Positions 1-64,000 of a stretch of DNA of 64,000 nt are shown here, piece after piece (within the stretch, counting starts at the first letter, position 1; each line of letters begins with the position of its first letter). Position numbers and translations under genes: made by a program. Source of the stretch: Vicinamibacteria bacterium (GTDB lineage: Bacteria > Acidobacteriota > Vicinamibacteria > Fen-336); contig JAMQGV010000010.1 of assembly GCA_025994075.1 (NCBI GenBank), forward strand, positions 1 through 64,000. The letters are read 5' to 3'. Under the pieces are notes generated by a model. That model made no database searches, was not told the DNA's origin, and saw only the letters and a list, made by a program, of their open reading frames with translations.

Positions 1-92
1 CCGTGATCTCGCCCAGCTCTTCCGAAGACTGGAGTCCTCACCCATGAGACTCGTCGCGTGAGGTTACGTCACCGAACTTCCGGGCCAGAGGA

Positions 93-323
93 CTAGTCGG
101 GCTTCTTCAGGCAGGCCGCCGCGAGCTCGGCGGCCTTGTCGGCGCCCACGTAGGCGACCAGGCCCCGCCGCAGGAAGTCGGCCAGCTTCGGCTGGTCCTC
201 CTCGGCCACGTCGCCGTTGCCGCCGGCGCCGAACTTGGCACAGACGTGGATGGCGACGGCGGTGGCCGTCGCCTGCCCCATGTGCGGGGCGAGGACCTGC
301 GCGATGTGCTCGCTGAGCGTCAC
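93..323 (-). CDS. Small hypothetical protein, 76 aa
   Basis: This small, probably cytosolic protein of unknown function ends in AAACLKKPD. The reading frame stays open upstream to 425, but I place the start at GTG 323: a GGAGG lies 11 bases upstream (335-339) and a -10-like TACACT at 356-361 on the minus strand. The protein is mildly acidic, with two Cys (one in HVCAKFG), and has no signal peptide or membrane segment. It is divergent from the gene at 375. I do not recognise the family. Confidence 0.55.
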   Translation of the reverse strand: MTLSEHIAQVLAPHMGQATATAVAIHVCAKFGAGGNGDVAEEDQPKLADFLRRGLVAYVGADKAAELAAACLKKPD

Positions 324-352
324 GGTCGAGGCGTCCTCCAAAGCGGGGGAGC

Positions 353-365
353 CATAGTGTAGCCT
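353..365. promoter_or_regulatory. Divergent promoter, overlapping -10 boxes
   Basis: On the plus strand TAGCCT (360-365), preceded by TG, lies 9 bases before TTG 375. On the minus strand TACACT (361 to 356) lies 32 bases before GTG 323. The two hexamers share the TA at 360-361. No clear -35 is seen. This matches the promoter style elsewhere in the window, but it is only a sequence inference. Confidence 0.35.
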
Positions 366-374
366 CGGCGTGCC

Positions 375-821
375 TTGGACGACCAACAGGACCTCCGCTT
401 CGCACTCGAACGCGCCCTCGCCCACGCCGAGGACGCGATCGCCCTGCTCGCCCCGTTCGGCAAATTGGATGGACCTCCCGATGATGCGCTGGCGCAGGCC
501 GCGGTCGACGTCGCGGGCGAGCTGGACGGCTTCGCCGGGGCCGTGGAGCTGGCGCGGGGACGCGGTGGGCGCCGCGCGTTCCCCGAGCTGCCCTGGGACC
601 TGATGTCGGCCGTGGGGCCCGAGGCGCTCAGCTTCGACGACGAAGGGCGCGCCGGACTCGATCCCGAGGCCGCGGTGCGGGCCGGGGCCGAGCTGCTGCC
701 CGCCTTCGTCGCCGCGATCCGGCGCGCGCTGTCCGCCCCCGCGCGGAAGGCCTCCGCTACGCCCGCTCCAGCTCCGCCGCGATCGCGTCCGCGGCCGCGG
801 CGGGATCGGCGCCCGCGGTGA
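375..821 (+). CDS. Hypothetical acidic protein, 148 aa
   Basis: This is an uncharacterised protein, acidic through residue ~125 and ending in a Pro/Arg-rich tail. The only sensible start is TTG 375, just downstream of a -10-like TAGCCT (360-365), so its mRNA would be almost leaderless. The last 65 bases overlap the 3' end of pyrF on the other strand, so either the Arg-rich tail is real or a frame error hides an earlier stop. There is no signal peptide or transmembrane segment. Codon-position GC bias in the first 125 codons looks coding. Confidence 0.45.
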   Translation: MDDQQDLRFALERALAHAEDAIALLAPFGKLDGPPDDALAQAAVDVAGELDGFAGAVELARGRGGRRAFPELPWDLMSAVGPEALSFDDEGRAGLDPEAAVRAGAELLPAFVAAIRRALSAPARKASATPAPAPPRSRPRPRRDRRPR

Positions 822-1464
822 TCGGGCGGCCGACGACGAGGTAGTCGGCCCCCGCGCGCAGCGCCGCAGCGGGCGTCGCCACCCGCGCCTGGTCGTCGCG
901 CGAGGAGGCCGCCAGCCGAATGCCTGGGGTCACGATCAGGAAGGCCGGGCCGCACTCCGCGCGGATCAGGGCGATCTCCTCGGGCGAAGCCACGACGCCG
1001 TCGGCGCCGGCGTCCTGCGCCAGCCGCGCCAGGTGGCGCACCGCCTCGGGAATCGCCATCGGCAGCCCGATCTCGCGCAGCGAGGCGGCGTCGTGGCTGG
1101 TCAGCACGGTGACGGCCAGCAGCTTCGCGTCGGAGCCGGCGCAGGCCTTCGCGGCGCCCGCCATCATGGCCCGGCCGCCGAGCGCGTGGACGTTGACCAG
1201 GCGGCAGCCCAGCGTCGCGGCCGCGGCGACGGCGTTCTGGACCGTGTTCGGGATGTCGTGGTACTTGAGGTCGAGGAACACGCCATGGCCGGCGCCCGTC
1301 AACTCGCGCACCAGCGCCGGGCCGGCGGCGGTGAAGAGCTGGTGGCCGACCTTGAACATCCCGACCCGCCCCGCGAGTCGGGCGACGAGGGCGTGGGCGG
1401 GCTCCGCGCCGGGCACGTCGAGGGCCACGATCAGGCGTTCGCGCGGCGACAGGCGGATGTTCAT
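757..1464 (-). CDS. pyrF: Orotidine 5'-phosphate decarboxylase
   Basis: This cytosolic enzyme decarboxylates OMP to UMP, the last step of UMP synthesis. The 235-residue length fits bacterial PyrF. Catalytic residues are visible: K38, then D65, K67 and D70 in LDLKYHDIPNT, with the phosphate-binding VTPGIR and VVGRPI motifs near the C-terminus. The ATG at 1464 overlaps the pyrD stop (ATGA), so translation is probably coupled. It is the last gene of the minus-strand SBP-pyrK-pyrD-pyrF operon. The longer open frame upstream is a shadow of pyrD. Confidence 0.95.
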   Translation of the reverse strand: MNIRLSPRERLIVALDVPGAEPAHALVARLAGRVGMFKVGHQLFTAAGPALVRELTGAGHGVFLDLKYHDIPNTVQNAVAAAATLGCRLVNVHALGGRAMMAGAAKACAGSDAKLLAVTVLTSHDAASLREIGLPMAIPEAVRHLARLAQDAGADGVVASPEEIALIRAECGPAFLIVTPGIRLAASSRDDQARVATPAAALRAGADYLVVGRPITAGADPAAAADAIAAELERA

Positions 1465-2390
1465 GCTCGCTCCGGCATCTGCAGCGTGCCCACGACCTCG
1501 CGGACATCGCCGAGGCCGTGGCGCACGAGGTAGTCGCCCAGCCCGGCCAGGATGCGGTCGTAGACGCCGGGATCGACGAAGTTGGCGGTGCCGATCTGCA
1601 CCGCGGTGGCGCCCGCGATCAGGAACTCGAGGGCGTCGGCCGCGCTCGAGATGCCGCCGATGCCGAAGATCGGCAGCTTCACGGCCCGCGCGACCTGCCA
1701 CGTCATGCGCACGGCCACGGGCCGGATCGCCGGCCCGGACAGGCCGCCCGTGCCGAACGCCAGCTTCGGCCGCCGCGATTCGACGTCGATCGCCATGCCG
1801 AGCAGGGTGTTGACGCACGAGAGCCCGTCGGCGCCGGCGTCGGCGCACGCCCGCGCGAAGGTGGCGATGTCGGAGACGTTGGGGGAGAGCTTGGGGATCA
1901 GCGGCCGCTTCGTCGCCTTGCGCACCGCGGCCACCACCGCGTGGGTCATCGCCGGGTCGTTGCCGAAGGCGAGGCCGCCCTTCTTGACGTTGGGGCAGGA
2001 GATGTTGACCTCGAGCCCCGCCACGCCGGGCGCGTCCTCCAGCACCGCGGCGACCTCCGCGTACTCCTCGACGCTGTCGCCGCAGACGTTGACGAACACC
2101 GCGGTGTCGTGGCGGGCGAGGCGCGGCAGCACGTCGCGGGCGAACGCGCGCACGCCGACGCCCTGCAGGCCGATCGCGTTGAGCAGGCCCGACGGGGTCT
2201 CGGCGAGCCGCGGGGTCGGGTTGCCGTCGCGCGGGGTCATGTAGAGGCCCTTCGAGACCAGGCCGCCCAGCTTCGAGAGGTCGAGGATGCCCTCGTACTC
2301 GACGCCGTAGCCGAACGTCCCGGAGGCCGCGACCAGCGGGTTCTTCAGGCGGATGCCGGCGAAGTCGACGGCCAGGTTCGGCGCGCTCAT
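1461..2390 (-). CDS. pyrD: Dihydroorotate dehydrogenase, catalytic subunit (class 1B)
   Basis: This 309-residue FMN TIM-barrel subunit oxidises dihydroorotate to orotate. It starts with the typical NLAVDFAGIRLKNPL strand and FGYG turn, and carries the class 1 active-site loop NISCPNVKKGG with its catalytic Cys. FMN-phosphate motifs GIGGI and the ATAVQIGTA strand are near the end. The adjacent pyrK supplies the FeS/FAD partner, which marks the NAD-linked class 1B heterotetramer. Both ends overlap neighbours by 4 bases (ATGA with pyrK and pyrF). Confidence 0.95.
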   Translation of the reverse strand: MSAPNLAVDFAGIRLKNPLVAASGTFGYGVEYEGILDLSKLGGLVSKGLYMTPRDGNPTPRLAETPSGLLNAIGLQGVGVRAFARDVLPRLARHDTAVFVNVCGDSVEEYAEVAAVLEDAPGVAGLEVNISCPNVKKGGLAFGNDPAMTHAVVAAVRKATKRPLIPKLSPNVSDIATFARACADAGADGLSCVNTLLGMAIDVESRRPKLAFGTGGLSGPAIRPVAVRMTWQVARAVKLPIFGIGGISSAADALEFLIAGATAVQIGTANFVDPGVYDRILAGLGDYLVRHGLGDVREVVGTLQMPERA

Positions 2391-3226
2391 CGCCCGCCTC
2401 CCGCCGCCGCGCTGCGCTCCTCGCCCGGCCACAGCACGTGCGAGGCGTCGAACACCGGGCCCTCGGTGCAGGCGCAGCGGTACTTCCAGCGCTCCTGCTC
2501 GGGCGCCTGGATCTTGACCACGCAGCCGAGGCAGGTGCCGACGCCGCAGCCCATCCAGGGGTCGAGGCTGACCTCCGCCCGCAGCCCGCGGCGCTGCGCC
2601 AGGCGGGACACGGCGTGCAGCATCGGGTCGGGCCCGCAGGCGTACAGCCGCGGCCGGCGCCCGTCGCCGCCGCGGTCGAGGTGGGCCTCGAGCGCGCCGG
2701 TGACGCGGCCGTGGAAGCCGAGGCTGCCGTCGTCGGTGGCGAGCTCGAGCGGCACGCCGGCTTCCGCGAACGGCTCGCGGAGCTGCAGCTCCGCCGCGGT
2801 GCGCCCGCCGTAGAACACGCGGGCGGTCGCGCCGCGGGCCCGCAGCTCGCGGCTCATCAGCAGGAACGGCGCGATGCCGTAGCCGCCGGCGACGAGCAGC
2901 GGCTCCTCGTCGTCGGCTGGCGCCGTGAACGGCCGGCCGAGCGGGCCCAGGCACTGCGCGGGCTCGCCGGGCTCGAGGGCGCACAGGGCGCGGGTGCCCG
3001 GGCCGATCGCCTTGACGAACAGGCTGAAGCGCTCGCGCTCGAGGTCGACGGCCAGGATCGAGAACGGCCGCCGCAGCGGCGGCTCGGCGGAGAGCCCCGC
3101 CTTGATCATCACGAACTGGCCCGCGCGGCCCTCGCGGGCGACCTCCGGGTGACCGAAGGTGAGCACGAAGTAGGGGCCGCCCAGGGACTCTCTCCTGACG
3201 AGCAGCACGTCGCGGTTGGTGGGCAT
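2387..3226 (-). CDS. pyrK: Dihydroorotate dehydrogenase electron-transfer subunit
   Basis: This 279-residue FAD and [2Fe-2S] protein passes electrons from the PyrD FMN to NAD+. An FAD-binding barrel (RRPFSIL) is followed by a nucleotide-binding domain (LVAGGYGIAPF, YACGPDPML). The C-terminal cluster site is Cys-x4-Cys-x2-Cys in CGVGTCLGC, with a fourth Cys in the CACTEGPVF segment. Its stop overlaps the pyrD start. The upstream solute-binding gene ends 9 bases before this ATG, so it is probably co-transcribed. Confidence 0.93.
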   Translation of the reverse strand: MPTNRDVLLVRRESLGGPYFVLTFGHPEVAREGRAGQFVMIKAGLSAEPPLRRPFSILAVDLERERFSLFVKAIGPGTRALCALEPGEPAQCLGPLGRPFTAPADDEEPLLVAGGYGIAPFLLMSRELRARGATARVFYGGRTAAELQLREPFAEAGVPLELATDDGSLGFHGRVTGALEAHLDRGGDGRRPRLYACGPDPMLHAVSRLAQRRGLRAEVSLDPWMGCGVGTCLGCVVKIQAPEQERWKYRCACTEGPVFDASHVLWPGEERSAAAGGGR

Positions 3227-3235
3227 CCGGTCCCG

Positions 3236-4021
3236 CTACTTCTCCCGCGCCTTGCGCAGCACCTCGGCGGCCTCGTCGCCGAGGTACTTGACGACCAGCC
3301 GGCTCCAGCTCGGGCTGCGGCGGAAGTTGTCGAGGTACGACGACAGCTCGGCCCGCAGCGCGGCATCCGCCTTGCGCAGGCCGAACGCCAGCGAGCCCGG
3401 CTCGCCGAGGAACACGCCGAGCTGGATCTGCGGGTCGCGCTGGCGCTGCACGATCACGTGCTCGACGCCGAGCACGGCTGCCTCGCACTGGCCCGCGCGC
3501 AGCGCGTCGGGCATCGTGCCGGAGGGCACGAAGACGACGTTCGCGGCCGGCACCTGGGCCGCCGCCACCTCCTGCGCCATGCTGGTGCCCTTGACCGTGC
3601 ACACCTTCAGGGCGCGCAGCGCGTCGAGGCTCGCCACGGGCGGGGCCGGCCTGCGGTTGAAGGCCACCTTGCGCGAGGGAAACGCCTCGCTGCTGAACGC
3701 GATCCGCGTCAGTCGCTCCCCCGTGATCGCGTAGCCGCCGGCGATCAGGTCGCCCTTGCCCGCCTCAAGGCTCGGGATCATCGCGTCCCAGCCGGTGACC
3801 TCGACGACGTCGAGCTCCAGCTTGTGGAGGGCGGCGAAGCCCTGCAGCAGCTCGCGGTCGAAGCCGGGGCGCTGGGGGTCCTTCAGGTTGAAGAACAGGT
3901 CCTCGTGCACCGCCAGCACGCGCAACGTGCCGCGTTGCTTGATCTCGGCCCAGTCCGCGGCTGCCGGGGCCGCGGCCCACAGCGCGGCCGCCGCCGCGAG
4001 AGGGAGAGCAAGGCTTCGCAT
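3236..4021 (-). CDS. Periplasmic solute-binding protein, family 3
   Basis: This is an amino-acid/polar-compound type ABC binding protein, 261 aa. A signal peptide (about residues 1-22, cleaved near AAAADW) precedes the family-3 fold. Typical motifs are GTLRVLAVHEDLFF, PGFDRELLQGFA, DLIAGGYAITGERL and the strand VCTVKGTSM. The ATG at 4021 has GGAGG about 5 bases upstream, and an extended -10 (TGCTAGACT, 4055 to 4047) lies upstream. No permease or ATPase is nearby, and it heads the pyrKDF operon, so the ligand may be a pyrimidine precursor (inference). It could also act as a sensor or orphan receptor. Confidence 0.8.
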   Translation of the reverse strand: MRSLALPLAAAAALWAAAPAAADWAEIKQRGTLRVLAVHEDLFFNLKDPQRPGFDRELLQGFAALHKLELDVVEVTGWDAMIPSLEAGKGDLIAGGYAITGERLTRIAFSSEAFPSRKVAFNRRPAPPVASLDALRALKVCTVKGTSMAQEVAAAQVPAANVVFVPSGTMPDALRAGQCEAAVLGVEHVIVQRQRDPQIQLGVFLGEPGSLAFGLRKADAALRAELSSYLDNFRRSPSWSRLVVKYLGDEAAEVLRKAREK

Positions 4022-4046
4022 CGACACCTCCGTTCCCAGCCGCGGC

Positions 4047-4055
4047 AGTCTAGCA
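4047..4055 (-). promoter_or_regulatory. Extended -10 of the SBP-pyrKDF operon
   Basis: TGCTAGACT on the minus strand fits TGnTAnnnT. It sits 25 bases before the ATG at 4021, and GGAGG lies in the short leader. No TTGACA-like -35 was found at normal spacing. The identical nonamer occurs at 63607-63615 before another start. Confidence 0.5.
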
Positions 4056-4097
4056 ACGCTTTCGCTTTTCGCCCCGGATCGCGGAGCATTGGCCGCG

Positions 4098-5921
4098 ATG
4101 GCGCGGCGCACGGCGATCTCGGCGGCGGTGTCCGCGGGCCTGCTGGCCCTCAACCTCGTCACCCTCACGCTGTTCCTCAACCCGGGGCTGGGCCTGTTCG
4201 CCGAGCTGCCGGGACTGCTGCGCGGGCTGTTCCTGCCGTACTTCGCCGGCGCCTTCGGGCTGCTGCTGGGCGCGGCGCTGCTGGCGGCCACGTTCCGCTT
4301 CTGGCCCGAGGTCACGCGTCCGCCCGTCGAGAGCCTGCCTTGGTTCGGCTCGCTGAACATGGTCGCCTGCGCGGCCGCCGCCGCCCTCTACTGGCTCAAC
4401 CTCCTGAGCTATCGCTGGTCGATCCCGCCGGACTCGGTGCGCGCGCTCGCGACGGCTGCGGCGCTGCTCCTCGTGCTGGTCGTCGTGCAGTTGCTGATCG
4501 GCGTCGACGCCGTGCTCTACCCGCTGCGCGGCCGCGCGCTCTCCGCGGCGCTGTCGGTGCTGGCCGCGGGGGCCAGCGGCGTCGGCCCGATGGCGCTGGT
4601 GCCGCCGCCGCCCGCGGCGGACCCGGCGCCGGTGACCGCCGCGCTCGAAGCGGTGCGGCCGGCGCGCCGGATCGTGCTGGTGGGCGTGGACGGCCTGGGC
4701 CCCGAGATGCTGCGCCAGGCCGTGGCGGACGGCGACGCGCCCGCGCTGGAGCGGCTGATGCGCCGCGGCGCGTGGGGGCCGCTCGGCACCATCGAACCCA
4801 CCGAGGGGCCGCCGCTGTGGGCGACGCTGGCGACCGGCACGCTGCCGCACGCCCACGGCGTCAAGAGCTTCGCCAGCTATCGCCTGCCGGGCCGCACGAC
4901 CTCGGTCGACCTCCTGCCCAAGGGTGCGTTCGTGACGCTGCTCGAACGCTTCGGCTTCGTCGACCGCGTGCCGGTCGGTCCCGGCTCGCGGCGCCGCCCG
5001 GCCGTGTGGAACGCGCTCGACGCCTTCGGCCAGGGCGCGGGCCTGGTGCGGATGTGGGGCACCCACCCGCCCGAGCGGCTGCGCGGCTTCGTGCTCTCTC
5101 CCTACTTCCACGTGCTGCGCGGCGACCCTCAGCGCGTGGCGTCCACCCTGCATCCGCCCGACCTAGGGCCCGAGGTCCGGGCCCGGGCCGTCGACGCCGC
5201 GGACGTCGATCCGGCGCTGCTCGCCGAGTTCGTCGACCTCGGCGGCTCGGGGCGGGAGGACGTGCTGCCGTGGCGGCGCGAGCTCGTCGATCGCGCGCTG
5301 GCCCCCGACCTCACCTACTCGCGCGCGGGGGCGATGCTGCGGCTCGCCTACGACCCGCCCTTCTACGCCCTGCTGTTCCACGGCCTCGACGCCACGGGCC
5401 ACGTCTTCATGCGCTTCTCGCGGCCCGAGGCCTTCGGCGACGTGACGCCCGAACAGGCGCGCCGCTACGGCCACGTGCTGCCGCGCTATCTCGGCTGGGT
5501 CAGCCAGCAGGTGGCCGAGCTGGCCCAGACCCTGGGCCCGGACGACGTGCTGGTGGTGGTCTCGACCTACGGCATGGAACCGGTGCCCTTCTGGCGGCGG
5601 CTGGCCTCGCTGGCACTCGGCCTGCCCGACCAGGCCGGCACCCACGCCGGCGCCCCCGACGGGGTGCTGCTGCTGGCCGGCGCCGGCATCCGCCCGGGCG
5701 CGCTGGTCGACGGCGCGTCGATCCTCGACCTGGCGCCGACGCTTCTGTACCTGATGGGGCTGCCCGTCGCCCGCGACATGGAAGGGCGGGTGCTGCTGGA
5801 GGTCGTCGACCCCGCGCAGGCGCGGCCGGTGACGTGGATCCCGAGCTACCGCAGCGTCGCGGTCAGCCCGCTCGGGGAACCCGTCGCCGACGACCTGCCG
5901 CCGCTGCCCGAGGAGCCGTGA
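4098..5921 (+). CDS. Membrane-anchored phosphodiesterase/alkaline phosphatase-superfamily protein
   Basis: This is a 607-residue integral membrane hydrolase. About five hydrophobic segments fill residues 1-175, followed by a type I phosphodiesterase/nucleotide pyrophosphatase-like domain. The first metal site is VGVDGLGPEM, and the predicted nucleophile Thr lies in PTEGPPLWATLATGTLPHAHG. Later HGLDATGHVF and VVVSTYGMEPV resemble the family's other metal motifs, although the last one lacks the usual DHG. The gene diverges from the SBP-pyrKDF operon. Its substrate could be a nucleotide, phospholipid or glycan phosphate, and is unknown. Confidence 0.75.
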   Translation: MARRTAISAAVSAGLLALNLVTLTLFLNPGLGLFAELPGLLRGLFLPYFAGAFGLLLGAALLAATFRFWPEVTRPPVESLPWFGSLNMVACAAAAALYWLNLLSYRWSIPPDSVRALATAAALLLVLVVVQLLIGVDAVLYPLRGRALSAALSVLAAGASGVGPMALVPPPPAADPAPVTAALEAVRPARRIVLVGVDGLGPEMLRQAVADGDAPALERLMRRGAWGPLGTIEPTEGPPLWATLATGTLPHAHGVKSFASYRLPGRTTSVDLLPKGAFVTLLERFGFVDRVPVGPGSRRRPAVWNALDAFGQGAGLVRMWGTHPPERLRGFVLSPYFHVLRGDPQRVASTLHPPDLGPEVRARAVDAADVDPALLAEFVDLGGSGREDVLPWRRELVDRALAPDLTYSRAGAMLRLAYDPPFYALLFHGLDATGHVFMRFSRPEAFGDVTPEQARRYGHVLPRYLGWVSQQVAELAQTLGPDDVLVVVSTYGMEPVPFWRRLASLALGLPDQAGTHAGAPDGVLLLAGAGIRPGALVDGASILDLAPTLLYLMGLPVARDMEGRVLLEVVDPAQARPVTWIPSYRSVAVSPLGEPVADDLPPLPEEP

Positions 5922-5948
5922 AGCGCCAGCCGCAGGAACCGGCGGCGG

Positions 5949-5957
5949 TGTTAGCAT
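5949..5957 (+). promoter_or_regulatory. Extended -10 before pyrR
   Basis: TGTTAGCAT fits TGnTAnnnT and contains TAGCATCG, the reverse complement of the CGATGCTA octamer found at other promoters in the window. The predicted leader before ATG 5989 is only about 25 bases, too short for a classic PyrR attenuator hairpin pair. Confidence 0.45.
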
Positions 5958-5988
5958 CGCCCCGCGCCCCCTGCGCACCACGACCCCG

Positions 5989-6684
5989 ATGACCCCTCCC
6001 CGCGGTTTCCGTGAACGGCTGTGCCTGATGGACGCGGCGCGCCTCGACCGCACGCTGTCGCGGATGGCCGCCGAAATCTGCGAGCGCCACCCCGACACGG
6101 CGCGGCTGCTGCTGGTCGGCGTCCACACCCGGGGCGTGCCGCTCGCGCAGCGGCTTGCCGCGCGCCTGCCCGTGCGGCCCGTAGTCGGCAGCCTCGACAT
6201 CACCCTCTATCGCGACGACCTGACGACCATCGCGCCCCACCCGCTGACCCGCGGCACGGCGATCCCGGTGGCGATCGACGGCCGCGTCGTGATCGTCGTC
6301 GACGACGTGCTGTTCACCGGCCGCACCGTGCGGGCGGCGCTCGACGAACTGGTCGACTTCGGACGCCCGGCCCGGATCGAGCTGGCGGTGCTGTGCGACC
6401 GCGGCCACCGGGAGCTGCCGATCCGCGCGGACTACGTGGGCGAGACGGTGAGCACGGCCCGCGACGAGATCGTCGAGGTGCGGCTGTCGGACGAGGACGG
6501 CGAGGACTCGGTGTGGCTGCTCGAGCCCGCGCCTTTGCCGGCCGCGACCCCGCCACCGCCGCCGCCGGTGGAGCGGCGGCCCGCTGCGAAGAAGGCGCCC
6601 GCCAGGGAGGCGCCTGCGAAGCCGGCGGCGCGGCCGGCCCGCGCGGCCACCCGCAGGAAGCCGGCTCCCCGGAGGAAGCGATGA
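5989..6684 (+). CDS. pyrR: PyrR regulator/uracil phosphoribosyltransferase with basic tail
   Basis: PyrR proteins sense UMP/UTP and repress pyr expression by binding mRNA; many also make UMP from uracil and PRPP. The core, about residues 1-180, has the PRPP loop [11 protein letters not shown] near residue 105 and the PyrR segments DITLYRDDL and [20 protein letters not shown]. Residues 181-231 form an unusual Pro/Ala/Lys/Arg-rich extension absent from standard ~180-residue PyrR. ATG 5989 has no clear Shine-Dalgarno; ATG 6028 is an alternative. The stop overlaps the pyrB ATG. The basic tail may add nucleic-acid affinity (inference). Confidence 0.92.
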
Positions 6685-7612
6685 GCGCGCCGTTCCCGCA
6701 CCGCCACCTGCTCGGCATCGAGCCGCTGGCGGCCGAGCACGTCGTCTCCGTGCTCGACACCGCCGAGACGATGCGCGAGGTGCTGGGCCGGCCGATCAAG
6801 AAGGTGCCCACGCTGCGCGGCCGCAGCGTCGTCAACCTCTTCTACGAGGCCTCGACCCGCACCCGCTCGTCGTTCGAGATGGCCGAGCGCGTGCTGTCGG
6901 CCGACTCGCTCTCGATCGCCACCGCCACCTCGTCGGTGCAGAAGGGCGAGACGCTGCTCGACACGGCGAAGAACCTCGAGGCCATGAACCCCGACATGAT
7001 CGTGATGCGGCACGGCTCGTCGGGGGCGCCGCACTTCCTGGCCCGCCACTGCAAGGCCGCGATCGTCAACGCGGGCGACGGCTTCCACGAGCACCCGACC
7101 CAGGCCCTGCTCGACGCGCTGACCCTGCGCCAGAAGAAGGGGCGGCTCGAGGGCCTGAAGGTCGCGATCATCGGCGACGTGCTGCACTCGCGGGTCGCGC
7201 GCTCGAACGCGCTGCTGCTGGCCAAGGTGGGCGCGAAGCCGGTGCTGTGCGGGCCGCCGCCGCTGCTGCCGGTCGGCGTCGAGCAGTACGCGCCGACCAC
7301 CACGCGGCTCGACGAGGCGATCGAGGGTGCCGACGCGATCATGATGCTGCGCCTGCAGCGGGAGCGGATGTCGGGCGCGTTCCTGCCCTCGACCCGCGAG
7401 TACCACGAGCTCTACGGGCTGACGGTGGAACGGGTGAAGAAGGCGAAGCCCGACGTCGTGATCCTGCACCCCGGGCCGATGAATCGCGGGGTGGAGATCG
7501 CGAGCGAGGTCGCCGACGGCCCGTACTCGGTGATCCTCGACCAGGTCACGAACGGCGTCGCGGTGCGGATGGCGGTGCTGTACCTGCTGCTGGGCGGCAG
7601 TGGAGGCGAAGC

Positions 7613-7616
<4 letters not shown>
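6681..7616 (+). CDS. pyrB: Aspartate carbamoyltransferase catalytic subunit
   Basis: This 311-residue subunit joins carbamoyl phosphate and aspartate to make carbamoylaspartate. It shows the carbamoyl-phosphate loop S58-T-R-T-R62, the [10 protein letters not shown] motif, the lysine loop ([11 protein letters not shown]) and [11 protein letters not shown] for aspartate binding. GGAGG lies 5 bases before ATG 6681, which overlaps the pyrR stop. It is followed by pyrC with another ATGA overlap. No pyrI regulatory gene is present, as in PyrR-regulated bacteria with class B or C ATCase. Confidence 0.95.
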
Positions 7617-8913
<1,297 letters not shown>

Positions 8914-8917
<4 letters not shown>

Positions 8918-10260
8918 CGCCCGAGGTGGCGGCGGCCGTCGCCGCCTACCACGCGGAGCTGGAGCGGGACCCGCGCGCCGCCGGTCAGCAGTGCGACGCG
9001 CTGCGCAGCGCGTTTGCCCGCCGCGGCGTCACCTTCGACGGCCTTCCGATGGCCAGCTTCGTGCGGCCCCACCTCGTGTCTCGCGCGGCCGGAGAGGCGC
9101 TGGCCCGCGACGGCCGCCGGCTCGTCGAACTGGCTGCACGCGTGGCCCGCGACGCCTTCGCGGGCGACGCCTTCGCGCTGGCCGACTGGCTCGGGTTGCC
9201 GCGCGAGCACGCGCGCTGGGCGGCGTTGGCCTCGCCGCCGCCCGACGTCGTGCTCTCCCGCGCCGACGGCTTCCTGACGCCAGAAGGGCCGCGCTTCATC
9301 GAGCTCAACTCCGACGCGCCCGCGGGCTTCGGTTACGGCGACCGGATGGCGGAGGTGATCGCCTCGCTGCCCGTCTTCGCGGCGGTGGCCGCGCGCCATC
9401 CGCTGTCGTACGCGCCGTCCGCCCCGCTGCTGGTCGAGGCGGTGCTGCGCCAGGCGCCGAGCGGCGTCGCCTCGCCGCGCGTCGCGATCGTCGACTTCGC
9501 CGAAGTCAAGACGCGGCCCGACCAGGAGATCCTGCGCGAGGCCTTCGCGGCCCGCGGCACGTCCTGCGTGCTGGCCGACCCGCGCGAGTTCGAGCTGGCC
9601 GGCGGCCGTCTCGTCGTCGGCGGGGAGCCGGTGGACGTCGTGTACCGCCGCACCGTGCTGTCGGAGCTGCTCGACCACGCGGCGGACGTGCAGCCGTTCC
9701 TGCGCGGCTGCGAGACGGGGGCCGCCGTGCTGGTCAACTCGTTCCGCTGCCAGCTCTCCGAGGACAAGACGCTGTTCGCGCTGCTGACCGACGACGAGCG
9801 CGCTGCGGCGCTGCTGGACGCGGACGAGCGCGCGTTCTGCGCACGGGTGCTGCCGTGGACGCGCAAGCTCGAGGAGCGGCGGACGCGGGTGCCCGGCGGC
9901 GCCGAACGCGACCTGGTCGCCCACGCGATCGAGGCCCGCGAGCGCCTCGTGCTGAAGCCGGCGCACGGCTACGGCGGCCGCTCGGTGTTCGTGGGCGACG
10001 AGACGGACGCGGCCGAGTGGGAGCGCGCGATCCGCGAGGGGATCGGGGCGAGCTGGGTCCTGCAGGAGCGGGTGGCGATTCCCGAGGAGCCGTTTCCCGT
10101 GTGGCGCGACGGCGGCCTCGCCTTCGAGAGCTTCAAGGTCAACGTCAACCCGTTCTACGTGGCCGGCGCCGAGGCGGGCGCGGTGACCCGCGCGTCGCGC
10201 TCGTCGGTGATCAACGTCAGCGCGGGCGGCGGCAGCGTGCCCACGTTCGTGGTGGGATGA
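8914..10260 (+). CDS. Circularly permuted ATP-grasp-like protein
   Basis: This 448-residue protein resembles the permuted ATP-grasp/glutathionylspermidine-synthase-like fold. Characteristic pieces are FIELNSDAPAGFGYGDRM (about residues 129-146), the LVNSFRCQLSEDKTLFALL helix and the lysine strand LVLKPAHGYGGRSVFVG, followed by WVLQERV and a C-terminal SVINVSAGGG. Such enzymes ligate a carboxylate to an amine or thiol using ATP. The substrates here are unknown. It overlaps pyrC by 4 bases and the next secreted-protein gene by 4 bases, so it belongs to the pyr operon. It could make a peptide-like conjugate. Confidence 0.75.
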
Positions 10261-10712
10261 GGAAACGCATGAAGCGCAGCCTGGTCGCAGTGGCGATGCT
10301 GGGGCTGCTGGCGGCGCCGGCCGGCGCCGTCGGCAAGCGGGAGGCCGAGTTCGTGGGCGGGACGCTGCGCGGCGTGCCGCTCAAGACCGAGGGCGTGCTC
10401 GTCACCGACACGCCGCGCGGCTTCGTCTTCGTGGGCAAGGGGGGCGCCGGCGAGATCGAGATCGGCTGGAGCCGCATCCTCGACCTCGACTACGGCCAGA
10501 AGAAGGGCCGCTTCGGCAGCCGCGCCCACTTCCTGACCCTGACCTTCCGCGACGCGAAAGGCGCCGAGCGCACCGTCTCCTTCGAGCTGGGCAAGGACCT
10601 CGTCTACCCAACGCTCGACCTGCTCGAGCAGAAGACGAAGCGCAAGGTGACCTACCTCGACGACGACGCGGCCGAAGCGCGCCGCAAGGAGCAGGGCGGG
10701 GGGCGCCGGTGA
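10257..10712 (+). CDS. Secreted hypothetical protein, 151 aa
   Basis: A signal peptide (KRSLVAVAMLGLLAAPAGA) is followed by a roughly 130-residue beta-rich domain and a charged C-terminus (residues 130-151, many Lys/Arg/Asp/Glu). I do not recognise the family; the IEIGWSRILDLDYG strand suggests a PH-like or LSm-like beta fold. ATG 10257 overlaps the previous stop. ATG 10269, just before the signal peptide, is an equally good start. It is the fifth gene of the pyrR operon. Confidence 0.7.
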   Translation: MRKRMKRSLVAVAMLGLLAAPAGAVGKREAEFVGGTLRGVPLKTEGVLVTDTPRGFVFVGKGGAGEIEIGWSRILDLDYGQKKGRFGSRAHFLTLTFRDAKGAERTVSFELGKDLVYPTLDLLEQKTKRKVTYLDDDAAEARRKEQGGGRR

Positions 10713-11419
10713 GCGCCGCGCGCGGAGGCTCCGACCGCTGGTTGTGGATCGTCGCGCTGGGCCTGCTCGGCCTCGGCCTGCTGAGCGTCGGCGCGGCGGT
10801 CGCGGGCTACTTCTACTGGTGGAAGCCGCGCCAGGAGCAGGCGGCCTCGGGGCCGGAGGCTCCCGTGGGCGAGACCGCGCCCGAGCCCACGCCCGAGGCG
10901 CAGCCTGCCGAGCCGGCTCCGGCGCCGCTGCCGACCGAAGAAGCGGCGGAGCCCGCCGCGTCGCCCGCGCCCGAGGTGCCGGCTCCGACGCCGCGCCCGG
11001 CCGCCACGCGGCGCGCTCCCGCGGCACCCAGGCCGACTCCGCCGCCCGCCGCCGCTCCGGCGGCCGCCACCGGGCCCCGCACCGGACGCCTGTCGCTCGA
11101 GGTCGAGGCCGTCCAGGATCACTTCGCCCCCGACACCGTCGACGCGATGAAGTTCGAGGTGCGGCTGGGCGAGGAGGCGGTGGGCCAGGTCGAGGTCCGC
11201 TTCGGCGCCCGCGGCGTCGCGCGCCAGAACGGCCGCGGGCAGCTCGACCTCTCGAAGCTGCCGCTGGGCGATCACGTGCTGACCCTCGCGGGAGGCCCCG
11301 CCGGCGGCGCGCCTGTGCGCGGCTCGCTCAAGGTCCACGTCGAGGACGGCGCCCGCCTGAAGCTGATGGCGAAGGTGCGCTACATGTCCGCGACCGACCG
11401 CGAGCTGCGCTTCCGCTAG
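10709..11419 (+). CDS. Membrane-anchored Pro/Ala-linker protein
   Basis: This 236-residue protein has one N-terminal membrane helix (about residues 11-34), a 90-residue Pro/Ala/Glu linker, then a C-terminal beta domain of about 110 residues beginning at RLSLEVEAVQDHF. The C-terminal domain looks like a periplasmic beta-sandwich. The GTG start overlaps the previous stop (GTGA). It is the last gene of the pyrR operon. No catalytic motif is seen. A role as an envelope linker or binding protein is inference. Confidence 0.65.
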   Translation: MSAARGGSDRWLWIVALGLLGLGLLSVGAAVAGYFYWWKPRQEQAASGPEAPVGETAPEPTPEAQPAEPAPAPLPTEEAAEPAASPAPEVPAPTPRPAATRRAPAAPRPTPPPAAAPAAATGPRTGRLSLEVEAVQDHFAPDTVDAMKFEVRLGEEAVGQVEVRFGARGVARQNGRGQLDLSKLPLGDHVLTLAGGPAGGAPVRGSLKVHVEDGARLKLMAKVRYMSATDRELRFR

Positions 11420-11451
11420 GCACGGCCCTGTGATCGCGACCACCCTGCGGG

Positions 11452-11480
11452 TTGCCGGGGTGGCGCCCGGGTGCTAGCGT
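11452..11480 (+). promoter_or_regulatory. Promoter of the ECF sigma gene
   Basis: TTGCCG (11452-11457), a 17-base spacer and TAGCGT (11475-11480) with an upstream TG make an extended -10 sigma-70-like promoter. The predicted mRNA starts near 11487, leaving about 15 bases before ATG 11502. Confidence 0.55.
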
Positions 11481-11501
11481 CGCCGGCTGGACATTTGTGC
11501 G

Positions 11502-12074
11502 ATGGGACAGGTCACCCAGTTGCTGATGGCCCGCGATGCCGGAGACCGCGAGGCCTTCGACCGCCTGGTTCCGCTCGTCTACGACGAACTGCGGCGCATC
11601 GCGCGGCGCCAGCTTCGTCGGCGCAGTCCGCAGCAGACGCTCGACAGCTCCGGCCTCGTCCACGAGGCCTGGCTCAAGCTGGCCGGGGCCCAGCGCCTCC
11701 GCGTCAACGACCATCCGCACTTCCTGGCCGTGGCCGCCACCGCGATGCGGCAGGTGCTGATCGATCGCGCGCGGGGGAGGCTGCGGGTCAAGCGGGGAGC
11801 TGGCGCCGCGACCGCGTCCCTCGACGGCGTCGGTGGCGCTGGGGACGCGACCGATCCCGAGTGGCTGCTCGACGTGGACCGCGCGCTCGACGCCCTCGGC
11901 CGGCGCGAGCCGCGCCTCGCCCGCGTCTTCGAGTGTCGCTTCTTCGCCGGCCTCGGCGAAGACGAGACCGCCACGGCGCTCGGCCTCTCGCTGCGGAGCG
12001 TGCAGCGGGACTGGATGCGGGCGCGCGCCTGGCTGCGGGCTGCGCTCGAGGGCGAGGCCGGAGCCCTGTCGTGA
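11502..12074 (+). CDS. ECF RNA polymerase sigma factor, TIGR02999-like
   Basis: This 190-residue sigma-70 family factor has region 2 (FDRLVPLVYDELRRIARRQL, then SSGLVHEAWLKL) and region 4 (ETATALGLSLRSVQRDWMRARAWL). The wording of these helices matches the TIGR02999/ECF group common in Acidobacteria and Planctomycetes, which typically sits beside Ser/Thr kinases. No anti-sigma gene is adjacent. The kinase gene begins 68 bases downstream, so control by phosphorylation is plausible (inference). The start at ATG 11502 follows a short leader without a strong Shine-Dalgarno. Confidence 0.9.
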   Translation: MGQVTQLLMARDAGDREAFDRLVPLVYDELRRIARRQLRRRSPQQTLDSSGLVHEAWLKLAGAQRLRVNDHPHFLAVAATAMRQVLIDRARGRLRVKRGAGAATASLDGVGGAGDATDPEWLLDVDRALDALGRREPRLARVFECRFFAGLGEDETATALGLSLRSVQRDWMRARAWLRAALEGEAGALS

Positions 12075-12141
12075 GCGAGAGGCAGGCCAGCGCACGGGCC
12101 CGGCTTCGCGACGCGCTGCCCGCCCGGCACGAAGCGAGCCG

Positions 12142-15009
12142 ATGACCCGCGATGGCGCGGAGTGGGCGCGGCTCGACGCGCTGCTCGAGGCCGCGCTCGA
12201 CTTGCCGCAGGCGGAGCGGCGACAGTGGCTGGACCGTGCGTGCGCCGGCGACCCCGACACCCGCGCCGCGCTCGAACGCCTGCTGAAGCACGCGGAGGCC
12301 GACACCGGGCCGATCCAGCCCGGCGCTGCCCTGGAGTCGAGCGCTCATGCCCCGTCTTCGTCAGGCGATGGAGCACTGGCCCCCGGCGACCGGCTCGGGC
12401 GCTACGAGATCGTCTCGCTGCTCGGCTCGGGCGGCATGGGCCACGTGTACCGCGCCGTCGATCCTTCGCTGGGGCGCGAGGTCGCCATCAAGGCGGTTTC
12501 CGGCGCGTTGCACGGGGACGCGGCCAGCCTGCGCCGCTTCGAGCGGGAGGCCCGCGTCCTCGCCGCCCTGAACCACCCCGGCATCGCCACGATCTACGGC
12601 TTCGAGCAACTCGGGGGCGTGCCGTACCTCGTGCTCGAACTCGTCGCCGGCGAAACCCTCGGGGACCGGCTGGCGAAAGGCCGCCTGCCCGTCGCGGAGG
12701 CCGTGGCCATCGCCCGCCAGGTCGCGGAGGCGCTGGAGGAGGCCCATCGGCAAGGCGTGGTGCACCGCGACCTGAAGCCGTCGAACGTGATGCTGACGCC
12801 CGAGGGCCGCGTCAAGCTGCTCGACTTCGGGCTTGCGAAGTCGCCGGAGCCGGGGATCTCGGACCAGGCCCGCACGCTCACCGGGGTGATCGTCGGCACC
12901 GCGCCCTACATGAGCCCCGAGCAGGTCCGGGCCGAGGTCGTGGACGAACGGGCGGACGTCTGGGCGTTCGGGTGCGTGTCGTACGAGATGCTCACTGGCC
13001 GCCGTGCGTTCGCGGCGAGCCAGGTGCCGGACATCCTGGCTTCCGTGCTCCGCGACGAGCCCGACTGGGCCGCGCTGCCGAGCGAGACGCCGCCGGCCCT
13101 CCGTCGCCTGCTCGAGCGCTGCCTCCGCAAGGTGCCGCGGGAGCGGTTGCAGGCCATGGGCGACGCCCGTCTCGAGTTGTCGGAGCTCGAGGCGGCTTCG
13201 CCGAACGCGGCGCGCGACGACGCTCGGATGCGGCGTCGCGTGGTCGCCGTCGTCGGGCTGCTGATCGTCGCGCTCACGGTGCGAAGGCCCTCGCCGCCTC
13301 CGCGCGTGCTGCAACTGAGCCTGGATCTGCCGCCGCAGCTCGCACTCGACGAACGCTTCGCAGCGCCGTTCGCGCTCTCGCCCGATGGCGCGAGGCTCGC
13401 GCTCGTGGCTGTCGAGGACGGGCGCTCGCGCCTCTTCGTCCGCGAGATCGACGAGATCACCCCCCGCCGCGTCGGCGGCGTCGACTCCGCCTGGCAGCCG
13501 TTCTTCTCCCCCGACGGCCGCTCGATCGCGTACTTCGACGACGGCAAGCTGTTTCGCGTCCCGGTCGAGGGTGGCCGGCCGGTCCTGATCACGGCGGTCA
13601 CGGTCAATCCCCGCGGCGCGAGCTGGGCGCCCGACGGGACGATCGTGCTCGCGCCGTCGCAGACGTCCGGCCTCGTGCGCGTCGCGGACGGCGGCGGAGC
13701 AGTCCGTCCCCTCACCGAGCTGACCGCGTCGCGTGGGGAAGAGACGCACCGCTGGCCCCAGGTCCTGCCCGACGGCCGTCACGTGCTGTTCACCGTCGTC
13801 GAGCAGGACGCATCCTTCGACGACGGCGAGTTGCAGGTGGCGTCGCTGGCCACCGGCGAGCGTCGCACGGTCCTGAAAGGAGCTGCCTGGGGACGCTGGG
13901 TCGAAAGTGGGCACCTGCTCTTCGCGCGCCACGGCCGGCTCCACGCGGTGCCGTTCGACCTCGAGCGGCTCCAGGCGGGAGGCGCTCCCGTCGTCGTGGT
14001 CGACGGCGTGCGCTACGACGTGAGGAACGGCGGCACCCACGCCGACCTGGCGGGAGATGCGATCGTCTACCAGCCGGCCCGGCCTTCGCTCCCGGAGCGG
14101 CACATCGTCGGCCTCGACGCCGCGGGCGCGATCTCGCGTTTCACCGAGAGGCCGCGCGTGTTCCGTGCCCCACGCGCTTCGCCGGACGGTTCGCGCCTCG
14201 CGGTCGTGATCGGCACGGGCGCCGCCACCGACCTGTGGCTGGTCGACCCGGGCTCGACGTTGACGCGGGTCACCTCCGGCCTCGGCCCGCTCCTGCCGCT
14301 GTGGCGGCCCGACGGCCGCGCCCTGACGGTGTCGGCTCGGGCGGGGGATCGCTGGCGCCTGCTCGACGTCTCGCCGGACGGCGGGCCGCCGCGCGTCCGA
14401 CACGAGAGCGCGCACCGCCTCTATGCCAACGGCTGGACTCCCGACGGCCGCCGCCTCGTGTTCCAGCAGTACCACCCCGACCACGGATGGGACCTGTGGT
14501 CAGTCGCCGAAGGCGGCAGGCCCGAGCCGTTGCTGGCGACGCCGTCCCACGAGGCACGGGCGGCGGTGTCGCGGGACGGGCACTGGATCGCCTACGAGTC
14601 GGACGAGCTGGACGGCCTGGTGGAGATCTACGTGCGATCGTTCCCGGACGGCGAGCGCAAGCTCCGGCTGACGACGTCCGGAGCGCGGCTGCCACGCTGG
14701 GGGGCGCCGGGCGAGCTGTTCTACTGGAGGACTGACGGCCCGGGCTCGCTGCAGAAGGTACGCTGGCGCGCCGAAGGCGACCGGTTCGTCGTGCTCGAGG
14801 ACGCACCGTACTGGCCCGAAAGCGAGTCCACGCGGGCCGCGCGCTCGATTCTCGTCGTCATGAACGACGCGAGCTACGACGTCGACGCGGCCGGCCGCGT
14901 CGTGATGCTCGAGCCCGTGGCTCCGCGTGACGCGGCCCCGCTCGCGCGCCCGGTCGTCGTCTTCGGCTGGGCGCAGGAACTCCGCCGCCGGATGGCGTCC
15001 ACGCCTTAG
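12142..15009 (+). CDS. Ser/Thr protein kinase with beta-propeller sensor
   Basis: This is a 955-residue PknB-type membrane kinase. An N-terminal helical region (1-85) precedes the kinase domain: glycine loop GSGGMGHVY (95-103), K117 in VAIK, HRDLK (208-212) and DFG at D228. One membrane helix (about 365-381) links to a C-terminal TolB/WD40-like propeller (about 390-940) with repeated SPDG and APDG blades. All catalytic residues are kept. It follows the ECF sigma gene and precedes a secreted lyase gene, suggesting a sensor-kinase/sigma module that could control that lyase (inference). Confidence 0.92.
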   Translation: MTRDGAEWARLDALLEAALDLPQAERRQWLDRACAGDPDTRAALERLLKHAEADTGPIQPGAALESSAHAPSSSGDGALAPGDRLGRYEIVSLLGSGGMGHVYRAVDPSLGREVAIKAVSGALHGDAASLRRFEREARVLAALNHPGIATIYGFEQLGGVPYLVLELVAGETLGDRLAKGRLPVAEAVAIARQVAEALEEAHRQGVVHRDLKPSNVMLTPEGRVKLLDFGLAKSPEPGISDQARTLTGVIVGTAPYMSPEQVRAEVVDERADVWAFGCVSYEMLTGRRAFAASQVPDILASVLRDEPDWAALPSETPPALRRLLERCLRKVPRERLQAMGDARLELSELEAASPNAARDDARMRRRVVAVVGLLIVALTVRRPSPPPRVLQLSLDLPPQLALDERFAAPFALSPDGARLALVAVEDGRSRLFVREIDEITPRRVGGVDSAWQPFFSPDGRSIAYFDDGKLFRVPVEGGRPVLITAVTVNPRGASWAPDGTIVLAPSQTSGLVRVADGGGAVRPLTELTASRGEETHRWPQVLPDGRHVLFTVVEQDASFDDGELQVASLATGERRTVLKGAAWGRWVESGHLLFARHGRLHAVPFDLERLQAGGAPVVVVDGVRYDVRNGGTHADLAGDAIVYQPARPSLPERHIVGLDAAGAISRFTERPRVFRAPRASPDGSRLAVVIGTGAATDLWLVDPGSTLTRVTSGLGPLLPLWRPDGRALTVSARAGDRWRLLDVSPDGGPPRVRHESAHRLYANGWTPDGRRLVFQQYHPDHGWDLWSVAEGGRPEPLLATPSHEARAAVSRDGHWIAYESDELDGLVEIYVRSFPDGERKLRLTTSGARLPRWGAPGELFYWRTDGPGSLQKVRWRAEGDRFVVLEDAPYWPESESTRAARSILVVMNDASYDVDAAGRVVMLEPVAPRDAAPLARPVVVFGWAQELRRRMASTP

Positions 15010-15105
15010 GTTCGACGAGTCCTCTCCCGGCGTGGCGGGTTTCCGCCCGGATGTCGTGTCTCCCTGTGTGACGGGAAGTTCCGTCTTCAGTCAGGAAGGG
15101 GATTC

Positions 15106-18100
15106 ATGATCCGCCAATCGCCGCGCCTTGCGGTCCGCCTGGGCTTCGCCCTGGCCCTGCTCGCCGGCCGCGCTGCCGCTCAGCCGGTTGCTACGAACGT
15201 CGATCCCACCGCGCCCACCACGCCGAACTTCGTCCATGCGGCGGGCCTCGGGCCGGCCACCGTATACCTCAAGTGGTCGCCGTCCGCCGCCCCGGCGGTG
15301 GGCAGCGGACCGGCGTCGCCGGTCGCCTCGTACCAGGTCTTCAGGGACGGCGCGCTCGTCACGACCACCGACGCCCTGACGCTGAACTGGACGGACGGCG
15401 GCCTCGCGGCGGACACCTCGTACTCATACGAGGTCGTCGCGGTGAACCAGGCGGGCGAGACTTCCGCGCCCGCCGTCGCGACCGCAGCGACGTTGCCGGA
15501 GCTGCCGCCGGTGACCGGGATGTCGGCTCACCCGCGGCTCGTCTCGGCACAGGCGCTCGACGCCCTGGCTGCCGGCGGACCCGCCTGGTCGCAGCTCCAG
15601 GGTTTCTGCGACGCGAAGCTGAACCAGCTCGTCCAGCCGGGTTACGCGGGCTGGGACTGGCGCGACGCAGCCGTGAACTACGCGACCTGCTACCAGGTCG
15701 CGAAGCGCCGGGGCGAGCTGGGCGCTGCCGCAGCCTACGCCGGCAAGAGCCTGGGCCTGCTCGCGGTGCTGGCGCGCCACCACAACGGCGGCACGCCCGA
15801 CGCGACGCTGCAGCCGCTGGCCCAGGGGGACGGTTCGACGGTCTCGTTCAGCCTGCCCTTCGCGCCGATGGATCCGGCACAGGTCGCCGTGGAACTCGTG
15901 GCCACGCGCGATGCTGCCGTAGTCCGCTCCGACGAGCCGAGCGACGCCCTCGGCTTCTTCGCGCCGATCCTGAAGGTCGGCAACGCGCCGGGCGGGTCCG
16001 ACTACGCCACCGGTGACTGGCAGCTCCGCTATCGCGACGAGCAGGGCGTGCATCGGCTCGGCTGGCCGGGCGCCGGGCCCGCTCCCGGCGCGACGTACCA
16101 CGTGACCGTGGCCGACGGTGCTGCCACCCCCGTGCCGGCCGGGCAGTTCGTCGTCGACGGGACGACGCTGACGCTGGCGACGGCACCGACGGCAGCGCAG
16201 ACCGTGATGGTCCGCTACCTCGGCGCCGACCGGGAGCAGACCGGCAACGGTCTTGGCGGCGTCAACGCCGTCCAGCCCGACGGCCCCGGCTACCCGATGC
16301 GCACCTTCAACGTCGGCCTCGCACTGGGTTACGACCTGCTCCACGACGTGCCCGCGTTCACTTCCGAGCTGAAGGCCGAGTTCCTCGCCGTGCTGAACGC
16401 CCAGGTCGACTGGTACAAGGCGGGCGGCTACGAGCGCAACGGCGACATCGGCAACTACTTCGTCCGCGGCTACCTGATGGGGACCTTCGCCACGGCGTGG
16501 GCCACGGACAACGAGAACCCGCGCGCGGCAGAGCTGAAGACGCTCGCGAACGAGCTGATGCTGAAGACGTACGGGGGCATGGCGCGCTACCTGCCCGGCG
16601 GCTACGGCCCGCAGGGTACGTACGCCAACGGCACCACGATCGACGTGGCGCAGATCCTGTCGCTGTACGAGGACGTCACGGGCTTCGACCTGCTCGACCG
16701 CCTGGAGTGGACCGACAACGTCGTGGCCGCCACCATCCACGGCACCAAGCCGGACCTCGCGACCTTCTACGACGGAGGCGACTGGAACGACCTGCCGGCG
16801 GTGCCTCTCACGGGTGGCCTCGCCGGCTTCCTGCAGTACCGGCCGGACCATCCGTCGGCTCCATTCGCCCGGCACCTGCTGGGCGAAGCGGGGGAGCCCG
16901 TCCCGGGCATCGCCACCGACTACCGTTCCGCGTATCCGCCGGCGTGGCTCTCGAAGGTCTCGGGCCCGGCATACTCCCGTTCCGACTGGGGACTGGACGC
17001 GGTGTGGATGTCGTTCGCCGCTGCGGAGATCGCGACCGACCACGTCCACCGCGACCAGGGCCACCTGACGATCAACCGCGGCGGCGATCGCCTGCTCGTC
17101 GACTCCGGCGGCTACGACTTCGTCGACACCCGATACCACAACACCTTCCTGATCGACGATCAGGGCGCGGGCGATCTCTCGGTCTACCCGCCGGCTCAGG
17201 GCTGGTGGGGCGAAGATGCCCAGATCACCAGGTTCGCCGACCACGCAGCGTTCACGTACGTGCAGGCCGACTACGGGGACGCCTACGTCAACAACGACCG
17301 GGTTTCGAACTCCGTGCGGCGGGCGGCTCGCTCGGTGCTGTTCCTGCGGCCCGACACCATCGTCGTCTTCGACCAGGTGCAGACCGCCCAGCCCGGCGTC
17401 CGCAAGACGTTCAACCTGAACTTCGGCGGCTCGCTCGAGTCCGCCGACGGCGTCCACAAGGCGACCGTGGGCGACAGCGCCCTCTTCCTGCAGACCGTCC
17501 TCCCGATCGGCGTGACGCCCGTCGTCGCGCCGCTCGCCGGGGCCGGCATCGTGTCGACGAACTTCCAGGAGACGAAGGTCGGCAACGCCGACGACACGTT
17601 CCTCCACGTGTTCCACGCGACCGGCGCCGCCGCGGACTGGAGCTCGCGCGCCCGGCTCGTGCGCTCGGTCGACGGCCGCGCCCACGGCGTGGAAGTGGCC
17701 GCGGGCGGAACGCTGTGGACGGCACTGTTCGCCGCCTACGACCAGGCGCTCGGCGGGCCCGTCCAGTACCTGGCGCCGACGCCGGGCGCGCGCACGCACG
17801 TGGTGGCCGACCTGCTTCCGAACCACGCCTACGTGGCCGCCATCACGGACGCTGCGGGCACGATCAGCCGCACGCTCGACGTGGCGACGGATCGCAACGG
17901 TAAGCTCACCTTCCAGAGCGACGCCGGCGAGAGCGCGTTCTATCTGCTGCCGGGCACGGTGCCGCCGGCCAGCGTGCCGCCGATCGACCGCGACCCGAAC
18001 GCGCCGGTCTACACGCCGCCGCTCCCGACGCCGGGCCCCGGCGAGGCGCCGCGCGGGCAGTTCCCCCCGAGCGTGCCTGGCCGCTACGTGGCGATGGTCT

Positions 18101-21100
18101 CGCCCACGAACGGCGAGGCGTTCTCCGCGCCGCTCGGCCTGCGGCTCGTCGCCGCCGCGTTCGACGCCAACGTGTACACCAACGAGCCCGTCGAAGGACG
18201 CGGCACGAACGCGGCCAAGGTCCAGTTCTACGTCGACGACACGCTCGTGCTCGAGCGCTACGGGGACGACGCGGAGTACAACGTGTTCAAGGGCTTCGCC
18301 CAGGGCCTCGACCTGGCGCCGGGCGAACACGTGGTGTGGGCGCGCGCGACCTACGTCGACCCGCCCCAGTACCTCGACAGCGAGCCGTTCACGATCACGG
18401 TGCAGCAGCCCGCCTACGCACAGACGGTCGAGCTGACGGCGGACGTGGTGATCGGCAGCGGCGCGTCTTACGCGCTGTCCGGCACGTCGACGAGCCGCAT
18501 CCGCCTGAACGCCAACGGGTACCGCATCGTCTCCGACGGTACGGCGGGCTCGCTGACGTTGCGCCACGTCGACGTCCACGGCCTCGGCAGCCCCGGCGAC
18601 GTCGCCGTGTCCGGCCTGGACGTCGCCGCCAGCGCCGCGATCGTGATCGAGGACTCGATCTTCGACGCCAGCAACGGCCTGCGCCTCCGCCTGGACGGCG
18701 ACGCCACGGCCAGCGTCAGCCGCAACCTGTTCCGCTCCAACATGCGGATGCCGATCGGCCAGCAGCCGGACGTCCCGAGCACCTACCCCGTGCTCGCGGT
18801 CGGCGGCTCGTCGGCAGCCCCCAAGGTGTTCGCCGGCAACAACGTGGCCGCGGGTCCGGTCGTGTTCGAGCAGGTCAGCCACTGGCTGATCGGGGGCGAC
18901 ACCGACGCGGACACGAACGTGCTGATCGGGCCGCGCACGGCGCTCGAGCTGCGCAACTCCAGCCACATGACGGTGCGCGGCAACTTCGTCCACCACGACT
19001 ACTACGGCGGCTGGAGCCAGGGCCAGCTCCTCGAGTTGCACGGCACAGCGCCGATCCTGGTCGAGCACAACGTGCTGATGGACTCGTCGTGGCCCGTGCG
19101 CGGGATCGCCGGCGAGTTCCGCTACAACCTGGTCCTGCAGGCCGGCCACGAGTGGCTGGTGCCGTCGAGCGGTGCCTTCATCCACCACAACGTGTTCGCC
19201 GGCGGGGACAACGACCGCGGCGGCATCACCGGCTTCTACGACGTGTCCGGCGTCCGCATCGAGAACAACACGTTCGACCTCATCGCCGGAGGCATCGCGC
19301 GGGCGGGGCTCTGGTGGCTCGCCGGCGAGACGACGCTGCGCTCGAACGCCTTCCTGCGGATCCCCGCCGGCGCCACGGGCGCCGTCGAGATCGGCGGCGG
19401 GACGATCGACGCCGACTACAACGCCTTCCTCGGTGCGGCGAGTGCCGCCTACACGGACGGCCGCACCCCGCAGCACGACCTCAACGGGGGCGTGTCGACC
19501 CACCCGAAGCTCCGCGGCCCGATGCCGGCCGTGGCGTACGACTTCGACCGGGCGCTGGTCTGGAAGCGCCAACTGCCGGTGAGCGCGGTGCTGTCCGACT
19601 ACCGCGCGCGCTACACGCCGACCGCGCTCAGCAGCTACCTGGAGGCCGGCGACCCCGCGGCCGGACCGGGCAACGACATCGGCGCCGTCGGGGCCGGCGT
19701 GGTCCACGCGCTGGACCGCTTCGGCAGCTTCTCGAAGCCCGGCTGGACGCCGCCGCCCACGCCGGAGACGCCGCAGAACGAGCCGCCGATGGTGACGATC
19801 ACGTCGCCGGCGAGCGGCGCCAGCTACGGGCCGTCGGCCAGCATCGACCTGGTCGCGTCCGCGGAGGACGCCGACGGCACCGTGATTCGCGTCGAGTTCT
19901 TCGTGGATGGCAGCCTCGTCGTCACCGACACGCAGCAGCCGTGGCAGGCGACCGTGTCGGGCCTCGCCGTCGGCGGCCACGCCTTCACCGCGCGGGCGTT
20001 CGACGACAGCGGCGCTTCGACCCTGTCGAGCGCGGTCGCGATCACCATCACCAACGCCACCCCGCCGCCGCCCGACTCGCCGCCGACGGACGTCGGCAAC
20101 CACGGCGAGAACCTGCTGGCCGATCCGGGCTTCGAGACGGGCATCGGCGGGTTCTGGGCGCAGTACGAAGGCGACCTGCTGGAACGCGTGAGCGCCGACC
20201 CGGTCGCCGGATCGGGCAGCCTGCGCATGACCGTCAACGGGAGCTGGGACAACTTCTGGTCCTCGGTCAACGTCGAGAACTCCAACCTCTCGTACGGCAG
20301 CCGGCTGACGCTCAGCGCGAAGGTCCGCACCGAGACGGCCTCGGGCACGCGCCTCGAGCTGTGCGCGGCGTTCTACTACCTGTCCGGCGCCTGGGCGCAG
20401 GGCTCGTGCGTGGCCACGACGGGTGGCCCCGGCGACGTCGAGACATTGACCTCGACGGTGGTCGTGAATCCCGCCGAGCCGTTGCGGGTGCTGCACTTCT
20501 TCATGAAGACGAACGGCGCCGGTCCCGTCGCGTTCACCGTCGACGACGTGTCGATGGTGCTGGCGGCGCCCGACGCCGAGCCGGACCCGGAAGAGCCGCC
20601 GCCGCCGTCGACGCCGCCGGTTCCGCCTCCGGCCTACGGTCAGAACCTGATCGGTGACCCCGGCTTCGAGTCCGGCCTGTCCACCCTGTGGGCCCAGAAC
20701 GAGGCGGACGTCCTCGAGCACGCGACCACCGATCCCGTCGCGGGCGCGGCCAGCGTGCGGATGGTCGTCAACGGTGGCTGGGACAACTTCTGGTTCTGGC
20801 GCACGGTCGAAGGCACGAGCCTCGCCCACGCGGGCCAGCTCGTCGTCTCCGCCAAGGTCCGCGCCGAGACCCCCGCCGAGTCGACGCGGATGCGGCTGTG
20901 TGCAGCGCTGTACTACGCCGACGGCGAATGGGCCGAGTCGCCGGCCTGCGCCTGGGGTTCCGGCGTCGCGGGGCAGGTCGACACCCTCACCTCGAGCCTC
21001 GTGATCGACCCGGCGCGACCCCTCCGGGAGGTGTACTTCTACCTGAAGGGCGACGGGCCCGGCGGTGTCGTCTACGCGATGGACGACGTCTCGCTGGTCC

Positions 21101-21606
21101 TCTGGCCGCACGCTCACGGGCACAACCTCGTGGCCGACGGCGGGTTCGAGTCGGGCACTGCGGGGTTGTGGCCGCAGAACGACGCGGACCTGGTCGAGCA
21201 CGTCACGGCTGACCCGGTGTCCGGCTCCGGGAGCGCCCGCATCACCGTCAACGGCGGCTGGGACAACTTCTGGCTGTGGAGCACGGTCGAGGGCACGAAC
21301 CTCGCCTACGGCGGCCAGCTGACCGTGGCTGCCAAGGTCCGTGCCGACGGGCCGGCCGCCGCGACGCCGTTGCGCCTGTGCGCGGCCCTGTACTACGCCG
21401 ATGGTGGCTGGGTCGAGTCGCCCGTCTGCGGCTACGGGTCCGGCGTCGCAGGGACAGTCGAGACGATCGTGTCGACGCTCGCCGTCGATCCCACGAGGGC
21501 CCTCCGCGAGTTGTACTTCTACCTCAAGGCCGACGGTCCCGGCGGCGTCGTCTACACGCTCGACGACGCGTCGCTGGTGCTGTCGGCTCCCGCCCCCACG
21601 CCCTGA
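15106..21606 (+). CDS. Giant secreted heparinase/alginate-lyase-like multidomain protein
   Basis: This 2166-residue exported protein starts at ATG 15106 with AGGAAGG upstream. It has a signal peptide (1-26), a fibronectin type III domain (about 38-130), an alpha-toroid (about 150-600), then a heparinase II/III-like beta domain from about 640 with HVHRDQGHLTINRGGDRLL. A Ig-like segment (about 985-1105) leads into a right-handed beta-helix (about 1110-1500), a second Ig-like domain (about 1560-1650), and three C-terminal ~155-residue repeats like CBM4/9 modules. It probably binds and cleaves an acidic polysaccharide outside the cell. The exact substrate is not readable. A strong terminator follows. 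Confidence 0.85.
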   Translation: MIRQSPRLAVRLGFALALLAGRAAAQPVATNVDPTAPTTPNFVHAAGLGPATVYLKWSPSAAPAVGSGPASPVASYQVFRDGALVTTTDALTLNWTDGGLAADTSYSYEVVAVNQAGETSAPAVATAATLPELPPVTGMSAHPRLVSAQALDALAAGGPAWSQLQGFCDAKLNQLVQPGYAGWDWRDAAVNYATCYQVAKRRGELGAAAAYAGKSLGLLAVLARHHNGGTPDATLQPLAQGDGSTVSFSLPFAPMDPAQVAVELVATRDAAVVRSDEPSDALGFFAPILKVGNAPGGSDYATGDWQLRYRDEQGVHRLGWPGAGPAPGATYHVTVADGAATPVPAGQFVVDGTTLTLATAPTAAQTVMVRYLGADREQTGNGLGGVNAVQPDGPGYPMRTFNVGLALGYDLLHDVPAFTSELKAEFLAVLNAQVDWYKAGGYERNGDIGNYFVRGYLMGTFATAWATDNENPRAAELKTLANELMLKTYGGMARYLPGGYGPQGTYANGTTIDVAQILSLYEDVTGFDLLDRLEWTDNVVAATIHGTKPDLATFYDGGDWNDLPAVPLTGGLAGFLQYRPDHPSAPFARHLLGEAGEPVPGIATDYRSAYPPAWLSKVSGPAYSRSDWGLDAVWMSFAAAEIATDHVHRDQGHLTINRGGDRLLVDSGGYDFVDTRYHNTFLIDDQGAGDLSVYPPAQGWWGEDAQITRFADHAAFTYVQADYGDAYVNNDRVSNSVRRAARSVLFLRPDTIVVFDQVQTAQPGVRKTFNLNFGGSLESADGVHKATVGDSALFLQTVLPIGVTPVVAPLAGAGIVSTNFQETKVGNADDTFLHVFHATGAAADWSSRARLVRSVDGRAHGVEVAAGGTLWTALFAAYDQALGGPVQYLAPTPGARTHVVADLLPNHAYVAAITDAAGTISRTLDVATDRNGKLTFQSDAGESAFYLLPGTVPPASVPPIDRDPNAPVYTPPLPTPGPGEAPRGQFPPSVPGRYVAMVSPTNGEAFSAPLGLRLVAAAFDANVYTNEPVEGRGTNAAKVQFYVDDTLVLERYGDDAEYNVFKGFAQGLDLAPGEHVVWARATYVDPPQYLDSEPFTITVQQPAYAQTVELTADVVIGSGASYALSGTSTSRIRLNANGYRIVSDGTAGSLTLRHVDVHGLGSPGDVAVSGLDVAASAAIVIEDSIFDASNGLRLRLDGDATASVSRNLFRSNMRMPIGQQPDVPSTYPVLAVGGSSAAPKVFAGNNVAAGPVVFEQVSHWLIGGDTDADTNVLIGPRTALELRNSSHMTVRGNFVHHDYYGGWSQGQLLELHGTAPILVEHNVLMDSSWPVRGIAGEFRYNLVLQAGHEWLVPSSGAFIHHNVFAGGDNDRGGITGFYDVSGVRIENNTFDLIAGGIARAGLWWLAGETTLRSNAFLRIPAGATGAVEIGGGTIDADYNAFLGAASAAYTDGRTPQHDLNGGVSTHPKLRGPMPAVAYDFDRALVWKRQLPVSAVLSDYRARYTPTALSSYLEAGDPAAGPGNDIGAVGAGVVHALDRFGSFSKPGWTPPPTPETPQNEPPMVTITSPASGASYGPSASIDLVASAEDADGTVIRVEFFVDGSLVVTDTQQPWQATVSGLAVGGHAFTARAFDDSGASTLSSAVAITITNATPPPPDSPPTDVGNHGENLLADPGFETGIGGFWAQYEGDLLERVSADPVAGSGSLRMTVNGSWDNFWSSVNVENSNLSYGSRLTLSAKVRTETASGTRLELCAAFYYLSGAWAQGSCVATTGGPGDVETLTSTVVVNPAEPLRVLHFFMKTNGAGPVAFTVDDVSMVLAAPDAEPDPEEPPPPSTPPVPPPAYGQNLIGDPGFESGLSTLWAQNEADVLEHATTDPVAGAASVRMVVNGGWDNFWFWRTVEGTSLAHAGQLVVSAKVRAETPAESTRMRLCAALYYADGEWAESPACAWGSGVAGQVDTLTSSLVIDPARPLREVYFYLKGDGPGGVVYAMDDVSLVLWPHAHGHNLVADGGFESGTAGLWPQNDADLVEHVTADPVSGSGSARITVNGGWDNFWLWSTVEGTNLAYGGQLTVAAKVRADGPAAATPLRLCAALYYADGGWVESPVCGYGSGVAGTVETIVSTLAVDPTRALRELYFYLKADGPGGVVYTLDDASLVLSAPAPTP
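20107..21582 (+). repeat. Three tandem carbohydrate-binding-like repeats
   Basis: Units lie at 20107-20562, 20641-21102 and 21121-21582 (protein residues 1668-1819, 1846-1999, 2006-2159). Each begins NL.(A/G)D.GFE.G, contains a WDNFW turn, an LRLCAA(L/F)YY-like strand, and ends in a D(V/A)S(L/M)VL strand. Units 2 and 3 are nearly alike in DNA (for example GGCTGGGACAACTTCTGG), implying recent duplication, while unit 1 is more divergent. Confidence 0.85.
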
Positions 21607-21615
21607 CGGTCGTCT

Positions 21616-21648
21616 GCCGCGGGCGCCCCTCCCCGGGGCGCCCGCGGC
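21616..21648 (+). terminator. Strong intrinsic-type terminator of the lyase gene
   Basis: A perfect 14-bp stem (left arm 21616-21629, right arm 21635-21648) with a 5-base loop is followed by TTCTCGCGTCTT. It begins 9 bases after the stop at 21606 and insulates the lyase gene from the next gene. Confidence 0.75.
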
Positions 21649-21694
21649 TTCTCGCGTCTTCCCGAGGCTGGATCGAAACCCGACGAACTCGGAC

Positions 21695-22564
21695 GTGTCC
21701 CGGACCGCCGGTGCGCCGCAGCCGGACACGGCCGGCGAGTCGCGGCGCCCGATCGACCTGGAGCGGCGCTTCCTCCCGGAATCCCTGGCGCACACCGCAG
21801 ACCTCGGCTGCCTGTCCCCGGCGAGCCGCGTCGCCCTCAACCAGATCCGCTCGTCCGGCTACGTCCAGTTGTGCGGCCTGTTCGAGCGTGTCGTCTTCTG
21901 CGCAGCGATCGGTCACCGTCGCCTGGCGTCTCTCCCCGACGTCTCGGCGCTGTCCCCCCACGCGACCGCCGAGCCAGCGGAGCACGTCCGGGCGGCCCGG
22001 TCTTTCCTGCACGCTTTCGCGCGCGAGTTCCCCGCGGCGTGTCCCACGGTGCAGCCGGGCCCTGCCGTCGTTGCGGACATCCTCTCCCACGATCCACTCG
22101 CCGTGATGCTGGCCGTCCTCCACTTCGAGTGGATGGCCCAGGCCCACTGGTGCCTGGCCCGGCGCGAGCCCGGGCTCGATCGGCGCTTCCTCCGCCTCCT
22201 CGAAGCCAGCGCGCTGGAGCGGAGCCGGCACCTCGTCGTCGACACGGCCGTGGTCAAGGCCATGGCCCGTCACCGCCGGGATGCCGACGTCCTGCGCGCC
22301 GTGAGCGGCTATCTCGACATCGGCGGTGTGGTCGACCGGGCCCTCGGTCCGCAGCCAGAGCTGGATCGCCTCGCACTCGCGGCAGCGTGCGGAGACCAGC
22401 TCGAGCCGCAGGCGGCCCACGAGCTCCAGGGCCGCCAGAGGCAGTCCCTGCGCTGGACGTTCTTCGGTTCCGCGCTGGCGATGCCCGGCTTCCTCGAGAC
22501 GCTCGATCGGCTGTCGCCTGGCGCCCGGGAACTCGTCGAAGAGGTCGTGCCGCTGGTGAGTTGA
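21695..22564 (+). CDS. Helical protein, possibly AurF/ferritin-like
   Basis: This 289-residue, mostly alpha-helical protein has its start placed at GTG 21695. The opening IDLERRFLPESL and the NQIRSSGYV helix resemble diiron-oxygenase (AurF-like) proteins. Possible metal ligands include a Glu in FERVVF, HFEWMAQAHW and LERSRHL, but the usual ExxH pair of the second helix is not clear (FAREFPAAC), so iron binding may be lost or altered. It is convergent with the alcohol dehydrogenase gene (17 bases apart). Function is unknown. Confidence 0.5.
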   Translation: MSRTAGAPQPDTAGESRRPIDLERRFLPESLAHTADLGCLSPASRVALNQIRSSGYVQLCGLFERVVFCAAIGHRRLASLPDVSALSPHATAEPAEHVRAARSFLHAFAREFPAACPTVQPGPAVVADILSHDPLAVMLAVLHFEWMAQAHWCLARREPGLDRRFLRLLEASALERSRHLVVDTAVVKAMARHRRDADVLRAVSGYLDIGGVVDRALGPQPELDRLALAAACGDQLEPQAAHELQGRQRQSLRWTFFGSALAMPGFLETLDRLSPGARELVEEVVPLVS

Positions 22565-22581
22565 CGGGTGCTGCAGACGGC

Positions 22582-23529
22582 TCAGGGGCGGATCAGCACC
22601 TTGAGCGCGCCGGGGCGCGCCGCTGCGTCGAAGGCGTCGGTCGTGAGCGGCAGCACTGCGTCGACCAGGGGCCGGGGATCGATGCGGCCGCCCTCCAGCC
22701 AGGCGAGCGCCACGTCCACGGGACCGCAGCGCGAGCCGACGAGCGAGACTTCGTCCACCATGAGCGCGGCCAGGTCGACGGGGAGCGGCGCGCCGTGGCT
22801 CGACTTCAGGACCAGCGTGCCGCGGGGGCGCACGGCGGCGCGCGCCGCCGCGAAGCCTTCGGCCCGACCCGTGGCCTCCACCACGAGCTCGTAGCCGCCG
22901 GGTTCCAGCTCGGGCCGGCAGCGGGCGTCGACGCCCGCTGCGCGGAGCAGCGCGCACTTGCGCTCGTGGTGCCCGGCCACGAGCACCTCGGCGCCGTGGG
23001 CGCGCAGCACCTGGGCGACGAGCTGGCCGAGGCGGCCGTCGCCGACCACCAGCGCGCGCGTCCCGGTGCGCACCGGCACCTGGCGCGGGACGCGCAGCGC
23101 CGCGGCCAGCGGTTCCGCGAAGACGGCGACCTCGTCCGCCAGCTTCTCGGGCACGGCCAGCAGGTTGGCCTCGGGGACGGCGAGGCGCTCCGCGAATGCG
23201 CCGGGGCGGCCGCGCACGCCGATCACCTGGCGCCGCGCGCAGTGCTCGCGCACGCCGCGGGCGCACTCCTCGCACGTGCCGCAGCCGACGTTGATGGAGG
23301 CCACGACGCGGCGTCCCTGCCACGACGGGTCGGCGCTGCGCTCGACGACGCCGACGAACTCGTGGCCCGGCACCCCGCGGAAGCCCGCGTAGCCCGCGAG
23401 GATCGCGAGGTCGGTGCCGCACACGCCCGCCACCGCCACGCGCACGACCGCGTCGCCGGCGCCGGGCTCCGGTTCCGGCAGGTCGGCGCGCAGGCTCGCG
23501 CGCCCGTCCTCGATCCACAGTCCACGCAC
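22582..23529 (-). CDS. Zinc-type alcohol dehydrogenase (MDR family)
   Basis: This 315-residue medium-chain dehydrogenase/reductase, probably NAD(P)-linked, oxidises an alcohol or sugar alcohol. It has the catalytic-zinc ligands Cys (AGVCGTDL) and His-Glu (PGHEFVGVV), the structural-zinc loop CGTCEECARGVREHC, and a Rossmann strand VVGDGRLGQLVAQVL. GTG 23529 is the start: a -10 TAGCAT (23541 to 23536) ends 6 bases upstream, so the mRNA is probably leaderless. It is divergent from ndh. The substrate is not readable. Confidence 0.88.
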   Translation of the reverse strand: MRGLWIEDGRASLRADLPEPEPGAGDAVVRVAVAGVCGTDLAILAGYAGFRGVPGHEFVGVVERSADPSWQGRRVVASINVGCGTCEECARGVREHCARRQVIGVRGRPGAFAERLAVPEANLLAVPEKLADEVAVFAEPLAAALRVPRQVPVRTGTRALVVGDGRLGQLVAQVLRAHGAEVLVAGHHERKCALLRAAGVDARCRPELEPGGYELVVEATGRAEGFAAARAAVRPRGTLVLKSSHGAPLPVDLAALMVDEVSLVGSRCGPVDVALAWLEGGRIDPRPLVDAVLPLTTDAFDAAARPGALKVLIRP

Positions 23530-23533
23530 GCCC

Positions 23534-23545
23534 CGATGCTACGCT
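23534..23545. promoter_or_regulatory. Divergent leaderless promoter, ADH and NDH-2
   Basis: CGATGCTACGCT holds two overlapping -10 boxes. Minus-strand TAGCAT (23541-23536) lies 6 bases before GTG 23529. Plus-strand TGCTACGCT (23537-23545, hexamer TACGCT) lies 21 bases before GTG 23567. The same CGATGCTA core recurs at 40139 and 51229. Confidence 0.5.
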
Positions 23546-23566
23546 GCGGGGAAGCGAGGTGGAGGC

Positions 23567-24835
23567 GTGGCGCAGCCGCACGTGGTCGTCGTCGGGGGCG
23601 GGTTCGGCGGGCTGTACGCCGCCAAGGCGCTGGCCCGCGACCCGGTGCGGGTGACGCTGGTCGACCGCCGCAACCACCACCTGTTCCAGCCGCTGCTCTA
23701 CCAGGTCGCGACCGCGGGCCTCAATCCCGGCGACATCGCGGCGCCGATCCGCCACGTGCTGCGGCGGCAGCGCAACACGACCGTGCTGCTGGCCGAGGCC
23801 ACGGGCGTCGACGTGGCGGGCCGCCGGCTGCTGCTTTCCGACGGCGCGCTCGACTACGACCACCTGATCCTGGCCGCCGGCGCGACCCACTCGTACTTCG
23901 GCCAGGACGCCTGGGCCGCCCACGCGCCGGGCCTCAAGTCGATCGAGGACGCGCTCGAGATCCGCCGCCGCGTGTTCCTCGCCTACGAGCGCGCCGAGCG
24001 CGAGTCCGATCCCGCGGCGCAGGCGGCGTGGCTGACGTTCGTCGTGATCGGCGCCGGGCCGACGGGCGTGGAGATGGCGGGGGCGCTGGCGGAGATCGCC
24101 CGCCACGCGCTGTCGCAGGAGTTCCGCAACATCGACCCGGGGCGCGCGCGCGTGATCCTGCTCGAGGGCGCGGGGGCCGTGCTGCCGCCGTACCCCGAGC
24201 CGCTGCGCGAGCGGGCGCGCGAGCAGCTCCAGGCGCTGGGCGTCGAGGTGCGCACGGGCTCGCGGGTCACGGCGATCGACGAAGGCGGCGTGACGCTGGC
24301 CGGCGAACGCATCGCCAGCCGCACCGTCGTGTGGGCGGCCGGCGTGCAGGGGGCGCCGATCGCGCGCTCGCTCGGCGTCCCGCTCGACCGCGCAGGGCGG
24401 GTGCGCGTGCAGGCCGACCTGACGCTGCCCGGCCACCCCGAGGTGCAGGTGATCGGCGATCTCGCCTTCCTCGAGCAGGACGGCCAGCCGGTGCCCGGCG
24501 TGTGCCCGGCGGCGATCCAGCAGGGCCGCCACGCGGCGGAGAACGTGCGGCGGGCCCTGCGCGGGCAGCCGCCGGCGCCGTTCCGCTACGTCGACAAGGG
24601 CAGCTTCGCGACGATCGGGCGCGGCGCCGCGGTCGGCGACGTCTACGGGCGGCTGCGGCTCTCCGGCGCCCCCGCGTGGCTGGCCTGGCTCGGCATCCAC
24701 ATCTTCTTCCTGATCGGCTTCCGCAACCGCGCCGTCACGCTGTTCCAGTGGGCGTACTCGTACTTCACGTGGCGGCGCGGCGTGCGGCTGATCACCGGCG
24801 AGCGCCCGGAGGCGCCCGCTCCGCCTCAGGGCTGA
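23567..24835 (+). CDS. ndh: Type II NADH dehydrogenase
   Basis: This 422-residue flavoprotein (NDH-2) passes electrons from NADH to quinone at the membrane surface without pumping protons. FAD-binding GGGFGGLYAAK is at the N-terminus and the NADH-binding GAGPTGVEMAG in the middle. A hydrophobic C-terminal segment (WLAWLGIHIFFLIG) anchors it. GTG 23567 follows GGTGGAGG at good spacing. The 3' end overlaps the M28 peptidase gene by 10 bases, convergently. Confidence 0.93.
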   Translation: MAQPHVVVVGGGFGGLYAAKALARDPVRVTLVDRRNHHLFQPLLYQVATAGLNPGDIAAPIRHVLRRQRNTTVLLAEATGVDVAGRRLLLSDGALDYDHLILAAGATHSYFGQDAWAAHAPGLKSIEDALEIRRRVFLAYERAERESDPAAQAAWLTFVVIGAGPTGVEMAGALAEIARHALSQEFRNIDPGRARVILLEGAGAVLPPYPEPLRERAREQLQALGVEVRTGSRVTAIDEGGVTLAGERIASRTVVWAAGVQGAPIARSLGVPLDRAGRVRVQADLTLPGHPEVQVIGDLAFLEQDGQPVPGVCPAAIQQGRHAAENVRRALRGQPPAPFRYVDKGSFATIGRGAAVGDVYGRLRLSGAPAWLAWLGIHIFFLIGFRNRAVTLFQWAYSYFTWRRGVRLITGERPEAPAPPQG

Positions 24836-26466
24836 GCCGCGGCCTCCGCCAGCGCCCGCTTGCGGGCGGCCTCGAACTCGTCGCCCGGGTTCCAGGCGGG
24901 CATCGCGTCGGCGTTGGCGACCTCGAGGCCGACGTGGAACAGCAGCCGCGCGTCTTCGACGACGCCGCTCCAGTCCCACGCATCGGTCAGCTCGTCCGAA
25001 GGCTGGTGGTAGTGCTTCGCCTCGAACTCGTCGTGGCGCCGCCGGCCTTCGCCCGCGGGCTGGCCCACGAGCTCGACTCCCGCGTCGAGGTAGACGGCCG
25101 GCACGCCGACCTGGGCGAACGCGAACTGGTCGGAGCGGTAGTAGAAGCCCTTGTCGGGCGCCTGGTCGGGCTTGACGACGCGCCCCTGCGCCGTCGCCAG
25201 GCGCTCGACCACGGCGTCGAGGTCGCTCTTGCCCTTGCCGATCACGATCACGTCCTTCGTGCGGCCCCAGATCGAGGCGCCGTCGATGTTGACGTTGGCG
25301 GCGATGCGGCCGGCGGGCAGCGGCAGGTGGGCGGCCAGGAACTTGGAGCCGAGCAGGCCCTGCTCCTCGGCGGCGACGGCGGCGAAGTACGTGGTCCGCC
25401 GCGGGCGCGCCGGCATCGCCGCCTGCGCCTCGGCGATCGCCAGCATCACCGCGACGCCCGAGGCGTTGTCGAGCGCGCCGTTGTGGATGTGGTCTCCTTC
25501 GCCCTCGCGGGCGCCGAGGTGGTCGAGGTGGGCGGAGTAGAGCACCGCCTGCGCCGAGAGCTTCGGGTCGCTGCCCGGCAGCTTGCCGATCACGTTCGCG
25601 GTGCGCTTGCTCACCACCTGGCTCTCGCATGCCACGGAGAGCTTCGCGCCCAGCGGCACCGGACGGAACTCGCGGGTCTGCGCCTTCGCCATCAGCGCCG
25701 CCAGGTCGTGGCCGCCCGCTTTCGCGAGCGCCTGCGCCGCGCCCTCGGCCAGCCAGCCCTTCACCTGGAGAGTCGCCGCGCCGTCCTTCGCCGGCAGCGA
25801 GAACTCCTCGCCCGTGAAGCTGGTCTGGATCACCTGCCAGCCGTAGCCCGCCGACGGCGTCGTGTGGACGATCAGCGCGCCCGCGGCGCCGACCTTCGCG
25901 GCGATCTCGTACTTGTAGTCCCAGCGGCCGTACCACAGACGGGCCTTGCCGGCGAACAGCGCGGGGTCGTGCTCGGGGTCGTTGTTGAGCATCACCAGCA
26001 CCTTGCCCTTCAGGTCCTGGCCCTTGTAGTCGTCCCACTGGTACTCCGGCGCCACGATCCCGTAGCCGACGAACACCAGCTCGGCGTCCTTCAGCTCGGA
26101 GCGCGGCGCCGGGCGGCCCGCCGACAGCGCGATCTGCTCGCCGGAGGCGAAGCTCAGCGGACCGCCGGGGGTCGCGAACGTCACCTGCGCCGGCGGCGCG
26201 CTCGTGGTACCGACCACGTCGAAGAACTGGAACCAGCTCCCGTCCGGGGCCCCGGGCGCGAGGCCGATGCGCTCCATCTGCGCCGCCACGTACTCGCGGG
26301 CCAGGGCGTCCCCGCGGGTCGCGGGGGCGCGGCCCTCCAGCAGGTCGCTGGCCAGGAACCGCACGTGCGGGCGGATGCGGTGGGCCTGGATGTGGTCGGC
26401 GGCGTCGCCGGCCGAGGCGAGCGGGGCGGCGAGCAGCATCGCCAGCGGGAGCGCAGGGAACCTCAT
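24826..26466 (-). CDS. M28-family metallopeptidase with PA domain
   Basis: This 546-residue exported aminopeptidase-like protein has a signal peptide (1-19), an N-terminal region with a PA-type insert (about 100-270), then the M28 zinc domain. Zinc ligands fit HLDHLG, NGALDNASG (bridging Asp), EEQGLLGS, and the late KHYHQPSDE (His). AAAGGAGGT lies upstream of ATG 26466. Probable substrates are peptides in the periplasm or outside. It shares a divergent promoter with the PilZ gene. Confidence 0.9.
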   Translation of the reverse strand: MRFPALPLAMLLAAPLASAGDAADHIQAHRIRPHVRFLASDLLEGRAPATRGDALAREYVAAQMERIGLAPGAPDGSWFQFFDVVGTTSAPPAQVTFATPGGPLSFASGEQIALSAGRPAPRSELKDAELVFVGYGIVAPEYQWDDYKGQDLKGKVLVMLNNDPEHDPALFAGKARLWYGRWDYKYEIAAKVGAAGALIVHTTPSAGYGWQVIQTSFTGEEFSLPAKDGAATLQVKGWLAEGAAQALAKAGGHDLAALMAKAQTREFRPVPLGAKLSVACESQVVSKRTANVIGKLPGSDPKLSAQAVLYSAHLDHLGAREGEGDHIHNGALDNASGVAVMLAIAEAQAAMPARPRRTTYFAAVAAEEQGLLGSKFLAAHLPLPAGRIAANVNIDGASIWGRTKDVIVIGKGKSDLDAVVERLATAQGRVVKPDQAPDKGFYYRSDQFAFAQVGVPAVYLDAGVELVGQPAGEGRRRHDEFEAKHYHQPSDELTDAWDWSGVVEDARLLFHVGLEVANADAMPAWNPGDEFEAARKRALAEAAAQP

Positions 26467-26510
26467 CGTGGGGAGACCTCCTTTGGGGCGGACGGCGGGA
26501 ACGGCCTTCG

Positions 26511-26521
26511 GTTATCGTAAC
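26511..26521. promoter_or_regulatory. Divergent promoter GTTATCGTAAC
   Basis: This short inverted repeat (GTTA/TAAC around TCG) contains overlapping -10 boxes: plus TATCGT (26513-26518), 7 bases before ATG 26526, and minus TACGAT (26519-26514) for the M28 gene, whose leader has a strong Shine-Dalgarno. The plus-strand mRNA would be leaderless. Confidence 0.45.
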
Positions 26522-26525
26522 GACC

Positions 26526-26876
26526 ATGACCGTCGAGCACCAGTCCGCAGCCGAGCGCCGCCGCTCCCCGCGGGTCGCGATGCCGCCGACGGGCGGGCCG
26601 GTGTCGGTCGTCGGCGGCCGCCTGATCAACGTCAGCGCGCACGGGATGATGATCGAGTCGCCGATGGCGCTCGAGGTCGAGGCCGTCCTGGATTTCCGGC
26701 TGCGGGTCGCGGGCGAGAACTGGGACGTGCGCTGCCGGGTGGCCGGCTGTCACCGCCTCGAGCTGGGCAGCCGCTATTACGGAGTCGGCATGGAGTTCGT
26801 CCAGCTCCCCGCGGGCGGCCACGAGCGGCTCGCCTCGCTGCTCGAGGACTACGAGGCGCGCGCCGCCGAGAGGTAG
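26526..26876 (+). CDS. PilZ-domain protein, 116 aa
   Basis: This is a single-domain PilZ protein, the class that binds cyclic di-GMP. The RxxxR motif is R12-R16 (RRSPR) and the second motif is N35-V-S-A-H-G40, matching (D/N)xSxxG, so ligand binding is plausible. Such proteins act as cytosolic c-di-GMP receptors in motility or exopolysaccharide control. ATG 26526 has no Shine-Dalgarno and sits 7 bases after a -10 box. The 3' end overlaps the glycosyltransferase gene on the other strand by 28 bases. Confidence 0.85.
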   Translation: MTVEHQSAAERRRSPRVAMPPTGGPVSVVGGRLINVSAHGMMIESPMALEVEAVLDFRLRVAGENWDVRCRVAGCHRLELGSRYYGVGMEFVQLPAGGHERLASLLEDYEARAAER

Positions 26877-28084
26877 CCTGCGCGCGTCGCCGCCGGCGAC
26901 AGCGCCTCGGTGCACCAGCGCGCCGCCGCCGCGCCCAGACGCTCTCGCAACGCCGCGTCGTCGCACAGCCGCAGCAGCGCGCGGAACAGCTCGCCCTCCT
27001 CGTCCGCGACGTCGGCGCGCAGCACGGCGTCGGCCGGGACCTCGGCGAGGTGCTCGAGGTCGGAGATCACCGCGGGCCGGCCCTGGGCGAGCACCCGGAG
27101 CAGCGCGCCGGAGGTCTCGCGCGCCGTCGGCCAGCGCAGGTGGGCGACGGCGTCGGCGGCCTCGACGTGAGTCGCGAGTTCGCCGAGCGGCACGCGCCCC
27201 GTGACGATCGCCGCGCCCTCGGGCAGCCCCGCCTCCACCAGCTCCGCCTGCAGCCGCGCCGCGTCCGGCACCGGGCCGACCAGCAGCAGTCGCGCCTGCG
27301 GGCGATGGCGGCGCAGGCGGGCGACCGCGCGGGCGACGGTCGCGATCCGCTTCTCGGCCGAGAGCAGGCCGAACGCGCCGACCACGAACTCGCCAGCGCC
27401 GAGCCCGAGCCGGGAGCGCAGCGCCGCGACGGCGCCGGCCTCGACCGGTTCGCGGCGCGCGGGGTGCGGCACGAGCGTGACCGGGACGCCCGGCGCGGCG
27501 GCCGCCACCTCGCGCGCCATGAACGCGTTGTGGACGGCGACGCCGCGCGCGGCCCGCGCCACGTCTTCGAAGAGCGGCCAGGCGTAGGGCAGCAGGCGGC
27601 CCGAGGTGCCGAGCTGCACCGCGGCGAGGCGCTCGCCGCGCCCGGGATAGACCGACTCCAGGAGCGCGGCGTAGTCGGCGTGCACGGCTTCGGCCGCCGC
27701 GCGGAGCGCGGGGTTGCCGGGATCGGCGCGGTAAGCCCGCACCGCCGGCCCGTCGAGCAGCGCGTGGGCCCGCGCGTGGTGCAGCACGAGGTCGTGCAGC
27801 ACGACGATGCCGGGCCGCGCCGCCATCAGGGGGTAGAGGAAGGCGTGGGCGAGCCCGTTGCCGAGCTGGTAGTAGATCGCGTCCCAGGCGTCGGCCGGCG
27901 AATCGAGCAGCGCTTGCGCCGGGCGCAGCTCGACCCCCGGCGGCAGCGCCGCCGGATGGGCGAGCTCGGGCCCGTGGAACGCGGTGATGTCGTTGCCCGG
28001 CGCCAGCGCCCGCAGCACCTCCACCGCGTAGTCGGAGATGCCCGTCGCCGCGGGAGGAAGGGGCGAAACCAAGGCGATGCGCAT
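26849..28084 (-). CDS. Glycosyltransferase family 4
   Basis: This 411-residue GT-B glycosyltransferase transfers a sugar from a nucleotide-sugar donor. N-terminal MRIALVSPLPPAATGISDY matches the GT4 acceptor domain. The C-terminal donor part has VVGAFGLLSAEKRI, LLLVGPVPD and the EADAVAHLRWPTARETSG region where an ExFG-E-like catalytic region is expected. Its ATG 28084 follows the methyltransferase stop by 8 bases, so they form one operon with the small protein at 29398. It probably works in envelope or surface-polysaccharide synthesis. Confidence 0.88.
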   Translation of the reverse strand: MRIALVSPLPPAATGISDYAVEVLRALAPGNDITAFHGPELAHPAALPPGVELRPAQALLDSPADAWDAIYYQLGNGLAHAFLYPLMAARPGIVVLHDLVLHHARAHALLDGPAVRAYRADPGNPALRAAAEAVHADYAALLESVYPGRGERLAAVQLGTSGRLLPYAWPLFEDVARAARGVAVHNAFMAREVAAAAPGVPVTLVPHPARREPVEAGAVAALRSRLGLGAGEFVVGAFGLLSAEKRIATVARAVARLRRHRPQARLLLVGPVPDAARLQAELVEAGLPEGAAIVTGRVPLGELATHVEAADAVAHLRWPTARETSGALLRVLAQGRPAVISDLEHLAEVPADAVLRADVADEEGELFRALLRLCDDAALRERLGAAAARWCTEALSPAATRAGYLSAARAS

Positions 28085-28092
28085 CGCTGCGC

Positions 28093-29394
28093 TCAGCGGA
28101 CGGCGAAGAGCGCGTACTCCTGCGGCCCGTAGAGCAGGTCGTTGAGGCGCTCGATCGCCTCCTGCAGCGCGGCGGCGGCGGGCTGCGGCAGGCCCTCGGT
28201 CGGGATCGGCTGCAGGCGGGCGCTGGCGGGCACCGGGGCGCGGTACTCGACGCGGGCCTCGGCGAAGCCCGCGGCAGCGGCGAGGAAGCGCAGCGTGTCG
28301 GGGTGGAGGGCGCGCTCGTGGGTCAGGTCGCGGGTCCACACCTCGAGGAAGCCGGTGACGCTGCGCGGGTTCGGCGTCTCCAGCACCAGCAGGCCGCCGC
28401 GGCGCAGCGCGCGGGCCGCCTCGCGCATCGCCTCGACCAGGACGGGAGGCGGCAGGTGCTCGGCGACCTGGGCCGCGAAGATGCCGCCCAGCGAGCCGTC
28501 GGCACGGCCGCGCAGGAACGAGAGCAGGTCGGTGGCTTCGACCGCGAGGCCGCGCTCCCGGCACTCCTGCACGGCGCGGGCATTGGTCTCGGCGCCGAGC
28601 GCCTCGACGCCCGCTTCGCGCAGCAGCTCGAGGAACTCGCCGCGGCCGCAGCCGAGGTCGGCGACCGGGGCGAGGCCGGCGAAGGCGGGGACGTAGTCGC
28701 GCAGGCGCGCGCGGATCTCGTCGCGCGGGCCGCGGTAGCGGTTCTCGAAGGCGACGTACAGCGCGTCGTCGCGCAGGCGGGCGAGAGCGCCGGCGTCGAG
28801 CACGGCCGTGGGGGCGTCACCGGCTGCAGCCTCGCCCGGGACCGCCAACGCGGTGCGCAGCGCAGCGAGCTCCGCTTCGACGGCCGCCAGCCGGTCGGAC
28901 AGCGCACCCAGCCCGTCGACGCGGCGCCCCAGCGACTCGGCGCGTCGCTCGACCCGCTCGACGACCAGCTCGCCGCGTTCGACGGCCAGCGCCTGCGCCG
29001 CGCGGTCGCGGGCGTCGACCACCGGCATCACCGCCTGGGCGTAGCGCACGAGGGCCGCGGCGAGCTCGGAGGTCGCGGCCCGCGTGCGCGCCGCTTCCTC
29101 GCGCTGCGCGTTCAGGACCTGGACCACGGTCGAGGCGAAGGCCTCGTGGCGCTCGAAGGCGGGGGCCAGCGCGTCGCTCAGCCGTGAGCCGAGCGGCCCC
29201 AGCAGCCGCGGCATCGACAACTCCGCCCGGGTCCACAGCTCGTTCAGGCGGCGAAAGCGCTCGTCGTCGCCGGGCGGCGCCGGGGCCGGCGCGTGCCGCG
29301 CGGCGAGGGCGTCGAGGGCCTGCAGCAGCGCCGCGTAGGCGGCTTCTTCGCGCGCGAGGCGCGACTCGGGATCGGCGGCGGGGTCGGCGCTCAG
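28093..29394 (-). CDS. Class I SAM methyltransferase; likely CTG start
   Basis: This is a 433-residue protein. The frame is open upstream of the last standard start (TTG 29220) back to CTG 29394, directly after the upstream gene's stop. The added N-terminus (RLAREEAAYAALLQALDAL, then RFRRLNELWT) looks coding and resembles the xLNELWxI region of this family. A coiled stretch and then the SAM domain follow: VADLGCGRGEFLELL, LLVLETPNP and AQVAEHLP. It probably methylates a glycan or lipid-linked intermediate. Start choice is uncertain: TTG 29220 or ATG 29214 give shorter proteins. Confidence 0.85.
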   Translation of the reverse strand: MSADPAADPESRLAREEAAYAALLQALDALAARHAPAPAPPGDDERFRRLNELWTRAELSMPRLLGPLGSRLSDALAPAFERHEAFASTVVQVLNAQREEAARTRAATSELAAALVRYAQAVMPVVDARDRAAQALAVERGELVVERVERRAESLGRRVDGLGALSDRLAAVEAELAALRTALAVPGEAAAGDAPTAVLDAGALARLRDDALYVAFENRYRGPRDEIRARLRDYVPAFAGLAPVADLGCGRGEFLELLREAGVEALGAETNARAVQECRERGLAVEATDLLSFLRGRADGSLGGIFAAQVAEHLPPPVLVEAMREAARALRRGGLLVLETPNPRSVTGFLEVWTRDLTHERALHPDTLRFLAAAAGFAEARVEYRAPVPASARLQPIPTEGLPQPAAAALQEAIERLNDLLYGPQEYALFAVR

Positions 29395-29397
29395 CGG

Positions 29398-29736
29398 CTA
29401 CTGGCCGGCGGCCGCACGCGCCGCCAGGTAGGCGAGGACCAGCTCGTCGAGCGAGAGGTCCTCCATCACGGTCGCCGCGCTGCCGGCGTCCTTGTCGAAC
29501 TTGCCGCGCTTGATCTCGGCCACCATCGCGTTGTGCTGGTCTTCCATCAGCTTGGCGATGCCGGCCTCGCTCGACCCCTCGGGCAGGTCCTTGTAGATCA
29601 GCCGCCGCGAGTCGAGGATCTCCCCGCCCTTGTAGACGAGGGTCAGCACCAGCGGGTTGGCCGGCCCCTTGTCCTCCGTCTGGACGTGGTACGTGACGCC
29701 CTTGTAGCGGACGTCGACGTTGAAACCCGTGATCAC
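29398..29736 (-). CDS. Conserved small hypothetical protein, 112 aa
   Basis: The start is GTG 29736, after a GGGGGG Shine-Dalgarno-like run; the longer upstream frame lacks coding character. The opening ITGFNVDVRYKGVTYHVQTED and later LMEDQHNAMVAEIKRGKFD look like a small conserved protein I have seen widely in Acidobacteria and relatives, with no assigned function. It has no signal peptide. It heads the minus-strand methyltransferase/glycosyltransferase operon. Its stop (29398-29400) is 3 bases before the CTG of the methyltransferase. Confidence 0.7.
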   Translation of the reverse strand: MITGFNVDVRYKGVTYHVQTEDKGPANPLVLTLVYKGGEILDSRRLIYKDLPEGSSEAGIAKLMEDQHNAMVAEIKRGKFDKDAGSAATVMEDLSLDELVLAYLAARAAAGQ

Positions 29737-29759
29737 TCTGAAACCCCCCGCCCTCGCCC

Positions 29760-29777
29760 CGGGGACGGGAGTCCCCG
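29760..29777. other. Hairpin in the divergent region
   Basis: A perfect 7-bp stem (CGGGGAC/GTCCCCG) with a 4-base loop lies between the minus gene at 29736 and the plus gene at 29885. It could be a leader hairpin for the minus gene. No T tract is near, so it is not a terminator. Confidence 0.3.
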
Positions 29778-29884
29778 TGCGCGCGGAATGACGACCTCGG
29801 CGCGGGGATTCTCGCGGCCCGCGCGCGCGCGTGTCAAGGCGCCCGCCGCGGCCATAATCGGCGGGTTCAGCGAGGAGGTTGCCC

Positions 29885-30037
29885 GTGGAGCCGATGCCCG
29901 CACACCGTGCCCCAGCCGCCGACGAGGAGGAGCGGGTGCCGCTGTTCGGCACCTGGCGGGCGATCTACCTGGCCGTGCTGGTGACCGAGCTGCTGACGAT
30001 CCTGGGCGTGGCCGTGTTCCAGGGAGTCCGCTGGTGA
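29885..30037 (+). CDS. Small single-TM protein before SSS symporter, 50 aa
   Basis: This short protein starts at GTG 29885, after GAGGAGG (29872-29878). A charged N-terminus of about 20 residues is followed by one hydrophobic helix, roughly IYLAVLVTELLTILGVAV. Its stop overlaps the GTG of the SSS transporter (GTGA at 30034-30037), so the two are translationally coupled. Small membrane partners preceding sodium:solute symporters are known in bacteria (family pattern). A helper or assembly role is inferred. ATG at 29894 is an alternative start. Confidence 0.75.
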   Translation: MEPMPAHRAPAADEEERVPLFGTWRAIYLAVLVTELLTILGVAVFQGVRW

Positions 30038-31701
30038 CGCCGCTCGACTGGAGCGTGCTGGTCGTCTACCTGGTCGGCATCGTCGCCTTCGGCGTCTGGT
30101 CCGGGCGCGGCAACACCAAGATCGACGACTTCTTCCTGGCCGGCCGCGAGATGCGCTGGTGGGCCGTCGGGCTGTCGGTGATGGCGACCCAGATCAGCGC
30201 CATCACCTTCGTCGGCACCACCGGCCAGGCCTACACCGACGGGATGCGCTTCCTGGTCGTGTACTTCGGGCTGCCGGTCGCGATGGTGATCCTGTGCGTG
30301 ACGCTGGTGCCGTTCTTCTACCGCGCCGGCGTATTCACCGCGTACCAGTACCTCGAGCAGCGCTTCGACTCCCGCACCCGCACGCTCACCAGCCTGCTGT
30401 TCCAGCTCTCGCGCGGCCTCGCGGTCGGGGTCACGCTCTACGCGCCGTCGCTGGTGCTGTCGGTGATCCTCGGCTGGAGCGAGCAGGCGACGATCCTGCT
30501 GATGGGCGGCAGCACCATCGCGTACGTGATGTACGGCGGCAACAAGTCGGTGATCTGGACCGACGTCGTGCAGATGGCGATCATCTGGTTCGGCATCTTC
30601 CTCTGCTTCGGCGTGGCGATCGCCCAGTTGCCCGAGGACCTGGGCTTCGAGGGCGCCTTGGCGCTGGCCCAGGCCCAGGGCCGGCTCGACACGCTCGACA
30701 CCTCGACCAGCCTGAGCCAGCCCTACACGCTGTGGGGCGGGCTGATCGGCGGCCTGTTCCTGATGCTCAGCTACTTCGGCTGCGACCAGAGCCAGGTCCA
30801 GCGCTACCTCGCGGGCGCGACGCTCGGGCAGAGCCGGCTGTCGCTGCTGTTCAACGCGTTCCTCAAGGTCCCGATGCAGTTCCTGATCCTGCTGACGGGC
30901 GTGCTGGTGTTCGTCTTCTACCACTTCGAGCGGCCGCCGCTGATCTGGAACGAGGTGGACCAGGCGCGACTGGAGGCGCAGGCGCCGCCGGACCGGCTGC
31001 GCGCCGTCCAGGAGCGTTTCGACGCCGCCCACGCGGCGCGCGAGGCCGCGGCCCTCGACTACGCGCGCGGCCGCGAGGCCGGCGCTTCGCCCGAGGCCTA
31101 CCGCGCCGCGGAACGCGAGCTGCTGGCCGCCCGCGGCGAGGCGGTGGCGCTGCTGCAGCAGGTCAAGGGCGACACGGGCCGCTACAACGACACCAACTAC
31201 ATCTTCCCCAAGTACATCGTCAGCCAGTTGCCCAAGGGCTTCGCCGGGCTCGTCATCGCGGTCATCTTCGCGGCGGCGATGTCGACCCTGGCCGGCGAGT
31301 TCAACTCGCTGGCGACGGCGACGATGGTCGACTTCTACAAGCGCTTCGTCCGCCCCGACGGGGGCGACCGCCACGAGCTGCTGGTGTCGCGGCTGATGAC
31401 GGTCGGCTGGGGCGGCTTCGCCTGCCTGATCGCGCTCGAGGCCGGGCGCCTGGGCTCGGCCATCGAGGTCGTCAACAAGTTCGGGTCGTACTTCTACGGC
31501 TCGATCCTGGGCGTGTTCGCGCTGGCGGCGCTGACGAAGCGGGCGACCGCGGCCGGCGCCTTCTGGGGCCTGTTCGCGGGCATGGCCTCGGTGGCCCTGG
31601 TCGCGCAGTTCACGAGCATCCACTTCCTCTGGTACAACGTCGTCGGCGCCGTCGCGGTGTTCGTCAGCGGCCTGCTGATCAGCGCGCTGCGGCGCGGCTA
31701 G
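30034..31701 (+). CDS. Sodium:solute symporter (SSS family)
   Basis: This 555-residue membrane transporter has about 13 predicted helices and couples Na+ entry to solute uptake. It has the SSS features WSGRGNTKIDDFFLAGREMRWW and GLSVMATQISAITFVG at the N-terminus. A long hydrophilic insert with many Ala/Arg/Glu (about residues 300-385) sits between helices, which is larger than usual. The solute is not readable. GTG 30034 overlaps the preceding small gene. Confidence 0.88.
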   Translation: MTPLDWSVLVVYLVGIVAFGVWSGRGNTKIDDFFLAGREMRWWAVGLSVMATQISAITFVGTTGQAYTDGMRFLVVYFGLPVAMVILCVTLVPFFYRAGVFTAYQYLEQRFDSRTRTLTSLLFQLSRGLAVGVTLYAPSLVLSVILGWSEQATILLMGGSTIAYVMYGGNKSVIWTDVVQMAIIWFGIFLCFGVAIAQLPEDLGFEGALALAQAQGRLDTLDTSTSLSQPYTLWGGLIGGLFLMLSYFGCDQSQVQRYLAGATLGQSRLSLLFNAFLKVPMQFLILLTGVLVFVFYHFERPPLIWNEVDQARLEAQAPPDRLRAVQERFDAAHAAREAAALDYARGREAGASPEAYRAAERELLAARGEAVALLQQVKGDTGRYNDTNYIFPKYIVSQLPKGFAGLVIAVIFAAAMSTLAGEFNSLATATMVDFYKRFVRPDGGDRHELLVSRLMTVGWGGFACLIALEAGRLGSAIEVVNKFGSYFYGSILGVFALAALTKRATAAGAFWGLFAGMASVALVAQFTSIHFLWYNVVGAVAVFVSGLLISALRRG

Positions 31702-31708
31702 GAGCTCC

Positions 31709-33121
31709 ATGGGCGCGACGGCATTCGACTCGTTCTACCTGCGCGACCGCTACGGATCGGCCGCGATGCGCGCGATCTGGGACGATCGCGCCATGATCCA
31801 GCGCTGGCTCGACGTCGAGGCCGCGCTGGCCGAGGTGCAGGCCGGCATGGGCCTGGTGCCGCGTCCCGCCGCCGCCGAGATCCGGCGCAAGGCGCGGGTC
31901 GAGCTGCTCGACCTGCAGGCGATGCGGCGCGACTTCGACCGCACCTGGAACCCGGTCGTGCCGGTGGTCGACGCGTTGCGCGCGGTGCTCAGCCCCCGCG
32001 CGGCGCGCTGGGTGCACTGGGGCGCCACCAGCAAGAACGTCTTCGACACCGGCACCGCGCTGCAGATCAAGGACACCACCGTCGTGGTGCTGGCCGAGCT
32101 CGACGCCGTGTGCGCCGCGCTCGCCCGGCTCTGCGAGGAGCACCGCGGCACGTTGATGGCGGGCCGCACCCACGGCCAGCACGCGATGCCGATCACCTTC
32201 GGCTACAAGTGCGCGGTGTGGCTCGACGAGCTGCTGCGCCAGCGCCAGCGGCTGCTGGCCTGCCGCGAGCGGGCGCTGTGCGGCGAGTTCGGCGGCGCCG
32301 TCGGCACCCTGGCGTCGCTCGGCAGGCGCGGCCTCGTCGTCCAGGACCGGCTGATGCGGCGGCTCGGGCTGTCGGCCCCGCGCATCCCCAGCAAGACCGC
32401 GGGCGACCGCTTCGCGGAGTTCTTCCTGGTCGTGTCGTCGCTGGCGATGAGCCTCGGCAAGATCGCGCAGAACGTCTACAACCTGCAGGTCAGCGACACC
32501 GACGAGGCGTGCGAGTTCTCGGAGGGCAAGGTCGGCTCGTCGGCGATGCCGCACAAGCTGAACCCGGTGGCCTCGGGTTCGGTGGTGCTGCTGGGCCGGC
32601 TGGTCAAGTCCCGCGCCACGGCGGTGCTCGAGTACGTCCACTGCGAGTGGGAGGACGACCACCGCCAGGGCGAGACGCCGTGGTCGTTCGCGCCGGAGAT
32701 CTGCCTGCTGCTGGGCGCCCAGTTCGTGATGCTGAAACGGGTGCTCGGCTCGCTGATCGTCAAGCCGGAGAACATGCTGCGCAACCTGGATCGCAGCGGC
32801 GGGGCCGTGCTGTCCGAGGCGGTGATGATGGCGCTCGCGAAGCGGATCGGCCGCGACAAGGCCCACGCCCACGTGCTCGCGCTGTCGCGCCGGGCGCTGG
32901 CCGCCGGCGTGCCGTTCCGGACCGCGGCGGCGGAGGACGACCTGGTGCGGCGCCAGGTGCCGGCGAAGGCGCTGGCGAAGGCGCTCGACTACCGCTCCTC
33001 GCTGGGCCTCGTCGACCACTTCGTGGACGCCGCGCTGCGCGGCTATCGATCCGAGGTGCTCGCGGCGCGCCGCGGCGGCCGCGGCCGGGGTCGCGGGGGA
33101 CGGCGGCAGGCCCGGCCGTGA
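31709..33121 (+). CDS. Adenylosuccinate lyase/PcaB superfamily lyase
   Basis: This 470-residue member of the fumarase/aspartase superfamily has the superfamily signature GSSAMPHKLNP and the GRTHGQHAMPITFGY loop. The opening DRYGSAAMRAIWDD and WLDVEAALAEVQ suggest an adenylosuccinate lyase or 3-carboxy-muconate cycloisomerase type. Active-site Ser and His residues are present. A Gly/Arg-rich tail ends the protein. TAGGAG precedes ATG 31709, and the stop overlaps the next gene. True PurB is possible but not certain, since the neighbours are not purine genes. Confidence 0.75.
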   Translation: MGATAFDSFYLRDRYGSAAMRAIWDDRAMIQRWLDVEAALAEVQAGMGLVPRPAAAEIRRKARVELLDLQAMRRDFDRTWNPVVPVVDALRAVLSPRAARWVHWGATSKNVFDTGTALQIKDTTVVVLAELDAVCAALARLCEEHRGTLMAGRTHGQHAMPITFGYKCAVWLDELLRQRQRLLACRERALCGEFGGAVGTLASLGRRGLVVQDRLMRRLGLSAPRIPSKTAGDRFAEFFLVVSSLAMSLGKIAQNVYNLQVSDTDEACEFSEGKVGSSAMPHKLNPVASGSVVLLGRLVKSRATAVLEYVHCEWEDDHRQGETPWSFAPEICLLLGAQFVMLKRVLGSLIVKPENMLRNLDRSGGAVLSEAVMMALAKRIGRDKAHAHVLALSRRALAAGVPFRTAAAEDDLVRRQVPAKALAKALDYRSSLGLVDHFVDAALRGYRSEVLAARRGGRGRGRGGRRQARP

Positions 33122-33726
33122 GACCGGCTCGCGGCGAGGCCGAGGCGCTGGACGCCGCCCTCGTCGCGGGTTACGACGCTGCCCTCGCGCGCGCCGCGCG
33201 GTGCTGCGGGCCCGCGCTGCGCTTCGACGGCTGCCCGGCCTGCTGCCTGGGTCCGTTCCCGATCTCGGCCGCCGACGCCTGGCGCCTGCGCCGCGGCCTG
33301 GCGGCCCTCGCCGCCGCCGAACCGCAGCGGGCCGAGGCCGTGCGGACCCGCGCACGCGCGGCGATCGAGGCGTTCGGTGACGCCTACCCCGGCGATCGCG
33401 TGAGCGGGTGGCTCGGCCCGGACGAGGCCGCCGAGGAGGCGTTCGCCGAGCATTTCGCATCGCTGCGTTGCCCGGCCCTCGAGCCGGACGACCGCTGCGC
33501 ACTCTACGCTTCGCGGCCGCTCGCCTGCCGCAGCTACGGGCCGCCCGTGCGGATCGCGGGCACGGACCTGCCGCCCTGCCAGCGCTGCTTCGTGGGTGAC
33601 GCGGCGCTGGCCGAGCGCTGCCGCGCCGCGCTCGACCCCGAGGACCGGGAGGCCGCGCTGCTGGCGGCGCTCGACGAGCTCGGGGAAACCGTGATCGCCT
33701 TCGCCCTGCTCCAGGAGGATCGATGA
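33118..33726 (+). CDS. YkgJ-family cysteine-cluster protein
   Basis: This 202-residue protein has a Cys-rich zinc/iron-binding pattern: CCGPALRFDGCPACCLGPF, then RCPALEPDDRCALYASRP with LACRSYGPP and later CQRCF. This matches UPF0153/YkgJ proteins, whose function is not settled. GTG 33118 overlaps the lyase stop, and its own stop overlaps the next ATG. It is probably cytosolic. The Cys-rich core suggests metal binding or redox sensing. Confidence 0.75.
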   Translation: MRPARGEAEALDAALVAGYDAALARAARCCGPALRFDGCPACCLGPFPISAADAWRLRRGLAALAAAEPQRAEAVRTRARAAIEAFGDAYPGDRVSGWLGPDEAAEEAFAEHFASLRCPALEPDDRCALYASRPLACRSYGPPVRIAGTDLPPCQRCFVGDAALAERCRAALDPEDREAALLAALDELGETVIAFALLQEDR

Positions 33727-34211
33727 AGCCGAACGCCGCCGCCCGCCGCGCCTGGGCCGCCACGAGCCTGCGGGTGTGGCCCGACCGCTATGCCTTCGCG
33801 GCCTTCTCGCCGCGCGAGGCGGCGCGCGTGCTGGAGGCCGCCGCGCGGCCGAAGCGGGCGTTCGTCGCCGTCGTCGTCGAGGCGGGCGAGGTGACGCTCA
33901 CGGTGCCGTGGCGGGCCTTCGCGAAGTCCGGGCTCGCGGGCCGCGCCGATGCGGTGGCCGGGCCGTACCGGGTGATCACGTTCGAGACCTCGCTGGCGCT
34001 CGACCTCGTCGGCTACCTGGCGCCCGCGGCGGAGCGCCTGGCGCGCGCCGGCATCTCGATGGTCCCGCAGTGCGGCTATCGCACCGACCACCTGCTGGTC
34101 CGCGAGCAGGACCTGGAGCGGGCGGTCGGCGTGCTCCAGTCCTGGGTCGCCGCCTGCGCGGCGCCGGCCCCGCGGCGGGCGGCGCGAGCCGTCGCGAAGC
34201 GCCGCCGCTGA
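33723..34211 (+). CDS. ACT-domain (ACT_7-like) regulatory protein
   Basis: This 162-residue protein has a C-terminal ACT-like domain: VAGPYRVITFETSL, then VGYLAPAAERLARAGISM and HLLVREQDLERAVGVL. ACT_7 domains usually bind amino acids and regulate an enzyme. The N-terminus is less clear (LTVPWRAFAKSG) and may be a second ACT-like half. It has a basic tail (RRAARAVAKRRR). ATGA overlap with the YkgJ gene and proximity to the lyase make a three-gene set. Confidence 0.7.
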   Translation: MKPNAAARRAWAATSLRVWPDRYAFAAFSPREAARVLEAAARPKRAFVAVVVEAGEVTLTVPWRAFAKSGLAGRADAVAGPYRVITFETSLALDLVGYLAPAAERLARAGISMVPQCGYRTDHLLVREQDLERAVGVLQSWVAACAAPAPRRAARAVAKRRR

Positions 34212-34219
34212 AAGACGAA

Positions 34220-34250
34220 GGGGGCGCGGCGCCCGTGGCGCCACGCCCCC
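34220..34250. terminator. GC-rich convergent hairpin
   Basis: Seven-bp arms GGGGGCG/CGCCCCC are extended by the nearly paired CGGCGCC/GGCGCCA around a CGT loop, between two convergent stops (34211 and 34269). No U-tract follows on the plus strand; on the minus strand CTTCGTCTTT follows. It may stop both transcripts. Confidence 0.5.
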
Positions 34251-34268
34251 GAAGGACGGAGGAACGGC

Positions 34269-37148
34269 CTAGAAGCTCAGCTTGACGCCGACCTGGGCCT
34301 GCCGCTGCTGGTAGCCGCCGATGCCGGCGAACTCGGCCGGGATCGGGGTGGTCGGGTTGCCCGCGGTGTCGACGGCGACCACGCGGTTGACCGTGGCCAC
34401 GTTCTCCGTGTTGAAGATGTTCTTGGCCTCGACGAACAGCTCGGCGCGGACGCGGTCCGTGAAGCGCACGAAGCGCACGTAGCGGGCGTCGACGTTGAAC
34501 ACGCGGCCGAGGCGGCCGGTGTTGCGGTCGACGCCGACGGGCCGGTCGTTCTGCACGCCGTCGTTGTTGAGGTCGCGGTTGGCGCGGATGTTGAACGGCA
34601 GCCCCGAGTTGAGCTGGACGATGAAGCCGAGCTGGTTGTCGTTGAGCAGCGCGGCACCGAAGCCGTCACCCTCGACCTTGGGCTGGATCAGCGCCGAGGC
34701 GACCAGGGTGTGGGTCTGGTTGAACACGGTGACGCCCTTGTCGCGGTCCAGGTTGGTGGGGTCGGAGACGCGGTCGTCGATCGAGCCGACCACGTAGGTG
34801 CCGGTCAGCGGCGCGTTGTCCTCGCCCTTGGCCAGCGTGTAGGTCGCCTGGAACTGCCAGCCGTGGCTCATCCGCTTGTTGACCGTGAAGGTCATCGCGT
34901 TGTAGGTCGACTCGCCGATCGACTGGAACATGTCGATCGCGCCGAACGCCGCGTTCGGGCGGGTGGTCGAGAAGATCGGCCGGCCGTCCGCCAGCGTCGC
35001 GCCGGAGGGCGCCAGGTTCTGGTCGATCAGCACCGGCATGTTGCGGCCGATCGAGTTGACGAAGCCGACCGAGACCGCGAGGTCGCTGGTCAGCGCGCGC
35101 TCGATCTGGACGTTGGTCAGGATCGAGTACTGGGTCGAGAAGTCCGGGTCCATCACCACGATGCTCTGGCGCGGGCGCACGAAGCCCGGCGGCAGGTTGC
35201 CCATCGTGCCCGGGAAGGCGGGAGCGCCGGCGTCGGTCGGCCGGATCGTGACCGAGAAGGTCCGCGGGTCGCCGTTGCGCTGGATCGAGTCCTCGTAGAA
35301 GTTGAGCAGCGGCGGTTCGTACATCACGCCCGTGGAAGCGCGCAGGACGGTGCGCTGGGCGTCGTCGAGCGTCCACGAGAAGCCGATCCGCGGCGCGAAG
35401 TTGTTCTTGTCGACCTTGAACTCGTTCGAGTACGGGTTGGCCGCGAACGGCCGGGCGTCCGGCACCTGGAACAGGTCGTAGCGCAGGCCGTAGAGGAGCT
35501 TGAAGTTCGGCGTCAGCCGGAAATCGTCCTGCACGAAGAAGCCGAGGAAGCTCGACTTGTACTCGACCCGCGGGTCGCCGACCAGCTCGGCGTAGGTCGA
35601 GTAGGCCCGCGGGTTGGCGCCCGAGCGCGCCGCCTGGTACGCGGCGGTGTTGGCGAACGTGTAGAGCTGGAACATCGCGTTCTCGCGCGAGTCGTCGACG
35701 AACTGGGCGTCGAAGCCGAGCTTCACGTTGTGGCGGCCGCGCACGATCGTGAAGTTGTCGATCACCTGCCAGATGCCCTGGTTGAAGTCGAAGCCGGCCT
35801 GCGAGACGGTGTCGATCGGGCCGCCGAAGTTGGCGACGCCGGAAACCGTGATCGCCGGGCCGGTGCCCGAGCCGTCGGACGCCGTGCGGAACTGGTGGCG
35901 GCGGGCGTACTGCACGCGCAGCTCGTTGAGCTTGTCGGGCCCGAGCGTCGAGATCAGCTGCATCGAGACCGAGTCCATCCGGTCGTTGAAGTCGGTCGCG
36001 CGCTGGATCGTGTTGAGGCCGCCGCCGATGTTGTAGGGCGACTCGTTCTTGAAGAAGAAGTAGCGGCCCGTCAGCTTGTGCTTCGGCGAGAGCTGGTGGT
36101 CGATCTTGCCGAGGAAGAAGTGGACCTTCTGGGCCGCCGGGATCACGCCGTCCTGCGAGACCTGCTCCGGGGTCAGGCCCAGCGCGGCCGCGTTGGCCTG
36201 GGTCACGCTGACCGTGCGGTCGGCGGAGAGGTCGCGGTCGACGAACTCGTAGCCGAGGTAGAAGTGGGTCTTGTCCTTCTGGATCGGGCCGCCGAGGGTG
36301 GCCGTCCAGTTGTTGACGTAGGTGTCGGGCTTGCGCGCGGTCGGCGAGAGGAAGAACGGCTTGTCCGACATCGCCTTGCGGCGGAAGCGGAAGCTGGCCG
36401 AGCCGGTCAGCTCGTTGGTGCCCGAGGGGGTGACCGCGTTGTAGACCATGCCGGTGGTGTGGCCGAACTCGGGGGCGAAGCCGGAGGTGATCACCTTCAC
36501 CTCGCGCACCATGATCTCGGAGGTCGGCAGCAGGCGCAGGCCGGCGCGGTCCTTCTCGGTGTTGGTGTTGCCGTCGATCTGGTAGTTGGTGCGCATCTGG
36601 GTGCCGTTGGCGTTGATGCGCGGCACCCCGAACTCCTCGTTCTCGTAGCCGGTGACGTTGGCCTGCAGGAACGCGAAGTTGTAGGGGTTGCGCGAGACGA
36701 GCGGCAGGTTCTTGATCTCGTTCTCGCCGATCGTGCGGCCAAGGTCGATCTTGCCGGGCTCGGCGACCGGGGCCTCGGCGGAGACCGAGACGACCTCCTC
36801 GATGCCGCCGACCTCCAGCGAGAAGTTGATCTGCGCCGTCTGGCCGGCCCGCAGCGTCAGGCCCGTGCGCTCGATCGCCTTGAAGCCCGAAAGCTCGGCC
36901 TTCACCTTGTAGGTGCCGAGCGGCAGCAGCAGCGCCCGGTAGCTGCCGTCGCCGCCGGTGGCGACCGTGCGGCTGGTGCCGGTGTCGACGTTGGTCACGG
37001 TCACGTTCGCGCCCGGCAGCGCGGCGCCGGTCGTGTCGCGGACGAGGCCCTCGATGGCGCCGTTGGCGGCGGTCGACTGGGCCTGCACGGGTGTGGCGAG
37101 GAACGCGGCCGTCACGGCCGCCAGTCCCGCGCGCAGCAACTTCGTCAT
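34269..37148 (-). CDS. TonB-dependent receptor, Oar-like
   Basis: This 959-residue outer-membrane receptor has a signal peptide (1-24), a carboxypeptidase-regulatory-like domain (about 28-115), a plug (about 125-240) and a large beta-barrel to the C-terminus, which ends in Phe (VGVKLSF). No lipobox is seen. Motifs NPYNFAFLQANVTG and ITSGFAPEFGHTTG match the Oar-like group common in Acidobacteria. AAGGAGG lies 12 bases before ATG 37148. It probably imports polymers or siderophores in a TonB-dependent way. No SusD-like or TonB gene is adjacent. Confidence 0.92.
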   Translation of the reverse strand: MTKLLRAGLAAVTAAFLATPVQAQSTAANGAIEGLVRDTTGAALPGANVTVTNVDTGTSRTVATGGDGSYRALLLPLGTYKVKAELSGFKAIERTGLTLRAGQTAQINFSLEVGGIEEVVSVSAEAPVAEPGKIDLGRTIGENEIKNLPLVSRNPYNFAFLQANVTGYENEEFGVPRINANGTQMRTNYQIDGNTNTEKDRAGLRLLPTSEIMVREVKVITSGFAPEFGHTTGMVYNAVTPSGTNELTGSASFRFRRKAMSDKPFFLSPTARKPDTYVNNWTATLGGPIQKDKTHFYLGYEFVDRDLSADRTVSVTQANAAALGLTPEQVSQDGVIPAAQKVHFFLGKIDHQLSPKHKLTGRYFFFKNESPYNIGGGLNTIQRATDFNDRMDSVSMQLISTLGPDKLNELRVQYARRHQFRTASDGSGTGPAITVSGVANFGGPIDTVSQAGFDFNQGIWQVIDNFTIVRGRHNVKLGFDAQFVDDSRENAMFQLYTFANTAAYQAARSGANPRAYSTYAELVGDPRVEYKSSFLGFFVQDDFRLTPNFKLLYGLRYDLFQVPDARPFAANPYSNEFKVDKNNFAPRIGFSWTLDDAQRTVLRASTGVMYEPPLLNFYEDSIQRNGDPRTFSVTIRPTDAGAPAFPGTMGNLPPGFVRPRQSIVVMDPDFSTQYSILTNVQIERALTSDLAVSVGFVNSIGRNMPVLIDQNLAPSGATLADGRPIFSTTRPNAAFGAIDMFQSIGESTYNAMTFTVNKRMSHGWQFQATYTLAKGEDNAPLTGTYVVGSIDDRVSDPTNLDRDKGVTVFNQTHTLVASALIQPKVEGDGFGAALLNDNQLGFIVQLNSGLPFNIRANRDLNNDGVQNDRPVGVDRNTGRLGRVFNVDARYVRFVRFTDRVRAELFVEAKNIFNTENVATVNRVVAVDTAGNPTTPIPAEFAGIGGYQQRQAQVGVKLSF

Positions 37149-37219
37149 GGGATCGATACCTCCTTGTCCGCGCCGCCGGGGGATGGGCGGTGGACGGTGT
37201 GCCCGCTTTGGTGGCGCGG

Positions 37220-37248
37220 AGTATCCGGCCGGCGCCCGAGGGCGTCAA
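37220..37248 (-). promoter_or_regulatory. Promoter of the TonB-receptor gene
   Basis: On the minus strand TTGACG (37248-37243), a 17-base spacer and GATACT (37225-37220) form a good sigma-70-like promoter. The transcript would start near 37213, giving about a 65-base leader to ATG 37148 with AAGGAGG near the end. Confidence 0.6.
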
Positions 37249-37278
37249 GGTGGTAAAGGCCGGCCCCGCCGCACGCGT

Positions 37279-38403
37279 TCAGGAGGCCGACAGGACCCTT
37301 TCGTACAGCCGCTCGTAGCGGCTGACCACGCGATCGGCGCCGAACAGCGCCGCGGCCCGCCGCCGCCCGGCTTCGCCCAGCTCGCGCCGGCGCTCGTCGT
37401 CCTTGAGGATCTCGGCGACCCGTGCTGCCATGCCCTCGACGTCGCCGACCGGCAGCAGGTACCCGGTCTCGGCGTGCTTGACCAGCTCGGGCAGGCCGCC
37501 CTGGTCGGTGCCGACGACCGGCACCGCGCAGGCCATCGCCTCCAGCGCCGACTGGCCGAACGACTCGATCTCGGAGGGAATGAGGAACACGTCGGCCATG
37601 CCCGCGATCTCGGAGGTGTCGTCCTGCTGGCCGAGGAAGCGGACCCGGTCGGCGACACCGAGCCGCCGCGCCAGCGCCCGCGCCGCCGAGCGCTCGGGCC
37701 CCTCGCCGACCAGCAGCAGCGTGGAAGGCACCTCGCGCTGGACCCGCTCGAAGATGCGGATCACGTCCAGCACCCGCTTGCCCGGCTGGAAGTTCGAGGC
37801 GTGCAGCAGCAGCCGGTCGCCGGGCGAGCAGAACGCGGTCTCGTCCTTGTAGGCGCGGGTGGGACAGTAGGCGCCGGTGTCGACGAAGTTCGGAACCACC
37901 TCGATCGGCCGCGTGACGCCCAGCTCCTCGAGCGTCTCCCGGCGCAGGAACTCGGAGACCGCGGTGACGGCGTCCGAGCGCTCGATCCCGAAGCGGGTGA
38001 TCTCCGCGAACGAGGCGTCTTCGCCGACCAGCGTGGTGTCGGTCCCGTGCAGCGTGGTCACCAGCCGCGGCGCCTTCGGGCCCAGCATCTCGCGGGCGAG
38101 GTGGGCGGCGATCGCGTGCGGCATCGCGTAGTGGACGTGGAACAGGTCGAGCGAGGCCTCGCGCGCCACCTCGCACAGCTTGGCGGCCAGCGCCAGCTCG
38201 TGTGGCGGGTGCTCGAACAGCGCGCGCCCGGCGAGGTCGACCTCGTGGGTGCGGATGTTCTCGTGGAAGTCGGCCAGCCGGAACGGCAGCCGGTACGACA
38301 CGACGTGCACCGAGTGGCCGCGTCGGGCCAGGTGCTTGGCGAGTTCGGCGGCGACGCCGCCGGAGCCGCCGACGGTGGGGTAGAGCGCGATGCCGATGTT
38401 CAT
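37279..38403 (-). CDS. bshA: N-acetyl-alpha-D-glucosaminyl L-malate synthase
   Basis: BshA is the first enzyme of bacillithiol synthesis, joining UDP-GlcNAc to L-malate. This 374-residue GT4 protein has the specific N-terminal ALYPTVGGSGGVAAELA motif, the malate-binding VHYAMPHA and TTLHGTDTTLVG segments, and the C-terminal donor motif PSEIESFGQSALEAMA. Neighbouring bshC overlaps by 4 bases, which supports the call. The deacetylase gene (bshB) is not in this window. Confidence 0.92.
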   Translation of the reverse strand: MNIGIALYPTVGGSGGVAAELAKHLARRGHSVHVVSYRLPFRLADFHENIRTHEVDLAGRALFEHPPHELALAAKLCEVAREASLDLFHVHYAMPHAIAAHLAREMLGPKAPRLVTTLHGTDTTLVGEDASFAEITRFGIERSDAVTAVSEFLRRETLEELGVTRPIEVVPNFVDTGAYCPTRAYKDETAFCSPGDRLLLHASNFQPGKRVLDVIRIFERVQREVPSTLLLVGEGPERSAARALARRLGVADRVRFLGQQDDTSEIAGMADVFLIPSEIESFGQSALEAMACAVPVVGTDQGGLPELVKHAETGYLLPVGDVEGMAARVAEILKDDERRRELGEAGRRRAAALFGADRVVSRYERLYERVLSAS

Positions 38404-40031
38404 GGGCGGCCCCCCTGGAGCCAGCAGACCTGGTGGCCGCGGGCGAACGGGTCGAGCCGCTCGCGCAGCACGTCGACGAGCCCGGGACCGTGGCGGGCCA
38501 CCAGGCCGAGCAGGCCGAGGCCGCGCTCCTGCGGCGCGCCGCCCGGCAGCAGCGCGTCGCGGGTGCGGCGCAGCCGCTCGGCGCGGCCCTGGTCGCGCTT
38601 CTTGAGCGCGCGGGTCGCCTTCTCGTGGAGGCTGTCGATCTGGTGCAGCGCGCGGCCGCGGGCCGAGTCGGCCGCGGCCCGCAAGGTCGGGTCGAGAGCC
38701 GCCAGGCGCTCCTCGACCGTGGCCATTTCCCGGGTCACCGCCTGGCGCACGGCGGTGAAGGCCTCCTCAACGTCCGGGTAGGCCTCGCGCGCCCAGCGCG
38801 TGACCAGCGCCTCGGCGTCGCCCGTCAGGTCGCGCAGTCCGAGCCCCTCGGCGTCGAGGGCGCGGGTCTGGGCGGCCTCGACGACGGTCACGCTCGGCCG
38901 CGGCAGCAGCACCGGCCGCGGCACCCCGTAGTGCGCGTACGAGGGCCCGATCTGGGCGTGGTAGGCGATCTCGGCGGGCCCGCCGACGTAGGCGGCCGTG
39001 GGCAGCAGCAGGTCCTGGGCCAGCGGCCGCAGCAGCACGCCGGGGCTCCAGGCTGCCGGGTCGGCCTCGAGGCGGGCCAGCGCCTCGCCGACGCTCAGCC
39101 GGCGGCCGGTGCCGCGCACCTCGATCAGGTCGCCGTCCGTCGCCAGCGCCCGGCGGGCGCCGCCGTCGACCAGGAACAGGTTGAGGAAGCCGCCGCCGCG
39201 CACCGGCACCTGCTGGTGGTAGCCCGCGGCCTTCAGCCGCTCCCCGGCCTCCAGCGCCAGCGCCGAGCCGGGCGAGCGCTCGGCGATCTCGCGCGCCATC
39301 ACCGGCGCCATCAGCCGCTTCAGGTCCGGGTCGGCCGGGTCGAGCAGGACGAGGTCCGGCAGCAGCGCGCCCAGCCACGCCGCGAAGGCGGCGGACAGCG
39401 ACTGGCCCGGCGCGTAGGCGCGGCGCAACGCGGCGCCGACCTCCTCCCGGTAGGGCGACATCGGCAGCGACGCCAGCGCCTCCTCGACCAGCGGCGCGAT
39501 CGTCTCGTCGAAGAGGATGGCCGAGGCGGGCCGGCCGTCGGGCAGCGCGTGGGGCGCGTAGCGCCAGTCGCGGATCTGGCCGGCCTCGTCGAGCAGCGTG
39601 ACCTGGCGGACCTCGGCGAAGTCGTGGTCGTCCGAGGCGATCCAGAACACCGGCACGCAGGGTCGGCCGCTGCGGGCCTCGATCTCGCGCGCCACGCGCT
39701 GGGCGCCGAGCGCCTTGTAGAGCACGTACAGCGGGCCGCCGAACAGGCCGGCCTGCTGGCCGGTCACGACGGCGCAGGCGCCCGGCTCGGCCAGCCGGCC
39801 GGCCTGCGCGGCCGCGACGGGGTTGCCCCGCAGTTCCTGCTGGCGGACCAGGGCGCGCGCCGCGGCCACCCGCGGGCCGCTCGCCGCAGCCCGCTCGCCG
39901 GCCCGCACGACGGCTTCGAGGTCCCAGGGTCCGTCGTAGAAGCGCGTGGCCTCTGGCCGGCCGGCCAGATAGTCACGGAAGAGCGGCGACGAAGCGGCCG
40001 GAAACGAGTCGAGGACTTCCACGCGCTCCAT
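38400..40031 (-). CDS. bshC: Bacillithiol biosynthesis cysteine-adding enzyme
   Basis: This 543-residue BshC adds Cys to GlcN-malate to finish bacillithiol. Characteristic segments are VVTGQQAGLFGGPLYVLYK, VPVFWIASDDHDFAEV and GPSYAHYGVPRPVLLPR. The ATG at 40031 comes 7 bases after a perfect TATAAT (40044 to 40039), so it is probably translated from a leaderless mRNA. Its stop overlaps the bshA start, forming bshC-bshA. The long upstream frame to 40127 is shadow. Confidence 0.9.
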   Translation of the reverse strand: MERVEVLDSFPAASSPLFRDYLAGRPEATRFYDGPWDLEAVVRAGERAAASGPRVAAARALVRQQELRGNPVAAAQAGRLAEPGACAVVTGQQAGLFGGPLYVLYKALGAQRVAREIEARSGRPCVPVFWIASDDHDFAEVRQVTLLDEAGQIRDWRYAPHALPDGRPASAILFDETIAPLVEEALASLPMSPYREEVGAALRRAYAPGQSLSAAFAAWLGALLPDLVLLDPADPDLKRLMAPVMAREIAERSPGSALALEAGERLKAAGYHQQVPVRGGGFLNLFLVDGGARRALATDGDLIEVRGTGRRLSVGEALARLEADPAAWSPGVLLRPLAQDLLLPTAAYVGGPAEIAYHAQIGPSYAHYGVPRPVLLPRPSVTVVEAAQTRALDAEGLGLRDLTGDAEALVTRWAREAYPDVEEAFTAVRQAVTREMATVEERLAALDPTLRAAADSARGRALHQIDSLHEKATRALKKRDQGRAERLRRTRDALLPGGAPQERGLGLLGLVARHGPGLVDVLRERLDPFARGHQVCWLQGGRP

Positions 40032-40038
40032 GGCGGCG

Positions 40039-40044
40039 ATTATA
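40039..40044 (-). promoter_or_regulatory. Consensus -10 of the bshC-bshA operon
   Basis: Perfect TATAAT on the minus strand is followed by CGCCGCC and the ATG at 40031, so the transcript should begin at or one base before the start codon. No -35 matching TTGACA is seen. The same TATAAT lies ahead of argS. Confidence 0.55.
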
Positions 40045-40120
40045 GGCCAGCAGGGCCCGGCCCGCGGCCGTTCGTGTCGCGCAAGCCATTGCAGTTCATG
40101 GACTTGGGGCCCGGCCACGA

Positions 40121-40150
40121 TTGACACTTTTTCGCGGCCGATGCTAGAGT
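40121..40150 (+). promoter_or_regulatory. Sigma-70-like promoter of the kinase operon
   Basis: Perfect TTGACA (40121-40126), an 18-base spacer and TAGAGT (40145-40150) with TG at 40142-40143 give one of the best promoters in the window. The predicted leader is about 45 bases to GTG 40202. The core CGATGCTA (40139-40146) also occurs at 23534 and 51229. Confidence 0.7.
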
Positions 40151-40201
40151 CCAGTCACGGGGGAAGCGCGTCGCACGGGCGGCGGGACTCCGCCCGGCGA
40201 G

Positions 40202-42847
40202 GTGTGGGTGGGCGAGCAGCATCCGGTTCCGAAGACGATCGGCCGCTACCAGGTGCTGGGGACGATCGGCATCGGCGCGATGGGCGCCGTGTACAAGGCC
40301 TTCGACCCGCTGATCAAGCGCACCCTCGCGATCAAGACGATCCGCCTCGACATCGCGCGGGGCAGCCCCGAGTACAAGCAGTTCCTCGACCGCTTCTACC
40401 ACGAGGCCCGCATCTCGGGCACGCTCGCCCACCCGAGCATCGTCACCCTGTTCGACATCGGCGAGGACGTGGCCGGCCTGCCCTACCTCGCGATGGAGTT
40501 CATCGAGGGCGAGACCGTCGAGAGCATGATCGACCGCGGCGTGCGCTTCCGCCCCGAGAAGGTGATCGGCCTCGCCAGCCAGGTCGCCGCGGCGCTCGAC
40601 TACGCGCACCAGCGCGGCGTCGTGCACCGCGACATCAAGCCCGCCAACCTGATCCTGTTCGAGCAGGACCGGGTCAAGGTGATGGACTTCGGCATCGCCA
40701 AGCTGGCCGGCTCGGAACTGACCCAGGCCGGCCAACTGCTCGGCACGCCCTCGTACATGAGCCCCGAGCAGGCGATGGGCGAGAAGCTCGACGGCCGCAG
40801 CGACATCTTCTCGCTCGGCGTCGTCTGCTTCGAGATGCTCTCGGGCGAGCAGCCGTTCGCCGGCAACAACGTGACCTCGATCCTGTACCGGCTGGTGCAC
40901 ATGCCGCCGGCGCAGCCGCAGAACCTCGAGCTCAACGGGCTGGTGCCGCAGAAGTGGCACGAGGTGTTCTCGCGGGTGCTGGCCAAGAAGCCGGCCGACC
41001 GCTACCCGACCGCGGCCGAGTTCGTGCAGGACCTCGAGCTGTGTCTCGGCTCCTGGTTCTCGGCGCTGCCCGGCGGGATCGACGACCTCGCCGATCCCGG
41101 CGAGCGCACGATGCTCGACGAGGGCGGCTTCGGGGACGCGGTGCCGCTGATCCACGGGTCCGCGCCGGCCGCGCCGCCGGCCGCCCACTTCGACCCGCTC
41201 ACCGACCCCTCGGGCGAGATCGCTGCGCTCGCGCCGCCGGTCGAAGACACCCACTCGACCACGGAACTGGGCACGAAGCGGGCACCGGCGCCGCCGCCGC
41301 TGCCGGGCGAGCGCCGCACCGAGCCGCTGCCCGCCACCTCGGACGACACGGAGTCGCCCCGCACCGAGGCCCTCGGAGCCGAACCGAGCCCGATCGAGAG
41401 CACGGTGCCGATGCCGCTCGGGGTCCCGGCGGCCGCGGTTCCCGGCGCATCGACGGTGCCGCTGCCGGTGTTCGCGCCCGAGCGGCGAGGGGCGCGGCCG
41501 CCTGCGCCGCCGCCGCTGCCGGCCGAGGCGGGAGCCCTGGGCGACGAGCCCAGCACCGTGACGATCCGCGCCCGCGCCGCCGCGCCGGCCGCGCCGGCCT
41601 CCGAAGACGACGAGGACGCCATCGAGCGCACCGTGATCGACCGCGCCGAGTCGATCGCCGAGCCGGCCGCGGCGACGACGGCGATGCCCGCGGGTGAGCC
41701 GCCGCCCGACGCGGCCGAAGCGACCGTGGCGATGGTCGCGGGCGAGCCGGCGCCCGGCCCGGCCGAGGCGACGGTGGCGATGCCCGCGGCCGCGCCGCCG
41801 ACCACCCGCATGCCCGCCGCGGGTGCCGCGGACGCGACGTGGATCGCACCTGCAGCTTCGGCGCCGCCGGCTGTCGCGCGGCCCGCACTGCCGCCGCCCG
41901 TCGCGCCGCCGCCGCCTCCTCCTCCTCCCCCGGTCGCTGCCGCGCCGCGCCCGCCCGCCGCAGCGCCGCTGGCCCCCCAGCCCACGGTTTCCACCCCGGG
42001 GGCGGGCAATCGCGGGCTGCTGCTCGCCGCCGCCGCGGGCTTCGCCGCGATGACGCTGGGTCTCGTCGGCCTGTTCCTGTTCCGACAGCCCGCTGCGCCG
42101 GGCGCGGAGCCGGGCGCGCCCGCGGCGCTGGCCGCGGGTCTGCGGGTCGAGAGCCAGCCCGGCGGCGCGGCCGTGCGGGTCAACGGCGAGCTCAAGGGCA
42201 CCACCCCGCTCGAGTTGCCGGGCCTGCCGCACGGTCTCTACGAGGTCGAGGTCGAGCTCTCGGGGTACGAGGCGGCGCACGAGAACGTCGCCCTCACCCA
42301 GTCGTCGCCCGCGCGCGCGCTGTCGCTGTCGCTGTCGCGCGTCGTCGTCGCGCCCAACACCGGGCGGCTGGAGGTGGTGACGACGCCCGCGGGGGCGTCG
42401 GTCGAGGTCGACGGCGTCGCGGTCGGCCTGGCGCCGCTGCGCGGCTTTCGCCTGCCCGCGGGCGAGCACGCGCTGAAGCTGTCGCTCGCCGATCACGCGA
42501 CCGTCGAACGCAAGGTCCGGATCGCCGCGGGCGAGACCGAGAAGGTGTCCGCGACGCTCGCGTCGACCCGGGTCCACGAGAACTCGGAGCTCGACGCGAA
42601 GCCGGTCCGCACCCACGCGCCTCCGCCCAAGCTGCCCGCGCAGGACCGGCCGCTGTTCGTCTACGCCGTGCTGACCGTGGGCCTCGACGGCCGCGTCGAG
42701 GACGTCGAGATCCGCGAGGGCGCCGGGCGCGAGCTGGACGACGCGGTGCGCCGCACGGTGAAGGGCTGGCGCTTCGAGCCGGGGCGCCGCCAGGGAGCCG
42801 TCGTGCGCTTCCGCGAGCACATCCGCTTCAAGGTGCCGGTCAAGTAG
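40202..42847 (+). CDS. Ser/Thr kinase fused to PEGA repeats and a TonB C-terminal domain
   Basis: This is an 881-residue membrane kinase. The kinase domain (about 14-270) has K45 in LAIK, HRD at 142-144 and DFG at D162, so it looks active. A long Pro/Ala/Glu linker (about 330-600) leads to one membrane helix (about 604-628). Two PEGA repeats follow (about 647-697 and 721-775), then a TonB_C-like domain from about 800 (VLTVGLDGRVEDVEI, KGWRFEPGR). A kinase ending in a TonB-type domain is unusual. GTG 40208 is an alternative start. FHA protein and signal-peptidase genes follow with tight spacing. Confidence 0.9.
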   Translation: MWVGEQHPVPKTIGRYQVLGTIGIGAMGAVYKAFDPLIKRTLAIKTIRLDIARGSPEYKQFLDRFYHEARISGTLAHPSIVTLFDIGEDVAGLPYLAMEFIEGETVESMIDRGVRFRPEKVIGLASQVAAALDYAHQRGVVHRDIKPANLILFEQDRVKVMDFGIAKLAGSELTQAGQLLGTPSYMSPEQAMGEKLDGRSDIFSLGVVCFEMLSGEQPFAGNNVTSILYRLVHMPPAQPQNLELNGLVPQKWHEVFSRVLAKKPADRYPTAAEFVQDLELCLGSWFSALPGGIDDLADPGERTMLDEGGFGDAVPLIHGSAPAAPPAAHFDPLTDPSGEIAALAPPVEDTHSTTELGTKRAPAPPPLPGERRTEPLPATSDDTESPRTEALGAEPSPIESTVPMPLGVPAAAVPGASTVPLPVFAPERRGARPPAPPPLPAEAGALGDEPSTVTIRARAAAPAAPASEDDEDAIERTVIDRAESIAEPAAATTAMPAGEPPPDAAEATVAMVAGEPAPGPAEATVAMPAAAPPTTRMPAAGAADATWIAPAASAPPAVARPALPPPVAPPPPPPPPPVAAAPRPPAAAPLAPQPTVSTPGAGNRGLLLAAAAGFAAMTLGLVGLFLFRQPAAPGAEPGAPAALAAGLRVESQPGGAAVRVNGELKGTTPLELPGLPHGLYEVEVELSGYEAAHENVALTQSSPARALSLSLSRVVVAPNTGRLEVVTTPAGASVEVDGVAVGLAPLRGFRLPAGEHALKLSLADHATVERKVRIAAGETEKVSATLASTRVHENSELDAKPVRTHAPPPKLPAQDRPLFVYAVLTVGLDGRVEDVEIREGAGRELDDAVRRTVKGWRFEPGRRQGAVVRFREHIRFKVPVK

Positions 42848-43903
42848 GTGGCCCGCCTCGTCATCAACCCCGCCGCGTCCCGTCAGCCCCGCGAGCTGGC
42901 GCTGCCGCGCGCCCCGCTGCTGATCGGCCGCGACCCGTCCAACGACCTGGTGCTGCCCGACGCGATGGTGTCGCGGCGCCACGCGGTGATCGAGTACCGG
43001 GGCGAGGGCTGGGTGCTGCGCGACTGCCAGTCGAGCAACGGCTCGCTGGTGAACGGCGACCGCGTGGAGCAACGCCCGCTGCGCGACGGGGACCTGGTGG
43101 CGATCGGCGGCGCGCGGCTGCTGTTCCGCGACGACGAGCCGCAGGCCGACGGCCCCGGCGCCAAGGTGATCCCGCACCCCTCCTCGCCGCGGCTGCGCTG
43201 TGCCGACTGCGGGGCGATGCTGCGCGCGAACGACGCGTTCTGCCGCGGCTGCGGCGCCAAGCTGGCGCCGGCCCCGATCCAGGCGCGCCTCGTCTGCGCC
43301 GACTGCGGTTCCGTGGTGCCGCTGCCCGCGCGCTTCTGCAACGCCTGCGGCCGCGAGCTGGGGCAGGGCACGGCACCCGTTCCGTCCCCGCCGCGCCCGG
43401 CGTCGCGGGCGGCCGGGCTGTTCGAGCTGCGCCCCGCGCCCCGCCCCCGGCCGGCGGGCCCGCGCCCGGCCCCGCCGCTGCGGCGGGCCGCGGCCGCGGC
43501 TTTCGACTGGGGAGTGGTGGGCGGGGTCGAGGTGCTGCTGCTGTCGCCGGTGCTGCACTACTGGCTGACGCTGCCGCCCGCCCAGGCCGTCGCCGACGTC
43601 CGCTTCACGCCGATCCTCGTCTCGCTCGCGCTGCTGCCGTTGGCGGCGGCGCTGGCCGCGCTCTACTTCGTCCACTTCTGGGGTGTGCGCGGGGCGACGC
43701 CGGGCCAGCGCCTGCTGGGCCTGGCCGTCGTCGACGAAGACGGCCGCGGACCGATCGGGGTGCCGCGCGCGTTCCTGCGGCTGCTCGGCTACACGCTGGC
43801 GCTGGCGCCGCTCGGCGGCGGCTTCGCGGCGGCGCTGTTCGGCGGTCGCGCCCTGCACGACCGGGTCGCCGCGACCCGGGTGGTGCTGAGGGGGGACGCG
43901 TGA
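42848..43903 (+). CDS. FHA domain, zinc-ribbon and RDD membrane protein
   Basis: This 351-residue protein begins directly after the kinase stop. The N-terminal FHA domain (about 1-95) has [14 protein letters not shown] and SSNGSLVN, so it can bind phosphothreonine. Two zinc ribbons follow, each with CxxC pairs ([19 protein letters not shown] and [19 protein letters not shown]). The C-terminal RDD domain has about three membrane helices and the motif [11 protein letters not shown]. It probably docks on the phosphorylated upstream kinase or its targets (inference). Confidence 0.85.
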
Positions 43904-44502
43904 ACGCGACCCAGGAGGCGCCGCTGGACGTGGTGGAGCCGCTGCCGGCCCCCGAGCCGCTGATCGCCGCGCCGCGCCCGCGCCTGGGGCGGTTGCGGGC
44001 CGCGCTGGAGCTGCTGCACGACCTGTCGGTGGCCGTGCTGTTCTGCTTCTTCCTGATCACTTACGTGGGTCAGGCGTTCCGCGTCCAGGGCGCCTCGATG
44101 CAGCCGCTGCTCGAGGACGACGAGCGGATCCTGGTCAACAAGTTCGCCTACCGGCTGGGGCCGATCCGGCGCGGCGACGTCGTGGTGTTCTGGTACCCGC
44201 GCGACCCGGCGGTCTCGTTCATCAAGCGGGTGGTGGGACTGCCGGGCGACGTGGTGGAGCTGCGGCGCGGGCTCGTCCACGTCAACGGGCGCCCGCTCGA
44301 CGAGCCGTGGGTCGCGGCGGAGTTCCGCGGCCACGACAGCGTCGGGCCGGTCGAGGTCGAGCGCGGCCACTACTTCGTGCTCGGCGACCACCGCACGAGC
44401 AGCAACGACAGCCGCGCCTGGGGCGACGTGCCCGAGCGCTACATCTACGGCAAGGCGGTGTTCCGCTTCTGGCCGCTGGGCCGCATCGGCCGCGTGCAGT
44501 AG
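43900..44502 (+). CDS. lepB: Signal peptidase I
   Basis: This 200-residue membrane serine protease cleaves signal peptides of exported proteins. One N-terminal helix is followed by the catalytic Ser (S66 in GASMQPLL) and Lys (K109 in [11 protein letters not shown]), with the later [14 protein letters not shown] box. GTG 43900 overlaps the RDD stop (GTGA). The N-terminal tail of about 40 residues before the helix is longer than in many LepB proteins. It is placed with the kinase/FHA genes, then carA starts 41 bases later. Confidence 0.92.
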
Positions 44503-44543
44503 GCGCGGGGCCGGGTACTGGGACTGCAGGGAGGCGAGAGTTG

Positions 44544-45656
44544 ATGATGGCGCGGGAGCGGGCGGTGCTGGCGCTCGAGGACGGCGTGGTCTTCGAGGGG
44601 CGCGCCTACGGGCGGCGGGGGGCGACCACGGGCGAGGTCGTGTTCAACACGGCGCTGGCCGGCTACCAGGAGGTGCTGACTGATCCCTCCTACGCCGGCC
44701 AGATCGTGACCATGACCTACCCCCACATCGGCAACTACGGCGTCAACGACGGCGACCTCGAGTCGACCCGGCCCCAGGTCGCGGGCTTCCTCGTGCGCGA
44801 GCCCGCCCACGTGCACTCCTCCTGGCGCGCCGAGCGCGGGCTCGAGGAGTGGCTCGACGGCCACGGCGTGGTCGGCCTGTGCGACTTCGACACCCGGGCC
44901 CTGACCCGCCACCTGCGCACCGCCGGCGCCAAGCGCGGGGCGATCGCACCGGGCACGGACGCGGTCGCGGCGCTGGCCGCGGCCCGCGCCTCGCGCAACA
45001 TGGTCGGCCTCGACCTCGCCCGCGAGGTGACCTGCGCCGCGCCCTGGCACTTCGAGGGCGGCGGCGAGCGCGGCACGCTGAAGGTCGTGGCCTACGACTT
45101 CGGCGTCAAGCTCAACATCCTGCGGCGGCTGGCCGCCAGCGGCTGCGACGTGACGGTGGTGCCCGCGCAGACCACGGCCGACGAGGTGCTCGCATTGCGC
45201 CCCGACGGCGTGTTCCTCTCCAACGGGCCCGGCGACCCCGAGCCGGTCACCTACGCGGTGGAGGCGGCCAAGCGGCTGATCGACTCGCGCACGCCGGTGT
45301 TCGGCATCTGCCTCGGCCACCAGATCCTCGGCCTCGCCTGTGGCGGCCGCACCTTCAAGCTCAAGTTCGGCCACCGCGGCGGCAACCACCCGGTCCAGCA
45401 CCTGCAGAGCGGCCGAGTGGAGATCACGTCGCAGAACCACGGCTTCGCCGTCGACGCCGCGGTGTTCGAGACCCGCCGCGACCTGGAGCTGACCCACGTC
45501 AACCTCAACGACGGCACGGTCGAGGGCTTCCGGCACCGCGACCTGCCGGTGATGTCGGTGCAGTACCACCCGGAGGCGAGCCCCGGCCCCCACGACTCCC
45601 ACTACCTGTTCGACGCGTTCGTCGCGCTGATGCGCGAGCGCCGTCACGCCGCCTGA
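44544..45656 (+). CDS. carA: Carbamoyl-phosphate synthase, small subunit
   Basis: This 370-residue glutaminase subunit makes ammonia for CarB. The nucleophile is C256 in GICLGHQ, and the triad ends with H342-P-E344 in [12 protein letters not shown]. The N-terminal [11 protein letters not shown] and [11 protein letters not shown] match CarA. ATG 44544 has GGGAGGCGAG upstream; TTG 44541 and ATG 44547 are also possible. It is followed by carB 34 bases later and supplies both arginine and pyrimidine routes. Confidence 0.95.
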
Positions 45657-45690
45657 CAGCGGCGCCACGACCGAAGAACCCCAAGGAACG

Positions 45691-48890
<3,200 letters not shown>

Positions 48891-48894
<4 letters not shown>

Positions 48895-49655
48895 AGCCCC
48901 TCTACCTCGCGCTGTCCGGCGGCGGCGGCCACGCGGCGGCCCACGCGGGCGTGCTCTTCGAGCTGGAGCGCGCGGGCATCCCCGTCGCGGGCGTGGCCGG
49001 CGTCTCCGGCGGCGCCCTGGTCGCGGCGGCCTGGGCCGGTGGCGCCGACCTCGAGAAGCTGATCGACCAGGCCTCGCGCCTGCACCCGTGGTTCTGGGTC
49101 CGCGGCTGGGGCGGCGGCCTGCTGTCCGGCACCAAGCTGGGCGCGCTGATCGACGAGTTCCTTCCGGTCGCGACCTTCGAGGGCCTGCGCTGCCCGCTGG
49201 CCGTGGTGGCCACCCAGGTCGACACCGGCGAGAAGGTGGTGTTCACCTCGGGCCCGCTGCGCGACCGCGTGCGCGCCTCGTGCAGCTTCCCGGGCGTGTT
49301 CCCGCCGATGGTGCTCGACGGCGTGCGCTACTACGACGGCGGCGTGTCGGAGGTGATCCCGGTGCGGCCGGCCCGCGACCTCGCGGGCGAAGGCGGCGTC
49401 GTGCTCGCGCTCGACTGCAACAGCGGCACGAAGTGGCCGGGCGCCGCCTCGTTCGTCGCTGTCGCGCTGCGCGCGGGGCTGACCCTGTTGCGCGGACGCA
49501 CCCGCGGCGAGCTGCTCGGGGCCGACATGGTGATCGCGCCCAAGATGGGCGACTCCGGCTGGATGCAGCCGCGCCGGATCCCGCAGTTCTTCGAGGCCGG
49601 CCGCGAGGCCCTGCGCTCCGCGCTGCCCGAGCTGAGGCGCCTGCTCGAAGGCTGA
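48891..49655 (+). CDS. Patatin-like phospholipase
   Basis: This 254-residue lipid acyl hydrolase has the oxyanion loop [15 protein letters not shown], the nucleophile S39 in GVSGG and the paired D149 in DGGVSE. Both catalytic residues of the Ser-Asp dyad are present, so it is probably active on membrane phospholipids or other acyl esters. GTG 48891 overlaps carB (GTGA). There is no signal peptide or membrane segment, so it is likely cytosolic or membrane-associated. The link to carAB is not obvious. Confidence 0.88.
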
Positions 49656-49658
49656 GCG

Positions 49659-51224
49659 CTACCGGCCGAAGCCGCCGAACCAGCGGGCGAGCGCGAACTC
49701 CGCCGGCTTGCCGTGGACGGTGAAGCTCGGGTCGCGGAAGGGCGGGCTGCCCACGCCCTCCCACAGCCAGACGTGGGCGCCGGTCACGCCGTCGGTGCGG
49801 GAGAGCGCGCCGAGCGCCGCGTCCAGCAGCCGTGCCTGCAGCCACGGGTCGGCCGGCTCGTCGCGCTCCTCCCACGGCCTGGCGGCGGCGCCGGGGATCG
49901 CGGGGTAGCCGACCTCGGTGGCCACCACCGGGCGACCGAGGCGGCGCGCGAACCTCGACAGCCGCGCCTGGACAGGGCGCCAGCCGGCGGCCAGCTCGGC
50001 GTCGGTGGGCTGCTGCTGCGCGCCGAGCGCGATCGGGAAGTAGGCGGCGACTCCCGCGAAGTCGAGTGCGTCCCAGAAGCCGAGCCGGTCGAACGTGTCG
50101 TGGTGGGCGGAGTAGGTGAGCGGGCCGGGGAAGATCACGCGCACGCGGGCGATCAGCAGCCGCCAGTCGGCCTCGCGGGCCAGCACCGTGCGGTCCAGCT
50201 CGCGGCCGACGCAGAACGCGTCGGCGCCGGCCGCCCGCGCCTCGCGGGCGTGGGCGAGCAGATAGTCCGCGTAGCGCTCGAACCAGCGCCGCCAGTCCGC
50301 GTCGTCCTGCATCTCGATCTCGCCGTGCCAGCCCTGCAGCCGGCGCCGCTCGCGCAGCGCGGCCATCGCCGCCTCGCGCGCCGCGCGGTCGGTCCCGCGC
50401 AGCGCCGCGCGCTCCGCGTCGGAGAGCGGCAGCCGCGCCATCTCGAGATGCGGCTTGACCAGCACCTGCAGGCCCGCGGCGTGCGCGGCGCGCACCGTCG
50501 CCGCGAGGTCGCGGGGCGCGAAGCGGCGGCGCGCCTCGGCGAACTCCGGCCGTCGCGCCGCCACCTGCAGCGGGTCCCAGGTGTGGAGCGACACGGTGTC
50601 GACGCCGAGCCGGCGCAGCCGCGTGAACGAGGCCGCGCCGTGGTCGCCGTCCTGGGCTTCGTACCACCACGCGACGCCGCGCCCGAACGGCGCGCCGCTT
50701 CGCGCGGGCGGCGGGGCGCCGCGAGCCTCCGCCGCCGCCCAGTCCGCGGCGGCCCTCACGAGCGGGACCCGGGCCTCGCGCGCGACCCGCTCCAGGTCCG
50801 CCAGCGCCGCCCGCCCGCCGCGGGTCGCGAGCGTGCGTGCGGCCTCGGAGGCGGCGAGCCCGTCCTGGCCGTCGAGCACCGCCTGCAGGGCGCGCCGGGT
50901 TCCGGCCGCGAGCGGCCCCGGCCGTGCCCGCAGCAGCCAGGCCCCGAGCGCGGCGTCGCCCGGGGCGCGCAGCAGGCGCGTGGCAGCGGTCTCGAACTCC
51001 GGGTGGTCGCGCCAGGCCTTGTCGCGCGGCACCCGCGAGCCGTCGGGCAGCGTGACGAGCGGCGGCCCCGCGCCCCAGCGCTCGTGCGCCGCGGGCGGGC
51101 CGTCGTAGAGCCCGCGCAGCGCGGCCGCCAGCTCGGCACCGCGCGAGGCCGGCGCCGAGGCGACCGCGAAGAACCCGAGCAGCGACGCCGCGGTGCACGT
51201 CGCCAGCGCCACGGAGCGAGGCAT
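49659..51224 (-). CDS. Secreted GH113-like glycoside hydrolase
   Basis: This 521-residue protein has a hydrophobic N-terminal segment, likely a signal peptide (about 1-30), a helical region (about 31-170) and a TIM-barrel-like domain. The pair FCVGRELDRT and VVATEVGYP resembles the acid/base and nucleophile Glu of GH113-like enzymes. Such enzymes often act on beta-mannans, but the substrate here is not known. ATG 51224 is 6 bases after a -10 TAGCAT on the minus strand. It is divergent from an alpha/beta hydrolase gene. Confidence 0.6.
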   Translation of the reverse strand: MPRSVALATCTAASLLGFFAVASAPASRGAELAAALRGLYDGPPAAHERWGAGPPLVTLPDGSRVPRDKAWRDHPEFETAATRLLRAPGDAALGAWLLRARPGPLAAGTRRALQAVLDGQDGLAASEAARTLATRGGRAALADLERVAREARVPLVRAAADWAAAEARGAPPPARSGAPFGRGVAWWYEAQDGDHGAASFTRLRRLGVDTVSLHTWDPLQVAARRPEFAEARRRFAPRDLAATVRAAHAAGLQVLVKPHLEMARLPLSDAERAALRGTDRAAREAAMAALRERRRLQGWHGEIEMQDDADWRRWFERYADYLLAHAREARAAGADAFCVGRELDRTVLAREADWRLLIARVRVIFPGPLTYSAHHDTFDRLGFWDALDFAGVAAYFPIALGAQQQPTDAELAAGWRPVQARLSRFARRLGRPVVATEVGYPAIPGAAARPWEERDEPADPWLQARLLDAALGALSRTDGVTGAHVWLWEGVGSPPFRDPSFTVHGKPAEFALARWFGGFGR

Positions 51225-51228
51225 CCGG

Positions 51229-51240
51229 CGATGCTAACCT
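51229..51240. promoter_or_regulatory. Divergent leaderless promoter
   Basis: CGATGCTAACCT carries overlapping -10 boxes: TAGCAT on minus (51236-51231), 6 bases before ATG 51224, and TGCTAACCT on plus (hexamer 51235-51240), 8 bases before ATG 51249. Both predicted mRNAs are leaderless or nearly so. The layout is the same as at 23534-23545. Confidence 0.5.
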
Positions 51241-51248
51241 CCGCCGTC

Positions 51249-52169
51249 ATGACGCGAGGTCGAGCGGTCTCGGCGATCGTCGCCGCCGCCCTGCTGGTCG
51301 CGCTGTTCTGGCCGGGGCGCGCCGAGCCGGTCGACGCCTGGCTGCCCGCGGCGGGGCTCGTGCCCGTGCGGGCGCGGGTGGGAGGCGACGAGATCCGCTA
51401 CGTGCGCACGGGCAGCGGACCACCGGTGGTGCTCGTCCACGGCATCGCCAGCTCGATCTACACGTGGAGGGACGTGCTGCCCGAACTGGCAGGCCGCCAC
51501 GAGGTCGTCGCCCTCGACCTGCCCGGGTTCGGCGGCTCGAGCCAGCCGCCGGACCTCTCCTTCGAGAGGCTGCCCGCCGCGGTGCTCGGGATCGCGGACC
51601 AGCTCGGGCTCCAGCGTTTCGCGCTGGTCGGGCACAGCCTCGGTGGAGCGGTCTCGACGCTGGTCGCGGCCCGACGCCCCGAGCGCGTGCGACGCCTCGT
51701 CCTGATCGACGCCGCCGGCTACAACCAGGCGCCAGGACAGCGGCCGTGGCTGCTGCGGCTGATCGCCTCGCCGGCCGGCGCGCCGCTGGAGGCGCTGCCC
51801 GCGCCGCCGCGCTGGCTCGTCTGGCTCGGGCTGCGCCAGGTGTTCGAGGACGACTCGCGGGTCGACGCCGCGCGGATCGACGCCTACGCGGCGCCCGCCG
51901 CGAGGCCGGGCGCGGCCGCCGCGCTGCGGGCCCTGCTCGGCTCCGACCCCGGCGCCGACTTCGCGACGGCTGCGCGTTCGGTGCAGGCGCCGACGCTCGT
52001 GATCTGGGGCGAAGCGGATCGCTGGACCCCGGTGGAGCACGCGGAGCTGTTCCGGCGCGACGTGGCGGGAGCCCGCGTCGAGATCATCCGCGGCAGCGGC
52101 CACATGCCGCAGGAGGAGCGGCCGGAGGACGTCAAGCGGCTGCTGCGGGAGTTCCTTTCGGAGGGCTGA
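51249..52169 (+). CDS. Alpha/beta-hydrolase fold protein
   Basis: This 306-residue serine hydrolase has an oxyanion loop VVLVHGIASS, the nucleophile elbow GHSLGG (S130), an Asp in the GEADRWTP turn and a late His in GSGHMPQEE, so the triad is present. An N-terminal hydrophobic stretch (AVSAIVAAALLVALF) is a signal peptide or membrane anchor. The ATG at 51249 is favoured over ATG 51231, because the -10 box lies between them. Substrate is unknown. Confidence 0.88.
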   Translation: MTRGRAVSAIVAAALLVALFWPGRAEPVDAWLPAAGLVPVRARVGGDEIRYVRTGSGPPVVLVHGIASSIYTWRDVLPELAGRHEVVALDLPGFGGSSQPPDLSFERLPAAVLGIADQLGLQRFALVGHSLGGAVSTLVAARRPERVRRLVLIDAAGYNQAPGQRPWLLRLIASPAGAPLEALPAPPRWLVWLGLRQVFEDDSRVDAARIDAYAAPAARPGAAAALRALLGSDPGADFATAARSVQAPTLVIWGEADRWTPVEHAELFRRDVAGARVEIIRGSGHMPQEERPEDVKRLLREFLSEG

Positions 52170-52170
52170 G

Positions 52171-53049
52171 CTACTTCTTCCGCTCGCGGCGCTGGCGCTG
52201 CTTCTCCTCGCGCTCGAGCCAGAAGAGCATCTCCCGCGCCTTGCCGGCGAGCGGTCCGCCCGAGGCGATCCGGATGCAGGTCTCGAGCGCGGCGCGGGCC
52301 TCGTCGAACTTGCCCCACTTGGAGAAGTTCTTGCCCATCACGTAGAGGATCTTCGGGTCGTAGTCGCGGCTGGGGCCGAGGTCGAGGCCCTCGCGCAGGA
52401 GCTGGTCGGCTTCGCCGAAGCGGCGCTCGTAGTGCTGGACGATGCCGAGCATCATCCGCACCCGCTTGCGCTCCTCGAGCGGCCGCGCCGCATCGCGGCC
52501 CCGCGCGCGCTGCAGCAGTTCCTTCGCCTCGTCGAACGCCTCCAGGTCGTGGAGGTGGGCGCCGAGCCCGACCAGCGACTCGACGTCGTTCTTGTCCTTG
52601 TCGAGGGCGGCCTCCCAGCCCATCACCTTGTGCGCCAGCTCCTGCGTCTCCTGCAGCGTGCGCGGGAACTGGCCTGGGCCCTGGAAGCCGTCGACGCGGC
52701 GGATCAGGCGGCCCGCGGGGGTCACGAACAGCACCGTCGGCAGCGAGACGACCTTGTAGCGCTGGGCCACGGCGCGCTCGCGCGGGCCGCCCTCGGTGTC
52801 GATCTTGACCGCGACGAAGGCCTCGGACAGCTTGACCACGGTGGGGTCGACGTAGGTCGTCTGGTCGAGGCGGGTGCACCACGAGCACCACTCGGCCCAG
52901 AAGTCGACGAGCAGCGGCTTCTTCGCCTGGCGCGCCTTGCGCTGCGCGTCCTCGAAGCTGCCCTGCCAGCGGATCGAGACGCGGCCCGATTCCGGGCCGG
53001 CGTTGCCGCCGAGCAGCAGCAGGCTGACGACGAGCGCGGCGCCGCTCAC
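52171..53049 (-). CDS. Thioredoxin-fold protein with TPR-like C-terminus
   Basis: This 292-residue protein has an N-terminal signal peptide or short anchor (about 1-18), a thioredoxin-like domain with the CxxC active site C55-S-W-C58 in AEWCSWC, the cis-Pro strand VVSLPTVLFV, and a C-terminal helical TPR-like region (about 150-292). It probably reduces or moves disulfides outside the cytoplasm. GTG 53049 overlaps the upstream stop. It is the last gene of the argS operon. Confidence 0.85.
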   Translation of the reverse strand: MSGAALVVSLLLLGGNAGPESGRVSIRWQGSFEDAQRKARQAKKPLLVDFWAEWCSWCTRLDQTTYVDPTVVKLSEAFVAVKIDTEGGPRERAVAQRYKVVSLPTVLFVTPAGRLIRRVDGFQGPGQFPRTLQETQELAHKVMGWEAALDKDKNDVESLVGLGAHLHDLEAFDEAKELLQRARGRDAARPLEERKRVRMMLGIVQHYERRFGEADQLLREGLDLGPSRDYDPKILYVMGKNFSKWGKFDEARAALETCIRIASGGPLAGKAREMLFWLEREEKQRQRRERKK

Positions 53050-53756
53050 GCCGCGGCCTCGCACAGCGCGCGGAACAGCGGGTCGAAGCCCGGGTCCCGG
53101 CGCCAGAACGACTCCGGGTGCCACTGCACGCCGAGCACCAGGCGGCGGCCTGGCAGCTCCGCGCCTTCGATCACGCCGTCGGCCGCGCGGGCGCAGACCA
53201 CGAGCCCCGGGGCCGGCGTGTCGATCGCCTGGTGATGGAAGCTGTTGACGGCCACCTGCGGCTGCCCTCCGAGAATCGCGTGGAGGCGCGTGCCCGGGAC
53301 CAGGGCGACGTCGTGGGCCAGCTCGTCGCGCTGCTTCCGGGGATCGTGGTCGAGCCCCCCTGACAGCTTCGACGGGAGGTCCTGGATCAGGGTTCCGCCC
53401 AGCGCAACGTTTAGCACCTGGTGACCGCGGCAGATGCAAAGGCACGGGACGTCACGTTCGACGGCCGCTCGCAGCAGCGCCAGCTCGAAGGCGTCCCGCT
53501 GCGGCGCCAGCGGGCCCAGCTTCGGGTGCGGCTCGTGGCCGTAGCGCGCGGGGTCCACGTCGGCGCCGCCCGAGAACACGAGGCCGTCGACGCGCTCGAG
53601 CAGCGCCGGCACCAGGGCTTCGTCGACGGGCGCCAGCAGCACCGGCACCCCGCCCGCCTTCTCGACCGAGCGCACGTAGTCCTTGCGCAGCCGGTGGAAG
53701 GCCGGGTTGCCGTCGTCTTCGGCGACGGTGATGCCGATCAGGGGACGGCCCGCCAT
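53046..53756 (-). CDS. Class I glutamine amidotransferase (PuuD-like)
   Basis: This 236-residue peptidase-C26-type protein resembles gamma-glutamyl-GABA hydrolases. It has the nucleophile C109 in CICRGHQ and a late QWHPE pair, so the triad is present. It may release a gamma-glutamyl group from an amine or peptide. The ATG 53756 follows the argS stop by 4 bases, and its stop overlaps the next GTG. Co-location with argS is not explained by known pathways. Confidence 0.87.
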   Translation of the reverse strand: MAGRPLIGITVAEDDGNPAFHRLRKDYVRSVEKAGGVPVLLAPVDEALVPALLERVDGLVFSGGADVDPARYGHEPHPKLGPLAPQRDAFELALLRAAVERDVPCLCICRGHQVLNVALGGTLIQDLPSKLSGGLDHDPRKQRDELAHDVALVPGTRLHAILGGQPQVAVNSFHHQAIDTPAPGLVVCARAADGVIEGAELPGRRLVLGVQWHPESFWRRDPGFDPLFRALCEAAA

Positions 53757-53760
53757 CTCC

Positions 53761-55716
53761 CTACATCCGCTCGGGGACCGGGATCCCGAGCAGGCCCGCG
53801 AGCGCCGTCATCTGCCGCACGAAGGCGTCGACGACCAGCACGCGCAGCGCGCGCCGGTCCTCGCTCTCCGCGCGCAGCAGCGAATACTTCGGCTTCTGGT
53901 AGTAGCCGTGGAAGGCCTGGGCCACCGCGAAGGCGTGGCGGGCCACCAGCGACGGCTCCTCGGAGGCCACGGCCGCCTCGGCCACCTCCTCGGAGCGCGC
54001 CATCAGCAGCGCCAGCGCCCAGATCTCCGCGCCCTCGTCGCCGTCGAGCATCGCGCCGAGGTCGAGGCCGCGGGCCCGCTCCAGCAGCGCCTCGACGCGG
54101 TGCCCCTCGGCCTCCAGCTTGGCGAAGATGTTCCGCGCCCGCACGATCGCGTTCTGGACGTAGGGGCCGGTCTCGCCGGTGAAGGCCAGCGCCTCCTCCA
54201 GGTCGAAGGTGAGCACGCGGGTGCGCCCGTAGCGCAGCATGAAGTAGCGCAGCGCGCCGACGGCGATCTCGCGCGCCGTGCGCTGCTTCTGCTCCGCCGG
54301 GCGCTCCGGGTCGCGGGCCTCGATCTCCGCGAGCGCCTTGCGTTCCAGGGCGTCGATCAGGTCGTCGGCCTTGACCCCGAGGCCCTTGCGGCCCGACACC
54401 TTGACCGCGCCGCCTTCATCGGCGACCTCGTAGCCGAGCGCCTTCGCGGTGGCCTGCGAGAGCACGACCTTCTCGTACGCAAGGTGGTGGGTGCCGGCGG
54501 CCTCGCGCTCGAAGCCGAGCGCCGCGACCCCCGCCTTGACCACCCGCTGCGGGTACGACTGGCCGACGTCGATCACGTTGTAGACGTCGCGGGCGTGGCC
54601 GAACCTGGGGGCGCCGGGGTCGCTGTCGCCGCTGGTCGTCTGCCACACCTTGTGCCCGTCCGGCTCCTCCCGGTAGAGCCGGTAGCGGAAGTCGCGGTCG
54701 AGCCGGCCCAGCTTCCAGAGCTGGTAGGCGATGTCCTTGCCGGTGTAGGTGACCGTGCCGTTGGAGCGCACGAGGATCTTGTCTTCGTCGACGGCGGCAG
54801 CGTCGTCGCCCTTGCCCATGCCGAGAACCCAGCAGCCGATCTGCTTGCCTTCGGTGACGAGGCGGATCGCGCCCGCGTCCTTCAGCAGCGCGAAGGCGCG
54901 GTTCCAGAAGTGCAGCCGCAGGATGTCGCTTTCGTGGGCGAGCAGCTCGTAGCGGATGCCGAGCCGGGCCATCGTCTCGAGGTGGCAGGCGACGATCCGG
55001 GCGGCGACGTGTTCGGCCAGCGCCGCCACGTCGTTGCTGCCGGCCTCGATGGCGTGCAGCACCTCGGCCTGCTTCGCCTTGTTCTCCGGCGCGGCCGCGT
55101 AGAAGTCGCCGACCCGCGCGTAGAGGTCCCAGCAGTAGTAGTCGAACCTGCCCGGGATCGCCGCGACCTCGGCCAGCGCCTTCTTCTCGAGGTGCAGGAA
55201 GCCGACCACCACGTCGGCCACCTGCACGCCGGTGTCGTCGATGTAGTTCTGGACCCCGACGTCGTGGCCGCGCGCGCGCAGGATGCGGACGAACGTGTCG
55301 CCCAGGATCGCGTTGCGCACGTGCCCGACGTGGGCGGCCTTGTTGGGGTTGATCGACGTGTGCTCGACGATCGCGTGGCCGGGCACGGCCGCCGCCGGTT
55401 GCGGGTCGCGCAGCCCCGCGGCCAGCGTGCCCAGCGCGGCGCCGCGGTCGAGGAACAGGTTGACGAAGCCCGCGCCGGCGACCTCGGCCCGGCTCACGCC
55501 CGGGGCCTTCGCCATCCGCTCGGCCAGCGCCGCCGCGATCTCGCGCGGGTTCCTGCGCTGCGCCTTGGCGAGCGACATGGCCGCGCTGGAGGCGAGGTCG
55601 CCCATCGCCGGGTCCGGGGGGTACTGGAAACCGACGGCCCCCGGATCGACGCCGAAGGCATCGCGGGCGGCCGCACGGAGGGCATCGGCGAGGCGGGCTT
55701 GGAGCGCGAGGATCAT
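53761..55716 (-). CDS. argS: Arginyl-tRNA synthetase
   Basis: This 651-residue class I synthetase loads Arg onto tRNA-Arg in the cytosol. The N-terminal tRNA-binding domain leads to the HIGH-like HVGH in SINPNKAAHVGHVRN, and a KMSKS-equivalent is not clear, although SGRKG sits at the expected place. The C-terminal anticodon-binding helical domain ends at PVPERM. It is longer than many ArgS proteins (about 550-600). A TATAAT at 55731-55736 precedes ATG 55716 with only about a 7-base leader. It heads a three-gene operon. Confidence 0.93.
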   Translation of the reverse strand: MILALQARLADALRAAARDAFGVDPGAVGFQYPPDPAMGDLASSAAMSLAKAQRRNPREIAAALAERMAKAPGVSRAEVAGAGFVNLFLDRGAALGTLAAGLRDPQPAAAVPGHAIVEHTSINPNKAAHVGHVRNAILGDTFVRILRARGHDVGVQNYIDDTGVQVADVVVGFLHLEKKALAEVAAIPGRFDYYCWDLYARVGDFYAAAPENKAKQAEVLHAIEAGSNDVAALAEHVAARIVACHLETMARLGIRYELLAHESDILRLHFWNRAFALLKDAGAIRLVTEGKQIGCWVLGMGKGDDAAAVDEDKILVRSNGTVTYTGKDIAYQLWKLGRLDRDFRYRLYREEPDGHKVWQTTSGDSDPGAPRFGHARDVYNVIDVGQSYPQRVVKAGVAALGFEREAAGTHHLAYEKVVLSQATAKALGYEVADEGGAVKVSGRKGLGVKADDLIDALERKALAEIEARDPERPAEQKQRTAREIAVGALRYFMLRYGRTRVLTFDLEEALAFTGETGPYVQNAIVRARNIFAKLEAEGHRVEALLERARGLDLGAMLDGDEGAEIWALALLMARSEEVAEAAVASEEPSLVARHAFAVAQAFHGYYQKPKYSLLRAESEDRRALRVLVVDAFVRQMTALAGLLGIPVPERM

Positions 55717-55730
55717 CGGCGGTCGAGTCG

Positions 55731-55736
55731 ATTATA
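55731..55736 (-). promoter_or_regulatory. Consensus -10 of the argS operon
   Basis: Perfect TATAAT on the minus strand ends 14 bases before ATG 55716, giving a leader of about 7 bases without a Shine-Dalgarno. No -35 consensus is clear. Confidence 0.5.
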
Positions 55737-55760
55737 GGTTTCGCTCCGGCCTGCCCCGGC

Positions 55761-55779
55761 GCTGTCACCCCGCTGTCAC
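55761..55779. repeat. Direct repeat GCTGTCAC x2, 11-base period
   Basis: GCTGTCAC at 55761-55768 and again at 55772-55779 lies between argS and the efflux operon. A one-turn helical period fits a regulator binding site, but no protein is known. Confidence 0.3.
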
Positions 55780-55849
55780 AATCTTTTGCGAGGCCTTGCG
55801 TTTCAGCGACTTAGGGTGCCCTCCCGGTCCTGTGCAAATCCTCGTCAAA

Positions 55850-55864
55850 CGACCGGGCCGGTCG
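55850..55864. promoter_or_regulatory. 15-base palindrome, likely operator of the efflux operon
   Basis: CGACCGG G CCGGTCG is a perfect 7+1+7 palindrome, 22 bases before the -10 TACGCT (55887-55892) of the RND adaptor gene. Position and symmetry fit an operator for a TetR- or MarR-type repressor. No such gene lies next to it. Confidence 0.4.
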
Positions 55865-55886
55865 CTCGGCGGCATCCACTCGGGTG

Positions 55887-55892
55887 TACGCT
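55887..55892 (+). promoter_or_regulatory. -10 box before the RND adaptor
   Basis: TACGCT with a preceding TG lies 6 bases before GTG 55899, implying a leaderless mRNA. It overlaps GTG 55884, which argues against that start. Confidence 0.4.
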
Positions 55893-55898
55893 GCCGGC

Positions 55899-57206
55899 GT
55901 GTCGAAGAAGCTGAGGCGGTGCGCACCGTTGGTGCTGGCGTGGATCGGGCTGGCGTGCAGCTCGCAGCAGGCCGGCGGCCCCGAGCCGCCCGCGCCCGCG
56001 GTCGAGGCGGTGGCGGCCCGCGCCGGCACCCTGCCGCTCGAGGAGCGGGTCAGTGGCGTCGTCCGCGCCGAGGGCCAGATCACGGTGCGCCCCGAGATCG
56101 ACGCCGCCGTCGTCTCCGTCCACGTCCGCAGCGGCGAGGCGGTGAGCCGCGGCCAGCTTCTGGTCCGCCTCGACGACCGCGAGCTGCGCGAGGCGCAGCG
56201 CGAGGCCGAGGCGACCGTGCGGCTCGAGGAGGCGGCGACCGCCGCGGCCCGCGCCCGCGTCGCGGAGCTGTCCGCCCAGGTCCGCCGCTCGCGCGAGCTG
56301 GCGGAGCAGCAGCTCATCGCGCGCCTGGAGATCGAGACCCAGGAGGCGCAGCTCGCCGCTGCCGAGGCGAACGCCGCCGAGTCGGCGGCCCGCGTCGACC
56401 AGGCGAAGGCGACGCTCGCCCAGCGCGAGCAGGCGCTGTCCCGCACCGAGATCCGGGCGCCTGTCGGCGGACGCGTCGGCCGCCGCAACGCGGAGGTGGG
56501 CCTGCTGGTGGGCCCGTCGACGGTGCTGTTCGAGCTCGGCAACCTGGACAACGTGCGGGTGGAGATCCCGCTGACGGGCGAGATGCTCGCCAAGGTGAAG
56601 CCCGGGCAACCCGTGCTCGTGCACCCGGGGCAGGGCGCCGAGCCGATCGCCGCGAAGCTGACCCGCGTCTCGCCGTTCCTGGCCGCCGGGTCGTTCAGCA
56701 CCACGGGCGAGATCGACCTGCCGCGCGGGCACGCCGAGCGGCTGCCGCCGGGGCTGTTCGTCGCGGTCGACCTGCTGTACGGCGAGAGCGCGCCCGCGAC
56801 CCTGGTGCCGAACAGCGCGCTGCACGAGGACCCGCGCACCGGCGTGCGCGGCGTCTACGTGCTCGATCTCGGCGGCGCGAAGCTGACCCCCGGCGAGGCG
56901 ATGGGCGAGCGCACCTTCGCGGCCCGGCTGAAGCCGGTCGAGGTGATCGGCGAAGGGCGGCAGACCGCGGGCGTCGGCGGCCTGCAGGAGGGCGAGTGGG
57001 TGGTCACCGTCGGCCAGCACCTGCTCGCCGCCGACGGCAGCGTGGCGGCCCGCGTGCGGCCCGTGACCTGGGAGCGCGTGCTGGGCCTGCAGGCGCTCCA
57101 GCGCGAGGACCTGCTGCGGGCGTTCCTGGCCGAGCAGCGCAAGGTCGCCCGCGAGCGCGGGGCCGTGCCGCCCGACAACCGGGAGTTCCAGAAGGCCGCG
57201 CGATGA
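55899..57206 (+). CDS. RND efflux periplasmic adaptor (lipoprotein-like)
   Basis: This 435-residue membrane-fusion protein links an inner-membrane pump to an outer-membrane channel. A signal segment with a weak lipobox (GLAC, C20) is followed by a biotinyl-like half motif, a coiled-coil hairpin (about 100-180), the second half (EIRAPVGGRVGRR) and a beta-barrel. I choose GTG 55899 because the -10 TACGCT ends 6 bases before it; GTG 55884 is inside the promoter. The stop overlaps the pump ATG. No outer-membrane factor gene is adjacent. Confidence 0.88.
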   Translation: MSKKLRRCAPLVLAWIGLACSSQQAGGPEPPAPAVEAVAARAGTLPLEERVSGVVRAEGQITVRPEIDAAVVSVHVRSGEAVSRGQLLVRLDDRELREAQREAEATVRLEEAATAAARARVAELSAQVRRSRELAEQQLIARLEIETQEAQLAAAEANAAESAARVDQAKATLAQREQALSRTEIRAPVGGRVGRRNAEVGLLVGPSTVLFELGNLDNVRVEIPLTGEMLAKVKPGQPVLVHPGQGAEPIAAKLTRVSPFLAAGSFSTTGEIDLPRGHAERLPPGLFVAVDLLYGESAPATLVPNSALHEDPRTGVRGVYVLDLGGAKLTPGEAMGERTFAARLKPVEVIGEGRQTAGVGGLQEGEWVVTVGQHLLAADGSVAARVRPVTWERVLGLQALQREDLLRAFLAEQRKVARERGAVPPDNREFQKAAR

Positions 57207-60200
57207 GCGCGCCGACGCGGATCGCGATCCACCGCCCGGTCGCGACCACCATGCTGTACCTGGGGCTGATGGTGCTCGGCGCCACGTCCCTGCGCAGCCT
57301 GCCGGTGGACCTGCTGCCCAAGGTCGAGTTCACCGAGCTGACGGTGCGGGTGCGCTATCCCAACGTCGGCCCCGAGGAGATCGAGCAGATCGTCACCGAC
57401 CGCGTGGAGAACGCGGTCTCCGGCCTGCCCAACCTGGAGCGGGTCAGCTCCCGCTCGATGGAGGGCATGTCGCGGGTGCGGCTGGAGTTCGCGCGCGGCA
57501 CCAGCCTCGACGAGGCGGCCAACGACCTGCGGGCGGCGCTCGACCAGTTGCGCGACGAGCTGCCGGTCGAGGCCGAGCCGCCGGAGATCCTCAAGCTCGA
57601 CCTCGACCGCGTCGAGGTCGTGAGCCTCGCGGCCACCACGACCCGCGACCTCGAGGCGCTGACCCGCATCCTCGACCGCGACCTGGCGCGCCGCTTCGAG
57701 CAGATCCCGGGCGTCGGCTCGATCGACGTGCGCGGCGGCATCTACCGCCAGATCCGCGTCGAGCTCGACCGCGACCGGCTCGCCGCGGCCGGGCTCACCG
57801 CGCTCGACGTGCGCGACGCGCTGGCCGCCGAGAACCAGACGCTGCCCGGCGGCAACGTCAAGAGCGGGCTCAACGACCTCTACGTGCGGGCCCGCGGCGA
57901 GTTCGCCACGGTCGACGAGATCCGCCGCACCGTGATCGCGCGCCCCGGCGGGCTGCCGGTCCGGGTCCAGGACGTGGCGACCGTGCGCGACGACTACGAG
58001 GACGCGCCGGTCCTGTCCGAGGTCAACGGCGTGCCGAGCGTCGGCCTCGGCATCCAGAAGCAGAGCGGGGCCAACACCGTGGCGGTCGCGGCGGCGGTGC
58101 GCCGCGAGGTGGAGCGGATCAACGCGGAGCGCGACGACGTCCACCTGACGATCACCGCCGACCAGAGCGAGTTCATCCGCCAGTCGATCGACAACGTGCG
58201 CAGCTCGGCGCTGTGGGGCTCGCTGCTGGCGGTGCTGGTGCTGTACCTGTTCCTGCGCAACCGCACCAGCACGGCGATCGTGGCGCTGGCGATCCCGATC
58301 TCGGTGATCTCGGCCTTCGCGCTGCTCTACTTCGGCGGGCTGACGCTCAACCAGATGACGTTCGGCGGCCTGGCCCTCGGCGTCGGCATGATCGTCGACA
58401 ACGCGATCGTGGTGCTGGAGAGCATCGTCCGCAAGCGGGAGGAGGACGGCGAAGGCGCGGAAGGCGCCGCCCTGCACGGCACCCGCGACGTCGCCGGCGC
58501 GATCGTCGCTTCCACCCTCACCACCTGCGTCGTGTTCCTGCCCGTGGTCTTCGTGCAGACCACCAGCGGCGCGCTGTTCCAGTCGCTGGCGCTGGTCGTG
58601 GTGTTCGCGCTGGCCTGCTCGCTGCTCGTCGCGCTGACCCTGGTGCCGATGCTGGCCGCCCACCTGGGCCGGCTGTCGAACGCATCCGCGGCGCGGCGCG
58701 GGAGCTGGCTGCCGCGGCTGGAGGCGGCCTACGTCCTTCGGCTGCAGCGCCTGATGGAGCGGCGTCGCCACGTGTACCTCGCCACGGCGGGCGCGCTGGC
58801 CCTGGCCGTGGCGCTGTTCCCGCTGATCCCCGTCGAGCTGGCGCCGCACAGCGAGGCGGACGAGATCGACATCGACATCGACATGGCGCAGGGCACGAGC
58901 ATCCCCGTCGTGCGCGCCTACCTCGAGGAGCTGGAGAGGCTGGTGCGCCAGGCGATGCCGCCCGACCAGGTGCGCTTCGTCTCGACCGAGGTGCGCGGCA
59001 GCAACGCCGAGGTGGAACTCGCCCTGGTGCCGGCCGACCAGCGCGAGCTGCCGGCCTCGGTGCTGGCCGACCGCCTGCGCCGCGCCGTCGAGGGCAAGGT
59101 GCCGGGCGCCGAGATCCGGGTCAGCTCGCAGCCGGGCCTGTGGATCCTGCGCCGGGTGTTCTCCTCGGGCGGCGGCGAGGACGCCGTGGAGCTGGAGCTG
59201 CGCGGGTACGACCTCGACCTGGCCGAGCGGCTGGCGGGCGAGATGCGGCAGCGCATGGAGCGGGTGCCGGGCGTGGCCGGGGTGCGGGTCTCGCGCCGCG
59301 AGGGCCAGCCCGAGGAGAACCTGGCCTTCGACCGCGACAAGATCGCGGAGCTGGGGCTCACCACCCGCGAGGTCGGCCGCATCGTGCAGGCCAACGTCGG
59401 CGGCGTCGAGGCCGGCCGCCTGCGCGACCGCGGCGAGGAGTTCCCGATCGTGGTCCGCCTGCGACCGGAGGACCGGCTCGCCGGGCAGGACCTCGGCAAC
59501 GTGACGCTGCGCACGCCGGCAGGCGCGGTGGTGCCGCTGTCCGCCGTCGTCGAGCGCCAGCGCGGCCGGGCTCCGACCAGCATCGACCGGGTGGACGGCC
59601 AGCGCGTGGTCTACGTCTCGGCCTCGCTCGAGAGCGGCGTCGCGCTGGGCGACGCGGTCGCGGGGGTCCGTTCCGCGCTGGCAGGGCTGGCGCTGCCCGA
59701 CGGCTTCTCGATCTACTACGGCGGCGAGTACGAGGAGCAGCAGGAGGCGCGCCGCGACTTCACCGTGGCCGTGCTGCTGGCGATGACCCTCGTCTACATG
59801 CTGATGGCGGCCCAGTTCGAGCGCCTGCTGGACCCGCTGCTGGTGATGCTCTCGGTGCCCGTGGCGCTGATCGGCGTCGTGCCGTCGCTGCTGCTGACCG
59901 GGACGACCCTCAACATCCAGAGCGTGATGGGCCTGGTGATGCTCGTCGGCATCGTCGTCAACAACGCGATCGTGCTGGTGGAGGCGATCAACCTGCTGCG
60001 GCGCGAGCGCGGGATGAGCGTGGCGGACGCGGTGGTCGAAGCCGGCCGGCTGCGGCTGCGCCCGATCCTGATGACGACCACGACGACCGTGCTCGGCCTG
60101 CTGCCGCTGGCGATCGGGCTGGGGCCCGGGGCCGAGATCCAGGCCCCGCTGGCCCGGGTCGTGATCGGCGGCCTGACCGTCTCGACGCTGGTCACGCTGG

Positions 60201-60289
60201 TGCTGGTGCCCGCCGCCTACGTGTCGTCCTACCGGGCGCTCGACCGGGTGCGCGCGCGGTGGAGCGGCCGGCTCCCGGCGACGAACTGA
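57203..60289 (+). CDS. RND efflux transporter (AcrB/MdtB-like)
   Basis: This 1028-residue inner-membrane proton/drug antiporter has about 12 helices and two large periplasmic loops. The first helix-4 motif is GLALGVGMIVDNAIVVLE, with only one Asp (VDN), where AcrB has two; the helix-10 motif is VGIVVNNAIVLVE, lacking the AcrB Lys. This pattern is common in RND members of other groups, so it is not a defect. ATGA overlaps the adaptor gene. Substrate is not readable. Confidence 0.93.
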   Translation: MSAPTRIAIHRPVATTMLYLGLMVLGATSLRSLPVDLLPKVEFTELTVRVRYPNVGPEEIEQIVTDRVENAVSGLPNLERVSSRSMEGMSRVRLEFARGTSLDEAANDLRAALDQLRDELPVEAEPPEILKLDLDRVEVVSLAATTTRDLEALTRILDRDLARRFEQIPGVGSIDVRGGIYRQIRVELDRDRLAAAGLTALDVRDALAAENQTLPGGNVKSGLNDLYVRARGEFATVDEIRRTVIARPGGLPVRVQDVATVRDDYEDAPVLSEVNGVPSVGLGIQKQSGANTVAVAAAVRREVERINAERDDVHLTITADQSEFIRQSIDNVRSSALWGSLLAVLVLYLFLRNRTSTAIVALAIPISVISAFALLYFGGLTLNQMTFGGLALGVGMIVDNAIVVLESIVRKREEDGEGAEGAALHGTRDVAGAIVASTLTTCVVFLPVVFVQTTSGALFQSLALVVVFALACSLLVALTLVPMLAAHLGRLSNASAARRGSWLPRLEAAYVLRLQRLMERRRHVYLATAGALALAVALFPLIPVELAPHSEADEIDIDIDMAQGTSIPVVRAYLEELERLVRQAMPPDQVRFVSTEVRGSNAEVELALVPADQRELPASVLADRLRRAVEGKVPGAEIRVSSQPGLWILRRVFSSGGGEDAVELELRGYDLDLAERLAGEMRQRMERVPGVAGVRVSRREGQPEENLAFDRDKIAELGLTTREVGRIVQANVGGVEAGRLRDRGEEFPIVVRLRPEDRLAGQDLGNVTLRTPAGAVVPLSAVVERQRGRAPTSIDRVDGQRVVYVSASLESGVALGDAVAGVRSALAGLALPDGFSIYYGGEYEEQQEARRDFTVAVLLAMTLVYMLMAAQFERLLDPLLVMLSVPVALIGVVPSLLLTGTTLNIQSVMGLVMLVGIVVNNAIVLVEAINLLRRERGMSVADAVVEAGRLRLRPILMTTTTTVLGLLPLAIGLGPGAEIQAPLARVVIGGLTVSTLVTLVLVPAAYVSSYRALDRVRARWSGRLPATN

Positions 60290-60340
60290 GGCGTTGCAGG
60301 CGCTGACATCGTTTTGCCGCCAGGCCGAGGCCGTTCACCG

Positions 60341-60346
60341 TACGAT
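60341..60346 (+). promoter_or_regulatory. -10 box of a leaderless small gene
   Basis: TACGAT is followed by GTTCCC and GTG 60353, so transcription would start at the start codon. It is the same hexamer as the minus-strand box at 26514-26519. No -35 was found. Confidence 0.4.
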
Positions 60347-60352
60347 GTTCCC

Positions 60353-60772
60353 GTGACGAAGCTCGCTTTGCCCCTGCTGCTGGCCATGGCCCCCGTCGCG
60401 GGCGCCGCAGAGCCCCCCTTCCTGGTCACCGCGCAGTGGGAGCCCGCCCGCGGCCAGCGTCCCGCCGCGGTGGCGCTGCGGTTCGTGGCCGACGCCGACG
60501 ACCTGCGCGTCAACCGCGAGCCGGCGCCGCGCCTCGAGTGGCCGCTCGGGATGGCGGCGAAGGCCGCCGCGGCCCCGGCGGAGGCCAAGCCCGCGGCGGC
60601 CGGCGACCCCGCGGAGGCGCAGTACCTCGCGCCCGGCGAGCCCTTCCGGCTCTACTTCGCGGCGCCGCCCGGCCGCGGGACCGTGGAGCCGAAGGCCGTG
60701 TTCTTCTACTGTTCGAAGAGCGCGGGCTGGTGCAAGAAGGGCGTCGTCCCCGTGCCCGTCGCGCTGCCGTAG
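60353..60772 (+). CDS. Small secreted protein with Cys pair, DsbD-N-like
   Basis: This 139-residue exported protein has a signal peptide (about 1-19), a beta-rich core starting FLVTAQWEPARGQ, an Ala/Lys linker near residue 65, and a C-terminal Cys pair in FYCSKSAGWCKKG. The Cys pair in a beta protein suggests a DsbD N-terminal-like thiol domain, but this is a weak match. GTG 60353 is favoured by the adjacent -10 box. It follows the RND pump by 63 bases. Confidence 0.65.
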   Translation: MTKLALPLLLAMAPVAGAAEPPFLVTAQWEPARGQRPAAVALRFVADADDLRVNREPAPRLEWPLGMAAKAAAAPAEAKPAAAGDPAEAQYLAPGEPFRLYFAAPPGRGTVEPKAVFFYCSKSAGWCKKGVVPVPVALP

Positions 60773-60790
60773 CGGCGCGTCAGCCGCGCG

Positions 60791-62446
60791 TCACGCGGCC
60801 TTCCGGCGCAGCAGCACCAGGGTGCGGTCGTCGCCGAACGGCACGCCGCGGGTGAACGCGTCGAGCCCGCGGTGCACGGCCTCCGCGACCGCGTCGGCCC
60901 CGTCGCCGCCGCGCTCGCGGCAGATGGCCACCAGACGCTCGAGCCCGAACTCCTCGCCCTCCGGGCTGGCCGCCTCGGTGATGCCGTCGGTGTAGGCCGC
61001 CAGCAGGTCGCCCGGCTCGAGCTCCAGTTCGCCCCGCGTGTAGTCCCCGATCGGCAGCAGGCCGAGCGGCAGCCCGGTCGCCTTCAGCTCCTCCACGCGG
61101 CCGTCACGGCGCACCACGACCGCGGGGTTGTGGCCGGCGTTGGTCCAGCATACCCGCCCGCTGTCGAGGTGGAGCACGAACACGAACGCGGTGGCGTAAC
61201 GCTCGCCCGACGTGCGGGCGTGGAGCCGGCGCGACAGCTTCGTGCAGATGTCGTCGGCCGCGCAGCCGACCTCGATCGGGCCCGCCGAGAGCGCCTCCAG
61301 CGACGCGGTCAGCAGCGCGGCCGACATGCCCTTGCCGGCGACGTCGGCGAGCAGCACCACGCAGTCGCGCTTTTCGGGCCGCGGCTGGACCACGTAGAGG
61401 TCGCCCGAGACCCGCCGCGTCGGCACGTTGAACGCGTTCAGCTCGAAGCCGGTCAGCACGGGCAGGCTCTCGGGCAGCAGCGCGACCTGAATCCGCCGCG
61501 CCAGGTCGAGCTCCTTCTCCAGCAGCCGGCGCTGGGCAGCCTCCTCGGCGAGGGAGAGGTTGCGCAGCCGCAGCGCCGCCGCCGAGGCCAGGAACACCAG
61601 CTCCTCGAGGTCGTCCTCGGAGAAGCTCCGGACCTGCGCCCGCGAGCTGAGCACGATCATGCCCAGGCAGCTCTCGGCGTCGAGCAGGGGCGCGGCCACC
61701 AGGCTGCGCACGCCGGAGGCGACGATGCTCTCCGACGCGGCGAAGCGCACGTCCGAGGAGGCGTCGGTGACCAGCGCGGCCAGCCCCTTCTCGGTCACCT
61801 CGCGGGCCAGGCTGCGGGAGAACAGGGCCTGGTCGCCGGTACCGGGCAGCTTGCGGCGCGTGGCCTGCTCGAGCTCGCCGTCGCCGCGCTTCAGGTAGAT
61901 CACGGCCTCCTCGGGGCGGAGGTCGGCGAAGGCGCGGTCGAGCACCAGCTCCAGCAGGTCGGGCACCGTGATCGGCCGGGCCAGCGCACGGTGGAACTCG
62001 TTGAACGAGCGCAGCCGCTCCGAGTGGCGCTGCAGGCCGGGGTCGCTGGCCGTCGCCTCGGCGCGACGCGGCTCGAGCAGCGTCGCGACCGGGCGGAACA
62101 GCGTCTGGTCGCTGCCCTCGGGGCGGTCGGCGAACGCCGCCGGCGCGCCGGCCGGGTCCTCCACCAGCACCCGGGTCGTCGACAGGGCGAGCACGTCTCC
62201 GGGGCGCACCGGGAGCGGCTGGTCGACGACGCGCCCGTTCAGCACCGTGCGGTTCTTGCCGCCCAGGTCCTCCACGAACCAGGTTCCGTCGCGGCGGAAC
62301 AGGCGCGCGTGCTGGCGCGACAGGAACGGATCCGCGATGGTGACCTGGGCCTTCGAGGAGCGACCGAGCACGACCTCGTCGTCCCGGCACTGGTACTCGA
62401 ACGGCGTCGCGCCCTGCGGCTCGACGCGAAGGTGCAGCGTGCTCAA
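60791..62446 (-). CDS. FHA-GAF-PP2C phosphatase (RsbU/SpoIIE-like)
   Basis: This is a 551-residue protein: an FHA domain (1-95; GRSSKAQVTI, SRQH, LNGR), a GAF domain (about 155-310) and a PP2C_SIG/SpoIIE-like phosphatase (about 330-548). Motifs LLADVAGKGMSAALL, TNAGHNPAVV, LLAYTDGITEA and FGDDRTLVLL are kept. The first metal motif reads VSGDLYVV, where the family usually has GGDYYD, so the second Asp is Val and activity may be reduced or altered. The start is TTG 62446. It is probably a signalling phosphatase acting on a regulator's phospho-Ser. Confidence 0.85.
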   Translation of the reverse strand: MSTLHLRVEPQGATPFEYQCRDDEVVLGRSSKAQVTIADPFLSRQHARLFRRDGTWFVEDLGGKNRTVLNGRVVDQPLPVRPGDVLALSTTRVLVEDPAGAPAAFADRPEGSDQTLFRPVATLLEPRRAEATASDPGLQRHSERLRSFNEFHRALARPITVPDLLELVLDRAFADLRPEEAVIYLKRGDGELEQATRRKLPGTGDQALFSRSLAREVTEKGLAALVTDASSDVRFAASESIVASGVRSLVAAPLLDAESCLGMIVLSSRAQVRSFSEDDLEELVFLASAAALRLRNLSLAEEAAQRRLLEKELDLARRIQVALLPESLPVLTGFELNAFNVPTRRVSGDLYVVQPRPEKRDCVVLLADVAGKGMSAALLTASLEALSAGPIEVGCAADDICTKLSRRLHARTSGERYATAFVFVLHLDSGRVCWTNAGHNPAVVVRRDGRVEELKATGLPLGLLPIGDYTRGELELEPGDLLAAYTDGITEAASPEGEEFGLERLVAICRERGGDGADAVAEAVHRGLDAFTRGVPFGDDRTLVLLRRKAA

Positions 62447-62493
62447 CCCGTGGCCCCCGATCCGGCTCCTGCTCGAGAATTTCTGGCGGCGAG

Positions 62494-62504
62494 CACGTTA
62501 CGTG
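62494..62504. other. Palindrome CACGTTACGTG upstream of the phosphatase
   Basis: This 5+1+5 inverted repeat sits 48 bases upstream of TTG 62446, between the phosphatase and the reductase genes. It could bind a dimeric regulator. No promoter box is evident inside it, although the minus strand reads TAACGT. Confidence 0.3.
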
Positions 62505-62520
62505 GCGCCCCCCGGGGTCG

Positions 62521-63582
62521 TCAAGGAAGCGCCCCGTCCGCGCCTGGTGCGCTGCGGGCGACCAGGGTGGCGACGATCCGCTCGCCGTGGAAGCGCCCGT
62601 TCTCGATGAACGTGCGGCCGGTCTCGTTGCCGGAGACCAGCGAGCCGGCGACGAAGAGGCCCGGCACGTTGGTCTCGAAGCTGTCCGCGTCGTGCCAGGG
62701 ACGATCGGTCGCCGGGTCGACGTCGACGCCTGCGGCGCGCAGCAGGCCGGTGTCGGGGTGGTAGCCGGTCAGCAGGAACACGGCGTCGGCGGGCAGCTCT
62801 TCGCCGTCGGCCGCGGCGTCCACCGGCTCGGTCTCGACCCGGCCCGCGTGGATCGCCCGCACGCGGGTCCGGAAGCGGGCGGCGATCGCGCCCTGGCGGA
62901 TGCGGTTCTCGAGATCGGGGCGGATCCAGTACTTGACCGAGTCCGACAGTCCCGGCCCGCGGTGGACGAGCGTGACGTCGGCGCCGTGGCGGTGGAGGTC
63001 GAGCGCCGCCAGCGCCGCCGAGTTCTTGCCGCCCACGACGACCACCGGGCGCTGGTAGTAGGCGTGGGCCTCGGCGTAGTAGTGGGTGACGTGCGGCAGG
63101 TCTTCACCCGGCACGCCGAGCCGGTTGGGGTTGTCGTAATAGCCGGTCGCCAGCACGACGGCGCGGGCGCGCAGCGTCTCGGACGGCGTGGTCGGCGCCG
63201 GACCGGGGTCGGGGCCGCCGGCCGTTGCGAAGCCCGAAGGCGGCGCCGAAGCGGCGAGCGCCAGCTCGAAGCCGGCCTCGCGGCGCGCGATCGCCAGCAC
63301 GCGGCGACCGAGGGCGAGGTCGAGCCCGAAGTGATCCGCGACCCGCCGGTAGTAGCGCAGGGCCTCGATCCGGGTCGGCTTCTCGAACGGGGTCACGAAC
63401 GGCAGCCCGCCGATCTCGAGCAGCTCGGGCGTCGTGAAGAACACCTGGTTGCGCGGGAAGTGGAAGATCGAGTTGACCAGCAGGCCCTTGTCGATCACCC
63501 GCGCACGCAGGCCCGCCTCGCGGGCGGCGATCGCGGTGGCGAGGCCGGCGGGCCCGGCGCCCACGACGGCGATGTCCAGCAT
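62521..63582 (-). CDS. ypdA: Bacillithiol disulfide reductase (YpdA/Bdr)
   Basis: This 353-residue FAD protein reduces bacillithiol disulfide with NADPH. It has the N-terminal VVGAGPAGLATA, the second Rossmann strand VVGGKNSAALAALDL, and YpdA features NPNRLGVPGEDLPHV, DSVKYWIRPDLENRI and a C-terminal GNETGRTFIENG. A -10 TACGCT (63597 to 63592) with an upstream TGA lies 9 bases before ATG 63582. It fits with bshA and bshC in the same window as part of a bacillithiol system. Confidence 0.9.
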   Translation of the reverse strand: MLDIAVVGAGPAGLATAIAAREAGLRARVIDKGLLVNSIFHFPRNQVFFTTPELLEIGGLPFVTPFEKPTRIEALRYYRRVADHFGLDLALGRRVLAIARREAGFELALAASAPPSGFATAGGPDPGPAPTTPSETLRARAVVLATGYYDNPNRLGVPGEDLPHVTHYYAEAHAYYQRPVVVVGGKNSAALAALDLHRHGADVTLVHRGPGLSDSVKYWIRPDLENRIRQGAIAARFRTRVRAIHAGRVETEPVDAAADGEELPADAVFLLTGYHPDTGLLRAAGVDVDPATDRPWHDADSFETNVPGLFVAGSLVSGNETGRTFIENGRFHGERIVATLVARSAPGADGALP

Positions 63583-63591
63583 GACGGCGGG

Positions 63592-63615
63592 AGCGTATCA
63601 GGCCGCTGCTAGACT
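63592..63615. promoter_or_regulatory. Divergent promoter region
   Basis: Minus-strand TGATACGCT (63600 to 63592) faces the reductase gene, and plus-strand TGCTAGACT (63607-63615) faces the partial gene at 63630. The two extended -10 boxes sit 6 bases apart and give very short leaders on both sides. Confidence 0.45.
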
Positions 63616-63629
63616 GTCGCTGCGCCTCG

Positions 63630-64000
63630 ATGGCCCTCTCCCCGCCTGGCTCCGCCCCCCTGCCGCCGAGAGGCTCGACCCGCGCCGTGGCCGCCGTGCC
63701 GGGCCTGGCCGCGGCCGTCGTCGCCGGCCTGATCGGGATCCAGATCCTCGATGCGCCGAAGGGCCCTCCCGAGCCGCCGCCCCCCGTGTGGATCGGCACG
63801 CCGCCCGGTCCGCAGGGCCCCGCGGAACCCGACCGTTCACCGCCTCCGCGCCGGAGGCGGGACTTCAAGCTCGAGACGCCGCTGCCGGTCCCGTTCGACG
63901 ACCCGGCGGTCGGGAACTGGGAGTGCCGCCACGCACCTGTGCCCGAATCGTGGCAGAGGGTCACGCTGTCGAGCCTCGGACTGGTCACCTTCGAGGGCGA
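63630..64000 (+). CDS. Partial CDS: anchored protein, cut by window edge
   Basis: From ATG 63630 the frame stays open to the last base. It encodes a short cytosolic segment, a hydrophobic helix (about residues 20-39, VAAVPGLAAAVVAGLIG) and a Pro/Arg-rich linker before a new domain with Cys (NWECRHA). No family was recognised, and the C-terminus is missing. A TGCTAGACT box lies 14 bases upstream. The start and anchor are fairly clear; the function is not. Confidence 0.6.
   Translation, partial: MALSPPGSAPLPPRGSTRAVAAVPGLAAAVVAGLIGIQILDAPKGPPEPPPPVWIGTPPGPQGPAEPDRSPPPRRRRDFKLETPLPVPFDDPAVGNWECRHAPVPESWQRVTLSSLGLVTFEG

Follow-up and report, generated by a model that had tools for sequence, protein, structure and literature searches.

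We found that the window, a stretch of 64,000 nucleotides from a Vicinamibacteria bacterium, encodes a kinase ending in what is predicted to be a TonB C-terminal domain (TonB_C). Judged by its sequence, the open reading frame is a Hanks-type (PknB-like) Ser/Thr receptor kinase with an active-looking catalytic domain. The evidence on its C-terminal domain favours a module for protein docking that has been put to new use over a direct line from outer-membrane transporters.

A receptor kinase with a TonB-type head

The kinase gene and its predicted parts are as follows.

40202..42847, + strand: Ser/Thr receptor kinase, 881 aa, arranged as kinase, Pro/Ala-rich linker, transmembrane helix (TM), PEGA, PEGA and TonB_C (Pfam, hydropathy)
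40247..41029, + strand: protein kinase domain, aa 16-276, PknB-like, HRDIKPAN and DFG intact (Pfam PF00069, E 6.4e-47; PDB PknB, E 2.3e-57)
42017..42079, + strand: single transmembrane helix, aa 606-626, no His (mean KD 2.25 over 21 residues)
42134..42340, + strand: PEGA domain 1 (Pfam PF08308; own HMM)
42359..42562, + strand: PEGA domain 2 (Pfam PF08308; own HMM)
42593..42844, + strand: TonB_C domain, aa 798-881, Pfam match 42671-42832 (Pfam; AlphaFold2 and structure comparison)

The frame opens with GTG at 40202 and closes with a stop codon at 42845-42847. Its kinase domain aligned over the full length with that of PknB and kept the catalytic Lys (AIK), HRDIKPAN and DFG, which bears out the active-looking Ser/Thr kinase of the first-pass annotation. 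We place this domain inside the cell because a kinase needs ATP. The transmembrane helix (LLLAAAAGFAAMTLGLVGLFL) is followed by approximately 170 residues, including the two PEGA domains (Pfam E 5.6e-28 for the pair), that separate the membrane from TonB_C. The Pfam matches and the position of the helix thus agree with the extracytoplasmic end that had been described, two PEGA repeats and a TonB_C-like domain. Full-length kinase alignment, a single transmembrane helix and an ectodomain made of small repeated domains are shared with the Hanks-type receptor kinases PknB and StkP, whereas the ectodomain is PEGA-PEGA-TonB_C rather than PASTA. The Pfam scan of the kinase revealed no PASTA repeats, and the NCBIfam PASTA-kinase model NF033483 scored 297 bits where 450 are required, which excludes the protein from the PASTA kinases. 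Positions 11761-15006 of the window encode a further Ser/Thr kinase, whose catalytic loop is intact and whose C-terminal part is long; no TonB_C was seen in it.

Two profiles recognized the C-terminal domain. TonB_C (PF03544) matched aa 824-877 with 35.8 bits (cut-off 24.6), and the NCBIfam tonB_Cterm model TIGR01352 gave 32.3 bits (cut-off 27.1). The Pfam match begins after the first 21 positions of the profile. The YP motif in the N-terminal region of the domain, a common feature that the cut-off of the model does not demand, is lost in the genus of the window and kept by most relatives. AlphaFold2 modelling of the 255-residue outer part from seven sequences (the window and six relatives) gave a mean pLDDT of 85.6 and a pTM of 0.51, the latter fitting a flexible packing of domains. 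In Foldseek, the FoxA-bound Pseudomonas TonB domain matched the model with a TM-score of 0.80 by target length. The top match in VIA-align 2 was 6i97_D, Pseudomonas TonB in the FoxA complex (Z 10.8, 2.0 Å, 84 residues), followed by other TonB C-terminal domains, several of them at Z 8.4-9.2 (1u07, Z 9.2; 2gsk, Z 8.8). With TonB domains as its best structural matches, the domain is predicted to have the TonB C-terminal fold, the outcome that the structure check proposed in the first-pass annotation had called for.

Kinase–TonB_C fusions in Acidobacteriota

PEGA and TonB_C were present in all 18 aligned members of the family (Pfam). In a set of 149 genomes from the class, matches over the full length, TonB_C included, came from families f1, to which the window belongs, and f10; in the wider phylum, kinase–TonB_C fusions also occurred in f22, f37 and f50 and were confirmed on loci. 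By these matches the fusion extends to five or more families of Acidobacteriota, and a genome often has multiple paralogues of it, so that relatives of the window do carry the same fusion, as had been suggested for checking. A chance fusion or an assembly artefact was rejected because the fusion recurs in many genomes. In the kinase-domain tree, support was 0.95 for f1 with f10 and 0.97 for f1, f10 and f22; on this phylogeny the family is old, not the product of a single recent fusion. TonB_C was almost always the terminal domain, with 0-3 residues after it in most kinases, and it stayed terminal while the number of PEGA copies ranged from 0 to 2, which suggests that the PEGA domains are spacers. 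A search of plasmids for the ectodomain returned no match. In the open-access literature that we searched, we found no account of kinase–TonB_C fusions, although such an architecture may be on record elsewhere. Bacterial receptor kinases with this TonB-derived head constitute a conserved class.

One kinase of f22 (L092) looks active and closely resembles the window kinase. Its relative L091, a 749-aa frame adjoining signal peptidase I, reads HKN in place of HRD, which breaks the catalytic loop, and keeps DFG and TonB_C. Another frame (L095, 6339-8609) combines a response-regulator receiver domain, a kinase, a weak membrane helix, PEGA and TonB_C.

Conserved neighbours of the kinase

The genes flanking the kinase in the window are listed below.

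37279..38403, − strand: BshA-like glycosyltransferase (Pfam)
38400..40028, − strand: BshC, divergent neighbour marking the locus (Pfam)
42848..43903, + strand: FHA–double zinc ribbon–RDD membrane protein, beginning directly after the kinase stop (Pfam; junction; 17/17 syntenic TonB_C loci)
43900..44502, + strand: signal peptidase I (Peptidase_S26), overlapping the FHA gene (Pfam; 17/17 loci)
44543..45656, + strand: CarA, start approximate (CarA Pfam match in syntenic locus L066)
45691..48894, + strand: CarB (locus comparison)

Genes for the FHA-RDD protein and signal peptidase I lay directly downstream of the kinase in each of the 17 syntenic loci that have TonB_C (L048-L059, L061, L063-L065 and L094; in L055 the FHA-RDD protein was matched in part only). 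Neither was detected in the nine examined loci that lack TonB_C (L066, L067 and L082-L088), in which a kinase-like protein is encoded between bshC and carA. In these nine proteins HRD is replaced by HGA or HGS and DFG by GFG, GLG, GMG or GVG; they are PEGA-PEGA pseudokinases that end after the second PEGA domain. We also considered whether they are orthologues that have lost TonB_C, a relationship that the kinase tree does not support, as they form a separate, long-branch clade; we therefore claim a shared position and not orthology. The bshC–carA interval holds such a pseudokinase in much of the class. Signal peptidase I also adjoins the cross-class relatives L091 and L092. By gene order, the conserved partners of the window kinase are the FHA/zinc-ribbon/RDD protein and signal peptidase I, which together with the kinase make up a testable gene set.

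The nearby TonB-dependent receptor

The first-pass annotation had drawn attention to a TonB-dependent receptor 3 kb from the kinase.

34269..37148, − strand: Oar-like TonB-dependent receptor (CarboxypepD_reg and OMP_b-brl_4), judged incidental (Pfam; 3/17 loci; ubiquitous)

The receptor is real, but it lies on the strand opposite to the kinase, beyond bshA and bshC, and is not a conserved neighbour: a receptor was near the kinase in 3 of the 17 TonB_C loci and in one of the nine loci without TonB_C. PF25183 receptors were found in all 60 tested genomes, with or without such a kinase, and each genome has dozens of candidate receptors, so that we estimate the frequency near the kinase to be roughly that expected by chance. 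Receptor abundance showed no visible relation to TonB_C kinases across the 60 genomes, for which the receptor counts are lower bounds with 13 candidates per genome scored. The neighbouring receptor was accordingly rejected as a functional partner. It has a TonB-box-like stretch before its plug (EEVVSVSAEAP, noted by eye), and the Pfam scan of it revealed no STN signalling domain. FecA–FecR–FecI, a cell-surface signalling system, resembles the present case by analogy only, in that an envelope protein carries information to the cytoplasm; by contrast, the conserved gene set here contains no anti-sigma or sigma factor. The combination of an STN receptor with a linked regulator, by which cell-surface signalling is recognized, was absent from the window locus.

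Evidence on whether TonB_C reaches the outer membrane

In the genome of the window, one more active-looking kinase carries TonB_C (L071, 4416-7688); it has no PEGA domain and only approximately 24 residues between the transmembrane helix and TonB_C. Furthermore, a paralogue clade from four genomes (L080, L081, L097 and L098; support 1.0) combines a kinase with one PEGA domain and TonB_C, all above the Pfam cut-offs, and has no hydrophobic helix: by hydropathy alone, the best 19-residue mean was 0.67-1.13, compared with 1.56-3.06 in the other kinases. TonB_C is therefore predicted to be cytosolic in this clade. As the domain terminates kinases with a predicted location in the envelope and others with a predicted location in the cytosol, its presence alone does not signify contact with the outer membrane.

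In a tree of this short domain, the kinase copies of TonB_C stood apart from 49 other TonB_C domains, with a support of 0.53. The last strand, the partner of TonB boxes in known complexes, had a mean charge of +3.4 in 36 kinase copies and +0.9 in the 49 others, a contrast that is biased because the comparison set consists mostly of best-scoring TonBs; the charge of the whole domain was similar in the two groups. The contrast is for this reason a lead, not proof. Fold and core motifs are common to the window domain and the TonB domain of PF03544, and the window copy differs in sitting on a kinase, in its basic last strand, in having no TonB-type transmembrane helix and, in the genus of the window, in its shortened N-terminal part. 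Together, the short spacer of L071, the clade without a membrane helix, and the tree and charge of TonB_C argue, at the level of sequence, against reach to the outer membrane as a general role of the domain.

TonB_C also occurs in the window genome in two short proteins with a signal-peptide-like start (L004 and L005) and in a TPR-like protein (L006); the domain is therefore not tied to transport. SjdR of Anabaena offers a precedent: although annotated as TonB, it has been argued to have no part in transport and to lack the length needed for the outer membrane (PMC8262864). It is not a kinase, and its conserved region is GltJ/AgmX-like, not a TonB C-terminal domain.

Possible roles of the TonB_C head

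We propose that the TonB_C head is a docking or dimerisation module that controls the kinase, with signalling through the FHA protein, a proposal that we consider about equally likely to be right or wrong. The ectodomain would consist of two PEGA spacers capped by TonB_C, whose last beta strand could be offered to a periplasmic partner, either a peptide strand or another TonB_C head. Binding would alter kinase pairing and autophosphorylation, after which the neighbouring FHA-RDD membrane protein could recognise the phosphothreonine through its FHA domain. TonB_C would have been inherited from TonB-type proteins and would not act as an energy transducer. Its partner is probably some envelope protein and not a TonB-dependent receptor; our guess, from the link to signal peptidase I, is that envelope or secretion status is the input. 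Several points weigh against docking or dimerisation: CarA and CarB also adjoin, and genes of one operon may serve different pathways, the kinase and non-kinase domains separate weakly in the tree, the charge comparison is biased, and the clade without a membrane helix is called from hydropathy. One possible alternative, to which we give a rather low probability, is that TonB_C mainly caps and pairs two kinase ectodomains as a homodimer, with PEGA as the real ligand sensor. Short TonB C-terminal fragments crystallise as dimers (the entries 1ihr and 1qxx, among our search results, are presumably of this kind), PknB-type kinases are activated by pairing, and TonB_C remains constant while the number of PEGA domains varies. 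This last pattern also tells against PEGA as the sensor, since L071 drops PEGA and keeps TonB_C, making PEGA the dispensable part.

The best match of the model is to a receptor-bound TonB, which weighs against docking or dimerisation and fits a direct contact, in which TonB_C would touch the TonB box of an outer-membrane receptor loaded with substrate and the kinase would report this to the cytoplasm. The TonB-box-like stretch of the window receptor and the spacer, which at full stretch could span much of the periplasm, are consistent with such contact. Phosphorylation of proteins would then directly reflect receptor occupancy, and a kinase would carry the signal from the outer membrane to the cytoplasm, as a counterpart of cell-surface signalling. 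We consider it improbable, given receptors that are ubiquitous and seldom near the kinase, paralogues with a short spacer or no membrane helix, the basic last strand and a YP region missing from the genus of the window. The direct signal from an outer-membrane transporter to a cytosolic kinase, as first suggested for this gene, is thus unsupported. Docking or dimerisation also has to be set against a modified energy transducer, a kinase using the force of ExbB/ExbD through TonB_C, which we rejected as very unlikely indeed: ExbD genes are present in the genome, but only on contigs C31 and C5 in our ExbD search and not near the kinase gene, and the kinase helix has no TonB-type His. By contrast, the canonical TonBs of the window genome (L001 and L003) have this His in their transmembrane helices, and L001 is encoded approximately 1 kb from ExbD.
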